From contig PMSI01000005.1 of assembly GCA_003168375.1 (NCBI GenBank), forward strand, positions 225,206 to 289,205: a stretch of DNA of 64,000 bases. The letters are read 5' to 3'. Under the pieces are notes generated by a model. That model was not told the origin of the DNA. It ran no database searches and worked only from the letters and a program-made list of their open reading frames with translations. This stretch comes from Vulcanimicrobiota bacterium. GTDB taxonomy: Bacteria > Vulcanimicrobiota > Vulcanimicrobiia > Vulcanimicrobiales > Vulcanimicrobiaceae. This document shows, in pieces, positions 1 through 64,000 of the stretch. Position 1 is the first letter of the stretch. Every line of letters starts with the position of its first letter. Both the position numbers and the translations under genes were made by a program.

Positions 1-138
1 GATTTTCGGAACGTATGCCGGAGTAGGCTCTTCGACGGTCGACATTATGCGTGATCCCCCACAGTCCAAAAAATCCGGTGACTGCCTCGTTCGGCAGAGC
101 GAGCACAAAAGCCCTCGTGGGGTCAGCGCCGCCCGACG

Positions 139-249
139 TACCTGGCGCAGGTGAACGAAGTCCTGTGCAAGGTGCTCGCGCACAACCGGTGCTGCCTCGT
201 TCAATCCATGTACGAGCTAGGTGTCGAGCCCGAGTTTTGGGCGGCGTAG
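139..249 (+). pseudogene. transposase C-terminal relict
   Basis: The frame ending at the TAG at 247-249 reads ...AQVNEVLCKVLAHNRCCLVQSMYELGVEPEFWAA. This strongly resembles the extreme C-terminus of DDE-type transposases ('NEVLxKVLxHNxCxLxQ'). Upstream the reading frame degenerates: a possible FG-R-S-KT-like stretch lies near 90-110 in another frame, so a frameshift is likely. No start codon, catalytic core or terminal inverted repeat is visible, so this is a dead fragment of an insertion sequence whose body lies left of the window or has been lost. The exact IS family cannot be told from 36 residues. Confidence 0.65.
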
Positions 250-296
250 ACGCTCGACGTACTGCTTCGGGGGGCCACCGTGTCAGACGTTCTCTA

Positions 297-322
297 CGAA
301 GCGCGCTTCCGAAGCGCGCTTC
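297..322. repeat. tandem 13-bp repeat of a palindrome
   Basis: CGAAGCGCGCTTC occurs twice head to tail (297-309 and 310-322). Each copy contains the 12-bp palindrome GAAGCGCGCTTC. It lies in the gene-free stretch 250-545 downstream of the transposase relict. The rest of that stretch has no supportable gene. It may be a remnant of a mobile-element end or a rearrangement scar. Confidence 0.6.
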
Positions 323-545
323 GGTAACCCATTCAAACCGCGCGCGCTTTATCCGTGCCGTCCACATTTTGAATCGCGCGCAAACCCTTGGTACGAGCGA
401 GTTTTCCGCGTTCTCCCCGCTCTCCACCGCCTTAATCGCGCGACCCAACGCGCGCGCCCTTAGACCCTCGCCAGGCCCTGCTTGTCCCGCTCAGTTTTCA
501 AGGTTCGTCCGGCCAGCCCGGGGACTTTATGGGCAGTGGGCCAGT

Positions 546-574
546 TTGAATCCGGCGCTGGGGGCTGCTAAACT
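546..574 (+). promoter_or_regulatory. promoter of the 581 gene, leaderless type
   Basis: TTGAAT (546-551), 17-bp spacer, TAAACT (569-574), then only 6 nt before the ATG at 581. A transcript starting about 7 nt after the -10 would begin at the start codon. No Shine-Dalgarno sequence is present. A copy of TTTATGGGCA (526-535) sits just upstream of the -35. Confidence 0.6.
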
Positions 575-580
575 TGCCGG

Positions 581-832
581 ATGGACGTCGTCTACATGCT
601 CGAACACTCCGAACCCGAAACGGAGGGCTCGTATGGGCATGAGTTCATAATCGGGATATACAGCACTCGCGCGAACGCCGAGGCCGCCATAGAGCGGAAG
701 CGCGACCAGCCAGGATTCCGCACCCACATGGATGGCTTCGCGATTCATGAGAAACCGTTGGATATTGACCTTTGGTCTGAAGGCTACGATAGGGGCTGGT
801 CTGACGGCTCCTCCACCTCGGCGGACGAGTGA
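581..832 (+). CDS. small conserved protein, DUF7336-like
   Basis: 83-residue soluble protein. The N-terminal VYMLEHS and the central IGIYSTRANAEAAIER segment, followed by PGFRTHMDGFAIHEKPLDID and a W-x-E-G-Y end, match the small widespread family I know as DUF7336. Its function is unknown. The ATG at 581 is preferred because a consensus-like promoter ends 6 nt before it. The gene is monocistronic: the next gene is on the other strand. It lies beside a transposase relict, so it may be part of an accessory island. Family assignment is from memory of the motif. Confidence 0.75.
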   Translation: MDVVYMLEHSEPETEGSYGHEFIIGIYSTRANAEAAIERKRDQPGFRTHMDGFAIHEKPLDIDLWSEGYDRGWSDGSSTSADE

Positions 833-982
833 ATGCCCCACGCCGCGCTCCGCGGTCTACGACGATACCGCTCATGATCGCTGGCGCTAAACTTTAGCAA
901 CCCCACCGGAGAACGCCTCATGCTGTAACCGAACCGGTTAGAGCATGACTTTCTCCGTGGGGATGAGGGTCGGCTAGGGTTT

Positions 983-1270
983 TCAGGCAGATAGCGGCTC
1001 GACGTACCGGGCCAATACCTGCGACCGGAAGTACGGCCCGTCGCCATCCGCGTCAAGCTGGGGTTCATCGAAAGCGACCCAATATTGAAGCTCCGGCCCC
1101 TGCAAGGTGGTGGCCCAAGTGAACGGCGTCCCGCCCAAATAGAACGGCGAGCCATCGGGCGCCTCGATAACAGTCCGGGCGGGCTCGTTTGGCCAGGGGC
1201 CCGGCCCATAGACCGGATCGCGTCGAACTCGCACCCGCGTGCCGACGGGATGAGGCGTTGGCGTCACCAT
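983..1270 (-). CDS. hypothetical protein with GTRVRVRRDP / WVAFDEPQLDADGDGPY motifs
   Basis: 95-residue soluble protein. The sequence starts MVTPTPHPVGTRVRVRRDP and its C-terminal half contains YWVAFDEPQLDADGDGPY, a pattern I recognise from short conserved proteins of unknown function, probably a small beta-barrel (SH3-like) fold. No catalytic motif can be assigned. It is transcribed divergently from argF. Three TGCCCATAAA repeats (minus-strand sense) lie 15-62 nt upstream of its start and may be shared regulatory elements. No convincing Shine-Dalgarno was seen. Confidence 0.7.
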   Translation of the reverse strand: MVTPTPHPVGTRVRVRRDPVYGPGPWPNEPARTVIEAPDGSPFYLGGTPFTWATTLQGPELQYWVAFDEPQLDADGDGPYFRSQVLARYVEPLSA

Positions 1271-1284
1271 ACGGTCTTGGGGCT

Positions 1285-1332
1285 TTTATGGGCAGCGACC
1301 CGCCTTTATGGGCAGGCGGCTTTTTATGGGCA
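1285..1332. repeat. three direct copies of TTTATGGGCA
   Basis: Copies at 1285-1294, 1305-1314 and 1323-1332 are spaced 20 and 18 bp start to start, about two helical turns. A fourth copy lies at 526-535 upstream of another gene. The cluster sits between the divergent 983-1270 gene and the argF promoter, so it may be a regulator-binding array. No known operator was recognised. Confidence 0.6.
1300..1325 (+). terminator. hairpin with T-run upstream of argF promoter
   Basis: CCGCC (1300-1304) pairs with GGCGG (1315-1319) around a 10-nt loop that is itself one TTTATGGGCA copy. A T-run follows at 1321-1325. It could insulate the arg operon from upstream readthrough. The stem is short, so the call is tentative. 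Confidence 0.4.
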
Positions 1333-1347
1333 AGGCCGCGGGGGCTC

Positions 1348-1384
1348 TTGCATAATTATGCAGATAATGTATAATTATGCGGTC
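1348..1384 (+). promoter_or_regulatory. argF promoter fused with tandem ARG boxes (ArgR operator)
   Basis: Two near-identical palindromes, TGCATAATTATGCA (1349-1362) and TGTATAATTATGCG (1368-1381), match ARG-box architecture, with centres 19 bp apart. The same bases form the promoter: TTGCAT (-35, 1348-1353), 16-bp spacer, TATAAT (-10, 1370-1375). The start codon at 1385 lies 9 nt after the -10, so the mRNA is probably leaderless. ArgR encoded one gene downstream would cover both promoter hexamers, giving arginine-dependent autoregulation. Confidence 0.85.
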
Positions 1385-2353
1385 ATGATTGCCCTCCCGG
1401 CGGCGGCGCGGCTGCGCGGCCGGAACGTTCTCTCCGTCACAGACCTTGGGGCCGACGAGCTCACGAGCTTGCTTGCGTTGGCCCAAGATCTCAAGGCTCG
1501 CGGGCGCGAGCAGATGACGCTGCTGCGCGGCAAGACGCTCGTGATGCTGTTCGAGAAGCCATCACTGCGGACGCGCGTCTCGTTCGAGACCGGGATGACG
1601 CAGCTGGGTGGCCACGCGATCGCCGCGACCGGGACCGACTTCGGGATCGGCACGCGCGAAACGCCGGAAGACGCCGCCCGCGTGCTCTCGCGCTACGGCG
1701 ACGCGATCGTCTATCGGACCCACGCGCACGAGCCGCTGGTGCGCTTCGCCGGCGCGGCGACGGTGCCGACGATCAACGCGCTCTCCGAGGCCGCGCACCC
1801 GTGCCAGGCGTTCGCCGATCTGCTGACGATCCGCGAGCGTTTCGGGACGCTGCAGGGCCTGCGGCTCGCGTTCGTCGGCGACGCGCGCAACAACGTCGCG
1901 ATCTCGCTCGCCGAGGCGGCTGCGCTGTGCGGGATGTCGATCACCTTCGCGGCGCCGCCGACGCACCGGCCGCCCGACACGTTCCTGGCGAAGCTGGTGA
2001 AGCTCGGCGCCGCGCACGGTGTCCAGGCCCGCGCCTTCACGTCGCCGGTCCGCGCGGTCCGCGACGTCGACGTCGTCTACACCGACGTGTGGACCTCGAT
2101 GGGCGACGAGCAGTTCGTCGAGCGCAACGTCGCGGCGCTGCGGCCGTATCAGATCGACGCCACCTTGATGGGCGCCGCAGCGAAGCACGCGCTGTTTATG
2201 CACTGTCTGCCGGCCCATCGCGGCGAAGAGGTCACTGCCGACGTGATCGACGGCCCGCAGAGCGTCGTCTTCGACCAAGCCGAAAATCGGCTCCACGCGC
2301 AGAAAGCGCTTCTGCTCGCCCTTCTCACCGATCTCCGCGGACTGACGGACTGA
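1385..2353 (+). CDS. argF: ornithine carbamoyltransferase
   Basis: 322-residue cytosolic enzyme that makes citrulline from ornithine and carbamoyl phosphate. The carbamoyl-phosphate loop reads SLRTR (residues 60-64, usually STRTR) and is followed by FETGMTQLGG. HPCQ is at 138-141 and the ornithine-side HCLPAHRGEEV is near 275. The C-terminal RLHAQKALL is typical. The open frame extends further upstream, but homologous sequence begins about here, and the ATG at 1385 lies directly after the promoter/ARG boxes. No Shine-Dalgarno is present, consistent with leaderless translation. It is the first gene of the arginine cluster and its stop overlaps the argR start (TGATG). Confidence 0.95.
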   Translation: MIALPAAARLRGRNVLSVTDLGADELTSLLALAQDLKARGREQMTLLRGKTLVMLFEKPSLRTRVSFETGMTQLGGHAIAATGTDFGIGTRETPEDAARVLSRYGDAIVYRTHAHEPLVRFAGAATVPTINALSEAAHPCQAFADLLTIRERFGTLQGLRLAFVGDARNNVAISLAEAAALCGMSITFAAPPTHRPPDTFLAKLVKLGAAHGVQARAFTSPVRAVRDVDVVYTDVWTSMGDEQFVERNVAALRPYQIDATLMGAAAKHALFMHCLPAHRGEEVTADVIDGPQSVVFDQAENRLHAQKALLLALLTDLRGLTD

Positions 2354-2832
2354 TGGACACGCTGCAACAACCCAAGACCAAACGCCAGCGTGCGATCCTT
2401 TCGCTGATCGCGGCGCGCCCGGTGCATTCGCAAGACGAGTTGGCCGGCATGCTCGAGCAGCAAGGCTACGACGTCACGCAGGCGACCGTCTCGCGCGACA
2501 TCAAGGAGCTCGGCCTGCTCAAGGTCCCGCTCAAAGGCGGCAGCGGCGGCGCGTTCAAGTACGTCGAGCCCAGCGTCGGTCCGGCGTTCAGCTCGCGCCT
2601 GCATCGCGTCGTCTCCGAAGTGATGATCCAGGCGCGCTCGTCGATGAATCAGATCGTACTGCGCACGCACCCGGGGACCGCGATGATGCTGGCCGCCGCG
2701 ATCGACGGCGCGAACTGGCCCGAAATCCTCGGCACGATCGGCGGCGACGATACCGTCCTGGTCATCGTCGAGGCGCCGGAAAAAACCACCATGATCAAAC
2801 AGCGCTTCGAAGACATGCGCGGAGAACAATAG
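2353..2832 (+). CDS. argR: arginine repressor
   Basis: 159-residue DNA-binding regulator. The N-terminal winged helix carries the family motif TQATVSRDIKELGL, and the C-terminal oligomerisation and arginine-binding domain carries GTIGGDDTVLVI. It should form a hexamer that, with bound arginine, represses promoters with ARG boxes. A tandem pair lies immediately upstream of argF, so the operon encodes its own repressor. The start ATG overlaps the argF stop by one base and argG follows after 4 nt, so the three genes should be co-transcribed. Confidence 0.95.
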   Translation: MDTLQQPKTKRQRAILSLIAARPVHSQDELAGMLEQQGYDVTQATVSRDIKELGLLKVPLKGGSGGAFKYVEPSVGPAFSSRLHRVVSEVMIQARSSMNQIVLRTHPGTAMMLAAAIDGANWPEILGTIGGDDTVLVIVEAPEKTTMIKQRFEDMRGEQ

Positions 2833-2836
2833 TCTC

Positions 2837-4069
<1,233 letters not shown>

Positions 4070-4074
4070 AACGC

Positions 4075-4104
4075 TTGACGGATCGCCGCGCGCCGTTGTA
4101 TGTC
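4075..4104 (+). promoter_or_regulatory. candidate internal promoter before argH
   Basis: TTGACG (4075-4080), 18-bp spacer, TATGTC (4099-4104). The mini-ORF ATG at 4114 is 9 nt after the -10, the same spacing as in argF. It would let argH-argC-argJ-argD be transcribed separately from argFRG. Confidence 0.45.
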
Positions 4105-4113
4105 TATTCACTC

Positions 4114-4197
4114 ATGACCATCACCGCGATCACCCTGCGCCGACCGCCTACCGATGCGCCCGTACGATTCGTACCGGGCTTCGTCACCATGTGGTAG
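4114..4197 (+). CDS. candidate 27-aa leader peptide upstream of argH
   Basis: Mini-ORF beginning MTITAITLRRPP and ending FVPGFVTMW, then TAG. It starts 9 nt after a plausible -10 element and ends just before a set of stem-loops: GCTTCGTC (4180-4187 region) pairs with GACGAAGC (about 4197-4204) across the stop codon. A GC-rich hairpin with a T-tract follows at 4221-4251. This is the layout of a translation-coupled attenuator. It has three Arg codons, two of them adjacent, plus a Met-Trp end, but no long run of one amino acid, so the sensed signal is unclear. It could also be a chance ORF. Confidence 0.4.
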   Translation: MTITAITLRRPPTDAPVRFVPGFVTMW

Positions 4198-4220
4198 ACG
4201 AAGCTGCGGAGCGGACGACG

Positions 4221-4251
4221 GGCGCGCCGGAAACGGCGCGCCTTTTCTTTT
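4221..4251 (+). terminator. intrinsic terminator or attenuator before argH
   Basis: GGCGCGCC (4221-4228), 6-nt loop, GGCGCGCC (4235-4242), then TTTTCTTTT. This is a strong Rho-independent terminator shape, located between argG and argH, 56 nt before the argH start. It either ends the argFRG transcript or attenuates readthrough into argHCJD. Confidence 0.75.
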
Positions 4252-4306
4252 CCCCGAGAGATGGAGCGATGATCGACATACGGGCGGCGCAAGCCGCGAG
4301 CCTCAG

Positions 4307-5692
4307 ATGAGTGGTCTGCAGTGGGGCGGGCGGTTCGCGGCGGCGCCGGATGCGGCGCTGCTCGCGTTCGGTTCGAGCCTGGCGGACGATCTCGTCCTCG
4401 CTCCGTTTGACGTGCGATGCTCGCGCGCGCACGTCGCGGCGCTCGGCCCGGTGCTGTCGGCGGGCGATGCCGCAGCGCTGCGCGCTGCGCTCGACCTGGT
4501 CGCGGCCGAGATCGACGACGGCTCGTTCGCGGCCTGGGCGACGACCCACGGTTTCGAAGACGTCCACGGCGCGATCGACGCGCGCGTGCGCGATCACGCG
4601 GGCGTCGCGGGCGAACGGCTCCACGCCGGGCGATCGCGCAACGATCAGGTCGCGACGACGCTGCTGCTCTACGCGCGCGATCGCGCCGTGCGCGGCGCCC
4701 GCATCGCGCTCGACGTCGCGGCGGCGATGGAGGACCGCGCGGAATCGGCGTTGGAGCGCCGTACCCTGCTCGCCGCCACGACGCACTGGCAGCCCGCGCA
4801 GCCGGTGCTGCTCGCGTTCTGGCTCGACGCGGCGGCGCAGAGCTTCGTGCGGGCGGCCGAGCGCTTCGCCCGCGTCGCCTCCGATGCAGCGCGCTTCTGT
4901 CCGCTCGGCAGCGCCGCGCTCGCAGGGTCGTCGCTGCCGCTCGACCGCGCGGCGGCGGCACACGAACTCGGCTTCGCCGCGCCGACGCGCAACGCGCTCG
5001 ACAGCGTCGGCGACCGCGACGTCGCGCTCGATCTGCTGCATGCCGCGATGCGCGCCGCGGTCGCCGCGTCGCGGCCCAGCGAGGAGCTGGTGATCTGGGC
5101 GACGCCGGCGTTCGGGTACGTGCGACTCGACGACGCGGCGTCGACCGGCTCGAGCTTGATGCCGCAGAAGCGCAATCCCGATCCGTTCGAGCTCGTGCGG
5201 GCCGCGGGCGCTCGCGCGATCGGCGCCTATGCGGGCGCACTCGCGTCGACGAACGGAATCGCGCTCTCGTACCACCGCGATCTGCAGGAGACGAAGTTCC
5301 AAGTGATCCACGGAACCGAAGCCGCGCTGACCGCGCTCGACGCGTTTCGGCGCGCGTTCGCGCACGTACACTTCATCGACCACGCGATGACGGCGCGCGC
5401 CGGCGACGGGTACACCGTCGCGACCGATCTCGCCGACGCGGTGATCCTGGCCGGCGCGACGGCGCGCGACGCGCACCGTGCGGTCGGCGAGCGCGTGCTG
5501 CTGGCCGAGGAGCACGGCCGCCCGCTCGACCCGAGCGACGCCGCGGCGCTCGACGTCCCATCGGCCCCGGTCGACCCGCTCGGTTCGGTGCTCGGCAAGC
5601 GCACCGCAGGTTCGACGCATCCGGACGCGGTCGCGGCGTCGCTCGCCGCCACGCGCGAGGCGATCACCGGGTTGTCGGAGTCGTTCCTATGA
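4307..5692 (+). CDS. argH: argininosuccinate lyase
   Basis: 461-residue tetrameric lyase of the fumarase/aspartase superfamily that cleaves argininosuccinate to arginine and fumarate. It starts MSGLQWGGRF, the usual N-terminus. The superfamily signature GSSLMPQKRNPDPFE lies near residues 281-294 and the catalytic-loop serines are within it. HAGRSRNDQVAT and the TTHWQPAQPV stretch are also typical. The ATG at 4307 was chosen over the longer open frame because family homology begins there. It overlaps argC by 4 nt (ATGA), indicating translational coupling. Confidence 0.95.
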   Translation: MSGLQWGGRFAAAPDAALLAFGSSLADDLVLAPFDVRCSRAHVAALGPVLSAGDAAALRAALDLVAAEIDDGSFAAWATTHGFEDVHGAIDARVRDHAGVAGERLHAGRSRNDQVATTLLLYARDRAVRGARIALDVAAAMEDRAESALERRTLLAATTHWQPAQPVLLAFWLDAAAQSFVRAAERFARVASDAARFCPLGSAALAGSSLPLDRAAAAHELGFAAPTRNALDSVGDRDVALDLLHAAMRAAVAASRPSEELVIWATPAFGYVRLDDAASTGSSLMPQKRNPDPFELVRAAGARAIGAYAGALASTNGIALSYHRDLQETKFQVIHGTEAALTALDAFRRAFAHVHFIDHAMTARAGDGYTVATDLADAVILAGATARDAHRAVGERVLLAEEHGRPLDPSDAAALDVPSAPVDPLGSVLGKRTAGSTHPDAVAASLAATREAITGLSESFL

Positions 5693-6669
5693 TCACCGCC
5701 CACGTCGTCGGCGCGAGCGGCTATGCCGCCGCCGAGCTCATCCGCCTCATCGACCGCCATCCGTCGGTTGCGCTCGGCGTCCTCGAGAGCCGTTCGCAGC
5801 CCGGCGCGCCGGTCGCCGACGTCTTTCCGTGGCTGCCCCACGTGCACGTCGCGCTCGAAGAGACGGGCACGGCGCAGGCGCGCGTCCGCGAGGACGACGT
5901 CGTGTTCCTAGCCGGCGGGCACGAGCTGGCCCGCGCCCAGGCCCCGGGGTTCCTCGCCAAGGGCGCGCGCGTCGTCGACCTCTCCGACGCGTTCCGCATG
6001 CACGCGAACGCCGGTGACGCGGTCTACGGTTTCCCCGAACGCTATCGCGACCGCATCGCCGGCGCGCGGCTGATCGCGAACCCCGGCTGTTACGTCACCG
6101 CTGCGCTCCTGGCGCTCGTCCCGCTCGAACCGCTGGCGGACCGTATCGCGAACGTGGTGATCGACGCGAAGAGCGGGATCACCGGCGCGGGCCGGACGCC
6201 GTCGATTCCCTCGCTGTTCGCGGAAGTCGACGGCGACGTGCGCGCGTACGGCCTCGCCGGCCACCGCCACGGCACCGAGATCGTGCAGGAGGCGCGCGAG
6301 GCCGGCATCGCCGCGCCGATCGTGTTCTCGCCGCACGTCGTGCCGCTGCGGCGCGGAATCCTGGCCGACATCTACCTGATCCCGCGCGCCCCGATCGCCC
6401 GCGAACAAGTGCTGGCGCTGTATCAGCGGTTCTACGCGGCGAGCCCGTTCGTGACGGTGTTCCGCGACCTGCGCGCCCCGCATCTGCCGGCGCTCGAAGG
6501 GACCAACGATGCGCACCTCGCGGTCGCGGAGCGCGAGGGCGTCATCCACGTCCTTTGCGCGCTCGACAACCTCGGCAAAGGCGCCGCCGGACAGGCGATC
6601 CAGAACATGAACATCCTACTCGGCCTCCCGGAGGAGACAGGTCTCGATGCTCGCACCACAGTCGGCTGA
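5689..6669 (+). CDS. argC: N-acetyl-gamma-glutamyl-phosphate reductase
   Basis: 326 residues. NADPH-dependent reduction of N-acetylglutamyl phosphate to the semialdehyde. The N-terminal Rossmann motif is VVGASGYAAAELIRL, and the catalytic cysteine (C134) is in NPGCYVTA. GKSGITGAGR-like and HRHGTEI sequences are also present. The C-terminus ends with the typical DNLGKGAAGQAIQNMN. It overlaps argH by 4 nt and argJ by 23 nt, so expression is coupled. Confidence 0.95.
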   Translation: MITAHVVGASGYAAAELIRLIDRHPSVALGVLESRSQPGAPVADVFPWLPHVHVALEETGTAQARVREDDVVFLAGGHELARAQAPGFLAKGARVVDLSDAFRMHANAGDAVYGFPERYRDRIAGARLIANPGCYVTAALLALVPLEPLADRIANVVIDAKSGITGAGRTPSIPSLFAEVDGDVRAYGLAGHRHGTEIVQEAREAGIAAPIVFSPHVVPLRRGILADIYLIPRAPIAREQVLALYQRFYAASPFVTVFRDLRAPHLPALEGTNDAHLAVAEREGVIHVLCALDNLGKGAAGQAIQNMNILLGLPEETGLDARTTVG

Positions 6670-7909
6670 AAAGAACAACACCAATGGCGCCACTGGTGTC
6701 AACGGTGACACGGGGGTGCGCCTCATCCAGGTCCGCGGCGGCCTCGGCGCCGTTCCGGGCCTGCGGATGACCGGCGTGCACGCGGGGATCAAGAAGCGCA
6801 AGAGCGACCTCGCACTGATCGTGCTCCCGGGGCCGCACGTGTGCGCCGAAGTCATCACGACCAACGAGATCAAGGCGGCTCCGCTGCTCGTGACGACCGC
6901 GCATCTCGCGACCGACGGCGACGCGATCGGTGCGATCGTCTGCAACGCCGGCTGCGCGAACGCGTGCACCGGCGAGCGCGGCCTCCGCGACGCCGAGAAC
7001 ACCGCTCGGCACGCGGCGACACTGCTCGCACTGCGCGCGGCGCAGATCGTGGTCGCGTCGACCGGCGTGATCGGCGTGACGCTGCCGATGGACCGCCTCT
7101 CGAAGGGGCTCGACCGCGCGTACAAGCAGCTCTCCGAAGGACCCGAAGCGGCGTTCGACGCCGCCGAGGCGATCATGACGACCGACCACGTCCCGAAGCT
7201 GGCGGCCTACGCCTGGCACGAGAACGGCAAGCGCCGTGTGATCGGTGGGATCGCCAAAGGCTCGGGGATGATCGCTCCCAACATGGCGACGATGCTCGCG
7301 TTCCTGGTGACCGACGCGACCGTCTCGCGTGCGTCGCTGACCGAGGCGCTGCGCGAAGCCGCCGACGGCACGTTCAACATGATCTCGGTCGACGGCGACA
7401 TGTCGACCAACGACGCGGTGTACTGCTGCGCGAAGCCGGGCGAAGCCGACGCGACCCCGGGTCTGCGCGCGGCGCTGACCGCGGTCTGCCGCGACCTCGC
7501 GGTGGCGATGGTGAAGGACGGCGAAGGGGCGACCAAGACGCTCACCTTCACGGTGACCGGCGCGCGCGACGAAGAGCAGGCGCGCAAAGTCGCGCGCGCG
7601 GTGATCAACTCCAGCCTGGTGAAGACCGCCCTCTACGGCGAGGATCCGAACTGGGGCCGCATCGTCGCCGCGGCCGGCTCGGTCGGCGCGGGGATGAACC
7701 CCGACACGTGGTCGCTCTACCTCGGTGAGGGAATTTGGGTCGAGCGCGGCGCGATCGAGGCGATGAGCGAAGCCGAGGCGCACCACGTCCTCGAAGAGCA
7801 CAACGTCGACGTGCGCCTCGACCTCGGCATCGGCGATGCTACCGCGACCGGCTGGGGCTGCGACCTCACCGGCGACTACGTGCGCATCAACGCGCACTAC
7901 CGGACGTAA
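6647..7909 (+). CDS. argJ: bifunctional glutamate N-acetyltransferase / ornithine acetyltransferase
   Basis: 420 residues. It transfers the acetyl group from N-acetylornithine to glutamate, recycling it, and may also use acetyl-CoA. The self-cleavage site, where Thr215 becomes the N-terminal nucleophile of the beta chain, is in KGSGMIAPNMATML (204-217). EDPNWGRI near the C-terminus is also diagnostic. A GGAGGAG ribosome site lies about 9 nt before the ATG. The ORF begins inside argC. Its presence means a separate first-step acetylase is not needed. No argB (acetylglutamate kinase) is in the cluster, so it must be elsewhere. Confidence 0.95.
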   Translation: MLAPQSAEKNNTNGATGVNGDTGVRLIQVRGGLGAVPGLRMTGVHAGIKKRKSDLALIVLPGPHVCAEVITTNEIKAAPLLVTTAHLATDGDAIGAIVCNAGCANACTGERGLRDAENTARHAATLLALRAAQIVVASTGVIGVTLPMDRLSKGLDRAYKQLSEGPEAAFDAAEAIMTTDHVPKLAAYAWHENGKRRVIGGIAKGSGMIAPNMATMLAFLVTDATVSRASLTEALREAADGTFNMISVDGDMSTNDAVYCCAKPGEADATPGLRAALTAVCRDLAVAMVKDGEGATKTLTFTVTGARDEEQARKVARAVINSSLVKTALYGEDPNWGRIVAAAGSVGAGMNPDTWSLYLGEGIWVERGAIEAMSEAEAHHVLEEHNVDVRLDLGIGDATATGWGCDLTGDYVRINAHYRT

Positions 7910-7911
7910 TC

Positions 7912-9129
7912 ATGCTGCAAGCTTCTCGCGGAGCGCGTCTGGTGACGACGCATCCGCATCTGATGGCGAACTATGGCCGGCTCGAGATCAACATCGTGCG
8001 CGGCAACGGGTGTTGGCTCTACGACGAGTCGGGGAATTCATACCTGGACCTCGTCGCGGGGATCGCGGTCTGCGCGCTCGGCCACGCCCACCCGCGGATC
8101 GCGCGCGCGGTCGCCGAGCAGGCCGCGACGCTGGTGCACGTCTCGAACCTCGTCCACCACGAGCCCGCGGGGACGCTTGCGGACCGGCTCGCCGAACTCT
8201 CCGGGTTCGACGCGGTCTTCTTCTGCAACAGCGGCAGCGAAGCGAACGAGGCGGCGATCAAGCTCGCGCGCAAGCACGCCTGGCGGGGCGGCGAGCGCGA
8301 CCGCAACGTCATCCTCGCCGCGAAGGGTTCGTTCCACGGGCGCACGATGGGCGCACTCGCCGCGACCGACAATCCCGCCTACCACGAGGGCTTCGAGCCG
8401 TTGCCGCGCGGCTTCGCGCACGTCGCGTTCAACGACGTCGCGGCGCTCGACGCCGCGATCGGGCCGACGACGGCGTGCTTTCTCGTCGAGCCCGTGCAGG
8501 GCGAGAGCGGCGTCGTTCCGGCGACCCGCGAGTATCTCGAAGCGGCGCGGCGGCTGTGCGACGAGCGCGGCGCGCTGCTGATCTTCGACGAGGTGCAGTG
8601 CGGGATGGGCCGGCTCGGCCCGCTGTTCGCGTTCGAGCACTTCGGCGTGAAGCCCGACGCGTTCACGCTGGCGAAGTCACTGGCGAACGGTTTGCCGATC
8701 GGCGCGCTCGTGGTGCGCGGTGACGCAGCCTCGTCGCTGAAACCCGGCGATCACGGCACGACCTTCGGCGGCTCGCCCGTCCCGGCGGCGGCGGCGTTGG
8801 AGCACCTCAAGATCCGCGACGTGCTCGATCTCGAGGAGCACGTCCGCGTCGCCGGCGCGTTGCTGCGCGCGGAACTCGCCGCGATCGCGACCGAACTCGA
8901 CACGGTGTTCGAGCAGCCGCGCGGGATCGGGCTGATGCTCGGCCTTCCGGTACGTGAGCCGCACGTCGCGAAGGATTTCGTCGCGCACGGCCTCGACCAC
9001 GGCGTCTTCCTCAACGCGGCCGGGCGCAACACGCTGCGCTTCGTCCCGCCGCTGATCATCTCAGCCGACGAAATCCGGGACGCCGCCCAGCGCCTGCGCG
9101 CAACGATCGCCGCCACGCTGCGCGGATAA
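7912..9129 (+). CDS. argD: acetylornithine aminotransferase
   Basis: 405-residue class III PLP aminotransferase that converts N-acetylglutamate semialdehyde to N-acetylornithine. It shows the family landmarks NSGSEANEAAIKLAR, FHGRTMGAL, IFDEVQCGMGR and the PLP lysine K255 in LAKSLANGLPIGA. The ATG is 2 nt after the argJ stop. It is the last gene of the arginine cluster and converges tail to tail with the DUF2442 gene, leaving a single base between them. Confidence 0.94.
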   Translation: MLQASRGARLVTTHPHLMANYGRLEINIVRGNGCWLYDESGNSYLDLVAGIAVCALGHAHPRIARAVAEQAATLVHVSNLVHHEPAGTLADRLAELSGFDAVFFCNSGSEANEAAIKLARKHAWRGGERDRNVILAAKGSFHGRTMGALAATDNPAYHEGFEPLPRGFAHVAFNDVAALDAAIGPTTACFLVEPVQGESGVVPATREYLEAARRLCDERGALLIFDEVQCGMGRLGPLFAFEHFGVKPDAFTLAKSLANGLPIGALVVRGDAASSLKPGDHGTTFGGSPVPAAAALEHLKIRDVLDLEEHVRVAGALLRAELAAIATELDTVFEQPRGIGLMLGLPVREPHVAKDFVAHGLDHGVFLNAAGRNTLRFVPPLIISADEIRDAAQRLRATIAATLRG

Positions 9130-9130
9130 C

Positions 9131-9598
9131 TTAGGCTGCGATCGTTCGCTTCTTTCCAGCAGGCTCGTGGTGTTTCTCCCGCGGGCGGCCGCCCTTTCGC
9201 CCGTTTGAGGCGGCGGCGGCCGCTTTCTTCGGCGAGGAGACGCTCCCGGCACGCCGCGCCGCTTCTCGGGCGGTGACGACTCCGAGCACGTCCGCAAGCA
9301 ATACGGGGACGGAATGATCGACGTCGAGCGTTTCCCAATGCAGGTACGCTCCGCCGCCTTCGATGTCGAAATCAGCAAGCGCGCCGGCCGACGCGCGCCG
9401 TAGACCCGGAATCTTGCGCCGCGGAACCGTCACCGTCACCCCATCGCGCAGCTCGAGCACGAGCGCGCCTGCATCCCAGTACGCCTTTTTCACGCGAGGC
9501 TCGGTGCGCTGCGCAATCGCGCCGCGAACGCGAGCCGTGACGTATTCATCGCCATCTTGGTTCGAGCTTGTCTTACGGGCGGATTGTGAGGGTGCCAT
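9131..9598 (-). CDS. DUF2442 protein with AT-hook-like tail (pair 1)
   Basis: 155 residues. The central domain (VKKAYWDAGALVLELRDGVTVTVPRRKIPGL...) fits DUF2442, a small domain frequently paired with DUF4160 in candidate toxin-antitoxin modules. The C-terminal tail is basic and contains KGGRPREK, an AT-hook-like core that could bind DNA. The upstream DUF4160 gene overlaps its start by 26 nt, so translation is coupled. The internal ATG (9598) was chosen over a longer open frame because the upstream part overlaps DUF4160 and looks non-coding. By analogy it would be the antitoxin/DNA-binding partner; that is inference. Confidence 0.8.
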   Translation of the reverse strand: MAPSQSARKTSSNQDGDEYVTARVRGAIAQRTEPRVKKAYWDAGALVLELRDGVTVTVPRRKIPGLRRASAGALADFDIEGGGAYLHWETLDVDHSVPVLLADVLGVVTAREAARRAGSVSSPKKAAAAASNGRKGGRPREKHHEPAGKKRTIAA

Positions 9599-9821
9599 AT
9601 CGCGCGATCCATTTCTTCCGACAGAGTTCAAGGTGGGCGCTGACGATCGCTTTCGCCGTGCGGGCGTCGCGTTCGGACATATTGGTCTCGTACACCGTCG
9701 GCGCTCCGGAGATTCGAATCTTGGCGTACGTGCCGGCCTTGATAACGTGAACATGCGCGGGAAAGTGATCTTTGTTCAGCACCCGCACTTTGAACCCGGC
9801 CTCCGCATGGACCTCCGGCAC
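9573..9821 (-). CDS. DUF4160 protein (pair 1)
   Basis: 82 residues beginning GTG-PEVHAEAGFKVRVLNKDHFPAHVHV. The 'F..NDH.P.H.H' arrangement is the DUF4160 hallmark. The rest (AGTYAKIRISG, then a C-terminal helix AKAIVSAHLELCRKKW) fits the family. DUF4160 is commonly annotated as a putative toxin component next to DUF2442; its biochemical activity is unknown to me. The GTG start lies 7 nt after a TATACT -10 element with no Shine-Dalgarno, so the message is probably leaderless. A second, diverged pair is at 37.0-37.7 kb. Confidence 0.82.
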   Translation of the reverse strand: MPEVHAEAGFKVRVLNKDHFPAHVHVIKAGTYAKIRISGAPTVYETNMSERDARTAKAIVSAHLELCRKKWIARYGTLTIRP

Positions 9822-9828
9822 GAATTAG

Positions 9829-9858
9829 AGTATAACCCAACCTGTTTGGTTCTTTCAA
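9829..9858 (-). promoter_or_regulatory. promoter of DUF4160/DUF2442 pair 1, leaderless type
   Basis: On the minus strand: TTGAAA (9858-9853), 18-bp spacer, TATACT (9834-9829), then 7 nt to the GTG start. The spacer contains the imperfect inverted repeat AACC-N5-GGTT, echoing the AACC...GGTT arms of the perfect palindrome in pair 2. Confidence 0.65.
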
Positions 9859-10030
9859 CTGCCTTCGCACTCGCCTGCTTCCATTGCCGCCTGCCAGGAC
9901 CCAAGCTAGGCGAGACGAGCCGGCGGGGGTAGGTAACAGGCTCCCCCGACGGCCCTGTCGATTTCAGGCTGCCCCGTTCGTCCTTGGGCTGGATGCACGA
10001 CATCCCCACGGCACGAGAAGGACGACGACG

Positions 10031-10381
10031 ATGAAATACATGCTGCTGATCTACGGCCCGCCGCGTGACCGCGAACCGACCCCCGAGGAGTGGGCGGCGT
10101 CGATGCCCGAGTGGGAAGCCTTCGGTCAGGGACTTCGCGACCACAACGCGTTCGTCGACGCGGCGCCGCTAGCGCCGACGGCCAGCGCGACGACCGTGCG
10201 GGTCCGCAATGGGCAACGCGCGGTGACCGACGGCCCGTTCGCTGAGACGAAGGAATGGCTCGGCGGGTACTACATCATCGACGTGCCGTCGCTCGACAAT
10301 GCGATCGAGGCGGCTGCGATGTGCCCGGGGGCGAAGGACGGCTCGGTGGAGATCCGGCCGCTTGTCGACCTCGGCGACTGA
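10031..10381 (+). CDS. YciI-like (DGPF) protein
   Basis: 116-residue small ferredoxin-like fold protein. MKYMLLIYGP at the start and TDGPFAETKEWLGGYYIID identify the DGPF/YCII family. Such proteins are typically encoded next to ECF42-group sigma factors, as here. Catalytic role unknown. An AGAAGGA ribosome site precedes the ATG. The downstream sigma factor appears to start inside its last codons, so the two should be co-translated. Confidence 0.9.
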   Translation: MKYMLLIYGPPRDREPTPEEWAASMPEWEAFGQGLRDHNAFVDAAPLAPTASATTVRVRNGQRAVTDGPFAETKEWLGGYYIIDVPSLDNAIEAAAMCPGAKDGSVEIRPLVDLGD

Positions 10382-11642
10382 CGCTGCACAACGGGTCGCA
10401 CGGTGCTTTCGCGAGGACGCGGGACGCACCGTCGCGACCTTGTCACGCGCCCTCGGCGACATCGCTAGTGCCGAGGACGCGCTCCAAGAGGCCTACCTCG
10501 CTGCGCTCGAGCGCTGGCCGCGCAGCGGGTTTCCGGCGAATCCGTCGGCCTGGATCCTCACGACGGCGCGGAACCGCGCGATCGACCGCCTGCGGCGCGA
10601 ACGCGTCGGCCGCGAAAAGCTGCGGCGCCTCGCCGCGCTGGAGATCCCGCCTGCGCCGCGCGACGTCTTCGAGGGCGATGCGATGACCGCGATCCCCGAC
10701 GACCGCCTCAGCCTGATCTTCGCGTGCTGCCACCCCGCGCTCGGCATCGAGGCGCGCATCGCGCTGACGCTGCGCACGCTGGCGGGACTGACCGTCGAGG
10801 AGATCGCCGACGCGTTCCTGGTGCCGCACGCGACGATGGCGCAACGCCTCGTGCGCGTGAAGCGCAAGATTCGCGAATCGGTGATCCCGTTCGACGTTCC
10901 GCCCGCGGAGCGTCTCGTCGAACGGCTCGACGACGTCTGCACGGTGCTCTACCTCATCTTCAACGAAGGGTACTCCGCGTCGGCCGGTGACCGGCTGATC
11001 CGCCGCGAGCTCTGCGACGACGCGATTCGCCTTGGCCGCGTGCTCGCTACGCTGATGCCGCAGGAGCCCGAGGTGATGGGACTGCTGGCGCTGATGCTCT
11101 ACCACGACTCGCGCCGCGACGCGCGCGTCGCGTCCGACGGTTCGATGGTGACGCTCGTCGACCAGGATCGATCGACGTGGGACCGCGCGAAGATCGTCGA
11201 AGCGAACGCGCTGCTCGAAGCTGCGTACCGCCACCGTGCGCCGGGGCCGTATCAGCTCCAGGCGGCAATATCCTACGCGCACGCCAGCGCACCGACGGCA
11301 AGCGCGGTCGACTGGCATTCGATCGCCGCCCTCTACGCGCACCTGGAGCGGATGACGCCCTCGCCGGTCGTCGCGCTGAACCGCGCGGTCGCGATCGGCT
11401 ATGCCGACGGACCCGCGGCCGGGCTCGCCGCGCTCGACGCGCTGCCGCAGGACGCGCTCGCCGACTATCATCTGTACCACGTCGCACGAGCCGACGCGCT
11501 CGCCCGCCTCGGCCGCACCGCCGAGGCCCGCGCGGCCTACCAAGCCGCCCTCACCGGCACGCTGAACGCGGCGGAGCGCGCCTACCTTCGCTCGAAGGTC
11601 GCCGGGACCCGGGAAACCACAGTGACGGAGGAGACCCAATGA
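10362..11642 (+). CDS. ECF42-like RNA polymerase sigma factor with long C-terminal extension
   Basis: About 426 residues. The sigma region 2 (SAEDALQEAYLAALERWP...NPSAWILTTARNRAIDRLRRE) and region 4 (LRTLAGLTVEEIADAFLVPHATMAQRLVRVKRKI) are followed by a roughly 230-residue helical C-terminal domain (DUF6596/TPR-like). It lacks an anti-sigma gene; the extension is thought to control activity in this group. Coupling to a DGPF protein gene is the ECF42 hallmark. The start is uncertain: no ATG or GTG suits, and TTG at 10362, 9 nt after GGTGGAG, is the best fit and overlaps the DGPF gene. Confidence 0.88.
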   Translation: MSTSATDAAQRVARCFREDAGRTVATLSRALGDIASAEDALQEAYLAALERWPRSGFPANPSAWILTTARNRAIDRLRRERVGREKLRRLAALEIPPAPRDVFEGDAMTAIPDDRLSLIFACCHPALGIEARIALTLRTLAGLTVEEIADAFLVPHATMAQRLVRVKRKIRESVIPFDVPPAERLVERLDDVCTVLYLIFNEGYSASAGDRLIRRELCDDAIRLGRVLATLMPQEPEVMGLLALMLYHDSRRDARVASDGSMVTLVDQDRSTWDRAKIVEANALLEAAYRHRAPGPYQLQAAISYAHASAPTASAVDWHSIAALYAHLERMTPSPVVALNRAVAIGYADGPAAGLAALDALPQDALADYHLYHVARADALARLGRTAEARAAYQAALTGTLNAAERAYLRSKVAGTRETTVTEETQ

Positions 11643-12040
11643 CGATGCGGATCAACCATCTGGCGGTGCTCGTTGCCGCGATCGCGTACTATCTGTTCAG
11701 CGCGGTCTGGTTCATCATCCTCAGCAAGCAGTGGCAGGCGTACACCGGTCAGGCAGCCGCCGCCGCGCCGAGCACCTACATCATCTCGTTCGTCCTCGCG
11801 ATCATCTTCGCGTACGTCGTCGCAATGGCGCTCGCCGACAGCGACAACCCCAACATGGTGCGGCACGGAATCGAGTTCGGCGTGTTCATGGGCGCCGGCG
11901 TCTGGGCGGTGAACCTGCTGAGCCTGACGCTGTACGAAGGTCGTCCGCTCGGTCTGTGGCTGATCGACGCGCTCCACGTCATCATCGGGATGGCGATCAT
12001 GGGTGCGATCGTCGGCGGCTGGCGCAAGCGCACGGCGTAG
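11639..12040 (+). CDS. DUF1761 membrane protein
   Basis: 133 residues with four predicted transmembrane helices (about 8-28, 50-70, 78-98 and 108-128). The pattern NHLAVLVAAIAYYLFSAVWF...W...Y...HVIIGMAIMGAIVG fits DUF1761, whose function is unknown. It overlaps the sigma factor stop by 4 nt and has GGAGGAG upstream, so it belongs to the same operon and may be a target or partner of that regulator. Confidence 0.85.
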   Translation: MTMRINHLAVLVAAIAYYLFSAVWFIILSKQWQAYTGQAAAAAPSTYIISFVLAIIFAYVVAMALADSDNPNMVRHGIEFGVFMGAGVWAVNLLSLTLYEGRPLGLWLIDALHVIIGMAIMGAIVGGWRKRTA

Positions 12041-12822
12041 TGGATTTCACCGCCTTCTACGAGCGGATCGACGGCGAGACGTTTCGCGCGACCCCCGCGA
12101 CGTCGAGCCCGTGGGACGATCGGCTGCAGCACGGCGGCCCACCCACCGCGCTGATCGCGCACGTCGTGCGGGCCGTCCATCCGCGCGACGACATGCGGAT
12201 CGCGCGGATCGCCTCGGAATTCCTCGGGCCGATCCCGGTCGGCGTGATGCGTGTGAAGACCCGCGTCGTGCGCCCGGGAAAGCGCATCGAGATGGTCGAG
12301 GGGACGCTCGAATGCGACGGGCGCGACGTCGTGTCGGTGCGCCTCTGGCGTGTCGCCGTGCAGCGAGAGGGAGCGGTACCGCCGGGCGTGACGCCGCCGG
12401 ACCCGGTCCCGGCGCTGCCGCCGCCCGATGCGCGGCAGCATTGGATCACGACCTCCGGCTACGGCCAGGCGATCGAATGGCGCGAGGTGCACGGCGGCGG
12501 CGTCCTCGGACCCGCCGCGATCTGGGGCCGCACGCGGGTCCCCCTCATCGCCGGTGAAGCGCACGAGCCGATCGACTCGGCGCTCGTCATCGCGGACTCC
12601 GCGAACGGGATCAGCGGCGAGCTGCCGATGGGCGAATGGCTCTTCATACCACCCTCGCTCTCGCTCGCGCTGCAGCGGTATCCGTGCGAGGAGTGGGTGC
12701 TGCTCGACGCGCGCACGGAGCTCACCGGCGACGGTCTCGGGATGACCAGCCTGCGGCTCGCGGATGCGGACGGCTGGTTCGGCATCGGCAACCAGGCTCT
12801 GCTGGTCGAGCGGCGCGGCTGA
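12040..12822 (+). CDS. TesB-like acyl-CoA thioesterase family protein
   Basis: 260 residues, a double-hotdog-type protein. The N-terminal half (FYERIDGETFRATPATSSPWDDRLQHGGPPTALIAHVVRA...EFLGPIPVG) resembles TesB-like thioesterases with the HGGPP substrate-site segment; the C-terminal half carries the second hotdog. The substrate is unknown. It starts with GTG overlapping the preceding stop (TAGTG), so it is the fourth gene of the operon. A short stem-loop with AGGCGG/CCGCCT arms follows the stop at about 12830-12850 without a T-run. Confidence 0.8.
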   Translation: MDFTAFYERIDGETFRATPATSSPWDDRLQHGGPPTALIAHVVRAVHPRDDMRIARIASEFLGPIPVGVMRVKTRVVRPGKRIEMVEGTLECDGRDVVSVRLWRVAVQREGAVPPGVTPPDPVPALPPPDARQHWITTSGYGQAIEWREVHGGGVLGPAAIWGRTRVPLIAGEAHEPIDSALVIADSANGISGELPMGEWLFIPPSLSLALQRYPCEEWVLLDARTELTGDGLGMTSLRLADADGWFGIGNQALLVERRG

Positions 12823-13007
12823 GCGGTCAGGCGGAAAATTGGCCGCCTCACGCCTCGGCGGCTAACGTCCACGACTTTCGACGCCCGGTTGAGCCGGCGG
12901 GTGCGTGGATCGGGGCTGGAGTGCCCTACTCCATATACGAAGCATCGGCCGCCGAAGGTTCGAATTTCGGGGTTCAAACCGTCTATTAACATTCGTCGTG
13001 AGCGTGG

Positions 13008-14246
13008 TCAGGCCGCATAGTGCTGTCTGCCCCGAGCGGTGCCCGGTGCTCTCATGGGCGGCGACTCCGCCCGCAGAAGGATGACCTGAGCCGCATTCAC
13101 GTCCGCGTCGGCCGCATGGCCGCAGCGAACACATGTAAAGCGCCGTCCCTCTCGACTTTCCTTGCAGACGCACCCACACGCGACGCACGTCTGCGAACTG
13201 TATCTGGCGTCGACCTCGATCACCGTGCGAGCAGCGTATTCTGCTTTCTCGCGGATCAAGCTCGCCAGCATCCCGAACCCGGCATCCAAGAGCGCCCGAT
13301 TCAAGCCTGCCTTGGCCCGCACCCCGACGCCAGGCACCTCCGGCGTCCCTTTGGCACTTCGCGTCATCGAACGCATCCGCAGCGACTCCAGCGCGATGCA
13401 ATCGAACCGCTGCACGACGCCACGGCTGACTTTGTGCAACCAGTCGCGGCGCGCGTTCGCTTCGCTTTCCTTCGCTCGAGCGAGCCGACGTACAGCGGCG
13501 ATGCGGGCCTGGTGCTTCGTGTTGAGCGGTCTGCCGATCGCGTCCTTCACGGTGACCGCGTCGAGGGCGCGCTGGTGTCGTTTGACCACCGCTTTGCGGC
13601 GGGAGCCGGGCCGCAAGTTCTCAATCATCGTGCCGTCGGAGAGCGCAGCGAGCACACGAATGCCGCGGTCGATGCCCACGCTGCACCCGGTCGCCGGCAG
13701 CGGCGATACCGTGCGGTGCGCCTCGAAGACCGCGTACCAGCGGCCGTTCTTGGTCACGAGGAAAGCACGACCGAACTCGGGCACGACCCGGCCCTTGCGC
13801 AGGCGCACCGCGCCGACACCGGGCACCCGCACCCGCCCTTGCACAATGTCGAACTTGAGCGCGCGGTCGCCGTGCGGAAACTCCAGCTGGTTCCAGCGGG
13901 CAATCGGCTTGAAGCGCGGATATCCCGGCGTTTCTCCGCGTTTCAGCCGCCGGAAAAAGGCCGCAAACGCGAGATCCAAACGGTGGAGGACCGCATCCTC
14001 GCAATCGCGATAGACGCCGGCGAAACGCGCCTCGACCTCTCGCAGTTCGGTGAGCTGAAGGTACTGTTCGCGGCTCGTCAGCGAGAGGCGGCGACTCGTC
14101 CAGGCGTCGCGACGCTGCTGAAGCAGCGCGTTGTACAGCTCGCGGGTGACGCGGAGCATCTTGACCAGGGCGCGTTCTTGCGCGCAGGTCGGATAAACTC
14201 GGACCTTGTGCAGCCACCGGAGCTGGCCATCGAAGCGCGATGCCAC
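13008..14246 (-). CDS. tnpB: TnpB (IS200/IS605-type OrfB), RNA-guided nuclease family
   Basis: 412 residues, intact. The RuvC-like residues are in place: D193 in VGIDRGI, E287 in CIALESL and D382 in ADADVNAAQ. The zinc ribbon has C354/C357 and C372/C375. An N-terminal helix-turn-helix-like region and the WLHKVRVYP start are typical. No tnpA Y1 transposase is adjacent, so this is an IS1341-like solo element that would need TnpA in trans. The region downstream of its 3' end (about 12880-13007) could encode the guide (omega) RNA, but I could not define its end. Confidence 0.93.
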   Translation of the reverse strand: MASRFDGQLRWLHKVRVYPTCAQERALVKMLRVTRELYNALLQQRRDAWTSRRLSLTSREQYLQLTELREVEARFAGVYRDCEDAVLHRLDLAFAAFFRRLKRGETPGYPRFKPIARWNQLEFPHGDRALKFDIVQGRVRVPGVGAVRLRKGRVVPEFGRAFLVTKNGRWYAVFEAHRTVSPLPATGCSVGIDRGIRVLAALSDGTMIENLRPGSRRKAVVKRHQRALDAVTVKDAIGRPLNTKHQARIAAVRRLARAKESEANARRDWLHKVSRGVVQRFDCIALESLRMRSMTRSAKGTPEVPGVGVRAKAGLNRALLDAGFGMLASLIREKAEYAARTVIEVDARYSSQTCVACGCVCKESREGRRFTCVRCGHAADADVNAAQVILLRAESPPMRAPGTARGRQHYAA

Positions 14247-14702
14247 GAGATCAGCGTCTCACGACGCTGTGCCAGCATCATGGCATCACCGGCACAGACG
14301 CCACCGCAATTCACAGAGACGTCCCCGGTTGAAGTGCACGTGGGCCTGCCGTCGAGGAACGCCGCCATCCTGGCTTCAAGAGCCGCGCCCCGCATGGCGG
14401 CGGCGTGGGTCACGACGGCACTTATTCCACGGGCGTATCTGCGCTCTGAAGCGGCCCACAGTACCAGCTGAATACGACTGCGCCGATTTCAACGCAGACG
14501 AGTTGCGTCACTAATGCCGCACCGGCTTCTTGCGGTTTGTCTCCGATGCGGGTCTGCGGTTGCGGATGCTGCGAGAAGTCCGGCGGCGGCGATATGGACG
14601 ATGACGCGCCGTACCATGGATTACCGGGCCAGTAGGCCCCGGATCGGGCGCCGTCCCTCAGAACGGCGCCTTCCCGTACAAGGGAAGCATAGCACACCGC
14701 CC
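14247..14702. other. gene-free stretch with three consecutive hairpins
   Basis: No supportable gene between tnpB and the sulfonate operon. At 14626-14688 three stem-loops follow one another: a GGGCC/GGCCC stem, a long GGCGCCGT-type stem with ACGGCGCC, and CTTCCC/GGGAAG. They may be the left-end structures of the TnpB element or a small structured RNA. I tested it by eye against common riboswitch cores and found no match. Confidence 0.5.
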
Positions 14703-14731
14703 TTGACTATTCCGGCATCGCATGCTAAAGT
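14703..14731 (+). promoter_or_regulatory. promoter of sulfonate uptake operon
   Basis: TTGACT (14703-14708), 17-bp spacer, TAAAGT (14726-14731). Predicted transcription start about 14738, roughly 25 nt before the leader-peptide ATG at 14764. Confidence 0.7.
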
Positions 14732-14763
14732 CGCGCTCAATCGTGTCGAACCAATACTGTCTC

Positions 14764-14817
14764 ATGGCGATGTGCATTTGCTGTCTCCCCTATCGGGATC
14801 GGCGAGCTTCGGCATGA
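14764..14817 (+). CDS. cysteine-rich leader peptide (attenuation)
   Basis: 17-residue peptide MAMCICCLPYRDRRASA. Three of four consecutive codons are cysteine (TGC-ATT-TGC-TGT, 14773-14784), which is extremely unlikely by chance. It lies between a strong promoter and a strong terminator in front of a sulfonate ABC importer. Its role would be to measure charged tRNA-Cys: ribosomes stall at the Cys codons when cysteine is scarce. No clear Shine-Dalgarno was seen. The peptide itself need not have a function. Confidence 0.8.
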   Translation: MAMCICCLPYRDRRASA

Positions 14818-14883
14818 GCTAGCGCTTCGGCGCACAGACATCGTGCAGAGCCCTCGCCGATCCGGCGGGGGCTCTTCGTTTTC
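14796..14883 (+). promoter_or_regulatory. ribosome-mediated transcription attenuator responding to cysteine
   Basis: Terminator: GAGCCCTCGCCG (14848-14859) pairs with CGGCGGGGGCTC (14863-14874), a 12-bp stem with a 3-nt loop, followed by TTCGTTTT. Antiterminator: GGATCGGCGAG (14796-14806), inside the leader ORF and 12 nt after the last Cys codon, is an exact complement of CTCGCCGATCC (14853-14863), which overlaps the terminator's 5' arm. The two folds are mutually exclusive. Stalling on the Cys codons would leave 14796-14806 free and allow readthrough; normal translation would cover it and allow termination. Confidence 0.85.
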
Positions 14884-14916
14884 ACCCGCTCTTCCTATCT
14901 CACCAGGAGGCGTTCC

Positions 14917-15906
14917 ATGGCATCACTCTCCCGCTCTGATTTCCTTACCGCCGCCGGCGCCGCCGCGGTCGCCGCGGCGCTGCCGCTCAGCGCGCGCGCC
15001 GCCGGCCTCGACAAACTCGGGCTCGACTACGCGTACTACAATCCGCCGAGCCTCGTGCTCAAGTCGAAGGGCTGGCTCGAAGAAGCGCTCTCGAAGCGCG
15101 GGACGTCGGTCGAGTGGGTGCTCTCGCTCGGCTCGAACAAGGCGAACCAGTACTTGCAGGCCGGCGCCGTGCAGTTCGGTTCGACCGCCGGGAGCGCGGC
15201 GCTGCTCGCGCGCGCCAACGGCTCGCCGATCAAGACGGTGTTCCTGTACTCGCGTCCGGAGTGGACCGCGCTGGTGGTCGGGAAAGACTCGCCGCTCAAG
15301 AGCGTCAAGGATCTGAAGGACAAGAAGGTCGCCGCGACGCGCGGCACCGATCCGTGGTTCTTCCTCTTGCGCTCGCTGCAAGCCAACGGACTGCAGCCCA
15401 CCGACGTGCAGCTCGTGGACCTGCAGCATCCCGACGGGCGCACCGCGCTCGAGCGCGGTCAGGTCGATGGGTGGGCCGGGCTCGATCCGCACATGGCGGC
15501 GACGCAGCTCGACGCCAGCTCGCGCCTGCTCTACCGCAACGTCGCCTTCAACACGTGGGGCGCGCTCAACGTGCGTGAAGACTTCCTCGCGCAGCATCCC
15601 GACATCGCCGCGATCGTGCTGCAGCAGTACGAACGCGCACGCAAGTACGCCGCGGCGCACGTCGACGAGACCGCCGCGCTGCTGTCGGATGCGTCGAAGG
15701 TAGAACGGCGCGTGGCGGACCTCCAACTGCGCGAACGCACGACGTATCCGGGCAACGGGACGCCGGGCAGCGACTATCACGACGCGATCGCCGGGGTCGT
15801 CCCGCTGATCCGCTCCGACAAGCTCGCGAAGCCCGACGCCGACCTCGACGGCGCGGTCGCCTCGCTGATCGACACGCGCCCCGCTACGACGGCGCTGCGT
15901 GGCTAG
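14917..15906 (+). CDS. ssuA: aliphatic sulfonate-type ABC transporter, substrate-binding protein
   Basis: 329 residues with a hydrophobic export signal (residues about 8-29, cleavage after ...SARA). The mature part is a type II periplasmic binding protein of the SsuA/TauA/NMT1 group: LGLDYAYYNPPSLVLKSKGWLEE, the central VKDLKDKKVAATRGTDPWFFL, and DGWAGLDPHMAATQLD. It is expected to capture sulfonates or similar organosulfur compounds in the periplasm. An AGGAGG site precedes the ATG. It lies just behind the cysteine attenuator, which supports a sulfur-scavenging role. The exact substrate is unproven. Confidence 0.87.
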   Translation: MASLSRSDFLTAAGAAAVAAALPLSARAAGLDKLGLDYAYYNPPSLVLKSKGWLEEALSKRGTSVEWVLSLGSNKANQYLQAGAVQFGSTAGSAALLARANGSPIKTVFLYSRPEWTALVVGKDSPLKSVKDLKDKKVAATRGTDPWFFLLRSLQANGLQPTDVQLVDLQHPDGRTALERGQVDGWAGLDPHMAATQLDASSRLLYRNVAFNTWGALNVREDFLAQHPDIAAIVLQQYERARKYAAAHVDETAALLSDASKVERRVADLQLRERTTYPGNGTPGSDYHDAIAGVVPLIRSDKLAKPDADLDGAVASLIDTRPATTALRG

Positions 15907-16642
15907 GTTCATCGTCCCGCTCGCGCTGCTCGCCGGATGGTGGGCGGCGAGCGCGAGCGGGTTCATCAAGTCGTACCAGCTCGCCTCGCCGCGCGACGTC
16001 GTGCGCGAGCTGCTCGACCTCGCGCAGAGCGGGCTGTTGTGGCGCGATCTCGGCGCGAGCGTCGAGCGCGTCGCGCTCGGCTTTGCGATCGCGCTGCTCT
16101 GCGCGCTGGTGCTGGGCTCGCTGGTCGGCGGCTCGCGGTTCGCCGAGCGCGCGCTCGACCCGACGCTGCAAGGGATTCGCGCGGTCCCCTCGCTCGCATG
16201 GGTGCCGCTGATCCTGCTCTGGCTCGGGATCGGCGAGACGGCGAAGATCACGCTGGTCGCGATCGGCGCGTTCTTCCCGATCTACGTCGCGCTGGTGAGC
16301 GGTATTCGCGGCGTCGACCGCAAGCTGGTCGAGGTCGGTACGATCTTCGGCCTCTCGCGCTTCGCGCTGATCGCGCGCGTGCTCGTCCCGGCGACGCTGC
16401 CGCAACTACTGGTGGGCGCACGCATCGGCCTCACCCAGGCGTGGCTGTTCCTGGTCGCGGCCGAACTGCTGGCGGCGACCAACGGGCTCGGCTTCCTGCT
16501 CACCGACGGTCAGCAGACCTCGCGCACCGACGAGATCCTGGTCGCGATCCTGCTCTTCGCGGCGTGCGGCAAGCTCTCGGAGAGCGCGATGCGCCTGCTC
16601 GAGAAACGACTGGTCGGCTGGACCGACACGGTGCCCGCATGA
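15899..16642 (+). CDS. ssuC: sulfonate-type ABC transporter permease
   Basis: 247-residue inner-membrane protein with about six transmembrane helices and the BPD_transp_1 coupling segment EVGTIFGLSRFALIARVLVPATLPQLLVGARIGLTQAW. It starts with GTG inside the ssuA end (8-nt overlap) and overlaps ssuB by 4 nt, so the three are a tightly coupled importer operon. No monooxygenase gene (ssuD/tauD) follows, so desulfonation enzymes must be encoded elsewhere. Confidence 0.88.
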   Translation: MARFIVPLALLAGWWAASASGFIKSYQLASPRDVVRELLDLAQSGLLWRDLGASVERVALGFAIALLCALVLGSLVGGSRFAERALDPTLQGIRAVPSLAWVPLILLWLGIGETAKITLVAIGAFFPIYVALVSGIRGVDRKLVEVGTIFGLSRFALIARVLVPATLPQLLVGARIGLTQAWLFLVAAELLAATNGLGFLLTDGQQTSRTDEILVAILLFAACGKLSESAMRLLEKRLVGWTDTVPA

Positions 16643-17361
16643 GCGCAGCCCGCATCCGCGGCCTGCGCAAGGCGTACGGCGCGCACCTCGTCTTCGACGG
16701 GCTCGATCTCGACCTCGCGCGCGGCGAGCGCGTCGCGATCCTCGGCGCGAGCGGCTGCGGCAAGTCGACGCTGCTGCGCTGCATCGCGGGGCTGGAGCGC
16801 GCCGACGCCGGCACGATCGCGACGAGCGGCGAGATCGGCGTCGTGTTCCAGGAGCCGCGGCTGTTTCCGTGGCTCGACGTCGAGCGCAACGTCGCGTTCC
16901 CGGCCCGCAGCGACGCCGAACGCGCCCGCGTCGCCAACGTGCTCGCGCTGGTCGGGCTCGCGCATGCCGCGAAGCGGATTCCGAAGGAGCTCTCCGGCGG
17001 GATGGCCCAGCGCGCCGCGCTGGCGCGCGCGCTCGTCCGCGATCCCGCGCTGCTGCTGCTCGACGAGCCGTTCGCAGCGCTCGACGCGCTGCGCCGGATA
17101 GAACTGCGCGCGGCGGTCCGCGAGATCTTGGAGTTCACGCGCGCGTCGGCGATCCTAGTGACGCACGACGTCGACGACGCGCTGGCGCTCGCGGACCGCG
17201 TCGTCGTGCTGGCGGGCACGCCGGCGGAGATTGCGTTTACCGCTCAGGTCGGCGAGACGGCGACACGCGGCGCGATTCTCGACGCGCTAGGCGTTGTCGA
17301 GGTCAGATCGCGATCGGTGCCAGCTCGATCCGGCCGGCACGGTGCGAGCTACACGTCTTGA
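16639..17361 (+). CDS. ssuB: sulfonate-type ABC transporter ATPase
   Basis: 240 residues. Walker A GASGCGKST, Q-loop VVFQEPRLFPWLDVERNV, signature LSGGMAQRAALARAL, Walker B LLLLDEPFAALD and H-loop THD are all present. The PRLFPW segment is typical of the nitrate/sulfonate/taurine (SsuB/TauB) ATPase subfamily. The last 20 or so residues (RSRSVPARSGRHGASYTS) look unlike family ends and overlap an opposite-strand small ORF, so the natural stop may have been lost recently. Confidence 0.88.
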   Translation: MSAARIRGLRKAYGAHLVFDGLDLDLARGERVAILGASGCGKSTLLRCIAGLERADAGTIATSGEIGVVFQEPRLFPWLDVERNVAFPARSDAERARVANVLALVGLAHAAKRIPKELSGGMAQRAALARALVRDPALLLLDEPFAALDALRRIELRAAVREILEFTRASAILVTHDVDDALALADRVVVLAGTPAEIAFTAQVGETATRGAILDALGVVEVRSRSVPARSGRHGASYTS

Positions 17362-17506
17362 GGTGCATCTTCGCGAAGCTCGCGCCGCTCGCGATGCAGC
17401 CGCAGTCCCAGTGGGCCGAGACGCGGGTATCGCACTCGCCGCCGGTCGCGCTGCGGTAAAGGGGGGCGCCGAGGAGGATCCGGAGGTGGTCCAGCGAGCG
17501 GAACAT
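17303..17506 (-). CDS. small Cys/His-rich hypothetical protein
   Basis: 67 residues: MFRSLDHLRILLGAPLY..., with CDTRVSAHWDCGCIASG and KMHLKTCSSHR. The pattern of a Trp-Asp-Cys-Gly-Cys patch followed by Cys-x-x-His looks like small zinc-binding proteins common in soil bacteria, but no family is named with confidence. It overlaps the 3' end of ssuB on the opposite strand by 59 nt. No strong ribosome site. Confidence 0.45.
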   Translation of the reverse strand: MFRSLDHLRILLGAPLYRSATGGECDTRVSAHWDCGCIASGASFAKMHLKTCSSHRAGRIELAPIAI

Positions 17507-17656
17507 CGTGAGCGTACTTTTTCCGGGAAGCGCCGATGCGAGCGGAGGCTTTCGGCCCTATCGACCCGGACCGGGGGGCCCGTGCGGCGGCAGGCCAGGG
17601 ACACCATGGATGAACTTCGGTGCTTCGCGGTATACCGGGGTCGAAGGGAGGTCCGA

Positions 17657-17890
17657 GTGAGCGTTCAGGACTTCGCCCGGCGACTCGGGCTCGCCATCGA
17701 TCGGCATCTCGCCGCGAACAAAACGGTGACCGTGACGTGTTTCTACGAGAAGGCGACAAGGCGTTTGCGGTTGTGCACCGTCCCACAGCGCCTCACGATG
17801 AGGTTCGACCGCTACGACGATCCCGCGAATCGCTTCACGTTGCCGTCAGCGGCGTTGCACGCGCCGGACGCATTCCGTTCGCTCAAGTAA
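17657..17890 (+). CDS. hypothetical protein
   Basis: 77 residues beginning GTG-SVQDFARRLGLAIDRHLAANKTVTVTCFYEK. The GTG is preceded by GGGAGG at 5-nt spacing, the main reason for this start; an in-frame ATG at 17606 would add 17 residues. The composition is not an obvious shadow of another gene. Nothing recognisable. Confidence 0.4.
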   Translation: MSVQDFARRLGLAIDRHLAANKTVTVTCFYEKATRRLRLCTVPQRLTMRFDRYDDPANRFTLPSAALHAPDAFRSLK

Positions 17891-17941
17891 GGGTCGCTGA
17901 CGGTTCTCATCCGGCAGCGGGGACGCTCCACCATGGTGCGC

Positions 17942-18727
17942 TCAGTACTGGAGCGTGAAGCGATTGTTGGAGAATGTGGCCGTCATTTTGTAGTCGGAGG
18001 CGACGGTTCGACAGTCGCGGATCTCCGTTTGGAACGTCGACGCGCGCACGGCTTGAAGCAACGCCCCGGTGAGGAATTGCGACGGCGACTGGATCGTCGT
18101 CGTCGAGCGCACGTTCGAGCGCTCGTCCAGATGGACCGCGATCTCGACGGTCCCGTCCGGCGTTTGCGGCGGGATCGCGCGGAGGCTGAGCGGCGCGTAC
18201 GCCACGACATGGGACTGCATGCTCGACGCGATGCACACGTCCGCCGGCGGAAGCTCCTCGCCGCGGAAGCACCGCTCGGCACTGGAAAGCGCCCAAGCGC
18301 CGCCGGAGAGGAACTCGATCTTGCGGCGCATGTCGCGCTCGGAGAAGAGCTCGTACGTCACCCGAGCCGGCCCGCCGCCGATCTGCCGGCCGATCAGCTC
18401 CCACGTCGCGGCGGTCCACGGCGGCGCGATCGCCTCGATCGCGATCGGGGAGCCCGCCCCGAGGACGACGTGCCACTGCGCGGTCGCAGAGTCGAAGCCG
18501 TAGCGATCGTTGAGCACGTACGGCGGCTCACCCGCAGGATTGACCTCGTTGCGGACGTCGACGCGGTCGCCGGTGCGCGTCCCGGTTTTGTGCGTCTCGG
18601 CGCCGTGCATCGTGCGGCACGACCACGTCTGGGCAAGCGCGTAGACGCGATCGTCGGCCCGCGCCGCCGCCTCGGGAGCTGCTCCCAAGAGCGTCGGCAG
18701 CAGAAGGCAAGCGATGGCGGCGCGCAT
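17942..18727 (-). CDS. exported protein with TonB-C-like terminal domain
   Basis: 261 residues. An N-terminal signal peptide (RAAIACLLLPTLLGAAPEAAA) is followed by a domain with two Cys (SCRTMHG...) and a C-terminal segment VEIAVHLDERSNVRSTTTIQ...FLTGALLQAVRASTFQTEIRDC. That segment follows the TonB C-terminal 'V.V.LD..GNV....V..SSG...LD.AALQAARSSTF' pattern. There is no N-terminal anchor or Pro-rich spacer, so it is not a classical energy transducer but a periplasmic protein sharing the fold. It is divergent from metY. Confidence 0.65.
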   Translation of the reverse strand: MRAAIACLLLPTLLGAAPEAAARADDRVYALAQTWSCRTMHGAETHKTGTRTGDRVDVRNEVNPAGEPPYVLNDRYGFDSATAQWHVVLGAGSPIAIEAIAPPWTAATWELIGRQIGGGPARVTYELFSERDMRRKIEFLSGGAWALSSAERCFRGEELPPADVCIASSMQSHVVAYAPLSLRAIPPQTPDGTVEIAVHLDERSNVRSTTTIQSPSQFLTGALLQAVRASTFQTEIRDCRTVASDYKMTATFSNNRFTLQY

Positions 18728-18813
18728 CGGAGGGGTGTTCTGGCGCGACGGCCGCCGACCCCTCGAAACGCGCGCGGGCCGCCGCGCCGGACGCCGCGAA
18801 GAGTCGGCGCCTG

Positions 18814-20118
18814 ATGGACGAGCGGACTTTTGGATTTCGTACGCGGGCGCTGCATGCGGGGACGCCGCCCGACGGGGAGACGGGGGCGCGTGCGCTGCCG
18901 CTGCATCTGTCGACGAGCTTCGTGTTCGACTCGACCGAGCATGCGGCCGAGCTGTTCGCGCTGCGCACGTACGGCAACATCTACACGCGGATCGGGAACC
19001 CGACGGTCGCGGCGTTCGAGGAGAAGCTCGCGAGCCTCGAAGGCGGGCTCGGTGCGGTCGCGACCGCCAGCGGGCTCTCGGCGCAGCTCATCGCGATCCT
19101 GAGCCTCGCGCAGAACGGCGATCATCTGGTCGCGTCGGCGAACCTGTACGGCGGCACGATCACGCAGTTCGGCGTGACGCTGCGGCGGATGGGGATCGAG
19201 ACGACGTTCGTCCCCGGCAGCGATCTCGACGCCGTGCGCGGCGCGCTGCGCGACAACACCAAGGCGGTGTTCACGGAGACGATCGGCAATCCGAAAGGAA
19301 ACGTCGCCGACCTCGCCGCGCTTGCCGAGATCGCGCATGGCGCGGGTGTTCCACTGATCGTCGACAACACGTTCGCGACGCCGTACTTGTGCCGGCCGAT
19401 CGAGCACGGCGCGGACATCATCACCCACTCCGCGACGAAGTTCATCGGCGGGCACGGCACCGTGCTCGGCGGCGCGATCGTCGAGTCCGGCACGTTTCCG
19501 TGGGCGGCCGGAAAGCATCCGCTGCTCGCGACGCCGAGCCCGGGTTACCACGGGCTGAACTTCGCGGAGACGTTCGGCGAGTACGCGTTCGTCCAGCGCG
19601 CACGCGTCGAGGTGCTGCGGGATGTCGGCGCGTCGATCTCGCCGATGAACGCCTGGCTGCTGGTGCAGGGGCTCGAGACGCTCGGCCTGCGGATGCCGCA
19701 GCACGTCGCCAACGCGCACGCGGTCGCAACGTTCCTGCGCGGACGTGAGGAAGTCGCCTGGGTCTCCTACGCCGACCTGCCCGACAGCCCCGATCGGGCG
19801 CTCGCAGCACGCTACCTCCCGCTCGGATCCGGCGCGGTGTTCGCGTTCGGCTTGCACGGCGGACGCGATGCGGGCCGCGCCTTCATCGAATCGCTCGAAC
19901 TCTGGAGCCATCTCGCCAACGTCGGCGACGCGAAGAGCCTGGTGATCCATCCCGCCTCGACGACCCACCAGCAACTCTCCGACGACGAACTGCTGGCGGC
20001 CGGCGTCGGCCCGGAGATGGTGCGCCTGTCGGTCGGGCTGGAAGACGTCGAGGATCTGATCTGGGATCTCGAACGCGGGCTCGCCGCCGCGAAGCGCTCT
20101 GCTGAAGTGCGCGCGTGA
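18814..20118 (+). CDS. metY: O-acetylhomoserine sulfhydrylase (MetY-type)
   Basis: 434-residue PLP enzyme of the Cys/Met metabolism family, which makes homocysteine from O-acetylhomoserine and sulfide. Its length and the sequence FGFRTRALHAGTPPD, TYGNIYTRIGNPT, DNTFATPYLCRP and SATKFIGGHG (PLP lysine K209) fit the MetY branch rather than MetB/MetC (about 380-400 residues). It stands alone with a CoA-binding gene overlapping its stop by 4 nt. It probably consumes sulfide derived from scavenged sulfur compounds. Confidence 0.92.
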   Translation: MDERTFGFRTRALHAGTPPDGETGARALPLHLSTSFVFDSTEHAAELFALRTYGNIYTRIGNPTVAAFEEKLASLEGGLGAVATASGLSAQLIAILSLAQNGDHLVASANLYGGTITQFGVTLRRMGIETTFVPGSDLDAVRGALRDNTKAVFTETIGNPKGNVADLAALAEIAHGAGVPLIVDNTFATPYLCRPIEHGADIITHSATKFIGGHGTVLGGAIVESGTFPWAAGKHPLLATPSPGYHGLNFAETFGEYAFVQRARVEVLRDVGASISPMNAWLLVQGLETLGLRMPQHVANAHAVATFLRGREEVAWVSYADLPDSPDRALAARYLPLGSGAVFAFGLHGGRDAGRAFIESLELWSHLANVGDAKSLVIHPASTTHQQLSDDELLAAGVGPEMVRLSVGLEDVEDLIWDLERGLAAAKRSAEVRA

Positions 20119-20594
20119 TCCTGCAGACGGCGGCGGAGCGGCGCGCACTGCTCGACCGCTCGAAGACCGTCGCGATGGTCGGCGCGTCGTCGAACCACAG
20201 CCGCCCCAGCTACTTCGTCTTCTCATTCCTGCGCACGCGCGGCAAGCTCGACGTCGCGCCGATCAACCCGACCCTCTCGGAGATCGACGGGGTGCGCGGC
20301 TACCCGACGCTGGCGGCGTATGCCGCGGAGCGCGGCGCGCCCGACATCGTCGACGTCTTCCGCAAGCCCGACGACGCGCCGCAGGTCGCACGCGAAGCGA
20401 TCGCCGCCGGTGCAAAAGCGATTTGGTTCCAGTACGGCGTGATCAACGACGAAGCGATCCGTTTGGCCGACGAAGCCGGTCTCGACGTCGTCGTCGACCG
20501 CTGCCTCAAGGTCGAATCTGCTCGCTTCGACGGCGGCCTCGCGCTCGGCGGGGTCAACACCGGACTGCTCACCGCGAAGCGCCGCATCCGCTGA
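20115..20594 (+). CDS. CoA-binding domain protein (YccU-like)
   Basis: 159 residues. Single Rossmann CoA_binding_2 domain: KTVAMVGASSNHSRPSYFVFSFL, then INPTLSEIDGVRGYPTL, VDVFRKPDDAPQVAREAIAAGAKAIWFQYGVIN and DRCLKVE. The role of this family is not settled; it is often found beside O-acetylhomoserine sulfhydrylase, as here. GTG start overlapping the metY stop (GTGA). It ends 1 nt before the end of the convergent next gene. Confidence 0.88.
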   Translation: MILQTAAERRALLDRSKTVAMVGASSNHSRPSYFVFSFLRTRGKLDVAPINPTLSEIDGVRGYPTLAAYAAERGAPDIVDVFRKPDDAPQVAREAIAAGAKAIWFQYGVINDEAIRLADEAGLDVVVDRCLKVESARFDGGLALGGVNTGLLTAKRRIR

Positions 20595-20595
20595 C

Positions 20596-21645
20596 TTACT
20601 TCGGGAGGATGAGCAGCGCGTTGTTGAGCAGGCGGCCCGGCGCGGTGACGTAACCGCCGCGGAACCACAGACCGGCCGATGCGCCGCCGTCGAATGCCAT
20701 CGCCTGGTACGCCCCAAGGTCTCGCATCACGTCGGCCATCTGACGGATCGTGCCGCCCGACGTGGCGAGGATCATCGTCGTGCCGTCGCGGGTCAGCCCG
20801 ACGGCGCTGCGCGCGGCCGACAAGTACAGGATCTTCGGGTCGCGGAAGCCTTCGCCGGCGGGGTCGACGGTGATTTGTCCGTCGGTCACCAGCCGCGGAC
20901 CGCAGCCGATCGCTTCGCGCGCGTAGGCGAAGTCGCCCAGCGGCTCGCCGTCGGCGCGCACGACGCGGTATTGGGCGGTGCGCCCGACGGCGAAATGCGA
21001 TGCGGCTTTCGCCTCGCCGCGGAAGTAGACCACGAAGCCGTGGCGCGGGACGATCGTCGAACTGTTCTGGATGGCGGTGACGACGCCGTCGGCGACTTGC
21101 ACCTGCGGACCGCCGGCGAGACCGGTGCGCTCGCCCCACTGCGGCGTGAAGATCGTGATCGTGTCGCTCGTCCCGGATGGTAAGCGATTGATCCAGTACG
21201 CGTACCAGTTGTCCGGCCATTTCCAACGGCCGTCGAGCGCGCCTTCGATCTTGAGCGGGACACGGTCGATTGCGGCACGACCGTGCTGGTCGAACCACAA
21301 CACGTCGCCGACGTCGCCCTTGAACATCAAGCCTCCGCCGGTGATCAGCGTATGATTCGGGTTGCGGATCGGCGCGTTGCCATAGGCTTCGTAGTCGCCG
21401 CCGTTGATCGCCGCGACGGCGCCGTAGCGGCGCGCGATCGCGTCGAGCGCCTCGATCCGCCCGGGCCGCCCCCCGGCGAGCCCGATCTTCACGCGCACCG
21501 CGTCGAGCCGAACCTTGAGAAACGCAACGGCGCGACCGGCGACGACGCCGTGACCGACGATGATAGGTCCCGGAACGACGGGCGCGGCGACGCCGATCGT
21601 ACCGGCGAGCCCGGCACACAGGATCAGAACGCGCATAGGCATCAT
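20596..21645 (-). CDS. phosphodiester glycosidase (NAGPA/DUF2233) family protein
   Basis: 349 residues with a signal peptide (MRVLILCAGLAGTIGVAAP). Landmarks of the NAGPA domain: VAAINGGDYEAYGNAPIRNPNH, a central GPQ, CGPRLVTDGQI, RDPKILYLSAARSAVGLTRDGTTMILAT and AMAFDGGASAGLWFRGG. The family includes enzymes that uncover mannose-6-phosphate and cell-wall-associated bacterial glycosidases. Likely periplasmic or surface; substrate unknown. Confidence 0.85.
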   Translation of the reverse strand: MMPMRVLILCAGLAGTIGVAAPVVPGPIIVGHGVVAGRAVAFLKVRLDAVRVKIGLAGGRPGRIEALDAIARRYGAVAAINGGDYEAYGNAPIRNPNHTLITGGGLMFKGDVGDVLWFDQHGRAAIDRVPLKIEGALDGRWKWPDNWYAYWINRLPSGTSDTITIFTPQWGERTGLAGGPQVQVADGVVTAIQNSSTIVPRHGFVVYFRGEAKAASHFAVGRTAQYRVVRADGEPLGDFAYAREAIGCGPRLVTDGQITVDPAGEGFRDPKILYLSAARSAVGLTRDGTTMILATSGGTIRQMADVMRDLGAYQAMAFDGGASAGLWFRGGYVTAPGRLLNNALLILPK

Positions 21646-21664
21646 CGCGACCGGCGTCGCGCTA

Positions 21665-22147
21665 TCAGCAGATCATGACATTCGGGCTGACCCGTGCGGT
21701 GAAGGTGACCGTGCGCGACGGGCTGTCGGCACCGGGACCGAACAGCCCGAACGTCATGGTCGCCGTCCCGAGCCCGGTCGTGGTGAACAAAAACATCTCG
21801 GTCGCCGATCCGCCGACGATCGGCGCGTCGCCGGCCTTGCGTTCCAGGTTCTGAAACCCAACGTCCCAGACGCTCTGCATACCTTCGGACCGAACGGGCG
21901 CGGGCTTCTCGGTGATACCGGCGAGCCGCCATGACGACCCGGCATCTTCCACGACGCGCAGCGCGACGATGAACTGCTGGGTCGCGCTCACGTGGATGTC
22001 CGCTGCCGGGTCGATCGCGATCGTCGCGAAGCGCGGCCGGGGCGACGGGCAGACCGGCAGAGGCGCGACCTGCGGCGGTGGTGACGCCGGCGTTTGACCG
22101 CTCGCACCGAGCGGCGTCGAGAACAGCAGTGCGACGAGCAGAAGCAT
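21665..22147 (-). CDS. secreted protein, possible chagasin-like inhibitor fold
   Basis: 160 residues. Signal peptide MLLLVALLFSTPLGASG then a Pro-rich linker. The mature part (QFIVALRVVEDAGSSWRLAG...GGSATEMFLFTTTGLGTATMTFGLFGPG...RTVTFTARVS) has the strand layout of an I42/chagasin-type Ig fold, but the NPTTG loop is not obvious. Start chosen at the ATG with GAGGAG 7 nt upstream. Divergent from the next ABC operon, only 34 nt away. Confidence 0.55.
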   Translation of the reverse strand: MLLLVALLFSTPLGASGQTPASPPPQVAPLPVCPSPRPRFATIAIDPAADIHVSATQQFIVALRVVEDAGSSWRLAGITEKPAPVRSEGMQSVWDVGFQNLERKAGDAPIVGGSATEMFLFTTTGLGTATMTFGLFGPGADSPSRTVTFTARVSPNVMIC

Positions 22148-22181
22148 AGGAAAACTCCTCACCCAGGCGATACTCACCGCC

Positions 22182-23228
22182 ATGAAGCGCAGCACCTTCT
22201 CGGGTCTTGTCTCGGCGGCCGCGGTCGGCGCCCCGGCGTTCCTGCGGTACGCGTGGGCCGAAGATCTCGTCACGGTCGGCACCGTCAATGCGAGTAGCGA
22301 CGTGCCGTTCTTCATCGGCGACAAGAAGGGGTTCTTCCGCGAACAGGGGATCGCGGTCAAATGGACGGCGTTCGACTCGGCGGCGAAGATGGTCGTGCCG
22401 CTCGGCGCGAACCAGCTCGACGTCGCGGCCGGTGCGCCGTCGGCGGGGCTCTACAACGCCGTCGTGCAGGGGATCGAGTTGAAGATCGTCGCCGACAAAG
22501 GCTCGACGCCGCACGGCTTCGGCTACATGCCGCTGCTGGTCCGTAGCGATCTCGCCCCGCACTTCACGTACAAGGACCTCAAGGGCATGAAGGTCGCCGA
22601 ACCTGCGCAGGGGACCACGACCTCCTCGACACTGAACGAGGCGCTCTCGCAGGCCCACCTCGCGTACGGCGACGTGACGCACGAGTACCTCGGCTTCCCC
22701 AACCACGTTGCGGCGTTCGCCGGCAAGAGTATCGACGCGAGCATGACCACCGAGCCGTCGGCGACACTGGCGGTGCGCAGCGGCGCCGCCGTGCGCTACG
22801 CCGGCGACGACGTCTTCTACCCGAAGCAGCAACTGGCGGTGCTGCTGTACGGCGGAAACCTCTTGCAGAAGAACAGAGAGCTCGGCAAGAAGTTCATGAT
22901 CGCCTACATCAAGGCGGTGCGCTTCTACAACGACGGTCTCGCGCGTGACAAGCGCACCGGGCACGGCTCGCTGACCGGCAAGAACGGCAAGGAGATCATC
23001 GACATCCTCACCGAGTACACCGCGGTGAAGGATCGCACGATCTACGAGCAGGCGACGCCCAACGGCAACGATCCCGACGGCCGGGTCAACCTGGTGAGCC
23101 TGCGCAAGGACCTGGCCTTCTTCAAAGCCCAGGGCCTGGTGACCGGCAACGTCACGGCGGATGCGGTCCACGACGGATCGTTCGTCGACGCAGCGCTGAA
23201 GGTGCTCGGGAAGTACAAGCACGCCTGA
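22182..23228 (+). CDS. ABC transporter substrate-binding protein (NMT1/SsuA-like)
   Basis: 348 residues with an export signal (residues 1-26, ...RYAWAED). The mature protein begins VTVGTVNASSDVPFFIGDKKGFFREQGI, the classic NMT1/nitrate-sulfonate SBP opening. YKDLKGMKVAEPAQGTTTSSTLNEALSQAHL is the domain-2 hallmark. The ligand may be an aromatic or heteroaromatic compound, because the same operon carries a Rieske oxygenase; that is inference. A GATACT hexamer 7 nt before the ATG may be a -10. Confidence 0.85.
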   Translation: MKRSTFSGLVSAAAVGAPAFLRYAWAEDLVTVGTVNASSDVPFFIGDKKGFFREQGIAVKWTAFDSAAKMVVPLGANQLDVAAGAPSAGLYNAVVQGIELKIVADKGSTPHGFGYMPLLVRSDLAPHFTYKDLKGMKVAEPAQGTTTSSTLNEALSQAHLAYGDVTHEYLGFPNHVAAFAGKSIDASMTTEPSATLAVRSGAAVRYAGDDVFYPKQQLAVLLYGGNLLQKNRELGKKFMIAYIKAVRFYNDGLARDKRTGHGSLTGKNGKEIIDILTEYTAVKDRTIYEQATPNGNDPDGRVNLVSLRKDLAFFKAQGLVTGNVTADAVHDGSFVDAALKVLGKYKHA

Positions 23229-24001
23229 TGCCGGCCGCCGCGAAGATCCGCTTCGAGAACGTCGAGAAGCGGTTCGCGCTGCGCGACGGCGAGCACGTGG
23301 CGCTCGGCGGCATCTCGTTCGAGGTCGGCGCCGGCGAGTTCTTCGTGATCGTCGGCCCGAGCGGCTGCGGGAAGACGACGCTGCTGCGGATCGCCGCCGG
23401 CCTCGACCAGCCGACCTCCGGCCGCGTCGCGATCGCGCACGGCGAGGGCGAGCGGCCCGAGAACGCGATGATCTTTCAAGGCGAGTCCATCTTCCCGTGG
23501 ATGACGGTGCGCGAGAACGCCTCGTACGGGCTGCGGATGCGCGGCGCGACGCGGGCGCACATCGACGAGGTCGTGGGGCACTACCTCGACCGCACCGGCC
23601 TGCGCCGCTTCGCCGACGCGTACCCGTACCAGCTCTCGGGCGGGATGAAGCAGCGCGTCTCGATCGCGCGCGCGTTCGCGTGTGATCCCGAAGTGCTGCT
23701 GATGGACGAGCCGTTCTCCGCACTCGACGAACAGAACCGCACGCTGCTCCAAGAGGAGCTGCTGCGCATCTGGGACGAGACGAAGAAAACCGTCGTCTTC
23801 ATCACCCACAGCGTCGACGAGGCGGTGACGCTCGGCGACCGCATCATGATCATGAGCGCCGACGGCTTGCCGAAGGCCTACGTCGACGTTCCGTTCCCGC
23901 GCCCGCGCTCGGTCCTCGATCTGCGCGCGACGCCGGAATACGGGCGGCTCTTCCACGACATCTGGGCCCAGCTCCGCACCGAAATCCACGAGGTCGCGTG
24001 A
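23228..24001 (+). CDS. ABC transporter ATPase
   Basis: 257 residues. Walker A GPSGCGKTT, Q-loop MIFQGESIFPWMTVRENASYG, signature LSGGMKQRVSIARAFA, Walker B VLLMDEPFSALDEQ and H-loop ITHSVDEAVTLGDR. Subfamily of nitrate/sulfonate/taurine ATPases. It overlaps the SBP stop by one base and the permease start by 4 nt. Confidence 0.92.
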   Translation: MPAAAKIRFENVEKRFALRDGEHVALGGISFEVGAGEFFVIVGPSGCGKTTLLRIAAGLDQPTSGRVAIAHGEGERPENAMIFQGESIFPWMTVRENASYGLRMRGATRAHIDEVVGHYLDRTGLRRFADAYPYQLSGGMKQRVSIARAFACDPEVLLMDEPFSALDEQNRTLLQEELLRIWDETKKTVVFITHSVDEAVTLGDRIMIMSADGLPKAYVDVPFPRPRSVLDLRATPEYGRLFHDIWAQLRTEIHEVA

Positions 24002-24765
24002 AGATCGGGGAGGCGACGCGGGATCGCGTGCTGAGTGTGGCGTCGCCGGTCGCGCTGTTCGTGCTGTGGGAGATCGCGTCGCGCGCGCATTGGATCGACC
24101 CGCGGTTCTTTCCGGCGCCCTCGTCGATCGCGGGGACGTTCGGCGCGATGATCGCCAACGGAACCCTGCTCTCGAACACGCTCACGACGCTCGAGCGGCT
24201 TGCCATCGGGCTCGTCGTTGGCGGCGTCCCGGGGTTGCTGCTCGGCCTCGCGATGGGTCTCTACCGGCCGATCTACGCGCTGGTCGACCCGCTGATCTCG
24301 GCGACGTACCCGGTCCCCAAGAGCGCGATCTTGCCGTTGATCCTGCTCGTGTTCGGACTCGGCGAGCCCTCGAAGATCGCGATGGTCGCGATCGGGATGT
24401 TCTATCCGGTCGTGATCAACACCGCGGCCGGCGTGCGGCAGATCGACCGCATCTATTTCGACGTCGGGCGCAACTTCGGCGCGCGCGGCTGGGCGGTGTT
24501 CCACACGATCGCCTTCCCCGGCGCGCTGCCGGTCATCATGACCGGGGTGAAGCTGGGCGCGGGGCTGGGCTTGATCCTGATCGCGATCGCCGAGATGGTC
24601 GGCGCGCAGAGCGGGCTCGGCTTCCTGATTTGGAACGCTTGGCAGATTCTGCAGGTCAACGTGATGTACGTGGGGTTGATCACGATCGCCGTGATCGGCT
24701 TCGTGCTCACCGTGCTGCTGAACGAGCTCGAACGACTCTTGATCCCGTCGCGGACGCGACGCTGA
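23998..24765 (+). CDS. ABC transporter permease
   Basis: 255-residue inner-membrane protein with about six helices. The N-terminal DPRFFPAPSSIAGTF and the coupling loop RNFGARGWAVFHTIAFPGALPVIMTGVKLG identify the SsuC/TauC/ThiX permease type. GTG start inside the ATPase stop (GTGA). The following oxygenase gene begins 16 nt later after a GAGGAG site. Confidence 0.9.
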   Translation: MKIGEATRDRVLSVASPVALFVLWEIASRAHWIDPRFFPAPSSIAGTFGAMIANGTLLSNTLTTLERLAIGLVVGGVPGLLLGLAMGLYRPIYALVDPLISATYPVPKSAILPLILLVFGLGEPSKIAMVAIGMFYPVVINTAAGVRQIDRIYFDVGRNFGARGWAVFHTIAFPGALPVIMTGVKLGAGLGLILIAIAEMVGAQSGLGFLIWNAWQILQVNVMYVGLITIAVIGFVLTVLLNELERLLIPSRTRR

Positions 24766-24781
24766 GGAGAATGGGACCGTC

Positions 24782-26071
24782 ATGGCGCTGACCGCAGAGC
24801 AACAGCAGACCCTCGTCTCGACGAACGCGAGCACGCCGATGGGCGAGCTGTTCCGCCGCTATTGGATCCCGGCACTGCTCGCCGAGGAGCTCCCGGAGCC
24901 CGACTGCCCGCCGGTGCGCGTGCGGCTGCTCGGCGAAGACTTGGTCGGATTCTGCGACAGCGAGGGGCGGTACGCGCTGATCGACGGCTTCTGCCCGCAC
25001 CGCGGCGTCTCGCTCTTCTTCGGCCGCAACGAAGAGTGCGGGCTGCGCTGCTCGTACCACGGCTGGAAGTTCGACGTCGAGGGCCGCTGCGTTGACATGC
25101 CATCGGAGCCCGAAGAGAGCAACTTCAAGAATAAGGTGCGGATCGCCGCGTACCCGATGATTCGCCTGGGCGACGTGCTGTGGGCGTACATGGGGCCGCC
25201 GGACGCGCGTCCTGCGCCGCCGGAGATCGAGTGGGCGACGCTCCCCGCCGCGCAGGTCTACGTCTCGAAGCGGCTGCAGCGGACGAACTATCTGCAGGCG
25301 CTCGAAGGCGGGATCGACTCCAGCCACGTCTCGTTCACGCACCGCTTCAGCCTCGACGACGATCCGCTGCACGCCGGCGCGCTCGGCAACGTCTACTTGA
25401 AGAAAGACGGCCGGCCACGCTTCGAGGTGGTCGAATCAGACGCCGGGCTCTACATCGGCGCGCGGCGCAACGCCGACGACGAACGGTACTACTGGCGGAT
25501 CACGCAGTACCTGATGCCGTGGTATTCGATCATCCCGCCGTTCGGCGAGCACCTGATCGGCGCGCACGCGTGGGTGCCGATCGACGACGAGACCTGCTGG
25601 GCCTGGAGCATCAACTACCACCCGCTGCGCGCGATCACCGCGGAGGAGCACCGCGTGATGCGCAGCGGCAGCGGGATCCACTGCGTGTACAAGCCCGGCA
25701 CCTACGAGCCGGTCGCCGACGCGAGCAACGACTACCTGATCGATCGCTCCGCGCAGCGCGCGAAGAAGTCGTTCAGCGGCGTCGCCGGGATCGCGATGCA
25801 GGACGCTTCGCTCCAGGAGAGCATGGGGCCGATCCAAGACCGCATGAAAGAGCGGCTCGGAACGAGCGACAGCGGGATCATCATGGCGCGGCAACGGCTG
25901 CTGCGCGCCGCGAAGGCACTTGCTGAAGACGGCACGCCGCCGCCCGGACTCGATCCGGCGGCGCAGCGCGTGCGCTCCGCGGCGCTGCTGCTGCCGAAAG
26001 ACGTGCCCTTCCAGGAAGGCGCCGCCGAGGCGCTGCAGCTGCGCCCGAACACGGCGTTCGTCTCGCTGTGA
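24782..26071 (+). CDS. Rieske [2Fe-2S] aromatic ring-hydroxylating oxygenase, large subunit
   Basis: 429 residues, cytosolic. The Rieske cluster ligands are C71/H73 (CPHRG) and C90/H93 (CSYHGW), and the mononuclear iron site is D179, H182 and H187 in GIDSSHVSFTH. Overall pattern resembles phthalate 4,5-dioxygenase and related O-demethylases. It should need a reductase, which is not encoded nearby. Its co-directional position behind an ABC importer suggests uptake and oxidation of one aromatic compound. No small beta subunit is present, as expected for this subgroup. Confidence 0.9.
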   Translation: MALTAEQQQTLVSTNASTPMGELFRRYWIPALLAEELPEPDCPPVRVRLLGEDLVGFCDSEGRYALIDGFCPHRGVSLFFGRNEECGLRCSYHGWKFDVEGRCVDMPSEPEESNFKNKVRIAAYPMIRLGDVLWAYMGPPDARPAPPEIEWATLPAAQVYVSKRLQRTNYLQALEGGIDSSHVSFTHRFSLDDDPLHAGALGNVYLKKDGRPRFEVVESDAGLYIGARRNADDERYYWRITQYLMPWYSIIPPFGEHLIGAHAWVPIDDETCWAWSINYHPLRAITAEEHRVMRSGSGIHCVYKPGTYEPVADASNDYLIDRSAQRAKKSFSGVAGIAMQDASLQESMGPIQDRMKERLGTSDSGIIMARQRLLRAAKALAEDGTPPPGLDPAAQRVRSAALLLPKDVPFQEGAAEALQLRPNTAFVSL

Positions 26072-26430
26072 GCCGCGCCGCGGCCCGCATCGCGGTGACC
26101 GGCGGAAGCGCGGCGCGCTCGTTCCTGCGCGCCGAGCTCGATGATGTGCGTTTCCTCACGCCGGATCCCGGCGAGAGTGCCGAAGCCCTGCGTGATGCGG
26201 ATATGCTCGTGTTCGTCGCGGACGGCGCGGAAACGCCGGACGGCGCGCGGATCGCTGCGCTCGCGGAGGCTGCGCGCTCGCGAGGGATCCTGGTCGCGGC
26301 AGTCATCGTCGCCGACGAGCGGAACCCGGGCCGATCGCCGCTCCTCGCGACGCTACGCGATGCCGCCGATATGGTAATCGTGATACGCGAACCCGGCGAC
26401 GTGCAAGCCGTCGTCGCGGCACTCCGATGA
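26068..26430 (+). CDS. hypothetical protein resembling a FtsZ nucleotide-binding core without the GTP signature
   Basis: 120 residues, GTG start overlapping the oxygenase stop by 4 nt. The stretch ALRDADMLVFVADGA...ARIAALAEAARSRGILVAAVIVAD...LRDAADMVIVIREP parallels FtsZ 'ALEGADMVFI.AGMGGGTGTGAAP.VAE.AK..GIL.VAVVT....L...VD.LI.IPND'. The Gly-rich GGGTGTG loop is replaced by AETPDGA, so GTP binding is unlikely. It ends the oxygenase operon. The similarity is by eye and may be a general Rossmann-type resemblance. Confidence 0.6.
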   Translation: MSRAAARIAVTGGSAARSFLRAELDDVRFLTPDPGESAEALRDADMLVFVADGAETPDGARIAALAEAARSRGILVAAVIVADERNPGRSPLLATLRDAADMVIVIREPGDVQAVVAALR

Positions 26431-26476
26431 ACGCACCGTCCGCCGCTGGCACACGCCTGCCTACCCGGTTTTCGGT

Positions 26477-26704
26477 ATGACCCGGACGATCCGCGGTGAG
26501 CTAGGCTCAGGTGGGATGTTCTGCAGCTGCCTCCACGCGGAGGAATCACACCACGAGAACGGCTGTCACGCGCTGCACCGCGACGATGCGGGCGCGCTCA
26601 AACGCTGCGACTGCCGCCGCAGCCGCGACCGCGTACGCGACGGCCCGGACTATCTTAAGGACGCCGTGCGATTAGCGGCCGCGAAGGCGAAGCGTCGGGT
26701 TTAG
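26477..26704 (+). CDS. small Cys/His-rich protein, probable zinc binder
   Basis: 75 residues. Metal-binding-like spacing in FCSCLHAEESHHENGCHAL and KRCDCRRSRD: two CxC pairs, two adjacent His and further Cys/His. The C-terminus is basic. It could start at an internal ATG (about 26516). T-rich DNA at 26725-26740 follows but without a clear stem. No family recognised. Confidence 0.45.
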   Translation: MTRTIRGELGSGGMFCSCLHAEESHHENGCHALHRDDAGALKRCDCRRSRDRVRDGPDYLKDAVRLAAAKAKRRV

Positions 26705-26786
26705 CTCCCTCCGTCGGTTCTATTTTTTCTTTTCTTAGTTTGGCGTCTTGGTCGCAAGGGCTCGTTTTACGCGGTCGCGACCCGTT

Positions 26787-27179
26787 TCAGGGCGCGGCAA
26801 TGTCTCGGCAGAATGAGCCGTCTTGGAGCAGGACGGCTCGCTGGTAAATACCGTAACGCACATAATGAACGCCAGCGGCCAGACCCGGGTACGTCAACGA
26901 AATCGTTGTATTCGGCGCCAATGTGAGAACGATGGGCTGCCCGTCAACGGAAACAAATGCGTGAAATGCATCCGGCTCAGTCGAGGTACCCACGCTCGAC
27001 CACAACGCGATATCAATTCTCATCTCATTTCCGGTCACTGCGTCGTTGACTTTTAGGTAGGGTACGTGCGTCGTGAACTTTTGATTTGCATTACACGTTC
27101 GCAAACTAGCGACCGACAAGATTGCTGGAGGCATTACTGGCGTCGTCGCAGTCGTCACTTGATACCCGCCTCTTTCCAT
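26787..27179 (-). CDS. hypothetical protein downstream of Rhs, candidate immunity or cognate protein
   Basis: 130 residues, beta-rich (SLTYPGLAAGVHYVRYGIYQRAVLLQDGSFC), with two cysteines and no signal peptide. Its start overlaps the Rhs 3' end by 25 nt. This position immediately after a polymorphic Rhs tip is where immunity genes usually sit, and like the Rhs tip its base composition is less GC-rich than surrounding DNA. Immunity function is inferred only from position. Confidence 0.55.
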   Translation of the reverse strand: MERGGYQVTTATTPVMPPAILSVASLRTCNANQKFTTHVPYLKVNDAVTGNEMRIDIALWSSVGTSTEPDAFHAFVSVDGQPIVLTLAPNTTISLTYPGLAAGVHYVRYGIYQRAVLLQDGSFCRDIAAP

Positions 27180-30100
27180 ATCTTGACGGCGCCATCGTGG
27201 CCCTTCGTTTCATTTGGATTTCCCAATGTGCTTCCGTCTGGCTTTTGGTCCTTAATAAACTGAGCCGTTTCCGTTGCCATCCGGCCTGCATTGAACACTT
27301 CGTTCGCTACAGCCCAAAGCAGCGTCCGCGCATCCCCGGCTCCTATGCTAATCGTGTCCGAAACGAGGTTCTCCTGTTTGTCGTACTCCGGTTGACTGTG
27401 GGCTGTCCCTTTCTCCTCGTTGTGCGGGACTGCCGTCTTCCGGACGTCTTCAGCCGGCACGACGCGCATGGTAAATGAGGCCTCGCTGTCAGCGGCTGCT
27501 TGATACGACTTACTAAACGTCTCGCTGCCTTTCTGTAGCCGATCAATGGCCGCCTGAAGTAACGGATCCACAAAGGTCCATTTGTAGCCGCTTGGATCTT
27601 CATAAACGGCCGGATTTCCGCGATTCCACATGTACTTCTGTTGGGAAGCTGGGTCGTGGATGTCGCCTTCGAAGGCGTCGGGCGTTGTCCAGCTGCCGAG
27701 TGCCGGGTCGAAGGCGCGTACGCCGTTGATCTCGATGTCGCCGATCTGGAAGCCGTCTGCGCGAGTATACTTTGCAATGGCCACGGAGCTCACATAACCC
27801 GGAGTGGGACCGGTTCCCGGGACCATTGAGCCGTCTGATGGGTCCATGGGTACGAGCCCGGACGTGCCGTTGACGGTGCTGCCGCCGATGATCAGGCCGG
27901 CAGCGTCGCGTGCATAGGCGGTGAGTCCGCTCCATTGCGTATCGCGTGGCGTGACCTCGCCGTCCAAACCCACCTTGAAGTCCACGACGTTTCCTGAAGC
28001 GTCCGTGACGAAGAGCACGATGTCGCCGTCCCAGTGGAGCGTCACCGAGGACGCCGTGCCGCCCCACGCGAGCGCGGGATGTCCGTTCGGACCCCAGCCG
28101 AGGGTCATGCCTCCCGGAATACGCGTCGTCGTCGTCGTCGTGCTCGAGCCGGTGTCCGGGTCGGTCTTCGTACGAACCTGCGATCCCGAGCGAGAAACTG
28201 TGTGGTTTTCAGCATCGTAGAGCGTATTTGTCGTGGTCTGCGTCGTTATGTCAGATCCCGGGACGCCGCCGCCCTGTTTGTTTCCCGTTCCGGTCGGATC
28301 GGGGGCCGTAAAGATGCTTATCGTTTGGACCTTCGTCGCGAGGCGCCCAGCCTTGTCGAAGCTGAACGCGCCCGTGGAGCCGCTCGGAAACGAAGACGTG
28401 TTGTAGTCGACCGACCCCATCATTCCGTTGGATACGGTCGCGCATGTGCGCGAATCGACCAGAGGATCCGGCGGCGTCGTTCCTGGAACGTAGGATCCGT
28501 CGAGCGGAATGCTCGCGCGAGTGACGCAACCGCCGCCTGTATTGCTTCGGTAGTGCGGGAAAAGCAAACCGCTGTTCGGAGTATAGATCGAGTCGACCAA
28601 TTCTCCGCGCACATTGTACGTGTAGTTAAGCGTCTCGGTCTCCGCGGGAATCGGCACCGGAATGACCTCGGTGAGCGGGCTCCCCTCGGCGTCATGCGTG
28701 TACGTCATCGTGGAAGTTCCGAGGGAGAAATTTTGAAGCTGACCACTAGTGTCGTACGAGAGATGCTGCGCGTCCGCGCCTGTCGAAGCGCTTAGTCGTC
28801 CAGCGTCTGTGTAGATCTTCTGCCAGGTTCCGGAAGCGAAAGCGTTATTCGTCAGCGTTTGGACGAGACCGTCGGCACGATAGCTGTATGCGATCGCGTT
28901 CACTTGATTGAACGTCGGCGACGTAACCGACACAGCCGAGCGCTTTCCGTCGGCATAATACGAGTAACCGATCTGAGCGGGGTCGGTGACGCCGCCGCCA
29001 CTGGGCTCCGTTACGCGCGTCAGCCGTCCGTCCGAATCGAAGGTATTTTGCTGCGCGCCAAACTGGCTCGACGTAATCGCAACCGAGCGACCGTTCGGAT
29101 CGAACTGATAGGTCTCGTTCGCGGTCCGCCCGCTGTCGCCGCCGTACGTTTCCGTGAGGACGCGGCCGTGTTCGTCGTAGCCGTAGGTCACCGATTCGCC
29201 CAGCGGATTCGTCTTGGTCGTCAGGAGTCCGAGCGCAGCGGGAGTGCCCGCGTCGTACTGCAACTGGGTCGTTTCGAGCGTGTTGTTGATCGGCCAGGGG
29301 CCGTTATTGGGGTTAGGAATATCCCATGAGTACTTGGCGACCTCGCGGTCGAGGCCGTCGAACTGCGAGCCGCTCTTGTCCAGCCACGACGATCCGTAGC
29401 CGAGCTGGGTCTTGTAGAGGTTTCCGTAAGCTCGGAACGGGCTCGAGCCGGTGACGGTAACCGTGTTTCCAGCGGAGAGATCGTACCAGTACCGCGTCAC
29501 CCATTTGGAAGAGTCGACGACAACCAGTGGGCTGTTGTACGACCGCGGGTCCATCGGCAGCGCGACTTCCACCAAGCGGTCCGCGCCGTCGTACCATTTC
29601 TGCGTCGTCCCGGGATTGCACGTTTGGTTCGGAACACAGCCGTGGTGCAGCGTTTCCGTGGCGACGTTCCCGTCAAGGTCGTACGTGTACATGGAGCTGA
29701 CGCCGAAACTGCGCTCGGACGACGTCTGCGCAGTCTGCTTCGATCCGTCCGGGAAGTAGCTGTACGCGCTCTGCGTGTTCCAGCCGGCAGTGCCGGTCGA
29801 CTTGCCGCAGAGCGACCCGGCGTTGAGCGAAACGTCATCGGGATCGCCAACAGCCACGACTCGCGAGAGCGCATCGTAGCGCAGGCTCCACGTCCCGTTC
29901 CCCTTGCTGTAGCAACCGAGATTCCCCGATCCGTCGTACCAAAATGTGTGCGTCGGAGTGATCGAGGTACCGTCGAGCTGTCCGACAATCGTATCGCCGC
30001 TGACCGAGGTCGGCAGTCCGAAATCCGTGCCGGCTTGCTGCGACGGACTATACGTGATGCGATGCGTGTAGCCCAGCGGCGTCGTCATCGACGCGAGTTG

Positions 30101-32107
30101 ACCGTATGGCTGGTAGCTCGGATAATTGAATGCTGCACGCCAGTGCGGCACGTTGACGGCTGCGCTCGAGCAAAGCGAGTCGGATGCAGCTGGAGCACCG
30201 GTCCAGTCGGCACCGGCTTGATGCGTTTCCGATTGATCGCAGTAGGCTACGACATTGTTGAAGCCATCGTAGTCGTAGAGCCTGGTAGGGCGGAACGTTC
30301 CCTGCGAGGTGGTCGTCTGGGCTTCTCCGACCGCGATGGTGTTGCCGTTGGCGTCGTAGGCGTAGTCGGTCTCATACCCCCGCGCATCTGTCTGGCTTAT
30401 AAGGTTGTTGTTGGCGGCCCAGCTCTCGTTCAGGAGGAGCCACGTGCCGGTGCATTGTTGTCCCTGATTCGCGCTCGTTGTGCATTCTTGCGTTTGCGTC
30501 GGCCGGCCCGTGCCGTCCACGACCCAGTTGGTCATGTGGCCGTCGGTGTCGCGATACGTGGAAGTCGTGACGCCGGTCGTGTAATATTCCGTCCGGTACG
30601 TAAAATGCGAGGTCGGATACGCGGAGCCCTGAATCGGTCCCGAGTTTGAGCCGTCCGGAATCGACAGATTGACCAAGGCCCGTGCCATAATCCACGAAAG
30701 CGTCGAGTTTACCGCAGCCGTGCCGTTGAAGCCGAAGATCAGACCGCCGCCCTCGCTCCCGCACCCACCCGACGTCCCGCACGCCGCAGTTTCTCGAGGG
30801 CTGCCGGTCCCGTACAAAACGAAGTCACTCCCGAGCGCCTGATAGCTGTAGATTTGCGTCGGGCGGGTGCCGGCAGCGTTGTTCGGCGGGTGCGAGACGG
30901 CATTGAGGTTGCCATTCGCATCGTAGCCGTACTGGACTGACGTCGCGTTGTCGGGAAAGGTGAGTTGCTGCAGGAGACGACGCCCGCTAAAATCGGCGAA
31001 CGAAAGCGTCGCGCTCATCCCTGACTCTGTCGTCGCGGTGATCGCGCTGATCTTCCCAGTCGCAGAGGCGTCTCCGTTATCCCACGAGTACGCGAATGTA
31101 ACGTACGTGTTGCGGTTTCTGCCGATGATCTGGTATAGGCGACCGGCATAGCCACCGAGTGTGCCGAGCCACGGACACCAGAGCGTTGGGTTGCCGCCGT
31201 AGAAGTAATACGTCGTTCCGGACTTCTTGGTCCAAAGCCAGCCGCAGTTTCCGTCGAACACGAGCGTGGCATGCTGCCCCGGAGTGAGGGGGGTCAGCGC
31301 GGTGCCGGCCGGATTGTTGGGCGGCGAATAGTAGTCGTAGCGCGCGCCGTCGATGTCGTAAATCGACTTCACGGTCGACGACATCGAGAGGAAGTGCGCG
31401 TCAAACGTGTTGGTCCAGCCGTTGCCGTACAGGCTCGTCCAGCTTCCGAATTGGTGCGCCACGCTCGCGGCGCCTTGCGAGTTGTACGTGCGCCGGAAGG
31501 CCATGGCGATGCCCTTGTGCGGCACCGCCATGTCGTCGTCTTGGAGCAGGACGTTGCCGGTGCCGACGTTGACCATCACGTGTCCACCGCCGGGCAAACT
31601 TTGTTCCTGGTAGCGCCACCACGGATTGATGCCGGTCCCCGAGGCGTTGGGATCGGAGGGCAGCGACTGCGCGCGGCGCGTGCCGGGCCGCGCACCGGGC
31701 ACGCCGGGTGCATTGATACGACGAGCGCCGCTGGTGGCAGGCACGCTGACCCCCGCACTCGATCGCCTGCGTGCCGCTGCCGCCTTCAGGGGGCCGTCGA
31801 TCTCGCTGGGGCGCAACATCGGCGGACCCGGCACGTGCCGCCCGTTCGGTGGCCGAACGGCTTGAACGACCTTCGGTCGCATCGCGTTGGCAGGCGGCGC
31901 CGAGGGGCGCGGGCGCGGTGGCTCCGTGACCTGGACGCGGACCGGCGGCGCAACGAGCGCAACCGTCGGTGGTCTTAGGCTCGACGTGTTGTGCGGCCCC
32001 GCAATCGGCGACGCATTCCCTGTTGCGGCGAACTCGGGTCCGCTTTGAACGAGCACGAACGAGACCGCGACCACCGTCGCGAGAGCACGACGAAACAAAC
32101 CCGACAT
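27155..32107 (-). CDS. giant Rhs/YD-repeat protein with signal peptide and variable C-terminal tip
   Basis: About 1650 residues. Starts MSGLFRRALATVVAVSFVLVQSG, a Sec-type signal; an alternative start 14 residues upstream exists (32149). A Pro/Ala-rich linker (to about 170) precedes a DUF6531-type opening (NVGTGNVLLQDDDMAVPHKGIAMAFRRTYNSQ) and dozens of YD/Rhs repeats. The core ends with VRAFDPALGSWTTPDAF...RNGNPAVYEDPSGYKW, the usual Rhs boundary. The final ~145 residues form the tip, probably the effector. It contains NEVFN (27290-27304), perhaps an inactivated HExxH. Wall or toxin function is inference. Confidence 0.9.
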   Translation of the reverse strand: MSGLFRRALATVVAVSFVLVQSGPEFAATGNASPIAGPHNTSSLRPPTVALVAPPVRVQVTEPPRPRPSAPPANAMRPKVVQAVRPPNGRHVPGPPMLRPSEIDGPLKAAAARRRSSAGVSVPATSGARRINAPGVPGARPGTRRAQSLPSDPNASGTGINPWWRYQEQSLPGGGHVMVNVGTGNVLLQDDDMAVPHKGIAMAFRRTYNSQGAASVAHQFGSWTSLYGNGWTNTFDAHFLSMSSTVKSIYDIDGARYDYYSPPNNPAGTALTPLTPGQHATLVFDGNCGWLWTKKSGTTYYFYGGNPTLWCPWLGTLGGYAGRLYQIIGRNRNTYVTFAYSWDNGDASATGKISAITATTESGMSATLSFADFSGRRLLQQLTFPDNATSVQYGYDANGNLNAVSHPPNNAAGTRPTQIYSYQALGSDFVLYGTGSPRETAACGTSGGCGSEGGGLIFGFNGTAAVNSTLSWIMARALVNLSIPDGSNSGPIQGSAYPTSHFTYRTEYYTTGVTTSTYRDTDGHMTNWVVDGTGRPTQTQECTTSANQGQQCTGTWLLLNESWAANNNLISQTDARGYETDYAYDANGNTIAVGEAQTTTSQGTFRPTRLYDYDGFNNVVAYCDQSETHQAGADWTGAPAASDSLCSSAAVNVPHWRAAFNYPSYQPYGQLASMTTPLGYTHRITYSPSQQAGTDFGLPTSVSGDTIVGQLDGTSITPTHTFWYDGSGNLGCYSKGNGTWSLRYDALSRVVAVGDPDDVSLNAGSLCGKSTGTAGWNTQSAYSYFPDGSKQTAQTSSERSFGVSSMYTYDLDGNVATETLHHGCVPNQTCNPGTTQKWYDGADRLVEVALPMDPRSYNSPLVVVDSSKWVTRYWYDLSAGNTVTVTGSSPFRAYGNLYKTQLGYGSSWLDKSGSQFDGLDREVAKYSWDIPNPNNGPWPINNTLETTQLQYDAGTPAALGLLTTKTNPLGESVTYGYDEHGRVLTETYGGDSGRTANETYQFDPNGRSVAITSSQFGAQQNTFDSDGRLTRVTEPSGGGVTDPAQIGYSYYADGKRSAVSVTSPTFNQVNAIAYSYRADGLVQTLTNNAFASGTWQKIYTDAGRLSASTGADAQHLSYDTSGQLQNFSLGTSTMTYTHDAEGSPLTEVIPVPIPAETETLNYTYNVRGELVDSIYTPNSGLLFPHYRSNTGGGCVTRASIPLDGSYVPGTTPPDPLVDSRTCATVSNGMMGSVDYNTSSFPSGSTGAFSFDKAGRLATKVQTISIFTAPDPTGTGNKQGGGVPGSDITTQTTTNTLYDAENHTVSRSGSQVRTKTDPDTGSSTTTTTTRIPGGMTLGWGPNGHPALAWGGTASSVTLHWDGDIVLFVTDASGNVVDFKVGLDGEVTPRDTQWSGLTAYARDAAGLIIGGSTVNGTSGLVPMDPSDGSMVPGTGPTPGYVSSVAIAKYTRADGFQIGDIEINGVRAFDPALGSWTTPDAFEGDIHDPASQQKYMWNRGNPAVYEDPSGYKWTFVDPLLQAAIDRLQKGSETFSKSYQAAADSEASFTMRVVPAEDVRKTAVPHNEEKGTAHSQPEYDKQENLVSDTISIGAGDARTLLWAVANEVFNAGRMATETAQFIKDQKPDGSTLGNPNETKGHDGAVKIWKEAGIK

Positions 32108-32233
32108 CCGACCAGGCTCCCCTGCGCGCGTTTCCCCCAGGCGCGTCATTGCGTCTGCGCGTCGTGCGCGACGCCTCTATCGTGCCGAAATCACGCTCAC
32201 GTGTCTATGCTGCAATCGTACTGCCGGCTCGCT

Positions 32234-32247
32234 AGTACATCTGTACC
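32234..32247. promoter_or_regulatory. palindrome AGTACA-N2-TGTAC upstream of Rhs
   Basis: AGTACATCTGTACC lies between the LuxR gene and the Rhs gene, about 130 nt before the chosen Rhs start. The same AGTACA-N2-TGTAC core recurs at 34089-34102 on the far side of the regulator gene. Likely a regulator-binding site. Confidence 0.5.
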
Positions 32248-32270
32248 ACTTGAGGGTGCGGACGCGGCCG

Positions 32271-33650
32271 CTACACCGCTTCCGAGCTCAAGATGCCCAG
32301 CCGAGCGCACTCCGCGACGAGCTCGGCCCTATTGTGTACGCTAAACGTTTCGAATAAGGTCGCGATCTGGTTCCGAACGGTGTGCTTAGAGCGCTTTCGA
32401 ATCCGGGCGATATCGGGGGTCGACTTGCCGGCACAGACCAGCATGAGGTGCTCGCGCTGGACCGCGGTCAGCTCGGCGAGATGACGCGCCCTGCGGAGCT
32501 GGTCCGCTACCGGCACGATCCAAGAACCCTTCGCGAGCCCTGCCACGACGAGATCGATGTGCCCCCAGAGATAGTCCTCCCTGGGCGACAGGTGAATCAG
32601 CCGCACCGCAGCTACGATCGAGCGGCGAACGTACCCGAGCGGACAGAAGATCTGAAAGGCGTCACGATATCCGGACGCGGCGCCTTCCAGCTTGTCCTCG
32701 GCTTCGAGAATTTGGGCCTCGACGAGCCGTTCGTAGCCGTCCCGTCGCCTGTCGCCCGTGATCGCAAGCATAGGCGAGGTCGGCGACTGCGCTCGGTAGA
32801 GCTCGAACATGCGCCTTGCGTCCGTCTCGCGGCCCGCGTTGGCGAGCTCTTCGGCGAGGACGAGCGGGACGATGTTCTCATCGCCGGCGGGCACCCAATC
32901 GCCGATCCCCTCGAACAACTGTACCGCGGCCTGCAGGTGATCGCGGTGCGCGAGCGTTTCACCGGCACAGCGCGAAATCCAGGCCCGGGAGCACAAGGCT
33001 TGCACGCGATATGCGACCGATGGCGCCGACTCCTCGGCTCTGCGCGCTTCCGCGGCTGCGCTGAGCGCATTGCCCTCCACGTCGTAAGCGAATGCCGCCG
33101 CCCGTAGCGCGATCAAGAATCGCAGATAGGCGAGACCAGCACCGCGCCAATCGCCGGTCTCGCGTCGCTCTGCCACGATGGACCACGCCCTTCGATCGAA
33201 TCGTTCGACGGCGAAGTTTGACAGCGCTTGGACGCAATTCGCCTCGACAAAACGGTCGCGTTCCGGACAGGCGTCGAGTACCTCGAGGGCGCGGACAAAC
33301 GAGGCGACCGCCCGATCGTACTCGGCGCGCGCGTCTGCCACCCATCCTCGATACTCGAGCGCACGCACGTGCAAGACACCACCATCCACGGGAACGGCTT
33401 CGAGTGCCGCGTCCGCGGCGTCCAGGTCTCGTTCGCCGTAACATGCGAGTGCGATCCACAGGTTGATCTCGGCGCGGGTCGTTCGATCCGGCGCTCCGTC
33501 CGCGAGCGTCGCCCGCAGAGTGCGGAGTCCCGCCTCGTGTTCGCCGAGGCGCGCCTGGGCCGAACCGACAAGCATTCGAACCGACACGTCATCGTCGGCG
33601 CCGACCGCTCGTAGCTGTTGCAGCGCTTCGGCGGCGCGATCGAGCCGCAA
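32271..33650 (-). CDS. LuxR/NarL-type HTH regulator with TPR-like N-terminal region
   Basis: 459 residues from the first standard start (TTG). The N-terminal about 390 residues are helical, TPR/MalT-like (ALQQLRAVGADDDVSVRMLVGSAQARLGEHEAGLRTLRATL). The C-terminus is a LuxR HTH (LTAVQREHLMLVCAGKSTPDIARIRKRSKHTVRNQIATLF). No receiver or ATPase domain. Coding-like sequence continues in frame upstream to 33854 (SLSDRVISIEEARSAWRDGDFERCFGLCAAAK) but without ATG, GTG or TTG. So either a rare start (ATT at 33782) is used or a frameshift separates it from the ATG at 33850. Confidence 0.85.
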   Translation of the reverse strand: MRLDRAAEALQQLRAVGADDDVSVRMLVGSAQARLGEHEAGLRTLRATLADGAPDRTTRAEINLWIALACYGERDLDAADAALEAVPVDGGVLHVRALEYRGWVADARAEYDRAVASFVRALEVLDACPERDRFVEANCVQALSNFAVERFDRRAWSIVAERRETGDWRGAGLAYLRFLIALRAAAFAYDVEGNALSAAAEARRAEESAPSVAYRVQALCSRAWISRCAGETLAHRDHLQAAVQLFEGIGDWVPAGDENIVPLVLAEELANAGRETDARRMFELYRAQSPTSPMLAITGDRRRDGYERLVEAQILEAEDKLEGAASGYRDAFQIFCPLGYVRRSIVAAVRLIHLSPREDYLWGHIDLVVAGLAKGSWIVPVADQLRRARHLAELTAVQREHLMLVCAGKSTPDIARIRKRSKHTVRNQIATLFETFSVHNRAELVAECARLGILSSEAV

Positions 33651-33927
33651 GAGCGTGCGGACGCCAAGGAGCGCGAACTCCTTACGAACCTCAACGGCTT
33701 TGGGTTTCGCCGCGGCACAAAGCCCGAAGCATCGTTCGAAGTCGCCGTCACGCCAGGCCGACCTCGCCTCTTCGATGGAAATGACTCGGTCCGATAACGA
33801 ACCGAAGGTCGATGTATCCGCGGCACCCTCCCCGGGACGAGAGAGGACATTCCGTTAGGAATGCCCTCTGGACATCCAGTCGCGCACAGTACGAGCTAAC
33901 GCGCGCAAATCCCCTTTCCGGCGCTGC

Positions 33928-34053
33928 TTAGCCCGACGGCCCTCCTGCTACGACGTTGTCGGCCGACGCCGATGTGGACATAGGTCCCCCGCCGATGATG
34001 TCGTGCGGGTTGGCCAACCCCAAGAACGTGGCCAACAAAGCGATAATGAGCAT
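33928..34053 (-). CDS. 41-aa hydrophobic mini-peptide with Gly-rich tail
   Basis: Reads MLIIALLATFLGLANPHDIIGGG then PMSTSASADNVVAGGPSG. The first 14 residues are a hydrophobic helix like a signal or membrane anchor, and the tail is Gly/Ser/Asn rich. The ATG at 34053 has AAAGGG about 8 nt upstream; an in-frame start at 34122 would precede the hydrophobic part. Located between the LuxR gene and a divergent secretin. A secreted signal or structural peptide is possible; unproven. Confidence 0.5.
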   Translation of the reverse strand: MLIIALLATFLGLANPHDIIGGGPMSTSASADNVVAGGPSG

Positions 34054-34088
34054 CGGAAAACACCCTTTCCGGCTTTCGCCATAGCGAC

Positions 34089-34116
34089 AGTACAGTTGTA
34101 CTAGTCGTCGACTAGT
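34089..34116. promoter_or_regulatory. two overlapping palindromes in the divergent mini-peptide/secretin promoter region
   Basis: AGTACAGTTGTACT (34089-34102) shares its core with the palindrome at 32234-32247. It overlaps ACTAGTCGTCGACTAGT (34100-34116), a perfect 8-bp inverted repeat around one base. They sit between the two divergent genes, where a shared operator is expected. Confidence 0.6.
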
Positions 34117-34230
34117 ATACATCTACCGTCTGAATTCGCAATACCGATGGTGCTGACAATTCCTCGACCTGCGAGCAGTAGTTGGCCGCAGCGGCGCCGT
34201 ACCGTACACGACCGGCACGCGGGGGTTCCG

Positions 34231-36918
34231 ATGGTTGGAGCGCATTTCTTGCGCACGAAGGCGCACGTGAGACGAGGTAGCCGAGCGACATTTGCCGCCA
34301 TATTGACGGCGACGCTCTGCATGCGCTCCGCAGCGATCGCGGCGCCGTCCGCCAGGATGAGCGCGATCGTTGCAGATCGCGGCGCCGGCCACGTGACGCT
34401 CAACGCTCGGAACGAGCCGCTGCGAACGGTGTTGGTGCGGTTGGCTCACGATACCGGCGCAAACATCTCGGTTGCCGACGGAGTCGCCGGCTACGTGAGC
34501 GTCGAGTTGCACGACGTAACGCTCCCACAAGCGCTACGCGCCATTCTCGAGCCACTCGGCGCGACGTATCGCCTCCGGCAGGGTGTTTACGATGTCGAGG
34601 CCGGCCCCGCGCCGGCGCGCCCCGTGACGATCGTGCCGGTCGTGCTGCCCCTCTCGGTCGTCACCGCGAAGCGCGCCGCAGCGACGCTGCGGCCGCTTTT
34701 CCCGCAAGCGACCGTGCGCGCAGACGATCGCGCTAATGCGCTGGTCGTCGTCGCGGCTTCCGCCGACGTGCAGGCGATCCGCGGGGTGTTGGTCGGGATC
34801 GACGTGCGCGATCCCTCACTCGCCACGACGGAAGCACTGGCGCTGCACGTCGCGCGCGGCGGCGTGCTCGCCGACCAGCTGCGCAAAGCGTTTCCCAAGG
34901 CGAAGTTCGCGCTCGCCAGCGACAAGCAGCTCCTCGTCACCGCCACGCCGACCGATATGACGCAGATCCGAGCCGCGGTGAACGCGCTCGATGCGCCCAA
35001 CGTCACGCCACCGCCCGCTGTGGTGTCGGCGGAAGCCGTGGCGGTCTCGCGGCGGGCACCCCGCGAGATCGCGCGCTCGCTCGCCGCGCAGGTGCCCGGC
35101 CTTCGCGCTGCCGTTTCGGGCAGCGCGGTCGTCCTCTCCGGGCCGCCGGACGCTGTCGCGCGCGGCAAGGCCCTCATCGCGCAACTCGATCTCCCGACTT
35201 TCGGCGAGCGCTACACGCAGGTCTATCGTATTCGCACGCTCGACGCCGCCTCCGTCGCGGACCTCGTGCGGCGCAGCTTCCGCGACCTGGACGTCACCGT
35301 CGACGCCTCGCTCAACGCGATCGCTGTCACGGCGAGTGCGGCGCAGCAGCAACGCATCGCGGACGCCCTCGCGCAGCTCGATCCGCCGCCAAACACGCAA
35401 AGCGCGTCGTTCGGTCAAGCTGCCTCCGGCACCGGTGGCTCGACGGACGTCGTCACGCTCAAGTCCTTCATCCCCGGCCAGACGCAAGGCGGCATCGACG
35501 CTGTGGCCTCGTTCACGCAAGCACTGCAGGTCGTGACGCCGGACGTGCGCGTCGTGCAACTCCCGACTCCCGGCCAGATCGCGCTCCTCGGCCCCCCCGC
35601 CAGCGTGCGTTCGGCGCGTCAGTTCATCGACAAGGTCGACGTCGTCCCTACGATGGTCGTCCTCGACACGGAGATCCTCGAAGTCGACGAGAGTGTGGCG
35701 AAAAACCTGGGCCTGCAACTCGGCACAGCGGCGCTCAGCACGACGTTCACCGAGATGCAGCCGGTCTCGAACGCCGACGGCACCGTCGGCCGGATCGGGC
35801 GCTTTCAGGCGCTCTCGCGCACGCCGATCTCGTTCACGGCGCAGCTGAACCTGCTGGTGCAGAACGGCAAGGGCCGCGTGCTGGCCGATCCGCGCATCAC
35901 CACGCTCTCCGGGCGCACCGCCTCCATCCGCGCCGGTGACACCATCTCAATCCTCACCACCACCGCCGGAAACGCCGGCACGATCGCGACGACGCAGGTG
36001 CAGAGCTTCCAGACTGGCGTGACGCTGGACATCACGCCCTCCGTGACACCGGACGGCGGGATCATGGTGGTGCTGCACCCGGTCGTGAACAGCTTGATCG
36101 GCACGAATGCCGGAGTGCCGGAGATCAGCACGCGCGACACGCAGACCACCGTGCATCTGCAAGACGACGAGACCCTGGTGATCGGCGGCCTGATTCAGGA
36201 AAACGATACCCGCACGACCACCAAAGTGCCACTGCTGGGCGACCTTCCGCTGGTTGGACGCGTCTTTCGGAACGACAATGTCCAAGGCCAGCGCAATGAG
36301 CTGATCATCGTCGTCACGCCGCACATCGTCAAACGCGGCGCATCGGCGCTGCCCGGGCCGGCGCTGCACACGATCCCGACGCCCGCGACGCTGCCGACGC
36401 TGCCGCCGAACACGCGGCTGCCCGCGCCCAGCGGGCAGATGCCGGGTCGAGGCGCGCCTGCACGGATCGCCGCGTCGGCACTGACGCCCGCACCGCTCGC
36501 GACCGCGGCTCCGCTCGGCCTCGCGGTTGCATCCCCGACACCGCTCGCGCAACCGACGGCGTTCGCGCAGACGAACGTGTTCACATTCGGTGCGGCCCCG
36601 CAGAGCAACTTCGCACGCCCTACCGACCCGGTGCAGATCTTCTATGCATCCCTCTCGCCGACGGTCGTCTCGAACGGGACGCCCGTGCGCGTCGCCGTCG
36701 TCACGACATCCAACGCGAGCGCGGTGAAGCTGCAAGTCGGCACGCAGACGATCAGCCTTGCGCAAACCGGCGCCGGTCAGTGGCAAGCGGCGTTTGCGTT
36801 CCCCCTGGGTGCCGTGCCGATAGGGCAGACGTCGCTGAGCCTCTCGCTCGTCGCAAGCCGCAGCGATGGCACGTCTGCGACTATCCCGATCCCGGTCAAC
36901 GTCGCAATGCCGCCGTAA
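34231..36918 (+). CDS. secretin-family outer-membrane protein with extra C-terminal Ig-like domain
   Basis: 895 residues from this ATG (an in-frame start at 34147 adds 28). A basic-hydrophobic signal peptide (ATFAAILTATLCMRSAAIA) precedes an N0/STN-type domain (VTLNARNEPLRTVLVRLAHDTG), several N1-like modules, then the secretin core ending VPLLGDLPLVGRVFRNDN and ELIIVVTPHIV. After a Pro/Ala/Thr-rich linker (about 100 residues) a final beta-rich domain (PVQIFYASLSPTVVSNGTPVRVAVV...) follows, unusual for secretins. No pilus or type II secretion genes are adjacent, so its assembly partners are unknown. Confidence 0.9.
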   Translation: MVGAHFLRTKAHVRRGSRATFAAILTATLCMRSAAIAAPSARMSAIVADRGAGHVTLNARNEPLRTVLVRLAHDTGANISVADGVAGYVSVELHDVTLPQALRAILEPLGATYRLRQGVYDVEAGPAPARPVTIVPVVLPLSVVTAKRAAATLRPLFPQATVRADDRANALVVVAASADVQAIRGVLVGIDVRDPSLATTEALALHVARGGVLADQLRKAFPKAKFALASDKQLLVTATPTDMTQIRAAVNALDAPNVTPPPAVVSAEAVAVSRRAPREIARSLAAQVPGLRAAVSGSAVVLSGPPDAVARGKALIAQLDLPTFGERYTQVYRIRTLDAASVADLVRRSFRDLDVTVDASLNAIAVTASAAQQQRIADALAQLDPPPNTQSASFGQAASGTGGSTDVVTLKSFIPGQTQGGIDAVASFTQALQVVTPDVRVVQLPTPGQIALLGPPASVRSARQFIDKVDVVPTMVVLDTEILEVDESVAKNLGLQLGTAALSTTFTEMQPVSNADGTVGRIGRFQALSRTPISFTAQLNLLVQNGKGRVLADPRITTLSGRTASIRAGDTISILTTTAGNAGTIATTQVQSFQTGVTLDITPSVTPDGGIMVVLHPVVNSLIGTNAGVPEISTRDTQTTVHLQDDETLVIGGLIQENDTRTTTKVPLLGDLPLVGRVFRNDNVQGQRNELIIVVTPHIVKRGASALPGPALHTIPTPATLPTLPPNTRLPAPSGQMPGRGAPARIAASALTPAPLATAAPLGLAVASPTPLAQPTAFAQTNVFTFGAAPQSNFARPTDPVQIFYASLSPTVVSNGTPVRVAVVTTSNASAVKLQVGTQTISLAQTGAGQWQAAFAFPLGAVPIGQTSLSLSLVASRSDGTSATIPIPVNVAMPP

Positions 36919-36970
36919 CGGGCTGCGGCGCGTTTCTAGTGAAGCTCCCGCCGCTGCGGATTCTGCAGGT

Positions 36971-36999
36971 TTGACAAAACCTAGGCCTAGGTTTATGAT
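36971..36999 (+). promoter_or_regulatory. near-consensus promoter with operator palindrome in the spacer (pair 2)
   Basis: TTGACA (36971-36976), 17-bp spacer, TATGAT (36994-36999), 6 nt, then GTG start at 37006. The 18-bp perfect palindrome AAACCTAGGCCTAGGTTT (36977-36994) exactly fills the spacer. A protein bound there would block RNA polymerase, as in autoregulated toxin-antitoxin operons. No Shine-Dalgarno; leaderless message expected. Confidence 0.85.
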
Positions 37000-37005
37000 A
37001 GAGCC

Positions 37006-37269
37006 GTGGGGAGCGCACAGTTTGGGCAGGTTCTCTACGCGGCGATTTCGGGTGATCACGTCGGTGCGCAGCTCCCGCACGTTCATGCTTACATCGGATG
37101 TGGTGAGGCAGTAATCGAACTCGACAACGGCGTTGTCCGCCTCTCGACTGCTCACGGTGAGCCGATCCGCGGTTATCTGAAGAAGAACGAACTACGACGC
37201 ATCATTCGTGGCGCGGTCGACAACTACGATGCGCTCCTGGAACTCTGGAGACTGAGTCAGCCAAAATGA
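37006..37269 (+). CDS. DUF4160 protein (pair 2)
   Basis: 87 residues, GTG start. Reads GSAQFGQVLYAAISGDHVGAQLPHVHAYIGCGEAVIELDNGVVRL; the LPHVHAY stretch corresponds to the DUF4160 H-x-H core. The C-terminal helix (LRRIIRGAVDNYDALLELWRLSQ) matches family ends. It overlaps the next gene by 4 nt. Diverged from pair 1, so the window has two independent modules rather than a recent duplication. Confidence 0.75.
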   Translation: MGSAQFGQVLYAAISGDHVGAQLPHVHAYIGCGEAVIELDNGVVRLSTAHGEPIRGYLKKNELRRIIRGAVDNYDALLELWRLSQPK

Positions 37270-37727
37270 CGACCAAAACAAAGGCCCGAAGCGGCGTGAC
37301 GGATGCTGAAATAGCTGCTCTACTCGCGCGTGCGGCTGAACGCGAGGAGACTGCAACGAAGATTCGCGCCACGAGGTACGACGCCGGGCGCGACGTCGTC
37401 GTCGTCCAACTCTCGACGGAGTCGACCTTTGAAGTTCCGCGCGCACGGATCGCGGGCTTCGCAAACGCCGATCCAGCGTCGCTCGCCGATCTCACGATCA
37501 ACCCGGGCGCCGAAAGCCTGTGGTCGGCGACCGCCGAGGACGGCGTGCTGCTCGAGCAACTGCTCGCAATCGCGTTCGGCGAAAACTTGGTGATGACGGT
37601 CGGAGCGCGTTTCGCCGCGCGGCGCCGGTCACCGGCGGGCTCGGCGGCGTCGCGCGAGAACGGAAAAAAAGGTGGGCGCCCCCGGAAGAATATTCCGGTC
37701 ACGCGGCGGAAGAAATCGGCTGCGTGA
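37266..37727 (+). CDS. DUF2442 protein with AT-hook-like tail (pair 2)
   Basis: 153 residues. The central part (IRATRYDAGRDVVVVQLSTESTFEVPRARIAGFANADPASLADLTIN) is the DUF2442 domain. The C-terminal NGKKGGRPRKN is an AT-hook-like motif, as in pair 1 (NGRKGGRPREK). This tail could bind the AT-rich flanks of the operator palindrome upstream. The upstream DUF4160 and this protein are translationally coupled; the next gene begins 1 nt before its stop ends (TGATG). Confidence 0.8.
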   Translation: MTTKTKARSGVTDAEIAALLARAAEREETATKIRATRYDAGRDVVVVQLSTESTFEVPRARIAGFANADPASLADLTINPGAESLWSATAEDGVLLEQLLAIAFGENLVMTVGARFAARRRSPAGSAASRENGKKGGRPRKNIPVTRRKKSAA

Positions 37728-39742
37728 TGACTGAAGGCGAGCTCCTTTGGACGCCGCACCGTGCCAATGCCGAGGCGTCGACGGTGGCCCGCTTCATGCG
37801 GTGGCTGGCGGCGGAGCGGGGGCGCTCGTTCGCGACGTATGAGGAGTTGCGGCGGTGGTCGGTGACCGATCTCGACGGGTTCTGGGCGGCTGTCTGGGAT
37901 TTCTTCGAGGTGCAGTCGTCGCGGCCGTACGAGCGCGTCGTGAGCTCGCGCGCGATGCCGGGCGCCGTCTGGTTCGCCGGGTCGCGCGTGAACTACGCCG
38001 AGCACCTGCTGCGCCACGAGCTCGTCGCGGCACCGGGGGAGCCCGCGCTCGTCCACAGTTCCGAGCTGCGGCCGCTCTCGTACGTGTCGTGGAGCGAGCT
38101 CGGCGCGTCGGTGCGCGTCGTCGCGACGCGGCTGCGCGAGCTCGGCGTGCGGCCGGGCGACCGCGTCGCGGCGTACATGCCGAACATCCCCGAGACGGTG
38201 ATCGCGATGCTCGCCGTGACCGCGATCGGCGCGGTCTGGTCGTCGGCGGCGCCGGAGTTCGGGGTGCGCACCGTGATCGACCGCTTCGCGCAGATCGAAC
38301 CGAGCGTGCTGTTCGTCGCCGACGGCTACCGTTTCGGCGGCAAGGACTACGATCGCACGGCCGAGATTCGCGCGATCCTGGCCGACCTGCCGTCGGTTCG
38401 GCGCCTCGTGTGGCTGCCGTATCTCAACCCCGGTTCGTCGCCCGCGATCCCGGGCGCGATCACGTGGGCGGAGCTGCTCGACCATCCGCCGATCGACGCG
38501 GCGTCGTTCGCGTACGAACGCGTCGCCGAGGATCACCCGCTGTGGGTGCTGTTCTCGTCGGGGACGACCGGGCTGCCGAAACCGATCGTGCACGGCCACG
38601 TCGGGACGCTCGTCGAGCACCTCAAGAGCACCGGGCTCGGGCAGAACCTCAGCCCGTCCTCGCGCATGTTCTTCTACACGACGACCGGCTGGATGATGTT
38701 CAACGCGCTGGTCTCGGCGCTGGTGCAGGGCGCGTCGATCGTGCTGTACGACGGGCATCCGGCGTATCCGACGCCGGCGCTGCTCTGGCAGCTCGCGGCC
38801 GATGCCGGTGCGACAAGCTTCGGCGCGAGCCCGACGTTCGTGCAGATGATGCAGAAGATCGGACTCGTTCCGCGCGAGCGCTTCGACCTCTCGCGTCTCG
38901 AAGGCGTGCTGCTGACGGGGTCGCCGGTGACGCCGGAATCGACGGCGTGGTTCTACGACGCGGTCAAGTCCGATCTCTGGGTCACTTCGCCTTCGGGCGG
39001 CACGGAGCTGTGCGCGGGGCTGGTCGGCGGGTCGCCGCTGCTGCCGGTGTACGCGGGCGAGATCCAGACGCGGCTGCTCGGGATGGACGTGCACGCGTGG
39101 AACGACGCGGGCGAGGAGGTCGTCGGTGAGGTCGGCGAGCTGGTCGTCACCAGCCCCTCGCCGTCGATGCCGTTACGCTTCATGAACGATCCGGGCGACG
39201 CGCGCTACCGCGAGACGTACTTCGAGCACTTCCCCGGCGCGTGGCGCCACGGCGATTTCATCAAGATCAACGAACGCGGCGGCTGCTACATCTATGGGCG
39301 CTCGGACTCGACGCTCAACCGCTACGGCGTGCGCATCGGCTCGGCCGAGATCTACCGCGCGGTCGAGCAGCTCGACGAGATCGCCGATAGCCTCATCGTG
39401 TGCCTCGAGCTGCCGGGCGGCGCGTTCTACATGCCGTTGTTCGTGAGAGTCACCGAGGGCGCGACGTTCGACGACGCGCTGCGCGAGCGGATCGTGACGA
39501 AGCTGCGTACAGATTGCAGCCCACGCCATGTGCCCGACGAGATCCACGTCGTCGCCGCGATTCCGTACACACTGACTGGCAAGAAGATGGAGATCCCGGT
39601 GCGGCGCATTCTGGCCGGCACGCCGCCCGAGAAGGCCGCGAGCCGCGAAGCGATGATGGACCCGTCCGCGCTGGACTGGTTCATCGCGTTCGCCGATGAG
39701 CGTGGGGCGATGGTGGCGCACCCTTCGACAAGCTCAGGGTGA
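37727..39742 (+). CDS. acetoacetate-CoA ligase-like enzyme
   Basis: 671 residues, AMP-forming adenylate family. N-terminal acetyl-CoA synthetase-type module ([11 protein letters not shown]...W...VWDFFEV), P-loop [29 protein letters not shown], and the C-terminal SGGTEL and [13 protein letters not shown] with the catalytic Lys. Fits acetoacetyl-CoA synthetase (AacS). The final residues HPSTSSG and the stop codon are encoded by the REP-like repeat that follows, so the C-terminus was altered by the repeat insertion. Start at 37727 overlaps the DUF2442 stop, but functional linkage to that gene is doubtful. Confidence 0.87.
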
Positions 39743-39764
39743 CAATGGCGGGCTCAGGGTGACA
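39719..39764. repeat. REP-like element with partial copy
   Basis: CCCTTCGACAAGCTCAGGG plus TGACA (39721-39744) is a sequence I know as a widespread intergenic repeat in many bacterial genomes; CACCCT and AGGGTG form a 6-bp stem. A 13-bp partial copy, GCTCAGGGTGACA, follows at 39752-39764 (20-bp period). It overlaps the end of the ligase gene. Confidence 0.7.
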
Positions 39765-39787
39765 AGGGGACACGTTACGTTGGCGGA

Positions 39788-39835
39788 GGGGTGCGATTAT
39801 GCAGGAGCGGAAGGGGTGCGATTATGCAGGAGCGG
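39788..39835. repeat. tandem 23-bp duplication over a start codon
   Basis: GGGGTGCGATTATGCAGGAG plus CGG occurs at 39788-39810 and 39813-39835 (25-bp period). Each copy carries an ATG; the downstream one (39824) is in frame with the oxidoreductase. The upstream ATG (39799) opens a 14-codon ORF ending at 39843 in another frame. Confidence 0.75.
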
Positions 39836-41566
39836 CAGTTTGATATCGTTGTCGTTGGCGCCAGTTTAGGCGGTGTTGCGGCTGCGTTGCGGGCCGCGGC
39901 GATGGGGGCTTCGGTGTGTTTGCTCGAGGCTTCGGAATGGATCGGCGGGCAGTATAGTGCTCAAGGGTTGACTCGCGGCGATGAGACCGAGTGGGTCAAC
40001 AAGGGGATCGGGTGCACCGAGCTCTACCGGCAGTTTCGGATCGCGGCGCAGCGCTACTATACCGAGAACTTCACGCTCTCGGAGGCCGGGAAGAAACTCG
40101 ATCCGTTCGACCCAGGTGCTCCTGACGCGCGGTATGCGACGAACCTGCGGGTCGCGCCGCGGGTCGCGCACGAAGTGATGTCGACGATGCTCGCGGAGTC
40201 GACGCCGCCCGTCACCGTGCTGACCGGGATGCCGGTGGTCGCGGTCGAGATGGCGGGGCCGCGTGTCCAGGCCGTTATCGCTCGGCCGTTCTACGGAGCC
40301 GAAGAACGCTTCACCGCGGCCTATGTGCTGGACGCGACCGACCTCGGCGAGCTGCTGCAGCTTGCGGACGTTCCGCATTCGGTCGGCGCGGAGGGCAACG
40401 CTGAGTTCGACGAACCCGCCGCGCCGGCCGCTCCGCATCCGGGATGGATCCAGCCGATCACCGTGCCGATCGCGCTCGAGCGGCGGCCCGACGGCGAGAA
40501 CCATACCATCCCCAAGCCGACGGGCTACGACGAGATCGTGAAGGCGCGGCCGTTCAAGATGCTGTTTGGGACGAGCGGCGTGTTCAAGGTCACCGGCAGC
40601 GACTCGCTGTTCAACTACCGGCAGTTCATCGCGCACGGCAACTTCGCGGATGCCGCGCTTCCGTACGACGTCACGACGCTCAACGACAGCAGCAACGACT
40701 ACACGCCCCGCTCGATACCGACCGGAAACCCGGACCTCGACGCCGCGATCGTCGTCGCCGCGCGTGCCCGCTCGGTCGCGTACGCGTATTGGCTCCAGAC
40801 GGCGTGTCCGCGCGACGACGGCAAGGGGAACGGCTACCCGAACGTCCGGATCGCGACCGAGGTGTTCGGGACGTACGACGGCACGGCGCCGCTGCCGTAC
40901 ATCCGCGAGTCGCGCCGCATCCACGCGCGCACGACGGTGCGGCAGCAGGATATCGTCGTCGGCGACGCTCCGCGCGCCAAGCTCTTTGCGGACTCGTGCG
41001 GGATCGGCTACTACCGCCTCGACATGCACACCGTCGACGGGATGTCGGGGTACTCGGGGGGACAGCCCTCGAAGTTCCAGATTCCGCTCGGAGCGCTGAT
41101 CGCGCCGGCGATCGAGAACCTGCTTCCCGCATGCAAGAACCTCGGCGTCACGCACATCACCAACAGCGCGTACCGCGTCCATCCGATCGAATGGAACGTC
41201 GGCGAAGCGGCCGGAGCGCTGGCGGCGTTCTGCATCAAGCGCGGCGTCGCGCCGGGCGGCGTGATCGATCAGGCGCCGTTGCTGCGCGAGTTCCGGCACG
41301 CGCTGCTCGAGGCAGGGGTGCCGCTGTTCTGGTGGACCGACGTGCCGTATTCGAAGGACGTCGCGCTCTTCTCGGCGACGCAGCTCGTCGCCGTCAACGG
41401 CTACATCACCGACCCGCAGTCGCTCGCGTTTCGCGCCGGCGATCCGCTGGACGCCGCGGAACGCGCGGCGATCGAGAAGATCGTAGGATCGCCGCTCCCG
41501 TGGCCCTCGCCGGAGATGCTGCGCGGCGATGCGGCAAAGTGGCTGGTGACGCACCTGGCGCTTTAA
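39824..41566 (+). CDS. FAD-dependent oxidoreductase
   Basis: 580 residues. N-terminal FAD-binding Rossmann motif VVVGASLGGVAAALRAAAMGASVCLLE (residues 7-33), WIGGQYSAQG, then a long catalytic domain without transmembrane segments. Matches the 'FAD dependent oxidoreductase' family often annotated on its own. It lacks a recognisable Tat signal. The substrate is unknown. Its 3' end overlaps the convergent amidase by 4 nt. Confidence 0.8.
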   Translation: MQERQFDIVVVGASLGGVAAALRAAAMGASVCLLEASEWIGGQYSAQGLTRGDETEWVNKGIGCTELYRQFRIAAQRYYTENFTLSEAGKKLDPFDPGAPDARYATNLRVAPRVAHEVMSTMLAESTPPVTVLTGMPVVAVEMAGPRVQAVIARPFYGAEERFTAAYVLDATDLGELLQLADVPHSVGAEGNAEFDEPAAPAAPHPGWIQPITVPIALERRPDGENHTIPKPTGYDEIVKARPFKMLFGTSGVFKVTGSDSLFNYRQFIAHGNFADAALPYDVTTLNDSSNDYTPRSIPTGNPDLDAAIVVAARARSVAYAYWLQTACPRDDGKGNGYPNVRIATEVFGTYDGTAPLPYIRESRRIHARTTVRQQDIVVGDAPRAKLFADSCGIGYYRLDMHTVDGMSGYSGGQPSKFQIPLGALIAPAIENLLPACKNLGVTHITNSAYRVHPIEWNVGEAAGALAAFCIKRGVAPGGVIDQAPLLREFRHALLEAGVPLFWWTDVPYSKDVALFSATQLVAVNGYITDPQSLAFRAGDPLDAAERAAIEKIVGSPLPWPSPEMLRGDAAKWLVTHLAL

Positions 41567-43002
41567 CCGCCTTTCAACGGTGGACGGCGCAGGCCTACCT
41601 GCGTGCGTTGTTCGAAGGCGTGGGCGAATTGGAGGAGGCCGCGCTCGTCGCGGTAGCGGCCGATGATTTGGACGCCGACCGGGAGGCCGTCGGGCGTGAA
41701 GCCGCACGGGACGGAGATCGAGGGGTGGCCGGTGACGGTGATCGCCGTGCACGAGCGCATCCAGTCGAGGTAGTTCTCCATCTTCACGCCGGCGATCTCG
41801 GTGACGTACGGCTGCTCGACCGGGAATGGCGGGACTTGGTTGACCGGCGCGATCAGGAACTCGAAGCGCTGCATGAACTCGTGCATCCGCGTGAATATCT
41901 GCGAGCGGAGCTGCACCGCCGCCGCCACCTGCGAGCCGGTGAGCGCGCGGCCGATTCCGACGTTCCAGACGATCGTGTCCTTGAACGCGCCCGGGTGCTT
42001 GTCCATCAGGTCGCCGAAGTGGTTCACGAACGACACGCCGCGCAGCGTCTGGAACGCCGCCTCGGCGCCGCGCAGGTCGGGCGACGCCTCTTCGAGCTCG
42101 CAGCCGAGGTCGGTGAACGCCGTGCGCTGCGCGACGATCGCGGCCGTCACTGCCGGGTCGACGGGAAGGCCGCCGAGGTCGGTGCTCCAGGCGACGCGCG
42201 TCCCGCTGAAGTCGCGCTCGAGCGGGCCGCCGAAACGCTCGCCGCCGTCCGCGAGCGCGATAGGATCGCGCGCGTCCGGTCCCGCCAGGACGCTCAAGAA
42301 CAGCGCGACGTCGTCGACCGTGCGCGCCATCGGGCCGGAGACCGCGAGCGTATCCCAGGCGTCGTACGAAGGCCACTGCGGGACGCGCCCGATCGAAGGG
42401 CGCAGCCCGACGACGTTGCAGAAATTCGCCGGGTTGCGCAGCGAGCCGCCGAAGTCGCTCCCGTCGGCGAGCGGGACCATCCCGCAGGCGAGCGCGACCG
42501 CTGCGCCGCCACTGCTCCCGCCGCATGTCTTCGAGACATCGTACGGGTTGCGCGTGTTCCCGAAGACGGTGTTGAACGTCTGCGAGCCGGCGCCGAACTC
42601 CGGGACGTTCGTCTTTCCGATCGAGATCGCGCCGGCCCGGCGCTGCCGCTCGACGATGATGCTGTCGACCGCCGGCACGAAGTCCTTGAAGATCGGCGAG
42701 CCGAACGTCGTGCGCATCCCGCGGGTGACGAACAGGTCCTTGTGCGCGACCGGCAGACCGTGCAGCGGTCCGAGCTCCTCGCCGCGCGCCAGGGCCTCGT
42801 CGGCGCGACGCGCATCCGCCGTCGCCTCGTCGGCGTGCAGCGTGACGATCGCGTTCAGCTGCGGGTTCACGAGCTCGATGCGCGCGAGGTGCGCGGCCAT
42901 CACCTCGGCCGCGGAAATTTCTTTCGCGCGGATGCGGCGCAGCAGCTCGCGCGCGGAGAGAAAGCAGAGGTCGTCCGGCGTCACCTTCGTACGCAGCTGC
43001 AC
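41563..43002 (-). CDS. amidase (amidase signature family)
   Basis: 479 residues. Ser-cisSer-Lys catalytic triad: K88 (PVAHKDL), S163/S164 (GGSSGG) and nucleophile S187 (DFGGSLR). Family members hydrolyse amides or act in glutamyl-tRNA amidation; with no gatB or gatC next to it, and the lone position, this is likely a stand-alone amidase. GTG start; a TTATGT hexamer 6 nt before it may be a -10. Divergent from the diguanylate cyclase. Confidence 0.92.
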   Translation of the reverse strand: MQLRTKVTPDDLCFLSARELLRRIRAKEISAAEVMAAHLARIELVNPQLNAIVTLHADEATADARRADEALARGEELGPLHGLPVAHKDLFVTRGMRTTFGSPIFKDFVPAVDSIIVERQRRAGAISIGKTNVPEFGAGSQTFNTVFGNTRNPYDVSKTCGGSSGGAAVALACGMVPLADGSDFGGSLRNPANFCNVVGLRPSIGRVPQWPSYDAWDTLAVSGPMARTVDDVALFLSVLAGPDARDPIALADGGERFGGPLERDFSGTRVAWSTDLGGLPVDPAVTAAIVAQRTAFTDLGCELEEASPDLRGAEAAFQTLRGVSFVNHFGDLMDKHPGAFKDTIVWNVGIGRALTGSQVAAAVQLRSQIFTRMHEFMQRFEFLIAPVNQVPPFPVEQPYVTEIAGVKMENYLDWMRSCTAITVTGHPSISVPCGFTPDGLPVGVQIIGRYRDERGLLQFAHAFEQRTQVGLRRPPLKGG

Positions 43003-43099
43003 ATTCTGACATAAAATGGGCTCATCTTCGCCGTCCTTCCTGGTGCTTACGTCCTAGGACCCCGCGTCACTCCCAGAACGATAGCCGATACTAGATGAT

Positions 43100-44410
43100 A
43101 TGGCAGACTTGCTGCCGTCGTTCCGCGGAAGGCCTCCGGGGGCCCGGCGATTGTTCGATACGCTCGACGAGGGCGTGGTGATTCAGGACGCGGACGGCAC
43201 GGTGCGCGACTGGAACGAGGCCGCGCTCCGGATGCTCGCGCTTACTCCGGAGCAGCTCCGCGGTCGCGCGCCGGTCGACGCCGGCTGGCAGCTCCGGTGG
43301 GAGACGCATGCCGGCCCGTACGATGCGAGCGAACCGGTGCGAGCGATGCTGCGGCGCATGCTCGAACGCGAGGGCGTGACGGTCGCGATCCGCGCCGGCG
43401 CCGCGGCGACCCGCTGGATCGCGATCTCGAGCCACGCCGTCCACGACGACGACCAGCCCGCGCGCGAGACGACCGTCTCCACCATGACCGATGTCACCGC
43501 ACAGCGCGAGACCGAGCGCGAGAACGCTCGCTATCGCGAGATCATCGATACGCTCGACGCGTCCTACCGCATCCTCGAAGAGAGCCCGATCGGGATGTGC
43601 AGCGTCGACGTCGACGGGAACGTGCTGCGCAGCAACATGGCGTTTCTCGCGCTCGGCGGGGCAGAGGCGACGTCGATCGTCGCCATGGTCCCCGACGAGG
43701 ACCGTGCGACGCTGCGGCACGCGTTCACCCGCCTGATCGAAGGACGGACGCCGTCGGTGCGCATCGAGACGCGCGTACGCAAGCCGACCGGCAGTGAAGC
43801 GTGGTGCGAGATCACCGCGGTCGCGATGCGCCAGGGCCTGCCGGACGCCGCGATCCTGCTGCTGATCAACGACGTCACCGAGCGGCGCCGTCGCGAGGTC
43901 CGCCTCCGCCAGCTCGCGGAGATGGATCCGCTGACCGGGCTGCACAACCGGCGCAGCTTCGTCCATGCGCTCCGCGAGCGGCTCGCATCGCTCGAACGTC
44001 CGCGCCGCGCGGGCGGCGAGTGGGTGTTACTGCTGATCGACCTCGACGGCTTCAAGGAAGTCAACGATACGTGCGGGCACGCCGCGGGCGATGCTGTGCT
44101 CGTCGCCGTCGCCGCCGCGATCCGCGACCGTACTCGCCTCGACGACACCGTCGGCCGGCTCGGGGGCGACGAGTTCGCGGTCCTGTTCCGCTCCGGGCTC
44201 GAAGACGCCGTCGCCATCGGCCGGCAGATCATCGCGCGGATCGCGGAAGCGGCGCTCTCCGTCTCCGGCGCGCCGCCGGTGTCGGCCAGCGTCGGGATCG
44301 TCCGCCTGCGCCCGGCGCGTCGCGCCGAAGAGGTGCTCGCGGCCGCCGACGACGCGATGTATCAGGCCAAGCGCGCCGGCAAGGCCCGCGTCGTCGAAGC
44401 CGACCCGTAG
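43100..44410 (+). CDS. diguanylate cyclase with two PAS domains
   Basis: 436 residues, no membrane helices. PAS 1 (about 15-130, FDTLDEGVVIQDADGTVRDWNEAALRML), PAS 2 (about 150-265, LEESPIGMCSVDVDGNVLRSNMAFLALGG), then a GGDEF domain with the active motif GGDEF at 355-359 and an intact inhibitory site RLDD (RxxD, 346-349). It should make cyclic di-GMP under product feedback in response to an unknown cytosolic signal. GATACT 7 nt before the ATG may be a -10. Confidence 0.94.
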   Translation: MADLLPSFRGRPPGARRLFDTLDEGVVIQDADGTVRDWNEAALRMLALTPEQLRGRAPVDAGWQLRWETHAGPYDASEPVRAMLRRMLEREGVTVAIRAGAAATRWIAISSHAVHDDDQPARETTVSTMTDVTAQRETERENARYREIIDTLDASYRILEESPIGMCSVDVDGNVLRSNMAFLALGGAEATSIVAMVPDEDRATLRHAFTRLIEGRTPSVRIETRVRKPTGSEAWCEITAVAMRQGLPDAAILLLINDVTERRRREVRLRQLAEMDPLTGLHNRRSFVHALRERLASLERPRRAGGEWVLLLIDLDGFKEVNDTCGHAAGDAVLVAVAAAIRDRTRLDDTVGRLGGDEFAVLFRSGLEDAVAIGRQIIARIAEAALSVSGAPPVSASVGIVRLRPARRAEEVLAAADDAMYQAKRAGKARVVEADP

Positions 44411-44413
44411 CGC

Positions 44414-44896
44414 TCAGCGCACGGGCGGGCCGGTGCGTGCGATCGTGCCGTCGACGAAGCGGACCGCATCGATGCTGCACGTGATGCGCGCGGGCGGTCC
44501 GGCATCGCTGAGCTCGGCGAGGTTGATGCGGTCGGCGGTCGCGCCCGGCTCGACGCGCGTTTCGGCGATGTTGGTCCGCGTCGCGTTGATGTCGCCGAAC
44601 GCGTCGTAGAACGCGAACCGCACGCGCACCGCGGTAACCGCCCGATCGCCGGTGTTCGCGACGCGGAGCGCGTGATGGACCAGCGTCAGCCCGTCGGTTC
44701 CGCGGCCGTCGGAGAAGCAGCCGTCGATGCGGACGGGACCGGGCTGCGAGGCGACATCCGTCGGGATCGGCCGCGCCGCGGTGAGCCGTAGCGCCTCGCC
44801 CACGGCCGGGACGGTGGCGGTCGGGGCGCCGCGCGCGATCCCGGCGACCGCAAGGGACGCCGCGCAGGCGGCAACGATGAAGACGAACGGGCGCAC
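44414..44896 (-). CDS. secreted hypothetical protein
   Basis: 160 residues. GTG start after GGAGGA. Signal peptide VRPFVFIVAACAASLAVAGIARG, then a mature part with two cysteines (DGCFSDGRG, ITCSIDAV) and beta-rich stretches (HHALRVANTGDRAVTAVRVRFAFYDAFGD), resembling an Ig-like fold. No family recognised. It converges with the diguanylate cyclase. Confidence 0.6.
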   Translation of the reverse strand: MRPFVFIVAACAASLAVAGIARGAPTATVPAVGEALRLTAARPIPTDVASQPGPVRIDGCFSDGRGTDGLTLVHHALRVANTGDRAVTAVRVRFAFYDAFGDINATRTNIAETRVEPGATADRINLAELSDAGPPARITCSIDAVRFVDGTIARTGPPVR

Positions 44897-45074
44897 GCGA
44901 TTCCTCCGCAAGCTGATATGACGAGACAACGCAGCCGAGGCGGTGATGGTTCGCTTCGTATGGCACTGCGTTGGCAGTTTTCGCGGACGGCACATAGTTG
45001 GCAGGATAACGAGAGACGGCCGGGGCGCGGCGGTGCGAACATGGGCGCATCCCTTTTCACGAAAGGAATCTCCC

Positions 45075-48000
45075 TTGACCGTGTTTCGCATGGGGCGAAG
45101 CATCGGGGCGGCTCTGATGGTGCTCGCGTTCGTCCTCCAGGGAACGACAAGCGTTCTGGCAGGCACGACGGGAGCGATCAGCGGAAACGTCGCCGACGCT
45201 TCGACCAATAAGCCCATTCCCGGCGCTCGCGTGAGCGCCGTCAGCCCGTCGCAATCGTCGTCGACGACGACCGACGCGTCGGGACGCTTCTCGTTCCTCT
45301 CTCTCGCACCCGACACGTACACGATCGCCGTCGGCGCGACCAGCGGCTACGACGCCGCCGCGATCAGCGGCGTCACCGTCCAAGCCGACCAGAATCTCAG
45401 CGTCAGCATCAGCCAGCCGGCGAAGCTCAAGCAGATCGGATCGGTCACCTCGCGTGCCGCTTCGTCGCTCGTGAAGCCCGGCACGACGGCCGACGTCTAC
45501 TCGATCAACGCGGTCATGCAGGACAAGGCGTCCGGCGTCGGCGGCGGCGGTAACCTCAACAGCGCCTGGTCCGCCATCTCGACGGTCCCCGGCGTCTTCG
45601 TCGCGCCCAGCCAGGCGGGCTACATCGGCGCCGGCGCGACGATTTCGATCCGCGGCGGCGACTACGACCAGATCGGCTACGAGCTGGACGGCGTTCCCGT
45701 CAACCGCGCGTTCGACAACTATCCGTCGGGGCCGCTCTCCTCGCTCGGTCAGCAGGAGCTCCAGGTCTACACGGGAGCGACCCCGGCGAACTCCGAGGCC
45801 GAAGGGATCTCCGGCTACATCAATCAGGTCATCCGCACCGGCACGTCGCCGGCGTCGCGTAACCTGACCCTCGCGATGGGAACGCCGACCTTCTACAACA
45901 AGGTCGCATTCGAAGCGGGCGGCGCCAACGCGAGCCGTACGTTCTCGTACTACCTCGGCGCCGGCGCGTACGACCAGAACTACCGGTACTACGATCAGTA
46001 CAACGGCGCGAGCCTGCAGCAGAACTGGGGCGCTCCGCTCGGTTTCTGCGGCGCCGGCGTCACGGCATCGTCGTGCTTCGGACCGCGAGGCCAGGACTAC
46101 ACGAACGGCGGCACTACCCCGGCGTACGCGCTCGGGCCGTACACGACCGACGCCCTGGCCCAAGTGCGGGATCGCGACACCGTCGCGAACTTCCACTTCG
46201 GAATCCCGCGCACGGGCGGGAACCGCGACGACATCCAGCTCCTGTTCGACAACAACGCGATCTGGAACCCGGCCTACAACTCGACGAACGACATGGGCGG
46301 TGCGGCCTTCCTCGACATGATCGGCGCGGCGCACACGTACATCGACGGGTTCAACTTCACGGGCGCTCCGGTGGGCTCACTGCTCCCGGCCGCTTACAGC
46401 GGCGGCGGGGTCTCGCGATACCTCTTCCCGCAGTCGCCGTTCGGCCGTCCGCTCGGCGCCCAGATCGAGCCGGACCGCCGCGACGAGTTCGTCAACAACC
46501 AGTCGATCGTGAAGCTGCAGTATCAGCGCAACTTCGGCACCAACGCCTTCTTGCGCGTCTACGGCTACACGTACTACTCCGACTGGCTGCAGACGGGTCC
46601 GCAGTCGACGCAGATGAACTTCCTGGGCTACGTTCCCTCGGACTACGAGCTCCACAGCCACACGCGTGGCGCGAGCGCGCAGTACTCCAACCAGCTCAAC
46701 TCGCAGCACCTGCTCTCGATTCAGGGGTCGTACACGACCGCCACGACGCTGCGCGACAACAACTCCGGAATCGGCCAGACCGGTAACGTGGGCTGGCTCG
46801 TCTCTTCGGCGGCGCCGACGAGCGGCATCTGCTACAGCGCCACCGGGGCGCCGATCGTCGGGTGCGGCGCCAACACGCAGACGTTCACCCTCAGACAGGG
46901 CTTCAACGGAACCGTCACGCCCGCGAACACGATCAACGGCGGCGTGTGCGGTACCGGCACGTGCCAGTACATCCTGGGTGAGAACGGCGTGCGGGCCACC
47001 TACAACACGGTGATGCCGAAGTTCAAATCGTTCTCGATCACCGATCAGTGGAAGCCGACCGACCGGCTGAACGTCAACCTGGGTCTGCGCTACGACGGCT
47101 TCGAGTTCGACGGTTCCGACACGTCGGGATCGCCGGCGCGCACGATGTGGTACAACGCGTACAATCTCCTCAATCCGACCGCGCCGCTCGTCAATCCGGG
47201 CGCCGGCCAGATCGAATCGTACAGTGAACTGGAGCCGCGGTTCGGCGCGACGTACACGATCAACCCGACCACCGTTCTGCGTGCGAGCTACGGCCGCTAT
47301 GCGCAAGCCCCGAACAGCGCGTTCGAGCAGTACAACTTCCTCCAGCAGAACGACCTCGCCAGCCTGGCACGGTTCGGCACGTTCGGCCTGCCGACGACGC
47401 CGGGTCACCCGGTCCGTCCGGAGGTCTCGAACAACTACGACTTCTCGCTCGAGCACCAGTTCGGGCGCGACACGTCGATGAAGCTGACCCCGTTCTTGCG
47501 CAAGACGCAAGACCAGATTCAGCAGTTCTTCCTCGACCAGAAGACCAGCTTCGTGTCCGGGCTGAACGTCGGCCGGCAGACGTCCGAGGGCGTCGAGCTT
47601 GAGCTGGACAGGGGTGACTTCTCGCGCAACGGCCTGGCCGCGCGCCTGTCGTTCACCTATACCAACAGCTACATCAACTACACGCGCCTGGGCAACGGCG
47701 GGTCGATCATCGACGGCTTCAACGCCAACATCTCGGCCTACAACGCCTTCACCCGCGGTGGCGGCGGTGCGCCGTGCTACACGACGGCCGGTGCGCGGGA
47801 CAACGCGTGTGCCGCGGGCTCGATCGCGAACCCGTACTACAACGCGCCGACCCAGCCGCTCATGGACGTCAACGCCAACTACGCGACGTACAACATCTTC
47901 CCCGGCGCCGTCGGTGCCGGCGGGTACACCTCGTACGGCGCACCCTTCGTCTCGACGCTGATCGTGCAGTGGAAGCACGGACCGCTGGCGGTAACGCCGG

Positions 48001-48518
48001 CGCTCCAGTTCACGGGCGGTAACCGCTACGGCGTCCCGCTCTCGACCCCGGGGATCGACCCGTCGGCTTGCACCGGCGGCTTGGCCTCGGCGATCGCGGG
48101 CGACCCGCGTTATCCGTACGGCGCGCCCGGTGGCCAGCCGTTCGACCAGACGACGTGCGGCAGCAACTTCGCGATCCCGAACCCCTTCACCGGACGCTTC
48201 GACAACGTCGGCGCCTTCGTCGCACCCAACCAGCTGCTGCTGCACACGCAGGTGACCTACGACGTGAACAAACGCATCACGCTCGTCGGGAACTTCGCGA
48301 ACATCATCAACCGCTGCTGGGGCGGAACCAAGGTGCCGTTCGCAGTGACCAACGCCTGCAACTACGCCGCAACGTTTGGTGCGGGCGCGGGTCCGCAGCC
48401 GATCGGGAACCAGTACAATCCGGGGAACACGCTCCAGCCGTTCCTCGCGACCCCGTACGATCCGGTCTTCCCGGGCTTCCCGTTCAACATGTACTTCGAG
48501 GCCCGGATCAAGATCTGA
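45075..48518 (+). CDS. TonB-dependent receptor with carboxypeptidase-regulatory N-domain
   Basis: 1147 residues, outer membrane. Signal peptide SIGAALMVLAFVLQGTTSVLA, then CarboxypepD_reg-like domain (GTTGAISGNVADASTNKPIPGARVSAVSPS), plug (ISTVPGVFVAPSQAG...ISIRGGDYDQIGYELDGVPVNRAFD) and a beta-barrel running to the C-terminus (MYFEARIKI). This CarboxypepD_reg-plus-barrel form is like the 'OmpA-regulatory/Oar' type. The TTG at 45075 has AAAGGAAT at good spacing; GTG 45081 and ATG 45090 are alternatives. Substrate unknown. Confidence 0.9.
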   Translation: MTVFRMGRSIGAALMVLAFVLQGTTSVLAGTTGAISGNVADASTNKPIPGARVSAVSPSQSSSTTTDASGRFSFLSLAPDTYTIAVGATSGYDAAAISGVTVQADQNLSVSISQPAKLKQIGSVTSRAASSLVKPGTTADVYSINAVMQDKASGVGGGGNLNSAWSAISTVPGVFVAPSQAGYIGAGATISIRGGDYDQIGYELDGVPVNRAFDNYPSGPLSSLGQQELQVYTGATPANSEAEGISGYINQVIRTGTSPASRNLTLAMGTPTFYNKVAFEAGGANASRTFSYYLGAGAYDQNYRYYDQYNGASLQQNWGAPLGFCGAGVTASSCFGPRGQDYTNGGTTPAYALGPYTTDALAQVRDRDTVANFHFGIPRTGGNRDDIQLLFDNNAIWNPAYNSTNDMGGAAFLDMIGAAHTYIDGFNFTGAPVGSLLPAAYSGGGVSRYLFPQSPFGRPLGAQIEPDRRDEFVNNQSIVKLQYQRNFGTNAFLRVYGYTYYSDWLQTGPQSTQMNFLGYVPSDYELHSHTRGASAQYSNQLNSQHLLSIQGSYTTATTLRDNNSGIGQTGNVGWLVSSAAPTSGICYSATGAPIVGCGANTQTFTLRQGFNGTVTPANTINGGVCGTGTCQYILGENGVRATYNTVMPKFKSFSITDQWKPTDRLNVNLGLRYDGFEFDGSDTSGSPARTMWYNAYNLLNPTAPLVNPGAGQIESYSELEPRFGATYTINPTTVLRASYGRYAQAPNSAFEQYNFLQQNDLASLARFGTFGLPTTPGHPVRPEVSNNYDFSLEHQFGRDTSMKLTPFLRKTQDQIQQFFLDQKTSFVSGLNVGRQTSEGVELELDRGDFSRNGLAARLSFTYTNSYINYTRLGNGGSIIDGFNANISAYNAFTRGGGGAPCYTTAGARDNACAAGSIANPYYNAPTQPLMDVNANYATYNIFPGAVGAGGYTSYGAPFVSTLIVQWKHGPLAVTPALQFTGGNRYGVPLSTPGIDPSACTGGLASAIAGDPRYPYGAPGGQPFDQTTCGSNFAIPNPFTGRFDNVGAFVAPNQLLLHTQVTYDVNKRITLVGNFANIINRCWGGTKVPFAVTNACNYAATFGAGAGPQPIGNQYNPGNTLQPFLATPYDPVFPGFPFNMYFEARIKI

Positions 48519-48578
48519 GCCCACGATCGGGCGGCCCCGCGAAAGGAGTCGGGGGGCTGCTCGGCCGATCTAAGCGGC

Positions 48579-49106
48579 ATGGTACGCAGACTCGCAGCGG
48601 CACTGTTCGCGGTGCTGCTCACCGCCGGCCCGGCCGGCGCCCAGACCTCGCGCGACACCACACGCGCTCAGCTCAGCGACGTCCTGGCCAGCGCCGGACA
48701 GCGTTCCGACGTCAACGCGACGTTCCGTCAGAGCACCAAGAATCCGTACAACTACGTCGCCTCGATGACCGGGTTCTCGAACTGCGACTCGCTCGAAGTC
48801 GTCGTCAGCGTGACGAAGAGCGACACCATCGGTTTTCGCGTCTATCCGCACTACAAGGGCGGCTACATCAACCTCGGCAAGGCAAAAGACGCCAACGGGT
48901 TGATGCGCAAGCTGCTCTACCTCAGCGATCAGAACTTTCTGTTCTGGGGTGCCGACGACACCGGCGACGTGTTCACGGCGTACACCTTCACGCTGGAATC
49001 AGGTTTCCCGCGCGATGCGCTGGTGACCGTGCTGCGCAGCATCCGCAACACCGACAAGTTCGTCGGTGGCCTGCGGCCGTTCATCGACGGGTCGGTAGGG
49101 TTGTAA
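48579..49106 (+). CDS. secreted YbjN-like protein
   Basis: 175 residues. Signal peptide RRLAAALFAVLLTAGPAGAQ. The mature part SDVLASAGQRSDVNATFRQS...YVASMTGFSNCDSLEVVVSV...LRSIRNTDKFVGGLRPFIDGS fits the alpha-beta YbjN / type III chaperone-like domain. It follows the receptor gene directly on the same strand, so possibly co-transcribed. Confidence 0.6.
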   Translation: MVRRLAAALFAVLLTAGPAGAQTSRDTTRAQLSDVLASAGQRSDVNATFRQSTKNPYNYVASMTGFSNCDSLEVVVSVTKSDTIGFRVYPHYKGGYINLGKAKDANGLMRKLLYLSDQNFLFWGADDTGDVFTAYTFTLESGFPRDALVTVLRSIRNTDKFVGGLRPFIDGSVGL

Positions 49107-49138
49107 GAAAGCGGGCCCGAGCGGGAACGATCACAGGG

Positions 49139-49777
49139 ATGAACAGGGCGCAACGTTCCGCGGGTGTTTTCGTCGCGGCTTCCCTCCTCGCCGCGCTGGC
49201 GGGGCCCGCTCGCGCGCAGGCGCCGCCCGACACGCGCCCCGCATGCGTGCGCACGCTCGTCGCGCTGGAAGACACGATCGATTCGGCAAAGGCGAAGGGT
49301 GGCGAGGTCTTCAAGTTCCGGCTGGTCGAGCCGGCGCGAGCTTCCGACGGGACGGTGGTCCCCGCCGGCACCCTTGGGTACGGCATCGTGTCGAACGTGC
49401 AGCACGCCGAGCGCGGCGGACGCCCGGGATACCTCGCCCTCGAGGCGCGCTTCTTCGTCCTCGGCGACGGGAAGCACGTCGCGACGATCATCGACTGGGC
49501 GACCGATCAAGGTTCGACGGCAGTTGGGAGCACCGCCAACGCGCCGTACGTGCTCGGACTGATCCCGCTGGTCGGCTACGCGGTCGGCGGGTACGACGCG
49601 ATGCACCATGGCAAGGACGCCACGATCCCCCGCGGTACCCGCGTCGCGGTCTTCATCGGGGACGATGCCGCGCTCGGCACGTGCCGCCCACTGGGCGCCG
49701 GCGAGGCTCCGGCGCCGACGTCTACGCCGCCGGCGCCGATTGCGACGCCGACCGGGACGCCCTCCGCGCGGCCCTAG
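49139..49777 (+). CDS. secreted hypothetical protein
   Basis: 212 residues. Signal peptide SAGVFVAASLLAALAGPARAQ, then a soluble beta-rich domain (GGEVFKFRLVEPARASDGTVVPAGTLGYGIVS), a Gly-rich hydrophobic patch (NAPYVLGLIPLVGYAVGGYDAMHH), and a Pro/Thr tail. No family recognised. The gene ends overlapping the convergent porin gene by 4 nt. Confidence 0.6.
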   Translation: MNRAQRSAGVFVAASLLAALAGPARAQAPPDTRPACVRTLVALEDTIDSAKAKGGEVFKFRLVEPARASDGTVVPAGTLGYGIVSNVQHAERGGRPGYLALEARFFVLGDGKHVATIIDWATDQGSTAVGSTANAPYVLGLIPLVGYAVGGYDAMHHGKDATIPRGTRVAVFIGDDAALGTCRPLGAGEAPAPTSTPPAPIATPTGTPSARP

Positions 49778-50904
49778 TACGCCCCTGAGCCGAGCCGGGT
49801 GTTCGAGACGCCGAAGCCGAGCGTCAGGTTGAGCGTGTGCGTGGTGCGCTCGCCGTGCTGGATCACGTCCTCGGCGCCGATCCGCAGGCCGCGTGCGAGC
49901 ATGCGCGTCGCGCCGAGCGTAAGCGACCGCGAGAACCCTCCGCCGCTGGTGTCGTTCACGCCGTCGTAGCGCGCCAGCAAGAACGTTCCGCGCGGCAGCT
50001 GATAGCGGAGCTGCACGTAGCCGCCGCTCGAGGCGATCCCGATCCCGTCGCCGTTCGGGCTGGTGTCGTACCCGGTCTGCAGCAGCGTCTCGACGGCGAG
50101 CCGGCCGCGGTAGACGTTCAGCCCGACGCCGCGCCGCGTGAAGTCGTCGCCGATCTCGCCGAGCTCGCGTCGGCCCCGGTAGTCGTACGCGCTCAGCACG
50201 ACGCCGTGAATCGTTTCCTGCGCCTGGACCATGCGGTCGGTCCCGGTCTGTGGGAGCCCCGAGTGCGGATCGTGGCCTTGCGCCGCGACGAAGGTCGCGC
50301 TCGGACCGCGAACGGGATTTCCGAGCGCAAGGCTCGCCGCATTGCGCGCATCGATGAAGGCGAACGGGTTCGCCCCGACGGTCTGGTCGAAGATCGCGTA
50401 GTGCTGGTTCGTCTGCCGGAAGGTCTCCGGATCGACGGGCAGCGGCAGGGTGATCGCGCCCACCGTGGCGCGCACCGGGGCGCCGCCGAACGAGCCCGGC
50501 GAGGCGTATTGGATCCACGCCTCGCGCGTCGATCCGGGCCGTCCGCCGTCGACCAGATAGAACTGCCCGGCGACGGAGAGCTGGCGGTTCAGCCGCGCCG
50601 AGACGAACGCTTCGACCTCGTCGACCGTCGCCTTGGGCAGCAGCGACGGATCCGGTTCGCTCGTGTACGCCAGCTGGCCGCGCAGCGCGACGACCGGTTT
50701 TCCGCCGATCCCGAGGTTGGGCAGCCGCAGGTCGTTACGCAGGTACGTGTCGCCCAGATCGTTCGTCGCGCGCAGCGCCGTGTGGCACGCGTCGCACTGC
50801 AGACCCGTCTGCATCGAGAAGGCGGGGATCGCGTCGGCGCGGCCCGAGACGGCGCCGAGCGCAGTCAAGCCGACGACAGCGCAGAACGTGAGCTTCCGGA
50901 TCAT
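49774..50904 (-). CDS. outer-membrane porin with N-terminal c-type heme
   Basis: 376 residues. Signal peptide [20 protein letters not shown], heme c motif CDACH (37-41), then a beta-rich domain of repeated amphipathic strands ([46 protein letters not shown]) typical of a porin barrel. A heme on the periplasmic end of a barrel suggests electron transfer at or across the outer membrane. AAGGAGGG precedes the ATG; it overlaps the chemoreceptor stop by 4 nt. Confidence 0.8.
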
Positions 50905-52907
50905 GCGAGGGTCCCTCCTTGGACGACGAACGCGCTGAGCAGCTCGTCGAGCATCTCGGCGCGCTCGCGGGTGTGGCGCGAGGACGCGTCGACGCGGCTC
51001 AGCTGCGCCGCGGTCTGTTCGGTCGCGGCGCTGATCTGGTGCATCGTCACCGCGCCGCGGGCGGCGGTATCGGCGATCGCACTCACCAGGCGATGGATCT
51101 CACCGCTCACCTGCTGCTGCTCCGACGCATTCGCGGCGTTGCGCTGCGCGTCGCCGGCGACCGAGGCGATGCGGTCCGCCAGCTCGGCGGAAGCGCCGCG
51201 CATCTGCGTCGCACGCGCCGCGACCTCGCCGGCGATCTGCGAGGTCGCCTCGATCGCCTCGCGAATCGCGCTTAGCGCGCCGTCGGCGGCGTGCGCGAGG
51301 GCGGCGCCGTTCGCGGTTGCGCCGGAGGCTTCGCGCATCGCCCGCGCCGCGCGCAGCGCGTCGGCCCGCGTCGCGGCAAGGATCGTGTCGATCTCGCGCG
51401 TCGAGGTCCGCGAACGCTCGGCAAGCGTACGAATCTCACCGGCAACGACCGCGAAGCCGCGGCCGTGCTCGCCCGCGCGGGCCGCTTCGATCGCTGCGTT
51501 GAGCGCCAGCAAGTTCGTTTGATCGGCGAGTTCGTCGATCGCTGAGACGATCTGCGAGACCTCGGCCGAGCGCCGCTCGAGCGCGTCGATCACCGCCGCG
51601 GCCTCGGCGCTCGAGGTACCGATCGCGGCCATCGACTCGGCGGCGCGGCGGACCGCGCCGGAGCCCTCCTCCGTCTCACGCCGAGCGCCGGCGGCCGACG
51701 CGGCGAGCCGTTGTCCCAGTTCGTCGAACTGCCCGATCTCGCCGTCGAGCGTCGCGACCGCGAGCGAGCCGGCCGCGGCGGCGTCGGCTTGGCGGCGCGA
51801 CGCTTCGGCGATCGCAGCCGCGCCGTCGGCCAGCGCCGTCGCGCGATCGTGGGCGTCGTCGAGCTCCTTCGCCTGCTCGCCCGACGAGAGCGTCGCGTCG
51901 CGGACGGCGGTCAGGATCTGCCGCACCGCGGTCGCGGATTCGGCCGTCGTCGAAGAGACGGTCACGCTCTCGGCGACCAAGTCCTCGGAGACGCCGGAGA
52001 TGCGGCCGACCGTTGCGCGCAAGCTCTCGCCCATCGCGTCGAACGCGATCGCGATCTCGTGCAGGCCGCCGACCAGCTCGTCATATGTCGCCGAGAGGAC
52101 GCCGATCTCGTCGGGCGACGCGGCGCCGAGCGGCACGCGTGAGGTTTCGTACCGTGAGTCGAGGTCGCCGTCGGCGAGCGCGCGGAACGAACGCACGAGC
52201 CGTTCGACGTCGTGCTGCGCGACCTCGTGCAGCGCGGTCGTGACGCGGCCCAGCCGGCCCGCGACGGAGCGGCCGACGACGAGCGCTACCAGGCCGAAGA
52301 TAAGGATCGCGGCACCAGTGCTCAGCGCGAGGGTGACGATGACCGAACGCGCGGCGGCGTCGAACTCGGCGCCGGCGACCCGCGCACCGTCAGCCACGAA
52401 GGCGTACAGCTTCTCCGCCTGCGTGCCGATCGCGCCGAACCGTGCGTCGTCCTCGCGCAGCGCGCGCACGGCATCGGCGCGGCGGCCCGCGTGCACGGCC
52501 GCGACGCGCAAGTCGTAGCCGCGATCGAGCTGCGCCACGCCGTCTTCGATCTGCTGTTCGTAGACGTCGATCTGTTCGAGCCGGTTGACGGGGATCTGCG
52601 TCGTTTGATCGCTTGCACGCAAGCGCCCAAGCTGCGTGCGCAGCGCCTGGCGCGCGCGATCGAGTTGCGCGGAATAGGCGGGGTCGCCGCTCGCGACGAC
52701 GCCGCGCACGGCGCTCTGCTCGGCGAGCGCCGACGAGACGACTTCGCGGATCTCCGTTGCGACGCGCTGCAGCGCTTCACCGTGCGCGGAGGCCGTCGTC
52801 ATCGAGACGATGCCCCGCTGCGTGACGACCGCGACGCCGATCATGAGCAGAATGGCGAGGCAGGATCCGATCGCGATCTGTGCACCGACCGGAAACCGCA
52901 CCCGCAT
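50901..52907 (-). CDS. methyl-accepting chemotaxis protein
   Basis: 668 residues. Two transmembrane helices (about 8-30 and 190-212) flank a periplasmic four-helix/CHASE3-type sensor domain. HAMP follows, with a second HAMP-like helix region, then the MCP signalling coiled coil with conserved tip [48 protein letters not shown]. No C-terminal CheR/CheB docking pentapeptide. It is co-transcribed with the heme-porin and the CHRD-like gene, suggesting taxis linked to redox or respiration. Confidence 0.9.
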
Positions 52908-52913
52908 GGGCGC

Positions 52914-53330
52914 TTACCTCGGCTTCGAGATCGCGCAGCTGTTGACTGTCGCGATGTCGTCGAGGGACTTGTGAACGTTGATCACGAGGTCGCCGGCGAT
53001 CAGCTTCTCGATCGGCACGTCGAGCGTCGTCGTCGAACCGCCTTTGACGACCGAGCGCAACGGGTAGAGCGGGCGCGGCGTGTACTTCTCGCAGGTCCCG
53101 TTGTGGAAGTGCGCCGGCTGCGGGTCGCCTGAGCCGCCCTTCATCTGCAGTTCGACGACGGTCTTGGCGCCTTGCGCGGTCAGGATCGCGACGCCGGTCT
53201 CACCCGAGCCGCCGATCGCATCGAGCGGAATCCGTACCGGGGCGTCTGCGGCGCGCGCGATCGCGGCGCTCATTCCTACGCAAGCCAAGACGAACGCGGC
53301 GATACGCGCACGACGAAGCAGAAGCTGCAC
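52914..53330 (-). CDS. secreted CHRD/SOD-like protein
   Basis: 138 residues, GTG start after AAGGAGG. Signal peptide IAAFVLACVGMSAAIARA. The mature part (TGVAILTAQGAKTVVELQMKGGSGDPQPAHFHNGTC) has the Greek-key strand pattern of CHRD or Cu/Zn-SOD-like domains; the HFH and Cys cluster could bind a metal, but the full SOD ligand set is not visible. First gene of a three-gene unit with the chemoreceptor and heme-porin. Confidence 0.6.
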   Translation of the reverse strand: MQLLLRRARIAAFVLACVGMSAAIARAADAPVRIPLDAIGGSGETGVAILTAQGAKTVVELQMKGGSGDPQPAHFHNGTCEKYTPRPLYPLRSVVKGGSTTTLDVPIEKLIAGDLVINVHKSLDDIATVNSCAISKPR

Positions 53331-53420
53331 AGAACCCTCCTTGGTGCGAAAATCCTTCGCTTTGGAAGTTACCGACCAAGTATGAGGGAATTCTGAAACG
53401 AGTGCCCCGCTACGTAACGG

Positions 53421-53987
53421 CTACGTAAGGCCGAGGTAAAAACATCCCCCGCAGAGCTGCACGTACCGCGTCGCACCCTCGATGGCGATCTGCTCGCCCG
53501 TCGTGATGCGGTTGCCTTGGTCGTCGATACGCACGTTCATCGTCGCCTTCTTGCCGCAGGGACAGATGGTCTTGATCTCTTCGATGCTGTCGGCGAGGGT
53601 CAGCAGATAGGCGCTGCCGGGGAACGGCTCGCCTTGAAAGTCGCTGCGGATCCCGTAGCAGATGACCGGCACGCCGGTCACGTGCGCGATCCGGTGGAGC
53701 TGGCGCACCTGGTCCGCGGTGAGGAACTGCGCCTCGTCGACGAGGACACACGAGATGTTGTCGGCATCGGAAAGGTGCCGCAGGAAGTCGACGCTGGTGT
53801 CGTAGGTGAGCGACTTGCGCCTCGGGCCGAGGCGCGAGGTGACGAAGCCGACCCCGTAGCGATCGTCGAGCTCGGCGGTGAAGATCACCACCTTGCGGCC
53901 GTGCTCCTCGTAGTTGTGCGCGACTTGCAGGAGCGCGGTCGACTTGCCGGCGTTCATCGCCGAGTACCGGAAATGCAGCTTTGCCAT
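53421..53987 (-). CDS. tdk: thymidine kinase
   Basis: 188 residues. P-loop YSAMNAGKST, DEAQF (84-88) active-site segment, and zinc ligands C142, C144, C179 and C182. Phosphorylates thymidine in the salvage pathway. Transcribed divergently from glpX. Length and motifs agree with type II bacterial thymidine kinases. Confidence 0.95.
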   Translation of the reverse strand: MAKLHFRYSAMNAGKSTALLQVAHNYEEHGRKVVIFTAELDDRYGVGFVTSRLGPRRKSLTYDTSVDFLRHLSDADNISCVLVDEAQFLTADQVRQLHRIAHVTGVPVICYGIRSDFQGEPFPGSAYLLTLADSIEEIKTICPCGKKATMNVRIDDQGNRITTGEQIAIEGATRYVQLCGGCFYLGLT

Positions 53988-54213
53988 CGTCTGCCGCCTC
54001 GGCTTCGCGGCCCCAAACTCAGCCCCTTGAGGCGATCGTATCCCGCGTCTCGGCGGCGCTGCCCGCGGCCTTGCGAGAATCGTCCGTCCGCGTCGTCGTC
54101 ACGACCTGCGTCGCGCTCCATCCGGTCGCGGTGCAGACGACGCATACGGTACCTCCCCGCGTTCGTGCGCCGGTCCCGGCGGATTTCCCGCGCCGGTGGC
54201 CCGAGGCGGGAGG

Positions 54214-54242
54214 TTTTCAGCAAGCGGGCCTCCGGATATAGG
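54214..54242 (+). promoter_or_regulatory. glpX promoter, leaderless type
   Basis: TTTTCA (54214-54219), 17-bp spacer, TATAGG (54237-54242), 6 nt, then ATG at 54249. No Shine-Dalgarno. The -35 is a weak match, so the call is moderate. Confidence 0.5.
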
Positions 54243-54248
54243 CGTTCT

Positions 54249-55244
54249 ATGGAGACCCATGCGCTTGAATATGCCTTCGTCCGCTCGACGGAGGCGGCCG
54301 CTATCGCCGCGGGGCGCCTCGTCGGCCTCGGCGACAAGAACGCGATCGACGGCGCGGCGGTCGAAGCGATGCGGACGGCGCTCGCCGGAGCGCAGCTGGC
54401 GGGCATCGTCGTCATCGGCGAGGGCGAAAAAGACGAAGCGCCGATGCTCTACCACGGCGAGGAGATCGGGAACGGCGAGGGGCCCTCGCTCGACGTCGCG
54501 GTCGACCCGATCGACGGGACGACCCTGGCCTCTCGCGGCGGTCCCGGCGCGATCTCGGTGATCGCGGCGGCCCCGCGCGGCAGCCTGTTCCGGACCCGCG
54601 TCCCGTACATGGAAAAACTGGTGACCGGGCCGGCCGGCCGCGGGATCGTCTCGATCGATCTGCCGCTCGAAGAGAACCTGCGGGCGCTGGCGCGCGCCAA
54701 GGGCCGCGAAGTCTCCGACCTCACCGTCGCGCTGCTCGACCGGCCGCGCAACGAGCCGCTGATGCGGCAGGTCCGGGCGGCCGGCGCGCGCGTGCGCGTC
54801 TTCGGCGACGGCGACGTCGCGAACGCGTGCTACGCGATCCTCGAAGAGCGCGCGAACGTCGACGTGCTGGCGGGGATCGGCGGGTCGCCGGAAGGCGTCA
54901 TCGCGGCGTGCGCCGCGCGCGCGCTCGGCGGCGAGATGCAGGGCCGGTTGTGGCCCCGCGACGAGGGCGACGAAGCGATCGCGCTCGAGGAAGGCCACGA
55001 CATCCGCAAGACGCTCACGCTCGACGACCTCTGCGCGAGCGACGACGCGCTGTTCGCGGCGAGCGGCGTGACCGACGGTGAGTTCCTGACCGGCGTGCGC
55101 TACCGGCGCGGGTCGGCGTTCACGCAGTCGATCGTCATCTCGACCTACACGCGCTCCGTCCGGACGATCGACGCGCGGCACGAGCTGCGTCCGCGCGAGC
55201 TGCGGTTCGGCGCGATCCCGGCGCGGCCCGCAACCGCGACCTGA
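54249..55244 (+). CDS. glpX: fructose-1,6-bisphosphatase class II
   Basis: 331 residues. GlpX family: VIGEGEKDEAPMLYHGE, then VDPIDGTTLASRGGPGAISV with the metal-binding acidic cluster, and GIGGSPEGVIAACAARALGGEMQGRL. Catalyses the gluconeogenic step that removes the C1 phosphate. Starts 6 nt after a -10-like hexamer. The open frame extends far upstream but family homology begins at METHALEYAFVR. Confidence 0.94.
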   Translation: METHALEYAFVRSTEAAAIAAGRLVGLGDKNAIDGAAVEAMRTALAGAQLAGIVVIGEGEKDEAPMLYHGEEIGNGEGPSLDVAVDPIDGTTLASRGGPGAISVIAAAPRGSLFRTRVPYMEKLVTGPAGRGIVSIDLPLEENLRALARAKGREVSDLTVALLDRPRNEPLMRQVRAAGARVRVFGDGDVANACYAILEERANVDVLAGIGGSPEGVIAACAARALGGEMQGRLWPRDEGDEAIALEEGHDIRKTLTLDDLCASDDALFAASGVTDGEFLTGVRYRRGSAFTQSIVISTYTRSVRTIDARHELRPRELRFGAIPARPATAT

Positions 55245-55270
55245 AAAAGCGAGAATCGGCGCCACCCCCG

Positions 55271-55299
55271 CGGGGCTGAGGAGCACACCCTCAGCCCCG
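55271..55299. terminator. shared hairpin between convergent genes
   Basis: CGGGGCTGAGG (55271-55281) pairs with CCTCAGCCCCG (55289-55299), an 11-bp stem with a 7-nt loop. Flanking GGCGCCAC and GTGGCGC extend it. No T-run on either side. It lies between glpX and the lipoprotein gene, so it could serve both. Confidence 0.6.
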
Positions 55300-55322
55300 T
55301 GGCGCGCCGGCGGGGAGGACGT

Positions 55323-56396
55323 CTACCAGACGACGTGCCAGTCCACGATCGGGACCTGCGTCCCGTTCGCGAGGGTGAGGATCCCGTTGCCGCTGGCGTC
55401 GGTCGTGAAGGTCGCGACCGAGGCGCCCGTCGACGACGTGATCGTGCCGTTCACCGTCACGATACCGTTCGCATCGGTCGAGCTGGTGACGACGAGCATG
55501 TTACCGCCCAGGAGCGTGCCGTTCAGCGCGACCGCGCTGAGCTCGCCGTCGGAGTCGAACGTGACGCTGCCGGTCAGCGAGGTCGTGCCGATCTGTGTCC
55601 CACCCGAGACGATGAACGGCGGAACGCTCGAGATCGTCAGACCGTTGAGGGCAGCCTTGAACGCGATTCCGTTGCGGGTCCCGGAGAACGTCGTGTTGTT
55701 CGAGGAGTCGGTCGAGACCGACGCGTTGGCGGTGGACTGCCGGCCGTACGAGGCGTTGATCGACGGCTTCGCGTCGTTCGCGATGCGGCCGGTGTTGGCC
55801 GAGTACGCGCTCGCGCTGAGCGAGGCGGCGTGGCCATACTGTGTGATCGGCGTCGTTGACGTGCCCACGAAGAACGCCGAGGTGAGCACCCACGAGCCGT
55901 TGTTGGACGCGCCGGTCAGCGCGTAATTGCTCTTGCGCACGCCGAGCTGCAGGTGGGCCTGGTTGAAGGTGGTGATGGTGCGTGCGACGGTCGCGGTGCC
56001 GCCGCTGGACTTGAAGATCGCGACGCCGTCGCGCTCGACCTGCGTGCACGCGTCGTCGTAGTAGTGGATCGTCTCGACCGTGATCGAGCCGTCGGCATTC
56101 ACGGTGACGGTGCGCGTGGTGCGATTTTTGCACGCGTGGGGAAGTGCTTGTGCGCTGCGGCTACTCGACGATGCGCCGAGGATGCCGTTGCCGACGCCGG
56201 CGTCGGCTTCGCCGGTGTCCATCGGCTCGAACGCCGCATCGGTCGAGGTTTGCGCGACGTCGGTCGAGCTGAGCGAGGATTGCGTTGTGGTTCCGGACGA
56301 TCCGCCGCCGCCGGGGACCGGGGCTGAACCGCCGCCTCCGCCGCAACCGGCGAGGAACGCTGCGGCGACGACAGCCGCAAGCAGGGATGGGCGCAT
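55323..56396 (-). CDS. lipoprotein, beta-rich, unknown function
   Basis: 357 residues. Lipobox FLAGC with Cys18 followed by GGGGG, then a Gly/Ser-rich linker and a long beta-repeat region (NADGSITVETIHYYDD..., TFDSDGELSAVALNGTLLGGNML, DANGIVTVNGTITSSTGASV). AGGAGG precedes the ATG. Probably a surface or periplasmic filament-like protein anchored in a membrane. No domain recognised. Confidence 0.65.
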   Translation of the reverse strand: MRPSLLAAVVAAAFLAGCGGGGGSAPVPGGGGSSGTTTQSSLSSTDVAQTSTDAAFEPMDTGEADAGVGNGILGASSSSRSAQALPHACKNRTTRTVTVNADGSITVETIHYYDDACTQVERDGVAIFKSSGGTATVARTITTFNQAHLQLGVRKSNYALTGASNNGSWVLTSAFFVGTSTTPITQYGHAASLSASAYSANTGRIANDAKPSINASYGRQSTANASVSTDSSNNTTFSGTRNGIAFKAALNGLTISSVPPFIVSGGTQIGTTSLTGSVTFDSDGELSAVALNGTLLGGNMLVVTSSTDANGIVTVNGTITSSTGASVATFTTDASGNGILTLANGTQVPIVDWHVVW

Positions 56397-56504
56397 AGGG
56401 ATGACCTCCTGTCAACGAGAGCGATGGGTCGAGCGTACGTCCGGCGAGCGGCGGGTGCATTGGACCAGCCTGAGGAGGGGATGAAAAGTGGATTGGGCCG
56501 CCGC

Positions 56505-56526
56505 GGCCGTTTGCGAGGAAACGGCC
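56505..56526. promoter_or_regulatory. 8-bp hairpin in the sorA upstream region
   Basis: GGCCGTTT (56505-56512) and AAACGGCC (56519-56526) form a perfect 8-bp stem with a 6-nt loop, ending 47 nt before the sorA ATG. It could be a cis-regulatory RNA element or operator. No T-run follows. Confidence 0.35.
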
Positions 56527-56573
56527 CGCACGCAGTGAAGCACGTCACATTCGGGTGCTCGGGAGGCGTCAGT

Positions 56574-57770
56574 ATGGACCTCGGTCGTGGCCGTTTCCTC
56601 GCCGCTACCGGAGCGGCGATCGCCGCCGGTGCGATCCCCGGCGGTGCGTTCGCCCAAAGCGTGAAGCTGCCGTTCGCGAACGGCGATCGTCCGCTGGTCG
56701 CGTTTCCGCAGAAGCGACCGCTGATCGTGCTGACGCCGCGGCCACCGCAGTTGGAGACGCCGTTCGCGATCTTCGACGACGGCGTGTATACGCCGAATGA
56801 CGCGTTCTACGTGCGCTGGCACCTGTCGAACATCCCGCAGTCGGTCAACGCCGACACGCATCGCATCGCCGTGACGGGATTGGTCAACAGCGCGCTTTCG
56901 CTCTCGCTGGCCGATCTCGGTGCGATGCCGGCGGTGGAGCTCGCCGCGGTGAACCAATGCTCCGGCAATTCTCGCGGTCTTTTCGAACCGCGCGTCGCCG
57001 GCGGCGAATGGAGCAACGGCGCGATGGGCAACGCGCTGTGGACCGGTGTGCGTCTGCGCGACATCCTCGACCGCGCCGGCGTGAAGGCCGGCGCGAAGCA
57101 AGTGCAGTTCAACGGACTCGAAACCGGCGTGTTCCCGGCCACGCCGAACTTCAAGAAGTCGCTCGACCTCGACGTCGCGCGCGGTGACGACGTCATCGTG
57201 GCGTATGCGATGAACGGTCAGCCGCTCCCGGTCCTGAACGGCTATCCGGTACGGCTGATCGTCCCCGGGTGGTTCGCGACGTACTGGGTCAAGATGCTTT
57301 CCGCGATCACCGTGCGCGACACGGTCGACGACAACTTCTGGATGAAGACCGCGTACCGCATCCCCGACACGCCGAACAACGACGTCCTTCCGAGTCAGAC
57401 GGGGTTCCCGACGATCCCGATCAACCGCATGCGCGTGCGCTCGTTCGTCACCAACGTCGCCGACGGCGGCACGCTGCCGGAAGGTTCGCGCGCCCTGCGC
57501 GGGATCGCCTTCGACGGCGGCAGCGGGATCAAAGGCGTCGAGGTATCGTCCGACAGCGGCGCCACGTGGCGCGACGCGACGCTCGAAGCCGACTACGGCA
57601 AGTACAGCTTCCGCCGCTGGCACGCGGAGCTCGACGTACCGCGGGGGACCTTCATCATCGCTGTGCGCGCGACGGCGAACGACGGCGCGACGCAGCGAGC
57701 GATGGCGGGCTGGAATCCCAGCGGCTACATGCGCAACGCGATCGAGACCTATCAAGTGAGCGTGTCATGA
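56574..57770 (+). CDS. sorA: molybdenum-cofactor sulfite dehydrogenase subunit A (SorA-like)
   Basis: 398 residues with an export signal (GRGRFLAATGAAIAAGAIPGGAFA). Oxidoreductase molybdopterin domain of the sulfite oxidase family; the expected molybdenum-ligand cysteine is C129 in VNQCSGNSRGLF. C-terminal Mo-co dimerisation domain (GWNPSGYMRNAIETYQVSVS). It is followed, with 4-nt overlap, by a small cytochrome c, the SorAB layout in which SorA oxidises sulfite in the periplasm and passes electrons to SorB. GGGAGG precedes the chosen ATG. Confidence 0.87.
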   Translation: MDLGRGRFLAATGAAIAAGAIPGGAFAQSVKLPFANGDRPLVAFPQKRPLIVLTPRPPQLETPFAIFDDGVYTPNDAFYVRWHLSNIPQSVNADTHRIAVTGLVNSALSLSLADLGAMPAVELAAVNQCSGNSRGLFEPRVAGGEWSNGAMGNALWTGVRLRDILDRAGVKAGAKQVQFNGLETGVFPATPNFKKSLDLDVARGDDVIVAYAMNGQPLPVLNGYPVRLIVPGWFATYWVKMLSAITVRDTVDDNFWMKTAYRIPDTPNNDVLPSQTGFPTIPINRMRVRSFVTNVADGGTLPEGSRALRGIAFDGGSGIKGVEVSSDSGATWRDATLEADYGKYSFRRWHAELDVPRGTFIIAVRATANDGATQRAMAGWNPSGYMRNAIETYQVSVS

Positions 57771-58102
57771 CGAAGCAGTCGTTGATCGTGCTCGGAATCG
57801 TCGCTGCGCTGGGTGCGAGCGCACTCGCCGCGACGAAGGCCGCGCCGCCGAAGGGAACCGCGACGATCTCGCTCCCTGGCGACGCCGGGATGGCGTTCAA
57901 ACCCGGCCCGGGCGCCGGCGTGGTACAAGGGCAGTGCCTGAGCTGTCACTCCTCCGCGTACGTCTCGACACAGCCGCAGCTCACCAGAGCGCAGTGGACC
58001 GCCGAGGTCGCGAAGATGAAGAACGTCTACGGCGCGCCGATCCCCGACGACCAAGCCCCGGCGATCGTCGACTACCTCACGACCCAGTACGGCAAGCCGT
58101 AG
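57767..58102 (+). CDS. sorB: cytochrome c subunit of sulfite dehydrogenase (SorB-like)
   Basis: 111 residues, signal peptide (QSLIVLGIVAALGASALA), single heme c site C57-L-S-C60-H61, and a C-terminal PAIVDYLTTQYGKP. Accepts electrons from SorA. Starts at ATGA overlapping the sorA stop. Its small size matches SorB proteins. Confidence 0.88.
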   Translation: MTKQSLIVLGIVAALGASALAATKAAPPKGTATISLPGDAGMAFKPGPGAGVVQGQCLSCHSSAYVSTQPQLTRAQWTAEVAKMKNVYGAPIPDDQAPAIVDYLTTQYGKP

Positions 58103-58120
58103 CGAGCCACAGGCTGTCGT

Positions 58121-59989
58121 CTAGAGTTCGACGGTAACGCCGAGCTCGACGCGGCGCTCCGCCTGAATATTGAGATCGTCGGGGAGCGGCCGCGCGTTGC
58201 GCTGCAACGCGGTAAAGAGGTCGCGGCGCCACGCCACCATCCCGTGCGCGTGCGCCGGCTCGATCTTCGGATCGGCGTAGAAGAACGAGGTGTCGTCACG
58301 GTCGAGGTGCAGATCGAACGCATCGCACGACCGGAAGATCGGCTCGATGGTCGGCGCCTCCATGTAGCCGAAGCGGGCGATGACGCGGATCAGCCGCAGG
58401 GAGAACCGCTCGACGGTGACCCGTTCCTCGTCGCTGAGGTACGGTTTGCCGGCGCGTGCGATGTTGAGCACGACGATTCGCTCTTCTTGGGCGCGCTCGC
58501 GAATCCAGCGGTGCCGGGCCAAGAACGGGACGCCGCGCGGATCGGGTGTGAGGAACACCATGGTGCCCTGGTCGCCGAATCCCGGCGGCAAACGTTCGAG
58601 CACGTCTTCGATCGGTATCTGCTGATTTGCGAGCGCCTTGGTCAGGCACCGCCGTCCCTCCAGCCAGGTGAGGCTCAGGACGACCAGCACGGCACTGATG
58701 CCGATCGGGATCCAGCCGCCGTCGAGGAACTTGGGGAGCGAGGCGGTGACGAGGCTGCCGTCGACGATAACGAACAGCGCGACCAGCACGAACGATAGCA
58801 TCCTGTTCCAGCGCAGCACCTTGGTGATCACCACGTAGTACACCAGCGACGTGCAGAGCATCGTGCACGCGACGGCCAAGCCGTACGCCGACGCAAGCCG
58901 GTCGCTGGAACCAAAGCCAATGACGAGTATCGCGCAACCGATCGCGAGGAACAGGTTCACGGTCGGAACGAACACCTGCCCTTTGTGCCGGTCGGAGGTG
59001 TGCTGCACGCGAACTCGCGGCGCCAGGTTGAGCGCGATCGCCTGCTCGACGAGCGTGAACGTCCCCGAGATGAGGGCCTGAGAAGCGATCACCGTCGCGA
59101 TCGTCGCCAAGACGACCATCGGGACGAGCGCCCAGGCCGGTGCGAGCGAGTAGAACGGGTTGGCGAACGCGGCCGGATCGGCGACCAGCCGTGCGCCCTG
59201 GCCGAAATAGTTGAGCAGCAGCGCCGGAAAGACCAGCGTGTACCAGCCCGTGACGATCGGGCCGCGACCAAAGTGCGACATGTCGGCATAGAGCGCTTCG
59301 ACGCCGGTCACGGCAAGCACGACCCCGCCGAGAATCGTGAACCCGGCGAGACCGTTTCGGGTGAGGAACGCGAACGCGTAGCGCGGATCGACCGCACGCA
59401 GGACTTCCGGATTGTTGACGACCGCCAAGAGCCCCAGGACGGCGATGACGGCGAACCATACGAGCATGACCGGACCGAACAGCTTGCCGACGCCCTCGGT
59501 GCCGCGCCGCTGCAACGCGAACAGCCCGACGATCACGCCTAGCGATATCGGCACGATATACGGTTGGAACTCGCTCGACACGACGCCGATCCCTTCGACC
59601 GCCGATATGATGGAAATCGCAGGGGTGATGATCCCGTCGCCGAGCAGCATCGACGCTCCGATCACGACGACGAGCGTCAGCCCCGCCGGGGCGATCATCT
59701 TGCCGAAGGCGGGCGGCGGCGACGCCAGCGCGAGCAGCGCGAGAATACCGCCTTCGCCGTCGTGATCGACACGCATGATGAACGTCGCGTACTTGAGGCA
59801 GACGACGATGACCAGTGCCCAGAGCAGCAGGGAGAGGATTCCCAAGACGTCGCCTACCGCGCCCTTGGAGTTCGCGAGGCCCAGGCAAACCTTGAGCGTG
59901 TACAGCGGGCTGGTGCCGATGTCTCCGAACACCACACCCATGGCCGCGACGACGAGCGCAAGGCGAGCCGGCGCAGCACGAAAAGACAT
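58121..59989 (-). CDS. kup: potassium uptake protein, KUP/HAK/KT family
   Basis: 622 residues. About twelve transmembrane helices, beginning with the family hallmark GVVFGDIGTSPLYTLK, followed by VDHDGEGGILALLALAS, and a cytosolic C-terminal domain (from about 450). Proton-coupled K+ uptake. TACGAT 7 nt before the ATG may be a -10. Convergent with sorB. Confidence 0.95.
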   Translation of the reverse strand: MSFRAAPARLALVVAAMGVVFGDIGTSPLYTLKVCLGLANSKGAVGDVLGILSLLLWALVIVVCLKYATFIMRVDHDGEGGILALLALASPPPAFGKMIAPAGLTLVVVIGASMLLGDGIITPAISIISAVEGIGVVSSEFQPYIVPISLGVIVGLFALQRRGTEGVGKLFGPVMLVWFAVIAVLGLLAVVNNPEVLRAVDPRYAFAFLTRNGLAGFTILGGVVLAVTGVEALYADMSHFGRGPIVTGWYTLVFPALLLNYFGQGARLVADPAAFANPFYSLAPAWALVPMVVLATIATVIASQALISGTFTLVEQAIALNLAPRVRVQHTSDRHKGQVFVPTVNLFLAIGCAILVIGFGSSDRLASAYGLAVACTMLCTSLVYYVVITKVLRWNRMLSFVLVALFVIVDGSLVTASLPKFLDGGWIPIGISAVLVVLSLTWLEGRRCLTKALANQQIPIEDVLERLPPGFGDQGTMVFLTPDPRGVPFLARHRWIRERAQEERIVVLNIARAGKPYLSDEERVTVERFSLRLIRVIARFGYMEAPTIEPIFRSCDAFDLHLDRDDTSFFYADPKIEPAHAHGMVAWRRDLFTALQRNARPLPDDLNIQAERRVELGVTVEL

Positions 59990-60073
59990 TAGCTCGATCG
60001 TACGCCTCGCCTAGGGCGCTCGCCATCCGCCGATCGGCCGAACCTTTCGGCTAGTGGCCCGTCTCGGAAACCC

Positions 60074-60604
60074 TCACGGCCCGAACCATTCCTCGAATGT
60101 CCGGCGGCTGCGTTTGGCGGCCAGCAGCGGAACGGACCGGTCGAAGATCACGAGCTCTTCTTCTGCCGGGGCCACGGCTGAGAGAGCCGCTACGCCGTGA
60201 TCGCCGGCCGCGTATGCCGCCGCCGCGATTCCCTGACAGGGCGGATGCGGGATGTCCGTCGGATACGTCGCCGCCAATCCGAGTTGTGCGATGCCGGCCG
60301 GAGTCACGGCATCCAGGAACTCTTCCTCGGTGACCTCATAGTGTTGGAGGTCGGGGAGCGCAGCGGGATTGAGATCGTCGATCGTCACTGCGGCTCCGAA
60401 GAGAGACCGTACGTGGCGATGTACGTTCTCGCGAGCCGCGTCGATGGTAGCGTTGAGGTATAGGGCGCCAAAACCCGGCCGGGCTCCCGCGTCTGGGGGA
60501 TTCCACCGTCCGCCTTTTTGTTTTGAGTAGCTCGTATCCGACGGATCCGCCCACGACGGATCGCAGCCGCGATAGTATTCGCCGCCTCGGCGGACGTGGT
60601 GCAC
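60074..60604 (-). CDS. RES-domain toxin
   Basis: 176 residues. RES family NAD+-consuming toxins: YRGCDPSWADPSDTSYSKQKGGRW (N-terminal Arg, Ser and GGRW) and ALYL...AARENVH. GTG start sharing one base with the antitoxin stop (TAGTG). Second gene of a RES-Xre toxin-antitoxin pair. NAD+ degradation is the known family activity. Confidence 0.87.
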   Translation of the reverse strand: MHHVRRGGEYYRGCDPSWADPSDTSYSKQKGGRWNPPDAGARPGFGALYLNATIDAARENVHRHVRSLFGAAVTIDDLNPAALPDLQHYEVTEEEFLDAVTPAGIAQLGLAATYPTDIPHPPCQGIAAAAYAAGDHGVAALSAVAPAEEELVIFDRSVPLLAAKRSRRTFEEWFGP

Positions 60605-61026
60605 TAGGGCGCGGGAACCCAGGAACGCAGACGCCGCATCAGCGCGAGGATCGGAGAAACGCCGTCCGCGGCGATTGCGTCGAGGATCGAGCGATTTTCG
60701 AGACCGGGGATCGCTTCACGAACCACCGCGGGGAGACGCTCGCGCCGAAACACCGTCCGGAGCGTTAGCGCCAGATGCGCCACTCGGTCGACGTCGGCGA
60801 GCCGCCGCGCCGGGACACCGTCGCGTCTCCACAGCTCGACCGCGTGGCGGCTCACTCTGAAGAGCCGTCCGGTCGCCTCGGCGCTCAAGCCAAAGGTCGC
60901 CATGATCGTGGCGAGCGCATGATCGCCATGCCGGCGGTACGCACGTTCGTGCGCGGCCCTGACGGTTTCAGGATCCATCTTGAAAGTCCGAGCGGGGAAT
61001 TGGCTCTGCCGGACGATGGTCGTCAT
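60604..61026 (-). CDS. Xre/MbcA/ParS-type antitoxin
   Basis: 140 residues. N-terminal helix-turn-helix (about 30-60, ...ALATIMATFGLSAEATGRLFRVSRHAVELWRRDG) and a C-terminal DUF2384-like domain ending PGLENRSILDAIAADG. It neutralises the RES toxin and probably represses the operon. The longer reading from 61044 is rejected because the promoter -10 (61038-61033) lies 6 nt before the ATG at 61026. Confidence 0.85.
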   Translation of the reverse strand: MTTIVRQSQFPARTFKMDPETVRAAHERAYRRHGDHALATIMATFGLSAEATGRLFRVSRHAVELWRRDGVPARRLADVDRVAHLALTLRTVFRRERLPAVVREAIPGLENRSILDAIAADGVSPILALMRRLRSWVPAP

Positions 61027-61032
61027 GGGACG

Positions 61033-61061
61033 AGTATACCGCAAGCAAAGCGCAAGTGCAA
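61033..61061 (-). promoter_or_regulatory. promoter of RES-Xre operon, leaderless type
   Basis: On the minus strand: TTGCAC (61061-61056), 17-bp spacer, TATACT (61038-61033), 6 nt, ATG at 61026. The same -10 hexamer as pair 1's promoter. No ribosome site. Confidence 0.75.
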
Positions 61062-61093
61062 GGAAAGAGCAAGCCGAGCCTTCGCGCCGGCGA

Positions 61094-61819
61094 TCACCTC
61101 CTGCGTGTTCGTCCCGGGGTCGTGCCGAACGTGCGGCGGTAGGCGGCTATGAAGGCGCTGGGGGAAGCGTAGCCGGCATCGTAGGCGGCGTCGGTGACCG
61201 AGGCGCCTGACCCGAGCGCGCGTTCCGCGGCGAGGAGGCGGAACCGGCGGTGCCAGCGGCCGACGCTGCAGCCGGTCTGCGCTGCGAAGAGGCGTTCGAG
61301 GGTCCTGGCGCTCGTGGCTGCGGCGGCAGCGAGCTGGACAACCGGCGGCGGCGGAGCGTCGAGCGTGGCAAGGCATTGTTCGGCTGCGCGGAGGGCGCGG
61401 ACGTCGGTCGGCATCGGCAGCGCAAACGGCGTCGTCTCGAGCGCGGCGATTTCGTCGAAGATCACTTCGATCAGGTGCGCGTCGCCGGGCTCGTTCGCAT
61501 CGAGTGCGCCGCGGTCCACGGTGCGCTCGACGAGCTCGCGCAGCAGCGGCGCGACGACGATCGCGCGCGCCACAGTGCCGGGAGTCGCCGCGCGCTCCGC
61601 GTGCACGTAGAGGATCCGCACGTCGACGGATTCGGCCGCGTGGAGTTCGACCGGAACGCCGGCGGCCGCGTAGACGCCGTGCTCCGGCGTGATCGCCGTG
61701 AGGATGCCCGCAGCACGCGCAAGGCACGCGCCGGAGCGGGTGGCGACCAGCCGGCTCCAACCCGCCGATGCCGGCGGGGTGAGCGTCGTCGCGCGGAAGG
61801 TGAGCCCGTACCAGCGCAC
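61094..61819 (-). CDS. AraC-family transcriptional regulator
   Basis: About 241 residues from GTG 61819 (GTG at 61912 is an alternative; no ATG suits). The N-terminal cupin-like sensor domain (GVYAAAGVPVELHAAESVDVRILYVHAERAATPGT) is followed by two HTH motifs: LAAAAATSARTLERLFAAQTGCSVGRWHRRFRLLAAERAL and SVTDAAYDAGYASPSAFIAAYRRTFGTTP. Divergent from the VOC gene, whose promoter it may regulate. Confidence 0.87.
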   Translation of the reverse strand: MRWYGLTFRATTLTPPASAGWSRLVATRSGACLARAAGILTAITPEHGVYAAAGVPVELHAAESVDVRILYVHAERAATPGTVARAIVVAPLLRELVERTVDRGALDANEPGDAHLIEVIFDEIAALETTPFALPMPTDVRALRAAEQCLATLDAPPPPVVQLAAAAATSARTLERLFAAQTGCSVGRWHRRFRLLAAERALGSGASVTDAAYDAGYASPSAFIAAYRRTFGTTPGRTRRR

Positions 61820-61906
61820 CGGGTGGCGATCGTCGTGGCGAGATCGCGACAGCTCGTGGCGCGACGGCGCAAGACGTGCGGCAGCGGTTTGGGCTATTCT
61901 GTCCGC

Positions 61907-62296
61907 ATGCACGACCGAGCTCCCTTCAACACGGTGCGCCACTTCGCGATCAACGCCGACGACCTCGACCGCGCCCGTGGCTTCTACGAACGCGTCTTCA
62001 ACTGGCAGTTCCAGGCCTGGGGTCCGCCCGGCTTCTACATGATCGAGACCGGCGGTGAACCGCAGGGATCGCTTCAAGGTCGCCGCGAGCTGGTCCCCGG
62101 CCTGCGGACCGTCGGCTTCGAATGCAGCGTCGGCGTCGAGAACCTGACCGTCACGCTCGACGCCGTCCGCGAGGCCGGCGGCAAGATCGTGATGGGCCCG
62201 GTCACCATCCCGACCGTCGGCGACCTCGCGTTCGTCGAGGACACGGAAGGCAACGTCGTCGGCGTGATGCAGTACGCCGCTACTTATAGGCCCTAG
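61907..62296 (+). CDS. VOC (glyoxalase-like) family protein
   Basis: 129 residues. One VOC module pair: VRHFAINADDLDRARGFYERVFNWQFQAWGPPGFYMIETGG and VTLDAVREAGGKIVMGPVTIPTVGDLAFVEDTEGNVVGVMQ. Metal-dependent enzyme or binding protein of unknown substrate. A TATTCT hexamer (61895-61900) ends 6 nt before the ATG, consistent with a leaderless message. Confidence 0.9.
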   Translation: MHDRAPFNTVRHFAINADDLDRARGFYERVFNWQFQAWGPPGFYMIETGGEPQGSLQGRRELVPGLRTVGFECSVGVENLTVTLDAVREAGGKIVMGPVTIPTVGDLAFVEDTEGNVVGVMQYAATYRP

Positions 62297-62318
62297 GTTT
62301 GCCCGGCCGCGGCAATCG

Positions 62319-62879
62319 CTACGGCTTTTTGACGGCGATGAACGAGGCGACGAAGCCTGCCGGATTGCCGTCGTGCGGTTTCGCCCGGAAAACGCTGCCG
62401 GTGAAGGCGGGGACTTGGGCGACGCCCTTCGGCCAACGTTCGGTCGTCAGGCCGTCGTAGTCGTACTCCCACCCGGCCGTTGGCGTGTTCGGCCGCCCGA
62501 CTCCCGCCATGTGGATCGCGGTTTGTCCGGTTCCCGCCGCTTTGATCGTGCCGGTCAAATCGAGCACGTATCCGCCACCCATGTCGAACGTGCCGGCGAC
62601 CTTGCCGGCCGACGGGATGCTCAGCGTCATCGTCCCCTCGCCGAACAACAGCGAGAGCGCCGTGTTCGCATCGCCGTTGATCAGCACGTCCGGGCGATCG
62701 ACCCAGCTCCGGTAGACCCACTTGCCGGGGATCGACCAGCCGGTGCGATAGATCAGCTTCGTCGCGAGGTAGCTGGGGACGCGTGCGGCGTTCGGCCGCG
62801 ATTGCGCGTTGGAGACGGAGTTCGACGATGCAGCGAGGACGATGCTCGCCGCGACCGCCAGAAGAATCGGCTGTTTCAT
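62319..62879 (-). CDS. secreted hypothetical protein
   Basis: 186 residues. Signal peptide KQPILLAVAASIVLAASSNSVSNAQ. The mature region is beta-rich (GTMTLSIPSAGKVAGTFDMGGGYVLDLTGTIKAAG) like a small lipocalin-type barrel; no domain is named. AAGGGGTG precedes the ATG. Follows the patatin gene on the same strand after 10 nt, so it may be co-transcribed with it. Confidence 0.6.
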   Translation of the reverse strand: MKQPILLAVAASIVLAASSNSVSNAQSRPNAARVPSYLATKLIYRTGWSIPGKWVYRSWVDRPDVLINGDANTALSLLFGEGTMTLSIPSAGKVAGTFDMGGGYVLDLTGTIKAAGTGQTAIHMAGVGRPNTPTAGWEYDYDGLTTERWPKGVAQVPAFTGSVFRAKPHDGNPAGFVASFIAVKKP

Positions 62880-62889
62880 GGTCACCCCT

Positions 62890-64000
62890 TTACGATTTGA
62901 GATTCCCGCGCACGACCAAATTCGGCGAGGGCTTGGGCAGGCTGTCATCGAGGGCCGGCTGCGCGGCGAGGTCGTCGCCGAGCGTCGTTGCACGACCGGT
63001 GAGCGCGCTGATCGCGGGTCGCGACTCCGGGGGAAGCGCATGACTCCATACCGGCGTTCCGTCGTTCGCCATGACGAGCGCGTCGTACCGGACGTCGGGC
63101 GGTTCCGGTGTGCTTGCGCCGCGTGAAAAGCGCGTAAGGTACGTCTTCAGCGCGCCCATCGTCGATCGGAATCGCAGCCAACGGTGGTTTTCCCAATCGA
63201 GCGCGGCGGGCTTGACGGGGTCGAGCACGCTCGGCGCCGTGAACCGGCTCGCGATGAGCGTTCCCGCCGCGGCGCCGCGCTTCTGGAGGCGCTCGAGCAC
63301 GGTCGGCGGCATGTCGAGGTTGAGTCCGCCCTCGTCGGTATCGAGATACACGGTCACGATGCGATCGCGGTAGCCGGGCAGCACGCTTTGCGTGTTGTCG
63401 TTCCAGTTCTGCACCGCGTTGAAGATCGCGGCGAGGAAGCCAGGCAGCGCGGTGAACCGCGTGAAGGTCGGCCGAACGCCATCCTCGTTGCGCTTGATCA
63501 TGTGGACGTTCTTCGCCTCGTCGTCGCTGCGCTTTTGTCCCGGCGGGAACCCGCCGAGATTGATCGCGAACGTCGGCCAGCGCGGCAGCGGTGAGTCGAA
63601 CAGCGCAATCGGAAAGTTGCTCGAGATGCCGCCGTCGGAGAACCAGCAGTGCTCGAGCGCGCGCTTTCCGTCCGGCGGCAGCGGCAGCGTGAAGTCGACT
63701 GCCCACAATGGTACGGCGCTGAGCAGGATCGGGAAGGCGAGGCTCATGCGCGTCGCGACGATCACCGGAAGATCGCCCATGGCCGGCAGCGGCAGCTTCG
63801 GCGCGAAGTTCGCGAACTCGGCGGTCTCCTCATCGTTTTGCGGCTTGCGGGCTCGCGCGACCATCCAGTCGACGACATAGTCGGGGAAATATCGCTTGAG
63901 TTCGGCGGGGTCGAAGAAGAACACGTGCGTCGCGACCGGGAAGTTGTAGGGGCGTCCCCACGTGACGTTCGTCGTGATCATCTCGAGGTTCACGTCGGTG
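62890..64000 (-). CDS. patatin-like phospholipase, partial (5' end beyond window)
   Basis: At least 370 residues, C-terminal part of a patatin domain: TDVNLEMITTNVTWGRPYNFPV..., the catalytic Asp motif SDGGISSNFPIALFDSPLP, and a trailing domain. The GxSxG serine lies beyond the right edge. An in-frame GTG at 63993 is not a start: coding-like sequence (TD) continues upstream to the edge. Lipid acyl hydrolase of unknown role. Confidence 0.85.
   Translation of the reverse strand, partial: TDVNLEMITTNVTWGRPYNFPVATHVFFFDPAELKRYFPDYVVDWMVARARKPQNDEETAEFANFAPKLPLPAMGDLPVIVATRMSLAFPILLSAVPLWAVDFTLPLPPDGKRALEHCWFSDGGISSNFPIALFDSPLPRWPTFAINLGGFPPGQKRSDDEAKNVHMIKRNEDGVRPTFTRFTALPGFLAAIFNAVQNWNDNTQSVLPGYRDRIVTVYLDTDEGGLNLDMPPTVLERLQKRGAAAGTLIASRFTAPSVLDPVKPAALDWENHRWLRFRSTMGALKTYLTRFSRGASTPEPPDVRYDALVMANDGTPVWSHALPPESRPAISALTGRATTLGDDLAAQPALDDSLPKPSPNLVVRGNLKS

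Follow-up and report, generated by a model that had tools for sequence, protein, structure and literature searches.

A predicted cysteine-responsive transcription attenuator upstream of an SsuABC-like importer in Vulcanimicrobiota, and sibling leaders with other codon runs across the phylum

The window analyzed here is a 64,000-nucleotide stretch of one genome (G000, 97% complete) from a phylum that appears in public records as Candidatus Eremiobacterota or WPS-2 and is now named Vulcanimicrobiota. It carries an ssuABC-like operon which, like its leader, lies on the forward strand. The first gene (14917-15906), preceded by a Shine-Dalgarno sequence, AGGAGG (14905-14910), codes for a substrate-binding protein of the SsuA family (TIGR01728, scoring 218.5 bits where the cut-off is 163.5); it is followed by genes for a permease whose best match is SsuC, although below the equivalog cut-off (15899-16642), and an importer ATPase identified by profile match as SsuB-like, of uncertain subfamily (16639-17361). 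The translated proteins are Cys-poor, with 2 of 247 residues in the permease and 2 of 234 in the ATPase; the SsuA protein has no Cys at all in its 329 residues. A second O-acetylhomoserine sulfhydrylase gene lies 3′ of the importer (18814-20118, forward strand), and the reverse strand encodes an RNA-guided nuclease of the TnpB family (IS200/IS605) at 13008-14246, about 450 bases 5′ of the promoter described below.

The preliminary description of this locus named a sulfonate importer of the SsuA/SsuB/SsuC type. The SsuABC-like homology stands, with TIGR01728 above its cut-off, but the sulfonate label reflects family similarity only. Desulfonation yields sulfite, which must then be reduced. No SsuD above cut-off, and no CysI, CysH, or NIR_SIR domain, was detected in G000, whereas the NIR_SIR profile has matches in 11 of 14 control genomes; because these proteins are not recognizable, sulfonate is not established as the substrate. 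One TauD-family protein is encoded elsewhere in the genome. CysI and CysH were likewise not detected in G001, G004, G008, and G009, but CysI, CysH, and the importer are all present in the congeners G006, G007, G010, and G005, and sulfonate use is therefore possible in those four. For G000, either there is an unrecognized reductase, or the gene falls in the missing few percent of the genome, or another sulfur compound is imported.

A promoter precedes the importer exactly where it had been placed, with a −35 hexamer (TTGACT, 14703-14708) and a −10 hexamer (TAAAGT, 14726-14731, with TG directly 5′) separated by 17 nt; TTGAC is kept in most orthologs, and a −10-like hexamer is found at the matching site. 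Downstream is a 24-codon ORF that runs from GTG to TGA (14743-14817) and translates as VSNQYCLMAMCICCLPYRDRRASA (initial GTG read as M). Four of the 24 codons specify Cys (TGT 14758, TGC 14773, TGC 14779, and TGT 14782, spanning 14758-14784), and the Cys-Ile-Cys-Cys codons at 14773-14784 fall among these putative regulatory codons. This ORF had been described as having 17 residues; its frame and codons are as claimed, but its start and length are not, the 17-codon frame (ATG 14764 to TGA 14815-14817) being the 3′ part of the longer one. We rejected ATG 14764 as the start, as no Shine-Dalgarno sequence precedes this internal in-frame codon, and the orthologs put ATG at the GTG position, some having no internal ATG. 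From ortholog comparison, the predicted ORF is the one that begins at GTG 14743, with ATG or GTG at the matching site in all 15 orthologous leaders. GTG 14743 is 11 nt past the −10 box and has no Shine-Dalgarno sequence; in the 15 ssuA leaders the corresponding distance, estimated by eye, is about 7-12 nt, and most of the 52 sibling leaders measured (see below) have 7-11 nt. Because the start codon is too near the promoter to fit a ribosome-binding site, initiation is probably leaderless, and the promoter-to-start distance predicts an mRNA that is probably leaderless or nearly so.

The ORF overlaps a set of alternative RNA helices. Strand 1 (14778-14789) overlaps the last two Cys codons and pairs with strand 2 in a protector hairpin present in the minimum free energy fold. 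Strand 2 (GGATCGGCGAG, 14796-14806) lies within the leader ORF and forms the 5′ strand of a putative antiterminator, whose 3′ strand, strand 3 (CTCGCCGATCC, 14853-14863), is its exact complement (11 of 11 pairs). Strand 3 spans the inner 5′ arm of a predicted intrinsic terminator, its 3-nt loop (14860-14862), and the first base of its 3′ arm, so the antiterminator and terminator are mutually exclusive; both the exact complementarity and the exclusivity had been noted in the preliminary description. The 12-bp terminator it reported is also present, a computed hairpin at 14848-14874 that includes one G-U pair (−24.2 kcal/mol), and the T-tract is there too (TTCGTTTT, 14875-14882), although interrupted, as seen in the sequence TTCGTTTTC directly 3′ of the hairpin.

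The leader as a whole is unusually stable (fold z-score −3.5; 0 of 200 shuffles equally stable). In a three-state test, each leader was folded at equilibrium with the ribosome-covered bases blocked. For the window leader, the terminator has a probability of 0.91 and the protector 0.89 with no ribosome; when the final Cys codon occupies the A site, the antiterminator reaches 0.95, and with the ribosome at the stop codon, the terminator is again at 0.91. The same shifts are predicted in most orthologs, although several leaders (e.g., L004, L007, L008, and L016) mostly retain the terminator in the stalled states, which counts against the model. Nascent-RNA kinetics would favor the antiterminator beyond what equilibrium folds convey, because strand 4 is synthesized last.

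We compared 17 close SsuA orthologs in the phylum, including that of the window, with 60-93% protein identity. The upstream design is kept in 15; the other two (L010 and L014) have no Cys ORF and count against it. The 15 leaders have ORFs of 19-27 codons with two to five Cys codons each, strand 2 begins 8-15 nt past the final Cys codon in every one, and all have a GC-rich 8-13 bp hairpin, equivalent to the window terminator, followed by T-rich sequence. At least four in-frame Cys codons arise by base shuffling of the window sequence alone with ∼1% chance, so the ORF by itself is weak evidence; chance is ruled out because the Cys ORF is kept in 15 of 17 orthologs. A TTCCCATCnCA stretch lies directly 5′ of the ssuA Shine-Dalgarno sequence in the window (14880-14916) and in orthologs, even in L014. 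As a wider sulfur-regulon motif, TTCCCATCnCA-nn-GGAG was not supported, the exact pattern occurring once each in 3 of 13 genomes and always just before ssuA.

Covariation supports the antiterminator. In a hand-set register, strands 2 and 3 pair at 11 of 11 positions in the window leader and at 7-12 in most others; L011, with only 4 of 11 pairs in the aligned register, counts against conservation. In a MAFFT alignment of the leaders (A3), 83.8% of antiterminator cells are paired, and four pairs (eight cells) have both sides changed, whereas sliding the partner by one to three columns leaves 25-53% paired and at most one pair changed on both sides. None of 500 shuffles matched the pairing, and four of 500 matched the covariation score. 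The alignment misaligns L016 and L017, which pair in another register (12 of 13 and 11 of 13 pairs, respectively, when paired by hand). At strand-2 positions 3-4, A-U/G-C and U-A/C-G changes are compensated in the terminator loop, and they point to the antiterminator because the terminator imposes no pairing there; pair 9 is mismatched in most orthologs, which counts against it. The cross-genome comparison suggested as a check on the preliminary description therefore found both Cys codons kept in 15 of 17 and compensatory changes in the antiterminator.

A covariance model built from the 15 leaders (R1) was run on 149 genomes of the phylum; the RNAalifold structure within it is a search aid only and does not depict the mechanism. 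The inspected matches include Cys leaders together with leaders bearing other codon runs, all laid out alike: the start codon adjoins the promoter, and the short ORF ends in a stop codon ahead of a terminator whose core is similar. Leaders with LVLVVVVLI and LVLVLSVIL precede the genes for acetolactate synthase (ilvB) and ketol-acid reductoisomerase (ilvC), respectively; AYYYY precedes a prephenate dehydratase/DAHP synthase fusion (pheA-aroF), and YFYRWYP precedes EPSP synthase (aroA). Homoserine dehydrogenase (hom) has TTTITTTTT, cystathionine gamma-synthase (metB) has MMRMMR, O-acetylhomoserine sulfhydrylase (metY) has CMAIMAMC, and sulfite reductase CysI and PAPS reductase CysH have leaders with CCC runs. 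Leu, Ile, and Val make up 42-43% of the ilvB and ilvC leaders, Tyr, Phe, and Trp 25-26% of those of pheA-aroF and aroA, and Thr 35% of the hom leaders; the metY leaders are 13% Cys and 16% Met, and the cysI and cysH leaders 11-26% Cys. Among the 68 leaders whose gene was assigned, the cognate-residue score reaches 17.9, compared with 8.2 ± 0.8 when permuted (0 of 20,000 permutations), and for 42 de-duplicated leaders it is 10.2 against 4.7 ± 0.6 (0 of 20,000), where the cognate residue sets were picked after leaders and genes had been seen and follow textbook pathway logic. The Cys bias of R1 cannot produce this match, because the bias is equal for all genes. The codon-gene match among sibling leaders is the strongest support for the predicted attenuation, and it is independent. 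G000 itself has several members: Cys before ssuABC, Cys/Met before metY (C7:410908-411041), Thr/Ile before hom (C7:407263-407387), and Leu/Val/Ile before ilvC (C4:1649299-1649440). The single-contig genome G006 has such leaders ahead of ssuA, cysI, metY, hom, and aroA. R1 finds no attenuator before the sulfhydrylase gene at 18814-20118, unlike the metY copy on C7.

Putative attenuators of a similar leaderless type are found at Eremiobacterota loci L126-L164 and L172-L211, with codon runs that fit their genes, and include a second hom type with Cys/Met codons. A peroxiredoxin gene, unexpected in a cysteine regulon, follows a Cys-run attenuator (MCCCLC, ICCCC) at two loci (L151:1199-1843 and L157:1341-2009). 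Tyr-run leaders (AYYYY) at L139, L172, L184, and L197 precede a gene whose conserved product carries EFERAVAxxIDRHPIV and, at L139, has no Pfam or NCBIfam match; control by aromatic amino acids hints at its role. Met/Cys leaders (AMIMAMC, ACCEKMACC) at L192 and L202 precede genes with no assigned identity. Finally, in Chloroflexota/Thermomicrobia, short Cys ORFs (e.g., CACVCL, RACACL, RICEC) lie 5′ of SsuA relatives at eight loci (L042-L044, L047, L049, L051, L053, and L054) with no evident intrinsic terminator; these may be translational attenuators.

We propose that ribosome-mediated transcription attenuation of the trp/his type, responsive to cysteine, governs the ssuABC-like operon, and we assign this reading a probability of about 90%. 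Read from the sequence parts, their conservation, the covariation, and the codon-gene match, the sequence of events would be as follows. Transcription would start no more than a few bases from GTG 14743. With no Shine-Dalgarno sequence to guide it, a ribosome would load at the 5′ end of the RNA and translate the ORF. When Cys-tRNA is scarce, the ribosome would stall on the Cys codons at 14773-14784, breaking the strand 1-strand 2 protector and freeing strand 2 to pair with strand 3; the terminator would not form, and the importer would be transcribed. When cysteine is plentiful, the ribosome would reach the stop codon at 14815 and mask strand 2, such that the terminator at 14848-14874 forms, and with no ribosome the protector would hold strand 2, giving termination by default. 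The preliminary description had seen the architecture of ribosome-mediated attenuation with Cys codons here, and the spacing of those codons, the covarying antiterminator, the three-state folding, and the matching codon runs of the siblings all argue for it.

A mycobacterial style of regulation, in which Cys-dependent ribosome movement alters access to the Shine-Dalgarno sequence and the hairpin plays no terminating role, has precedent, as leaderless Cys-rich short ORFs of M. smegmatis are reported to act on downstream translation (Canestrari 2020, as cited in PMC9031893 and PMC13236596), and no terminator is evident at the Cys ORFs of the Chloroflexota SsuA relatives. We consider such translational attenuation or coupling unlikely at the window locus, however, given that all 15 Eremiobacterota leaders have the GC-rich hairpin and T-rich sequence, and that the partner of strand 2 is the terminator arm and not the Shine-Dalgarno sequence at 14905-14910.

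The conserved, structured leader ahead of a sulfur gene might also be expected of a riboswitch binding SAM, cysteine, or another sulfur metabolite, the ORF being there by chance. Yet no Rfam family matched the leader at either the gathering or a relaxed threshold, which argues against a known RNA family or riboswitch, and conservation falls on the Cys codons, the in-frame start located at the promoter, and alternative helices of a simple kind. In the siblings, moreover, the terminator core stays and the codons change with the pathway, for which a ligand pocket would not account, and we regard a riboswitch as very improbable. Equally hard to credit is an unregulated, constitutive terminator beside a fortuitously Cys-rich ORF: terminator-like hairpins do arise by chance in the region, and the Cys count of a single sequence is of limited weight, but the Cys codons, their spacing, and the antiterminator covariation are kept in 15 orthologs, and the siblings match codons to genes.

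Beyond the single locus, we think it reasonably likely that leaderless ribosome-mediated attenuation is a main means of controlling amino-acid and sulfur metabolism phylum-wide, with one RNA design in which a similar antiterminator/terminator core is kept and codon runs are swapped before ssuABC, cysI, cysH, metY, metB, hom, ilvB, ilvC, leuA-like genes, pheA-aroF, and aroA. If so, initiation at the RNA 5′ end would allow immediate ribosome loading. Ribosome-mediated transcription attenuation is a mechanism known in kind, and each pair of these features is known already; what appears new is their combination, along with the gene and the phylum. The preliminary description had put it similarly, and the Cys-tuned leaders predicted or reported earlier do come from other phyla (Actinobacteria, PMC1262725; mycobacteria, PMC9031893; Rhodobacterales, PMC8632094), while we found no report in the open-access literature of attenuation in this phylum or at this importer. 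The leader is a candidate cysteine sensor at a sulfur importer, in a phylum of which very few members have been cultured. Its siblings provide an independent check on how attenuation matches codons to genes, in a lineage for which we found no such report. Leader codon content could also aid the assignment of importer roles, in that Cys codons place the transporter in sulfur supply, whatever its substrate.

The trp, his, leu, and thr operons of Escherichia coli are the classical ribosome-mediated transcription attenuators. The window leader resembles them in having a leader ORF with regulatory codons, mutually exclusive protector, antiterminator, and terminator helices, and a terminator before the first gene, and the G000 hom (Thr/Ile) and ilvC (Leu/Val/Ile) leaders parallel E. 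coli thrL and the ilv leaders. It differs in that its start codon is at or near the predicted RNA 5′ end with no Shine-Dalgarno sequence, the codons are for Cys, the first gene belongs to an importer rather than a biosynthetic pathway, and the phylum is another. In Actinobacteria, short ORFs with Cys-codon runs precede cys and cbs operons but, unlike for the window leader, a conserved terminator hairpin was not found (Seliverstov 2005, PMC1262725). The uORFC-8-2 motif before cysS in Rhodobacterales has tandem Cys codons and an intrinsic terminator, with attenuation predicted; Cys codons and terminator are common to both leaders, but the gene, phylum, and RNA differ, and the passage on the motif does not describe initiation at the 5′ end of the RNA (PMC8632094). 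For Firmicutes, an attenuator ahead of a sulfonate ABC transporter has been listed with no signal stated (PMC2965389). Mycobacterial leaderless polycysteine sORFs, for which Cys-dependent translational attenuation upstream of sulfur genes has been shown (Canestrari et al. 2020, Mol Microbiol, as cited in PMC9031893 and PMC13236596), are likewise short Cys ORFs before sulfur genes, leaderless as predicted here; they are reported to act on downstream translation, whereas the window leader has a putative intrinsic terminator and a covarying antiterminator. Leaderless leader peptides are known from Streptomyces lividans (LeuL2, TrpL1, and IlvL), with a hairpin and U-run and a terminator reported for several (PMC8079986), and from Sinorhizobium meliloti trpL, whose transcript begins at the ATG (PMC7298713). 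They share with the window leader a leaderless ORF (predicted here), amino-acid-specific codons, and a hairpin with a U-run, and none of the examples described in these two sources is specific for Cys or precedes a sulfur importer; unlike that set, the Eremiobacterota leaders are alike enough for one model to find several pathways.
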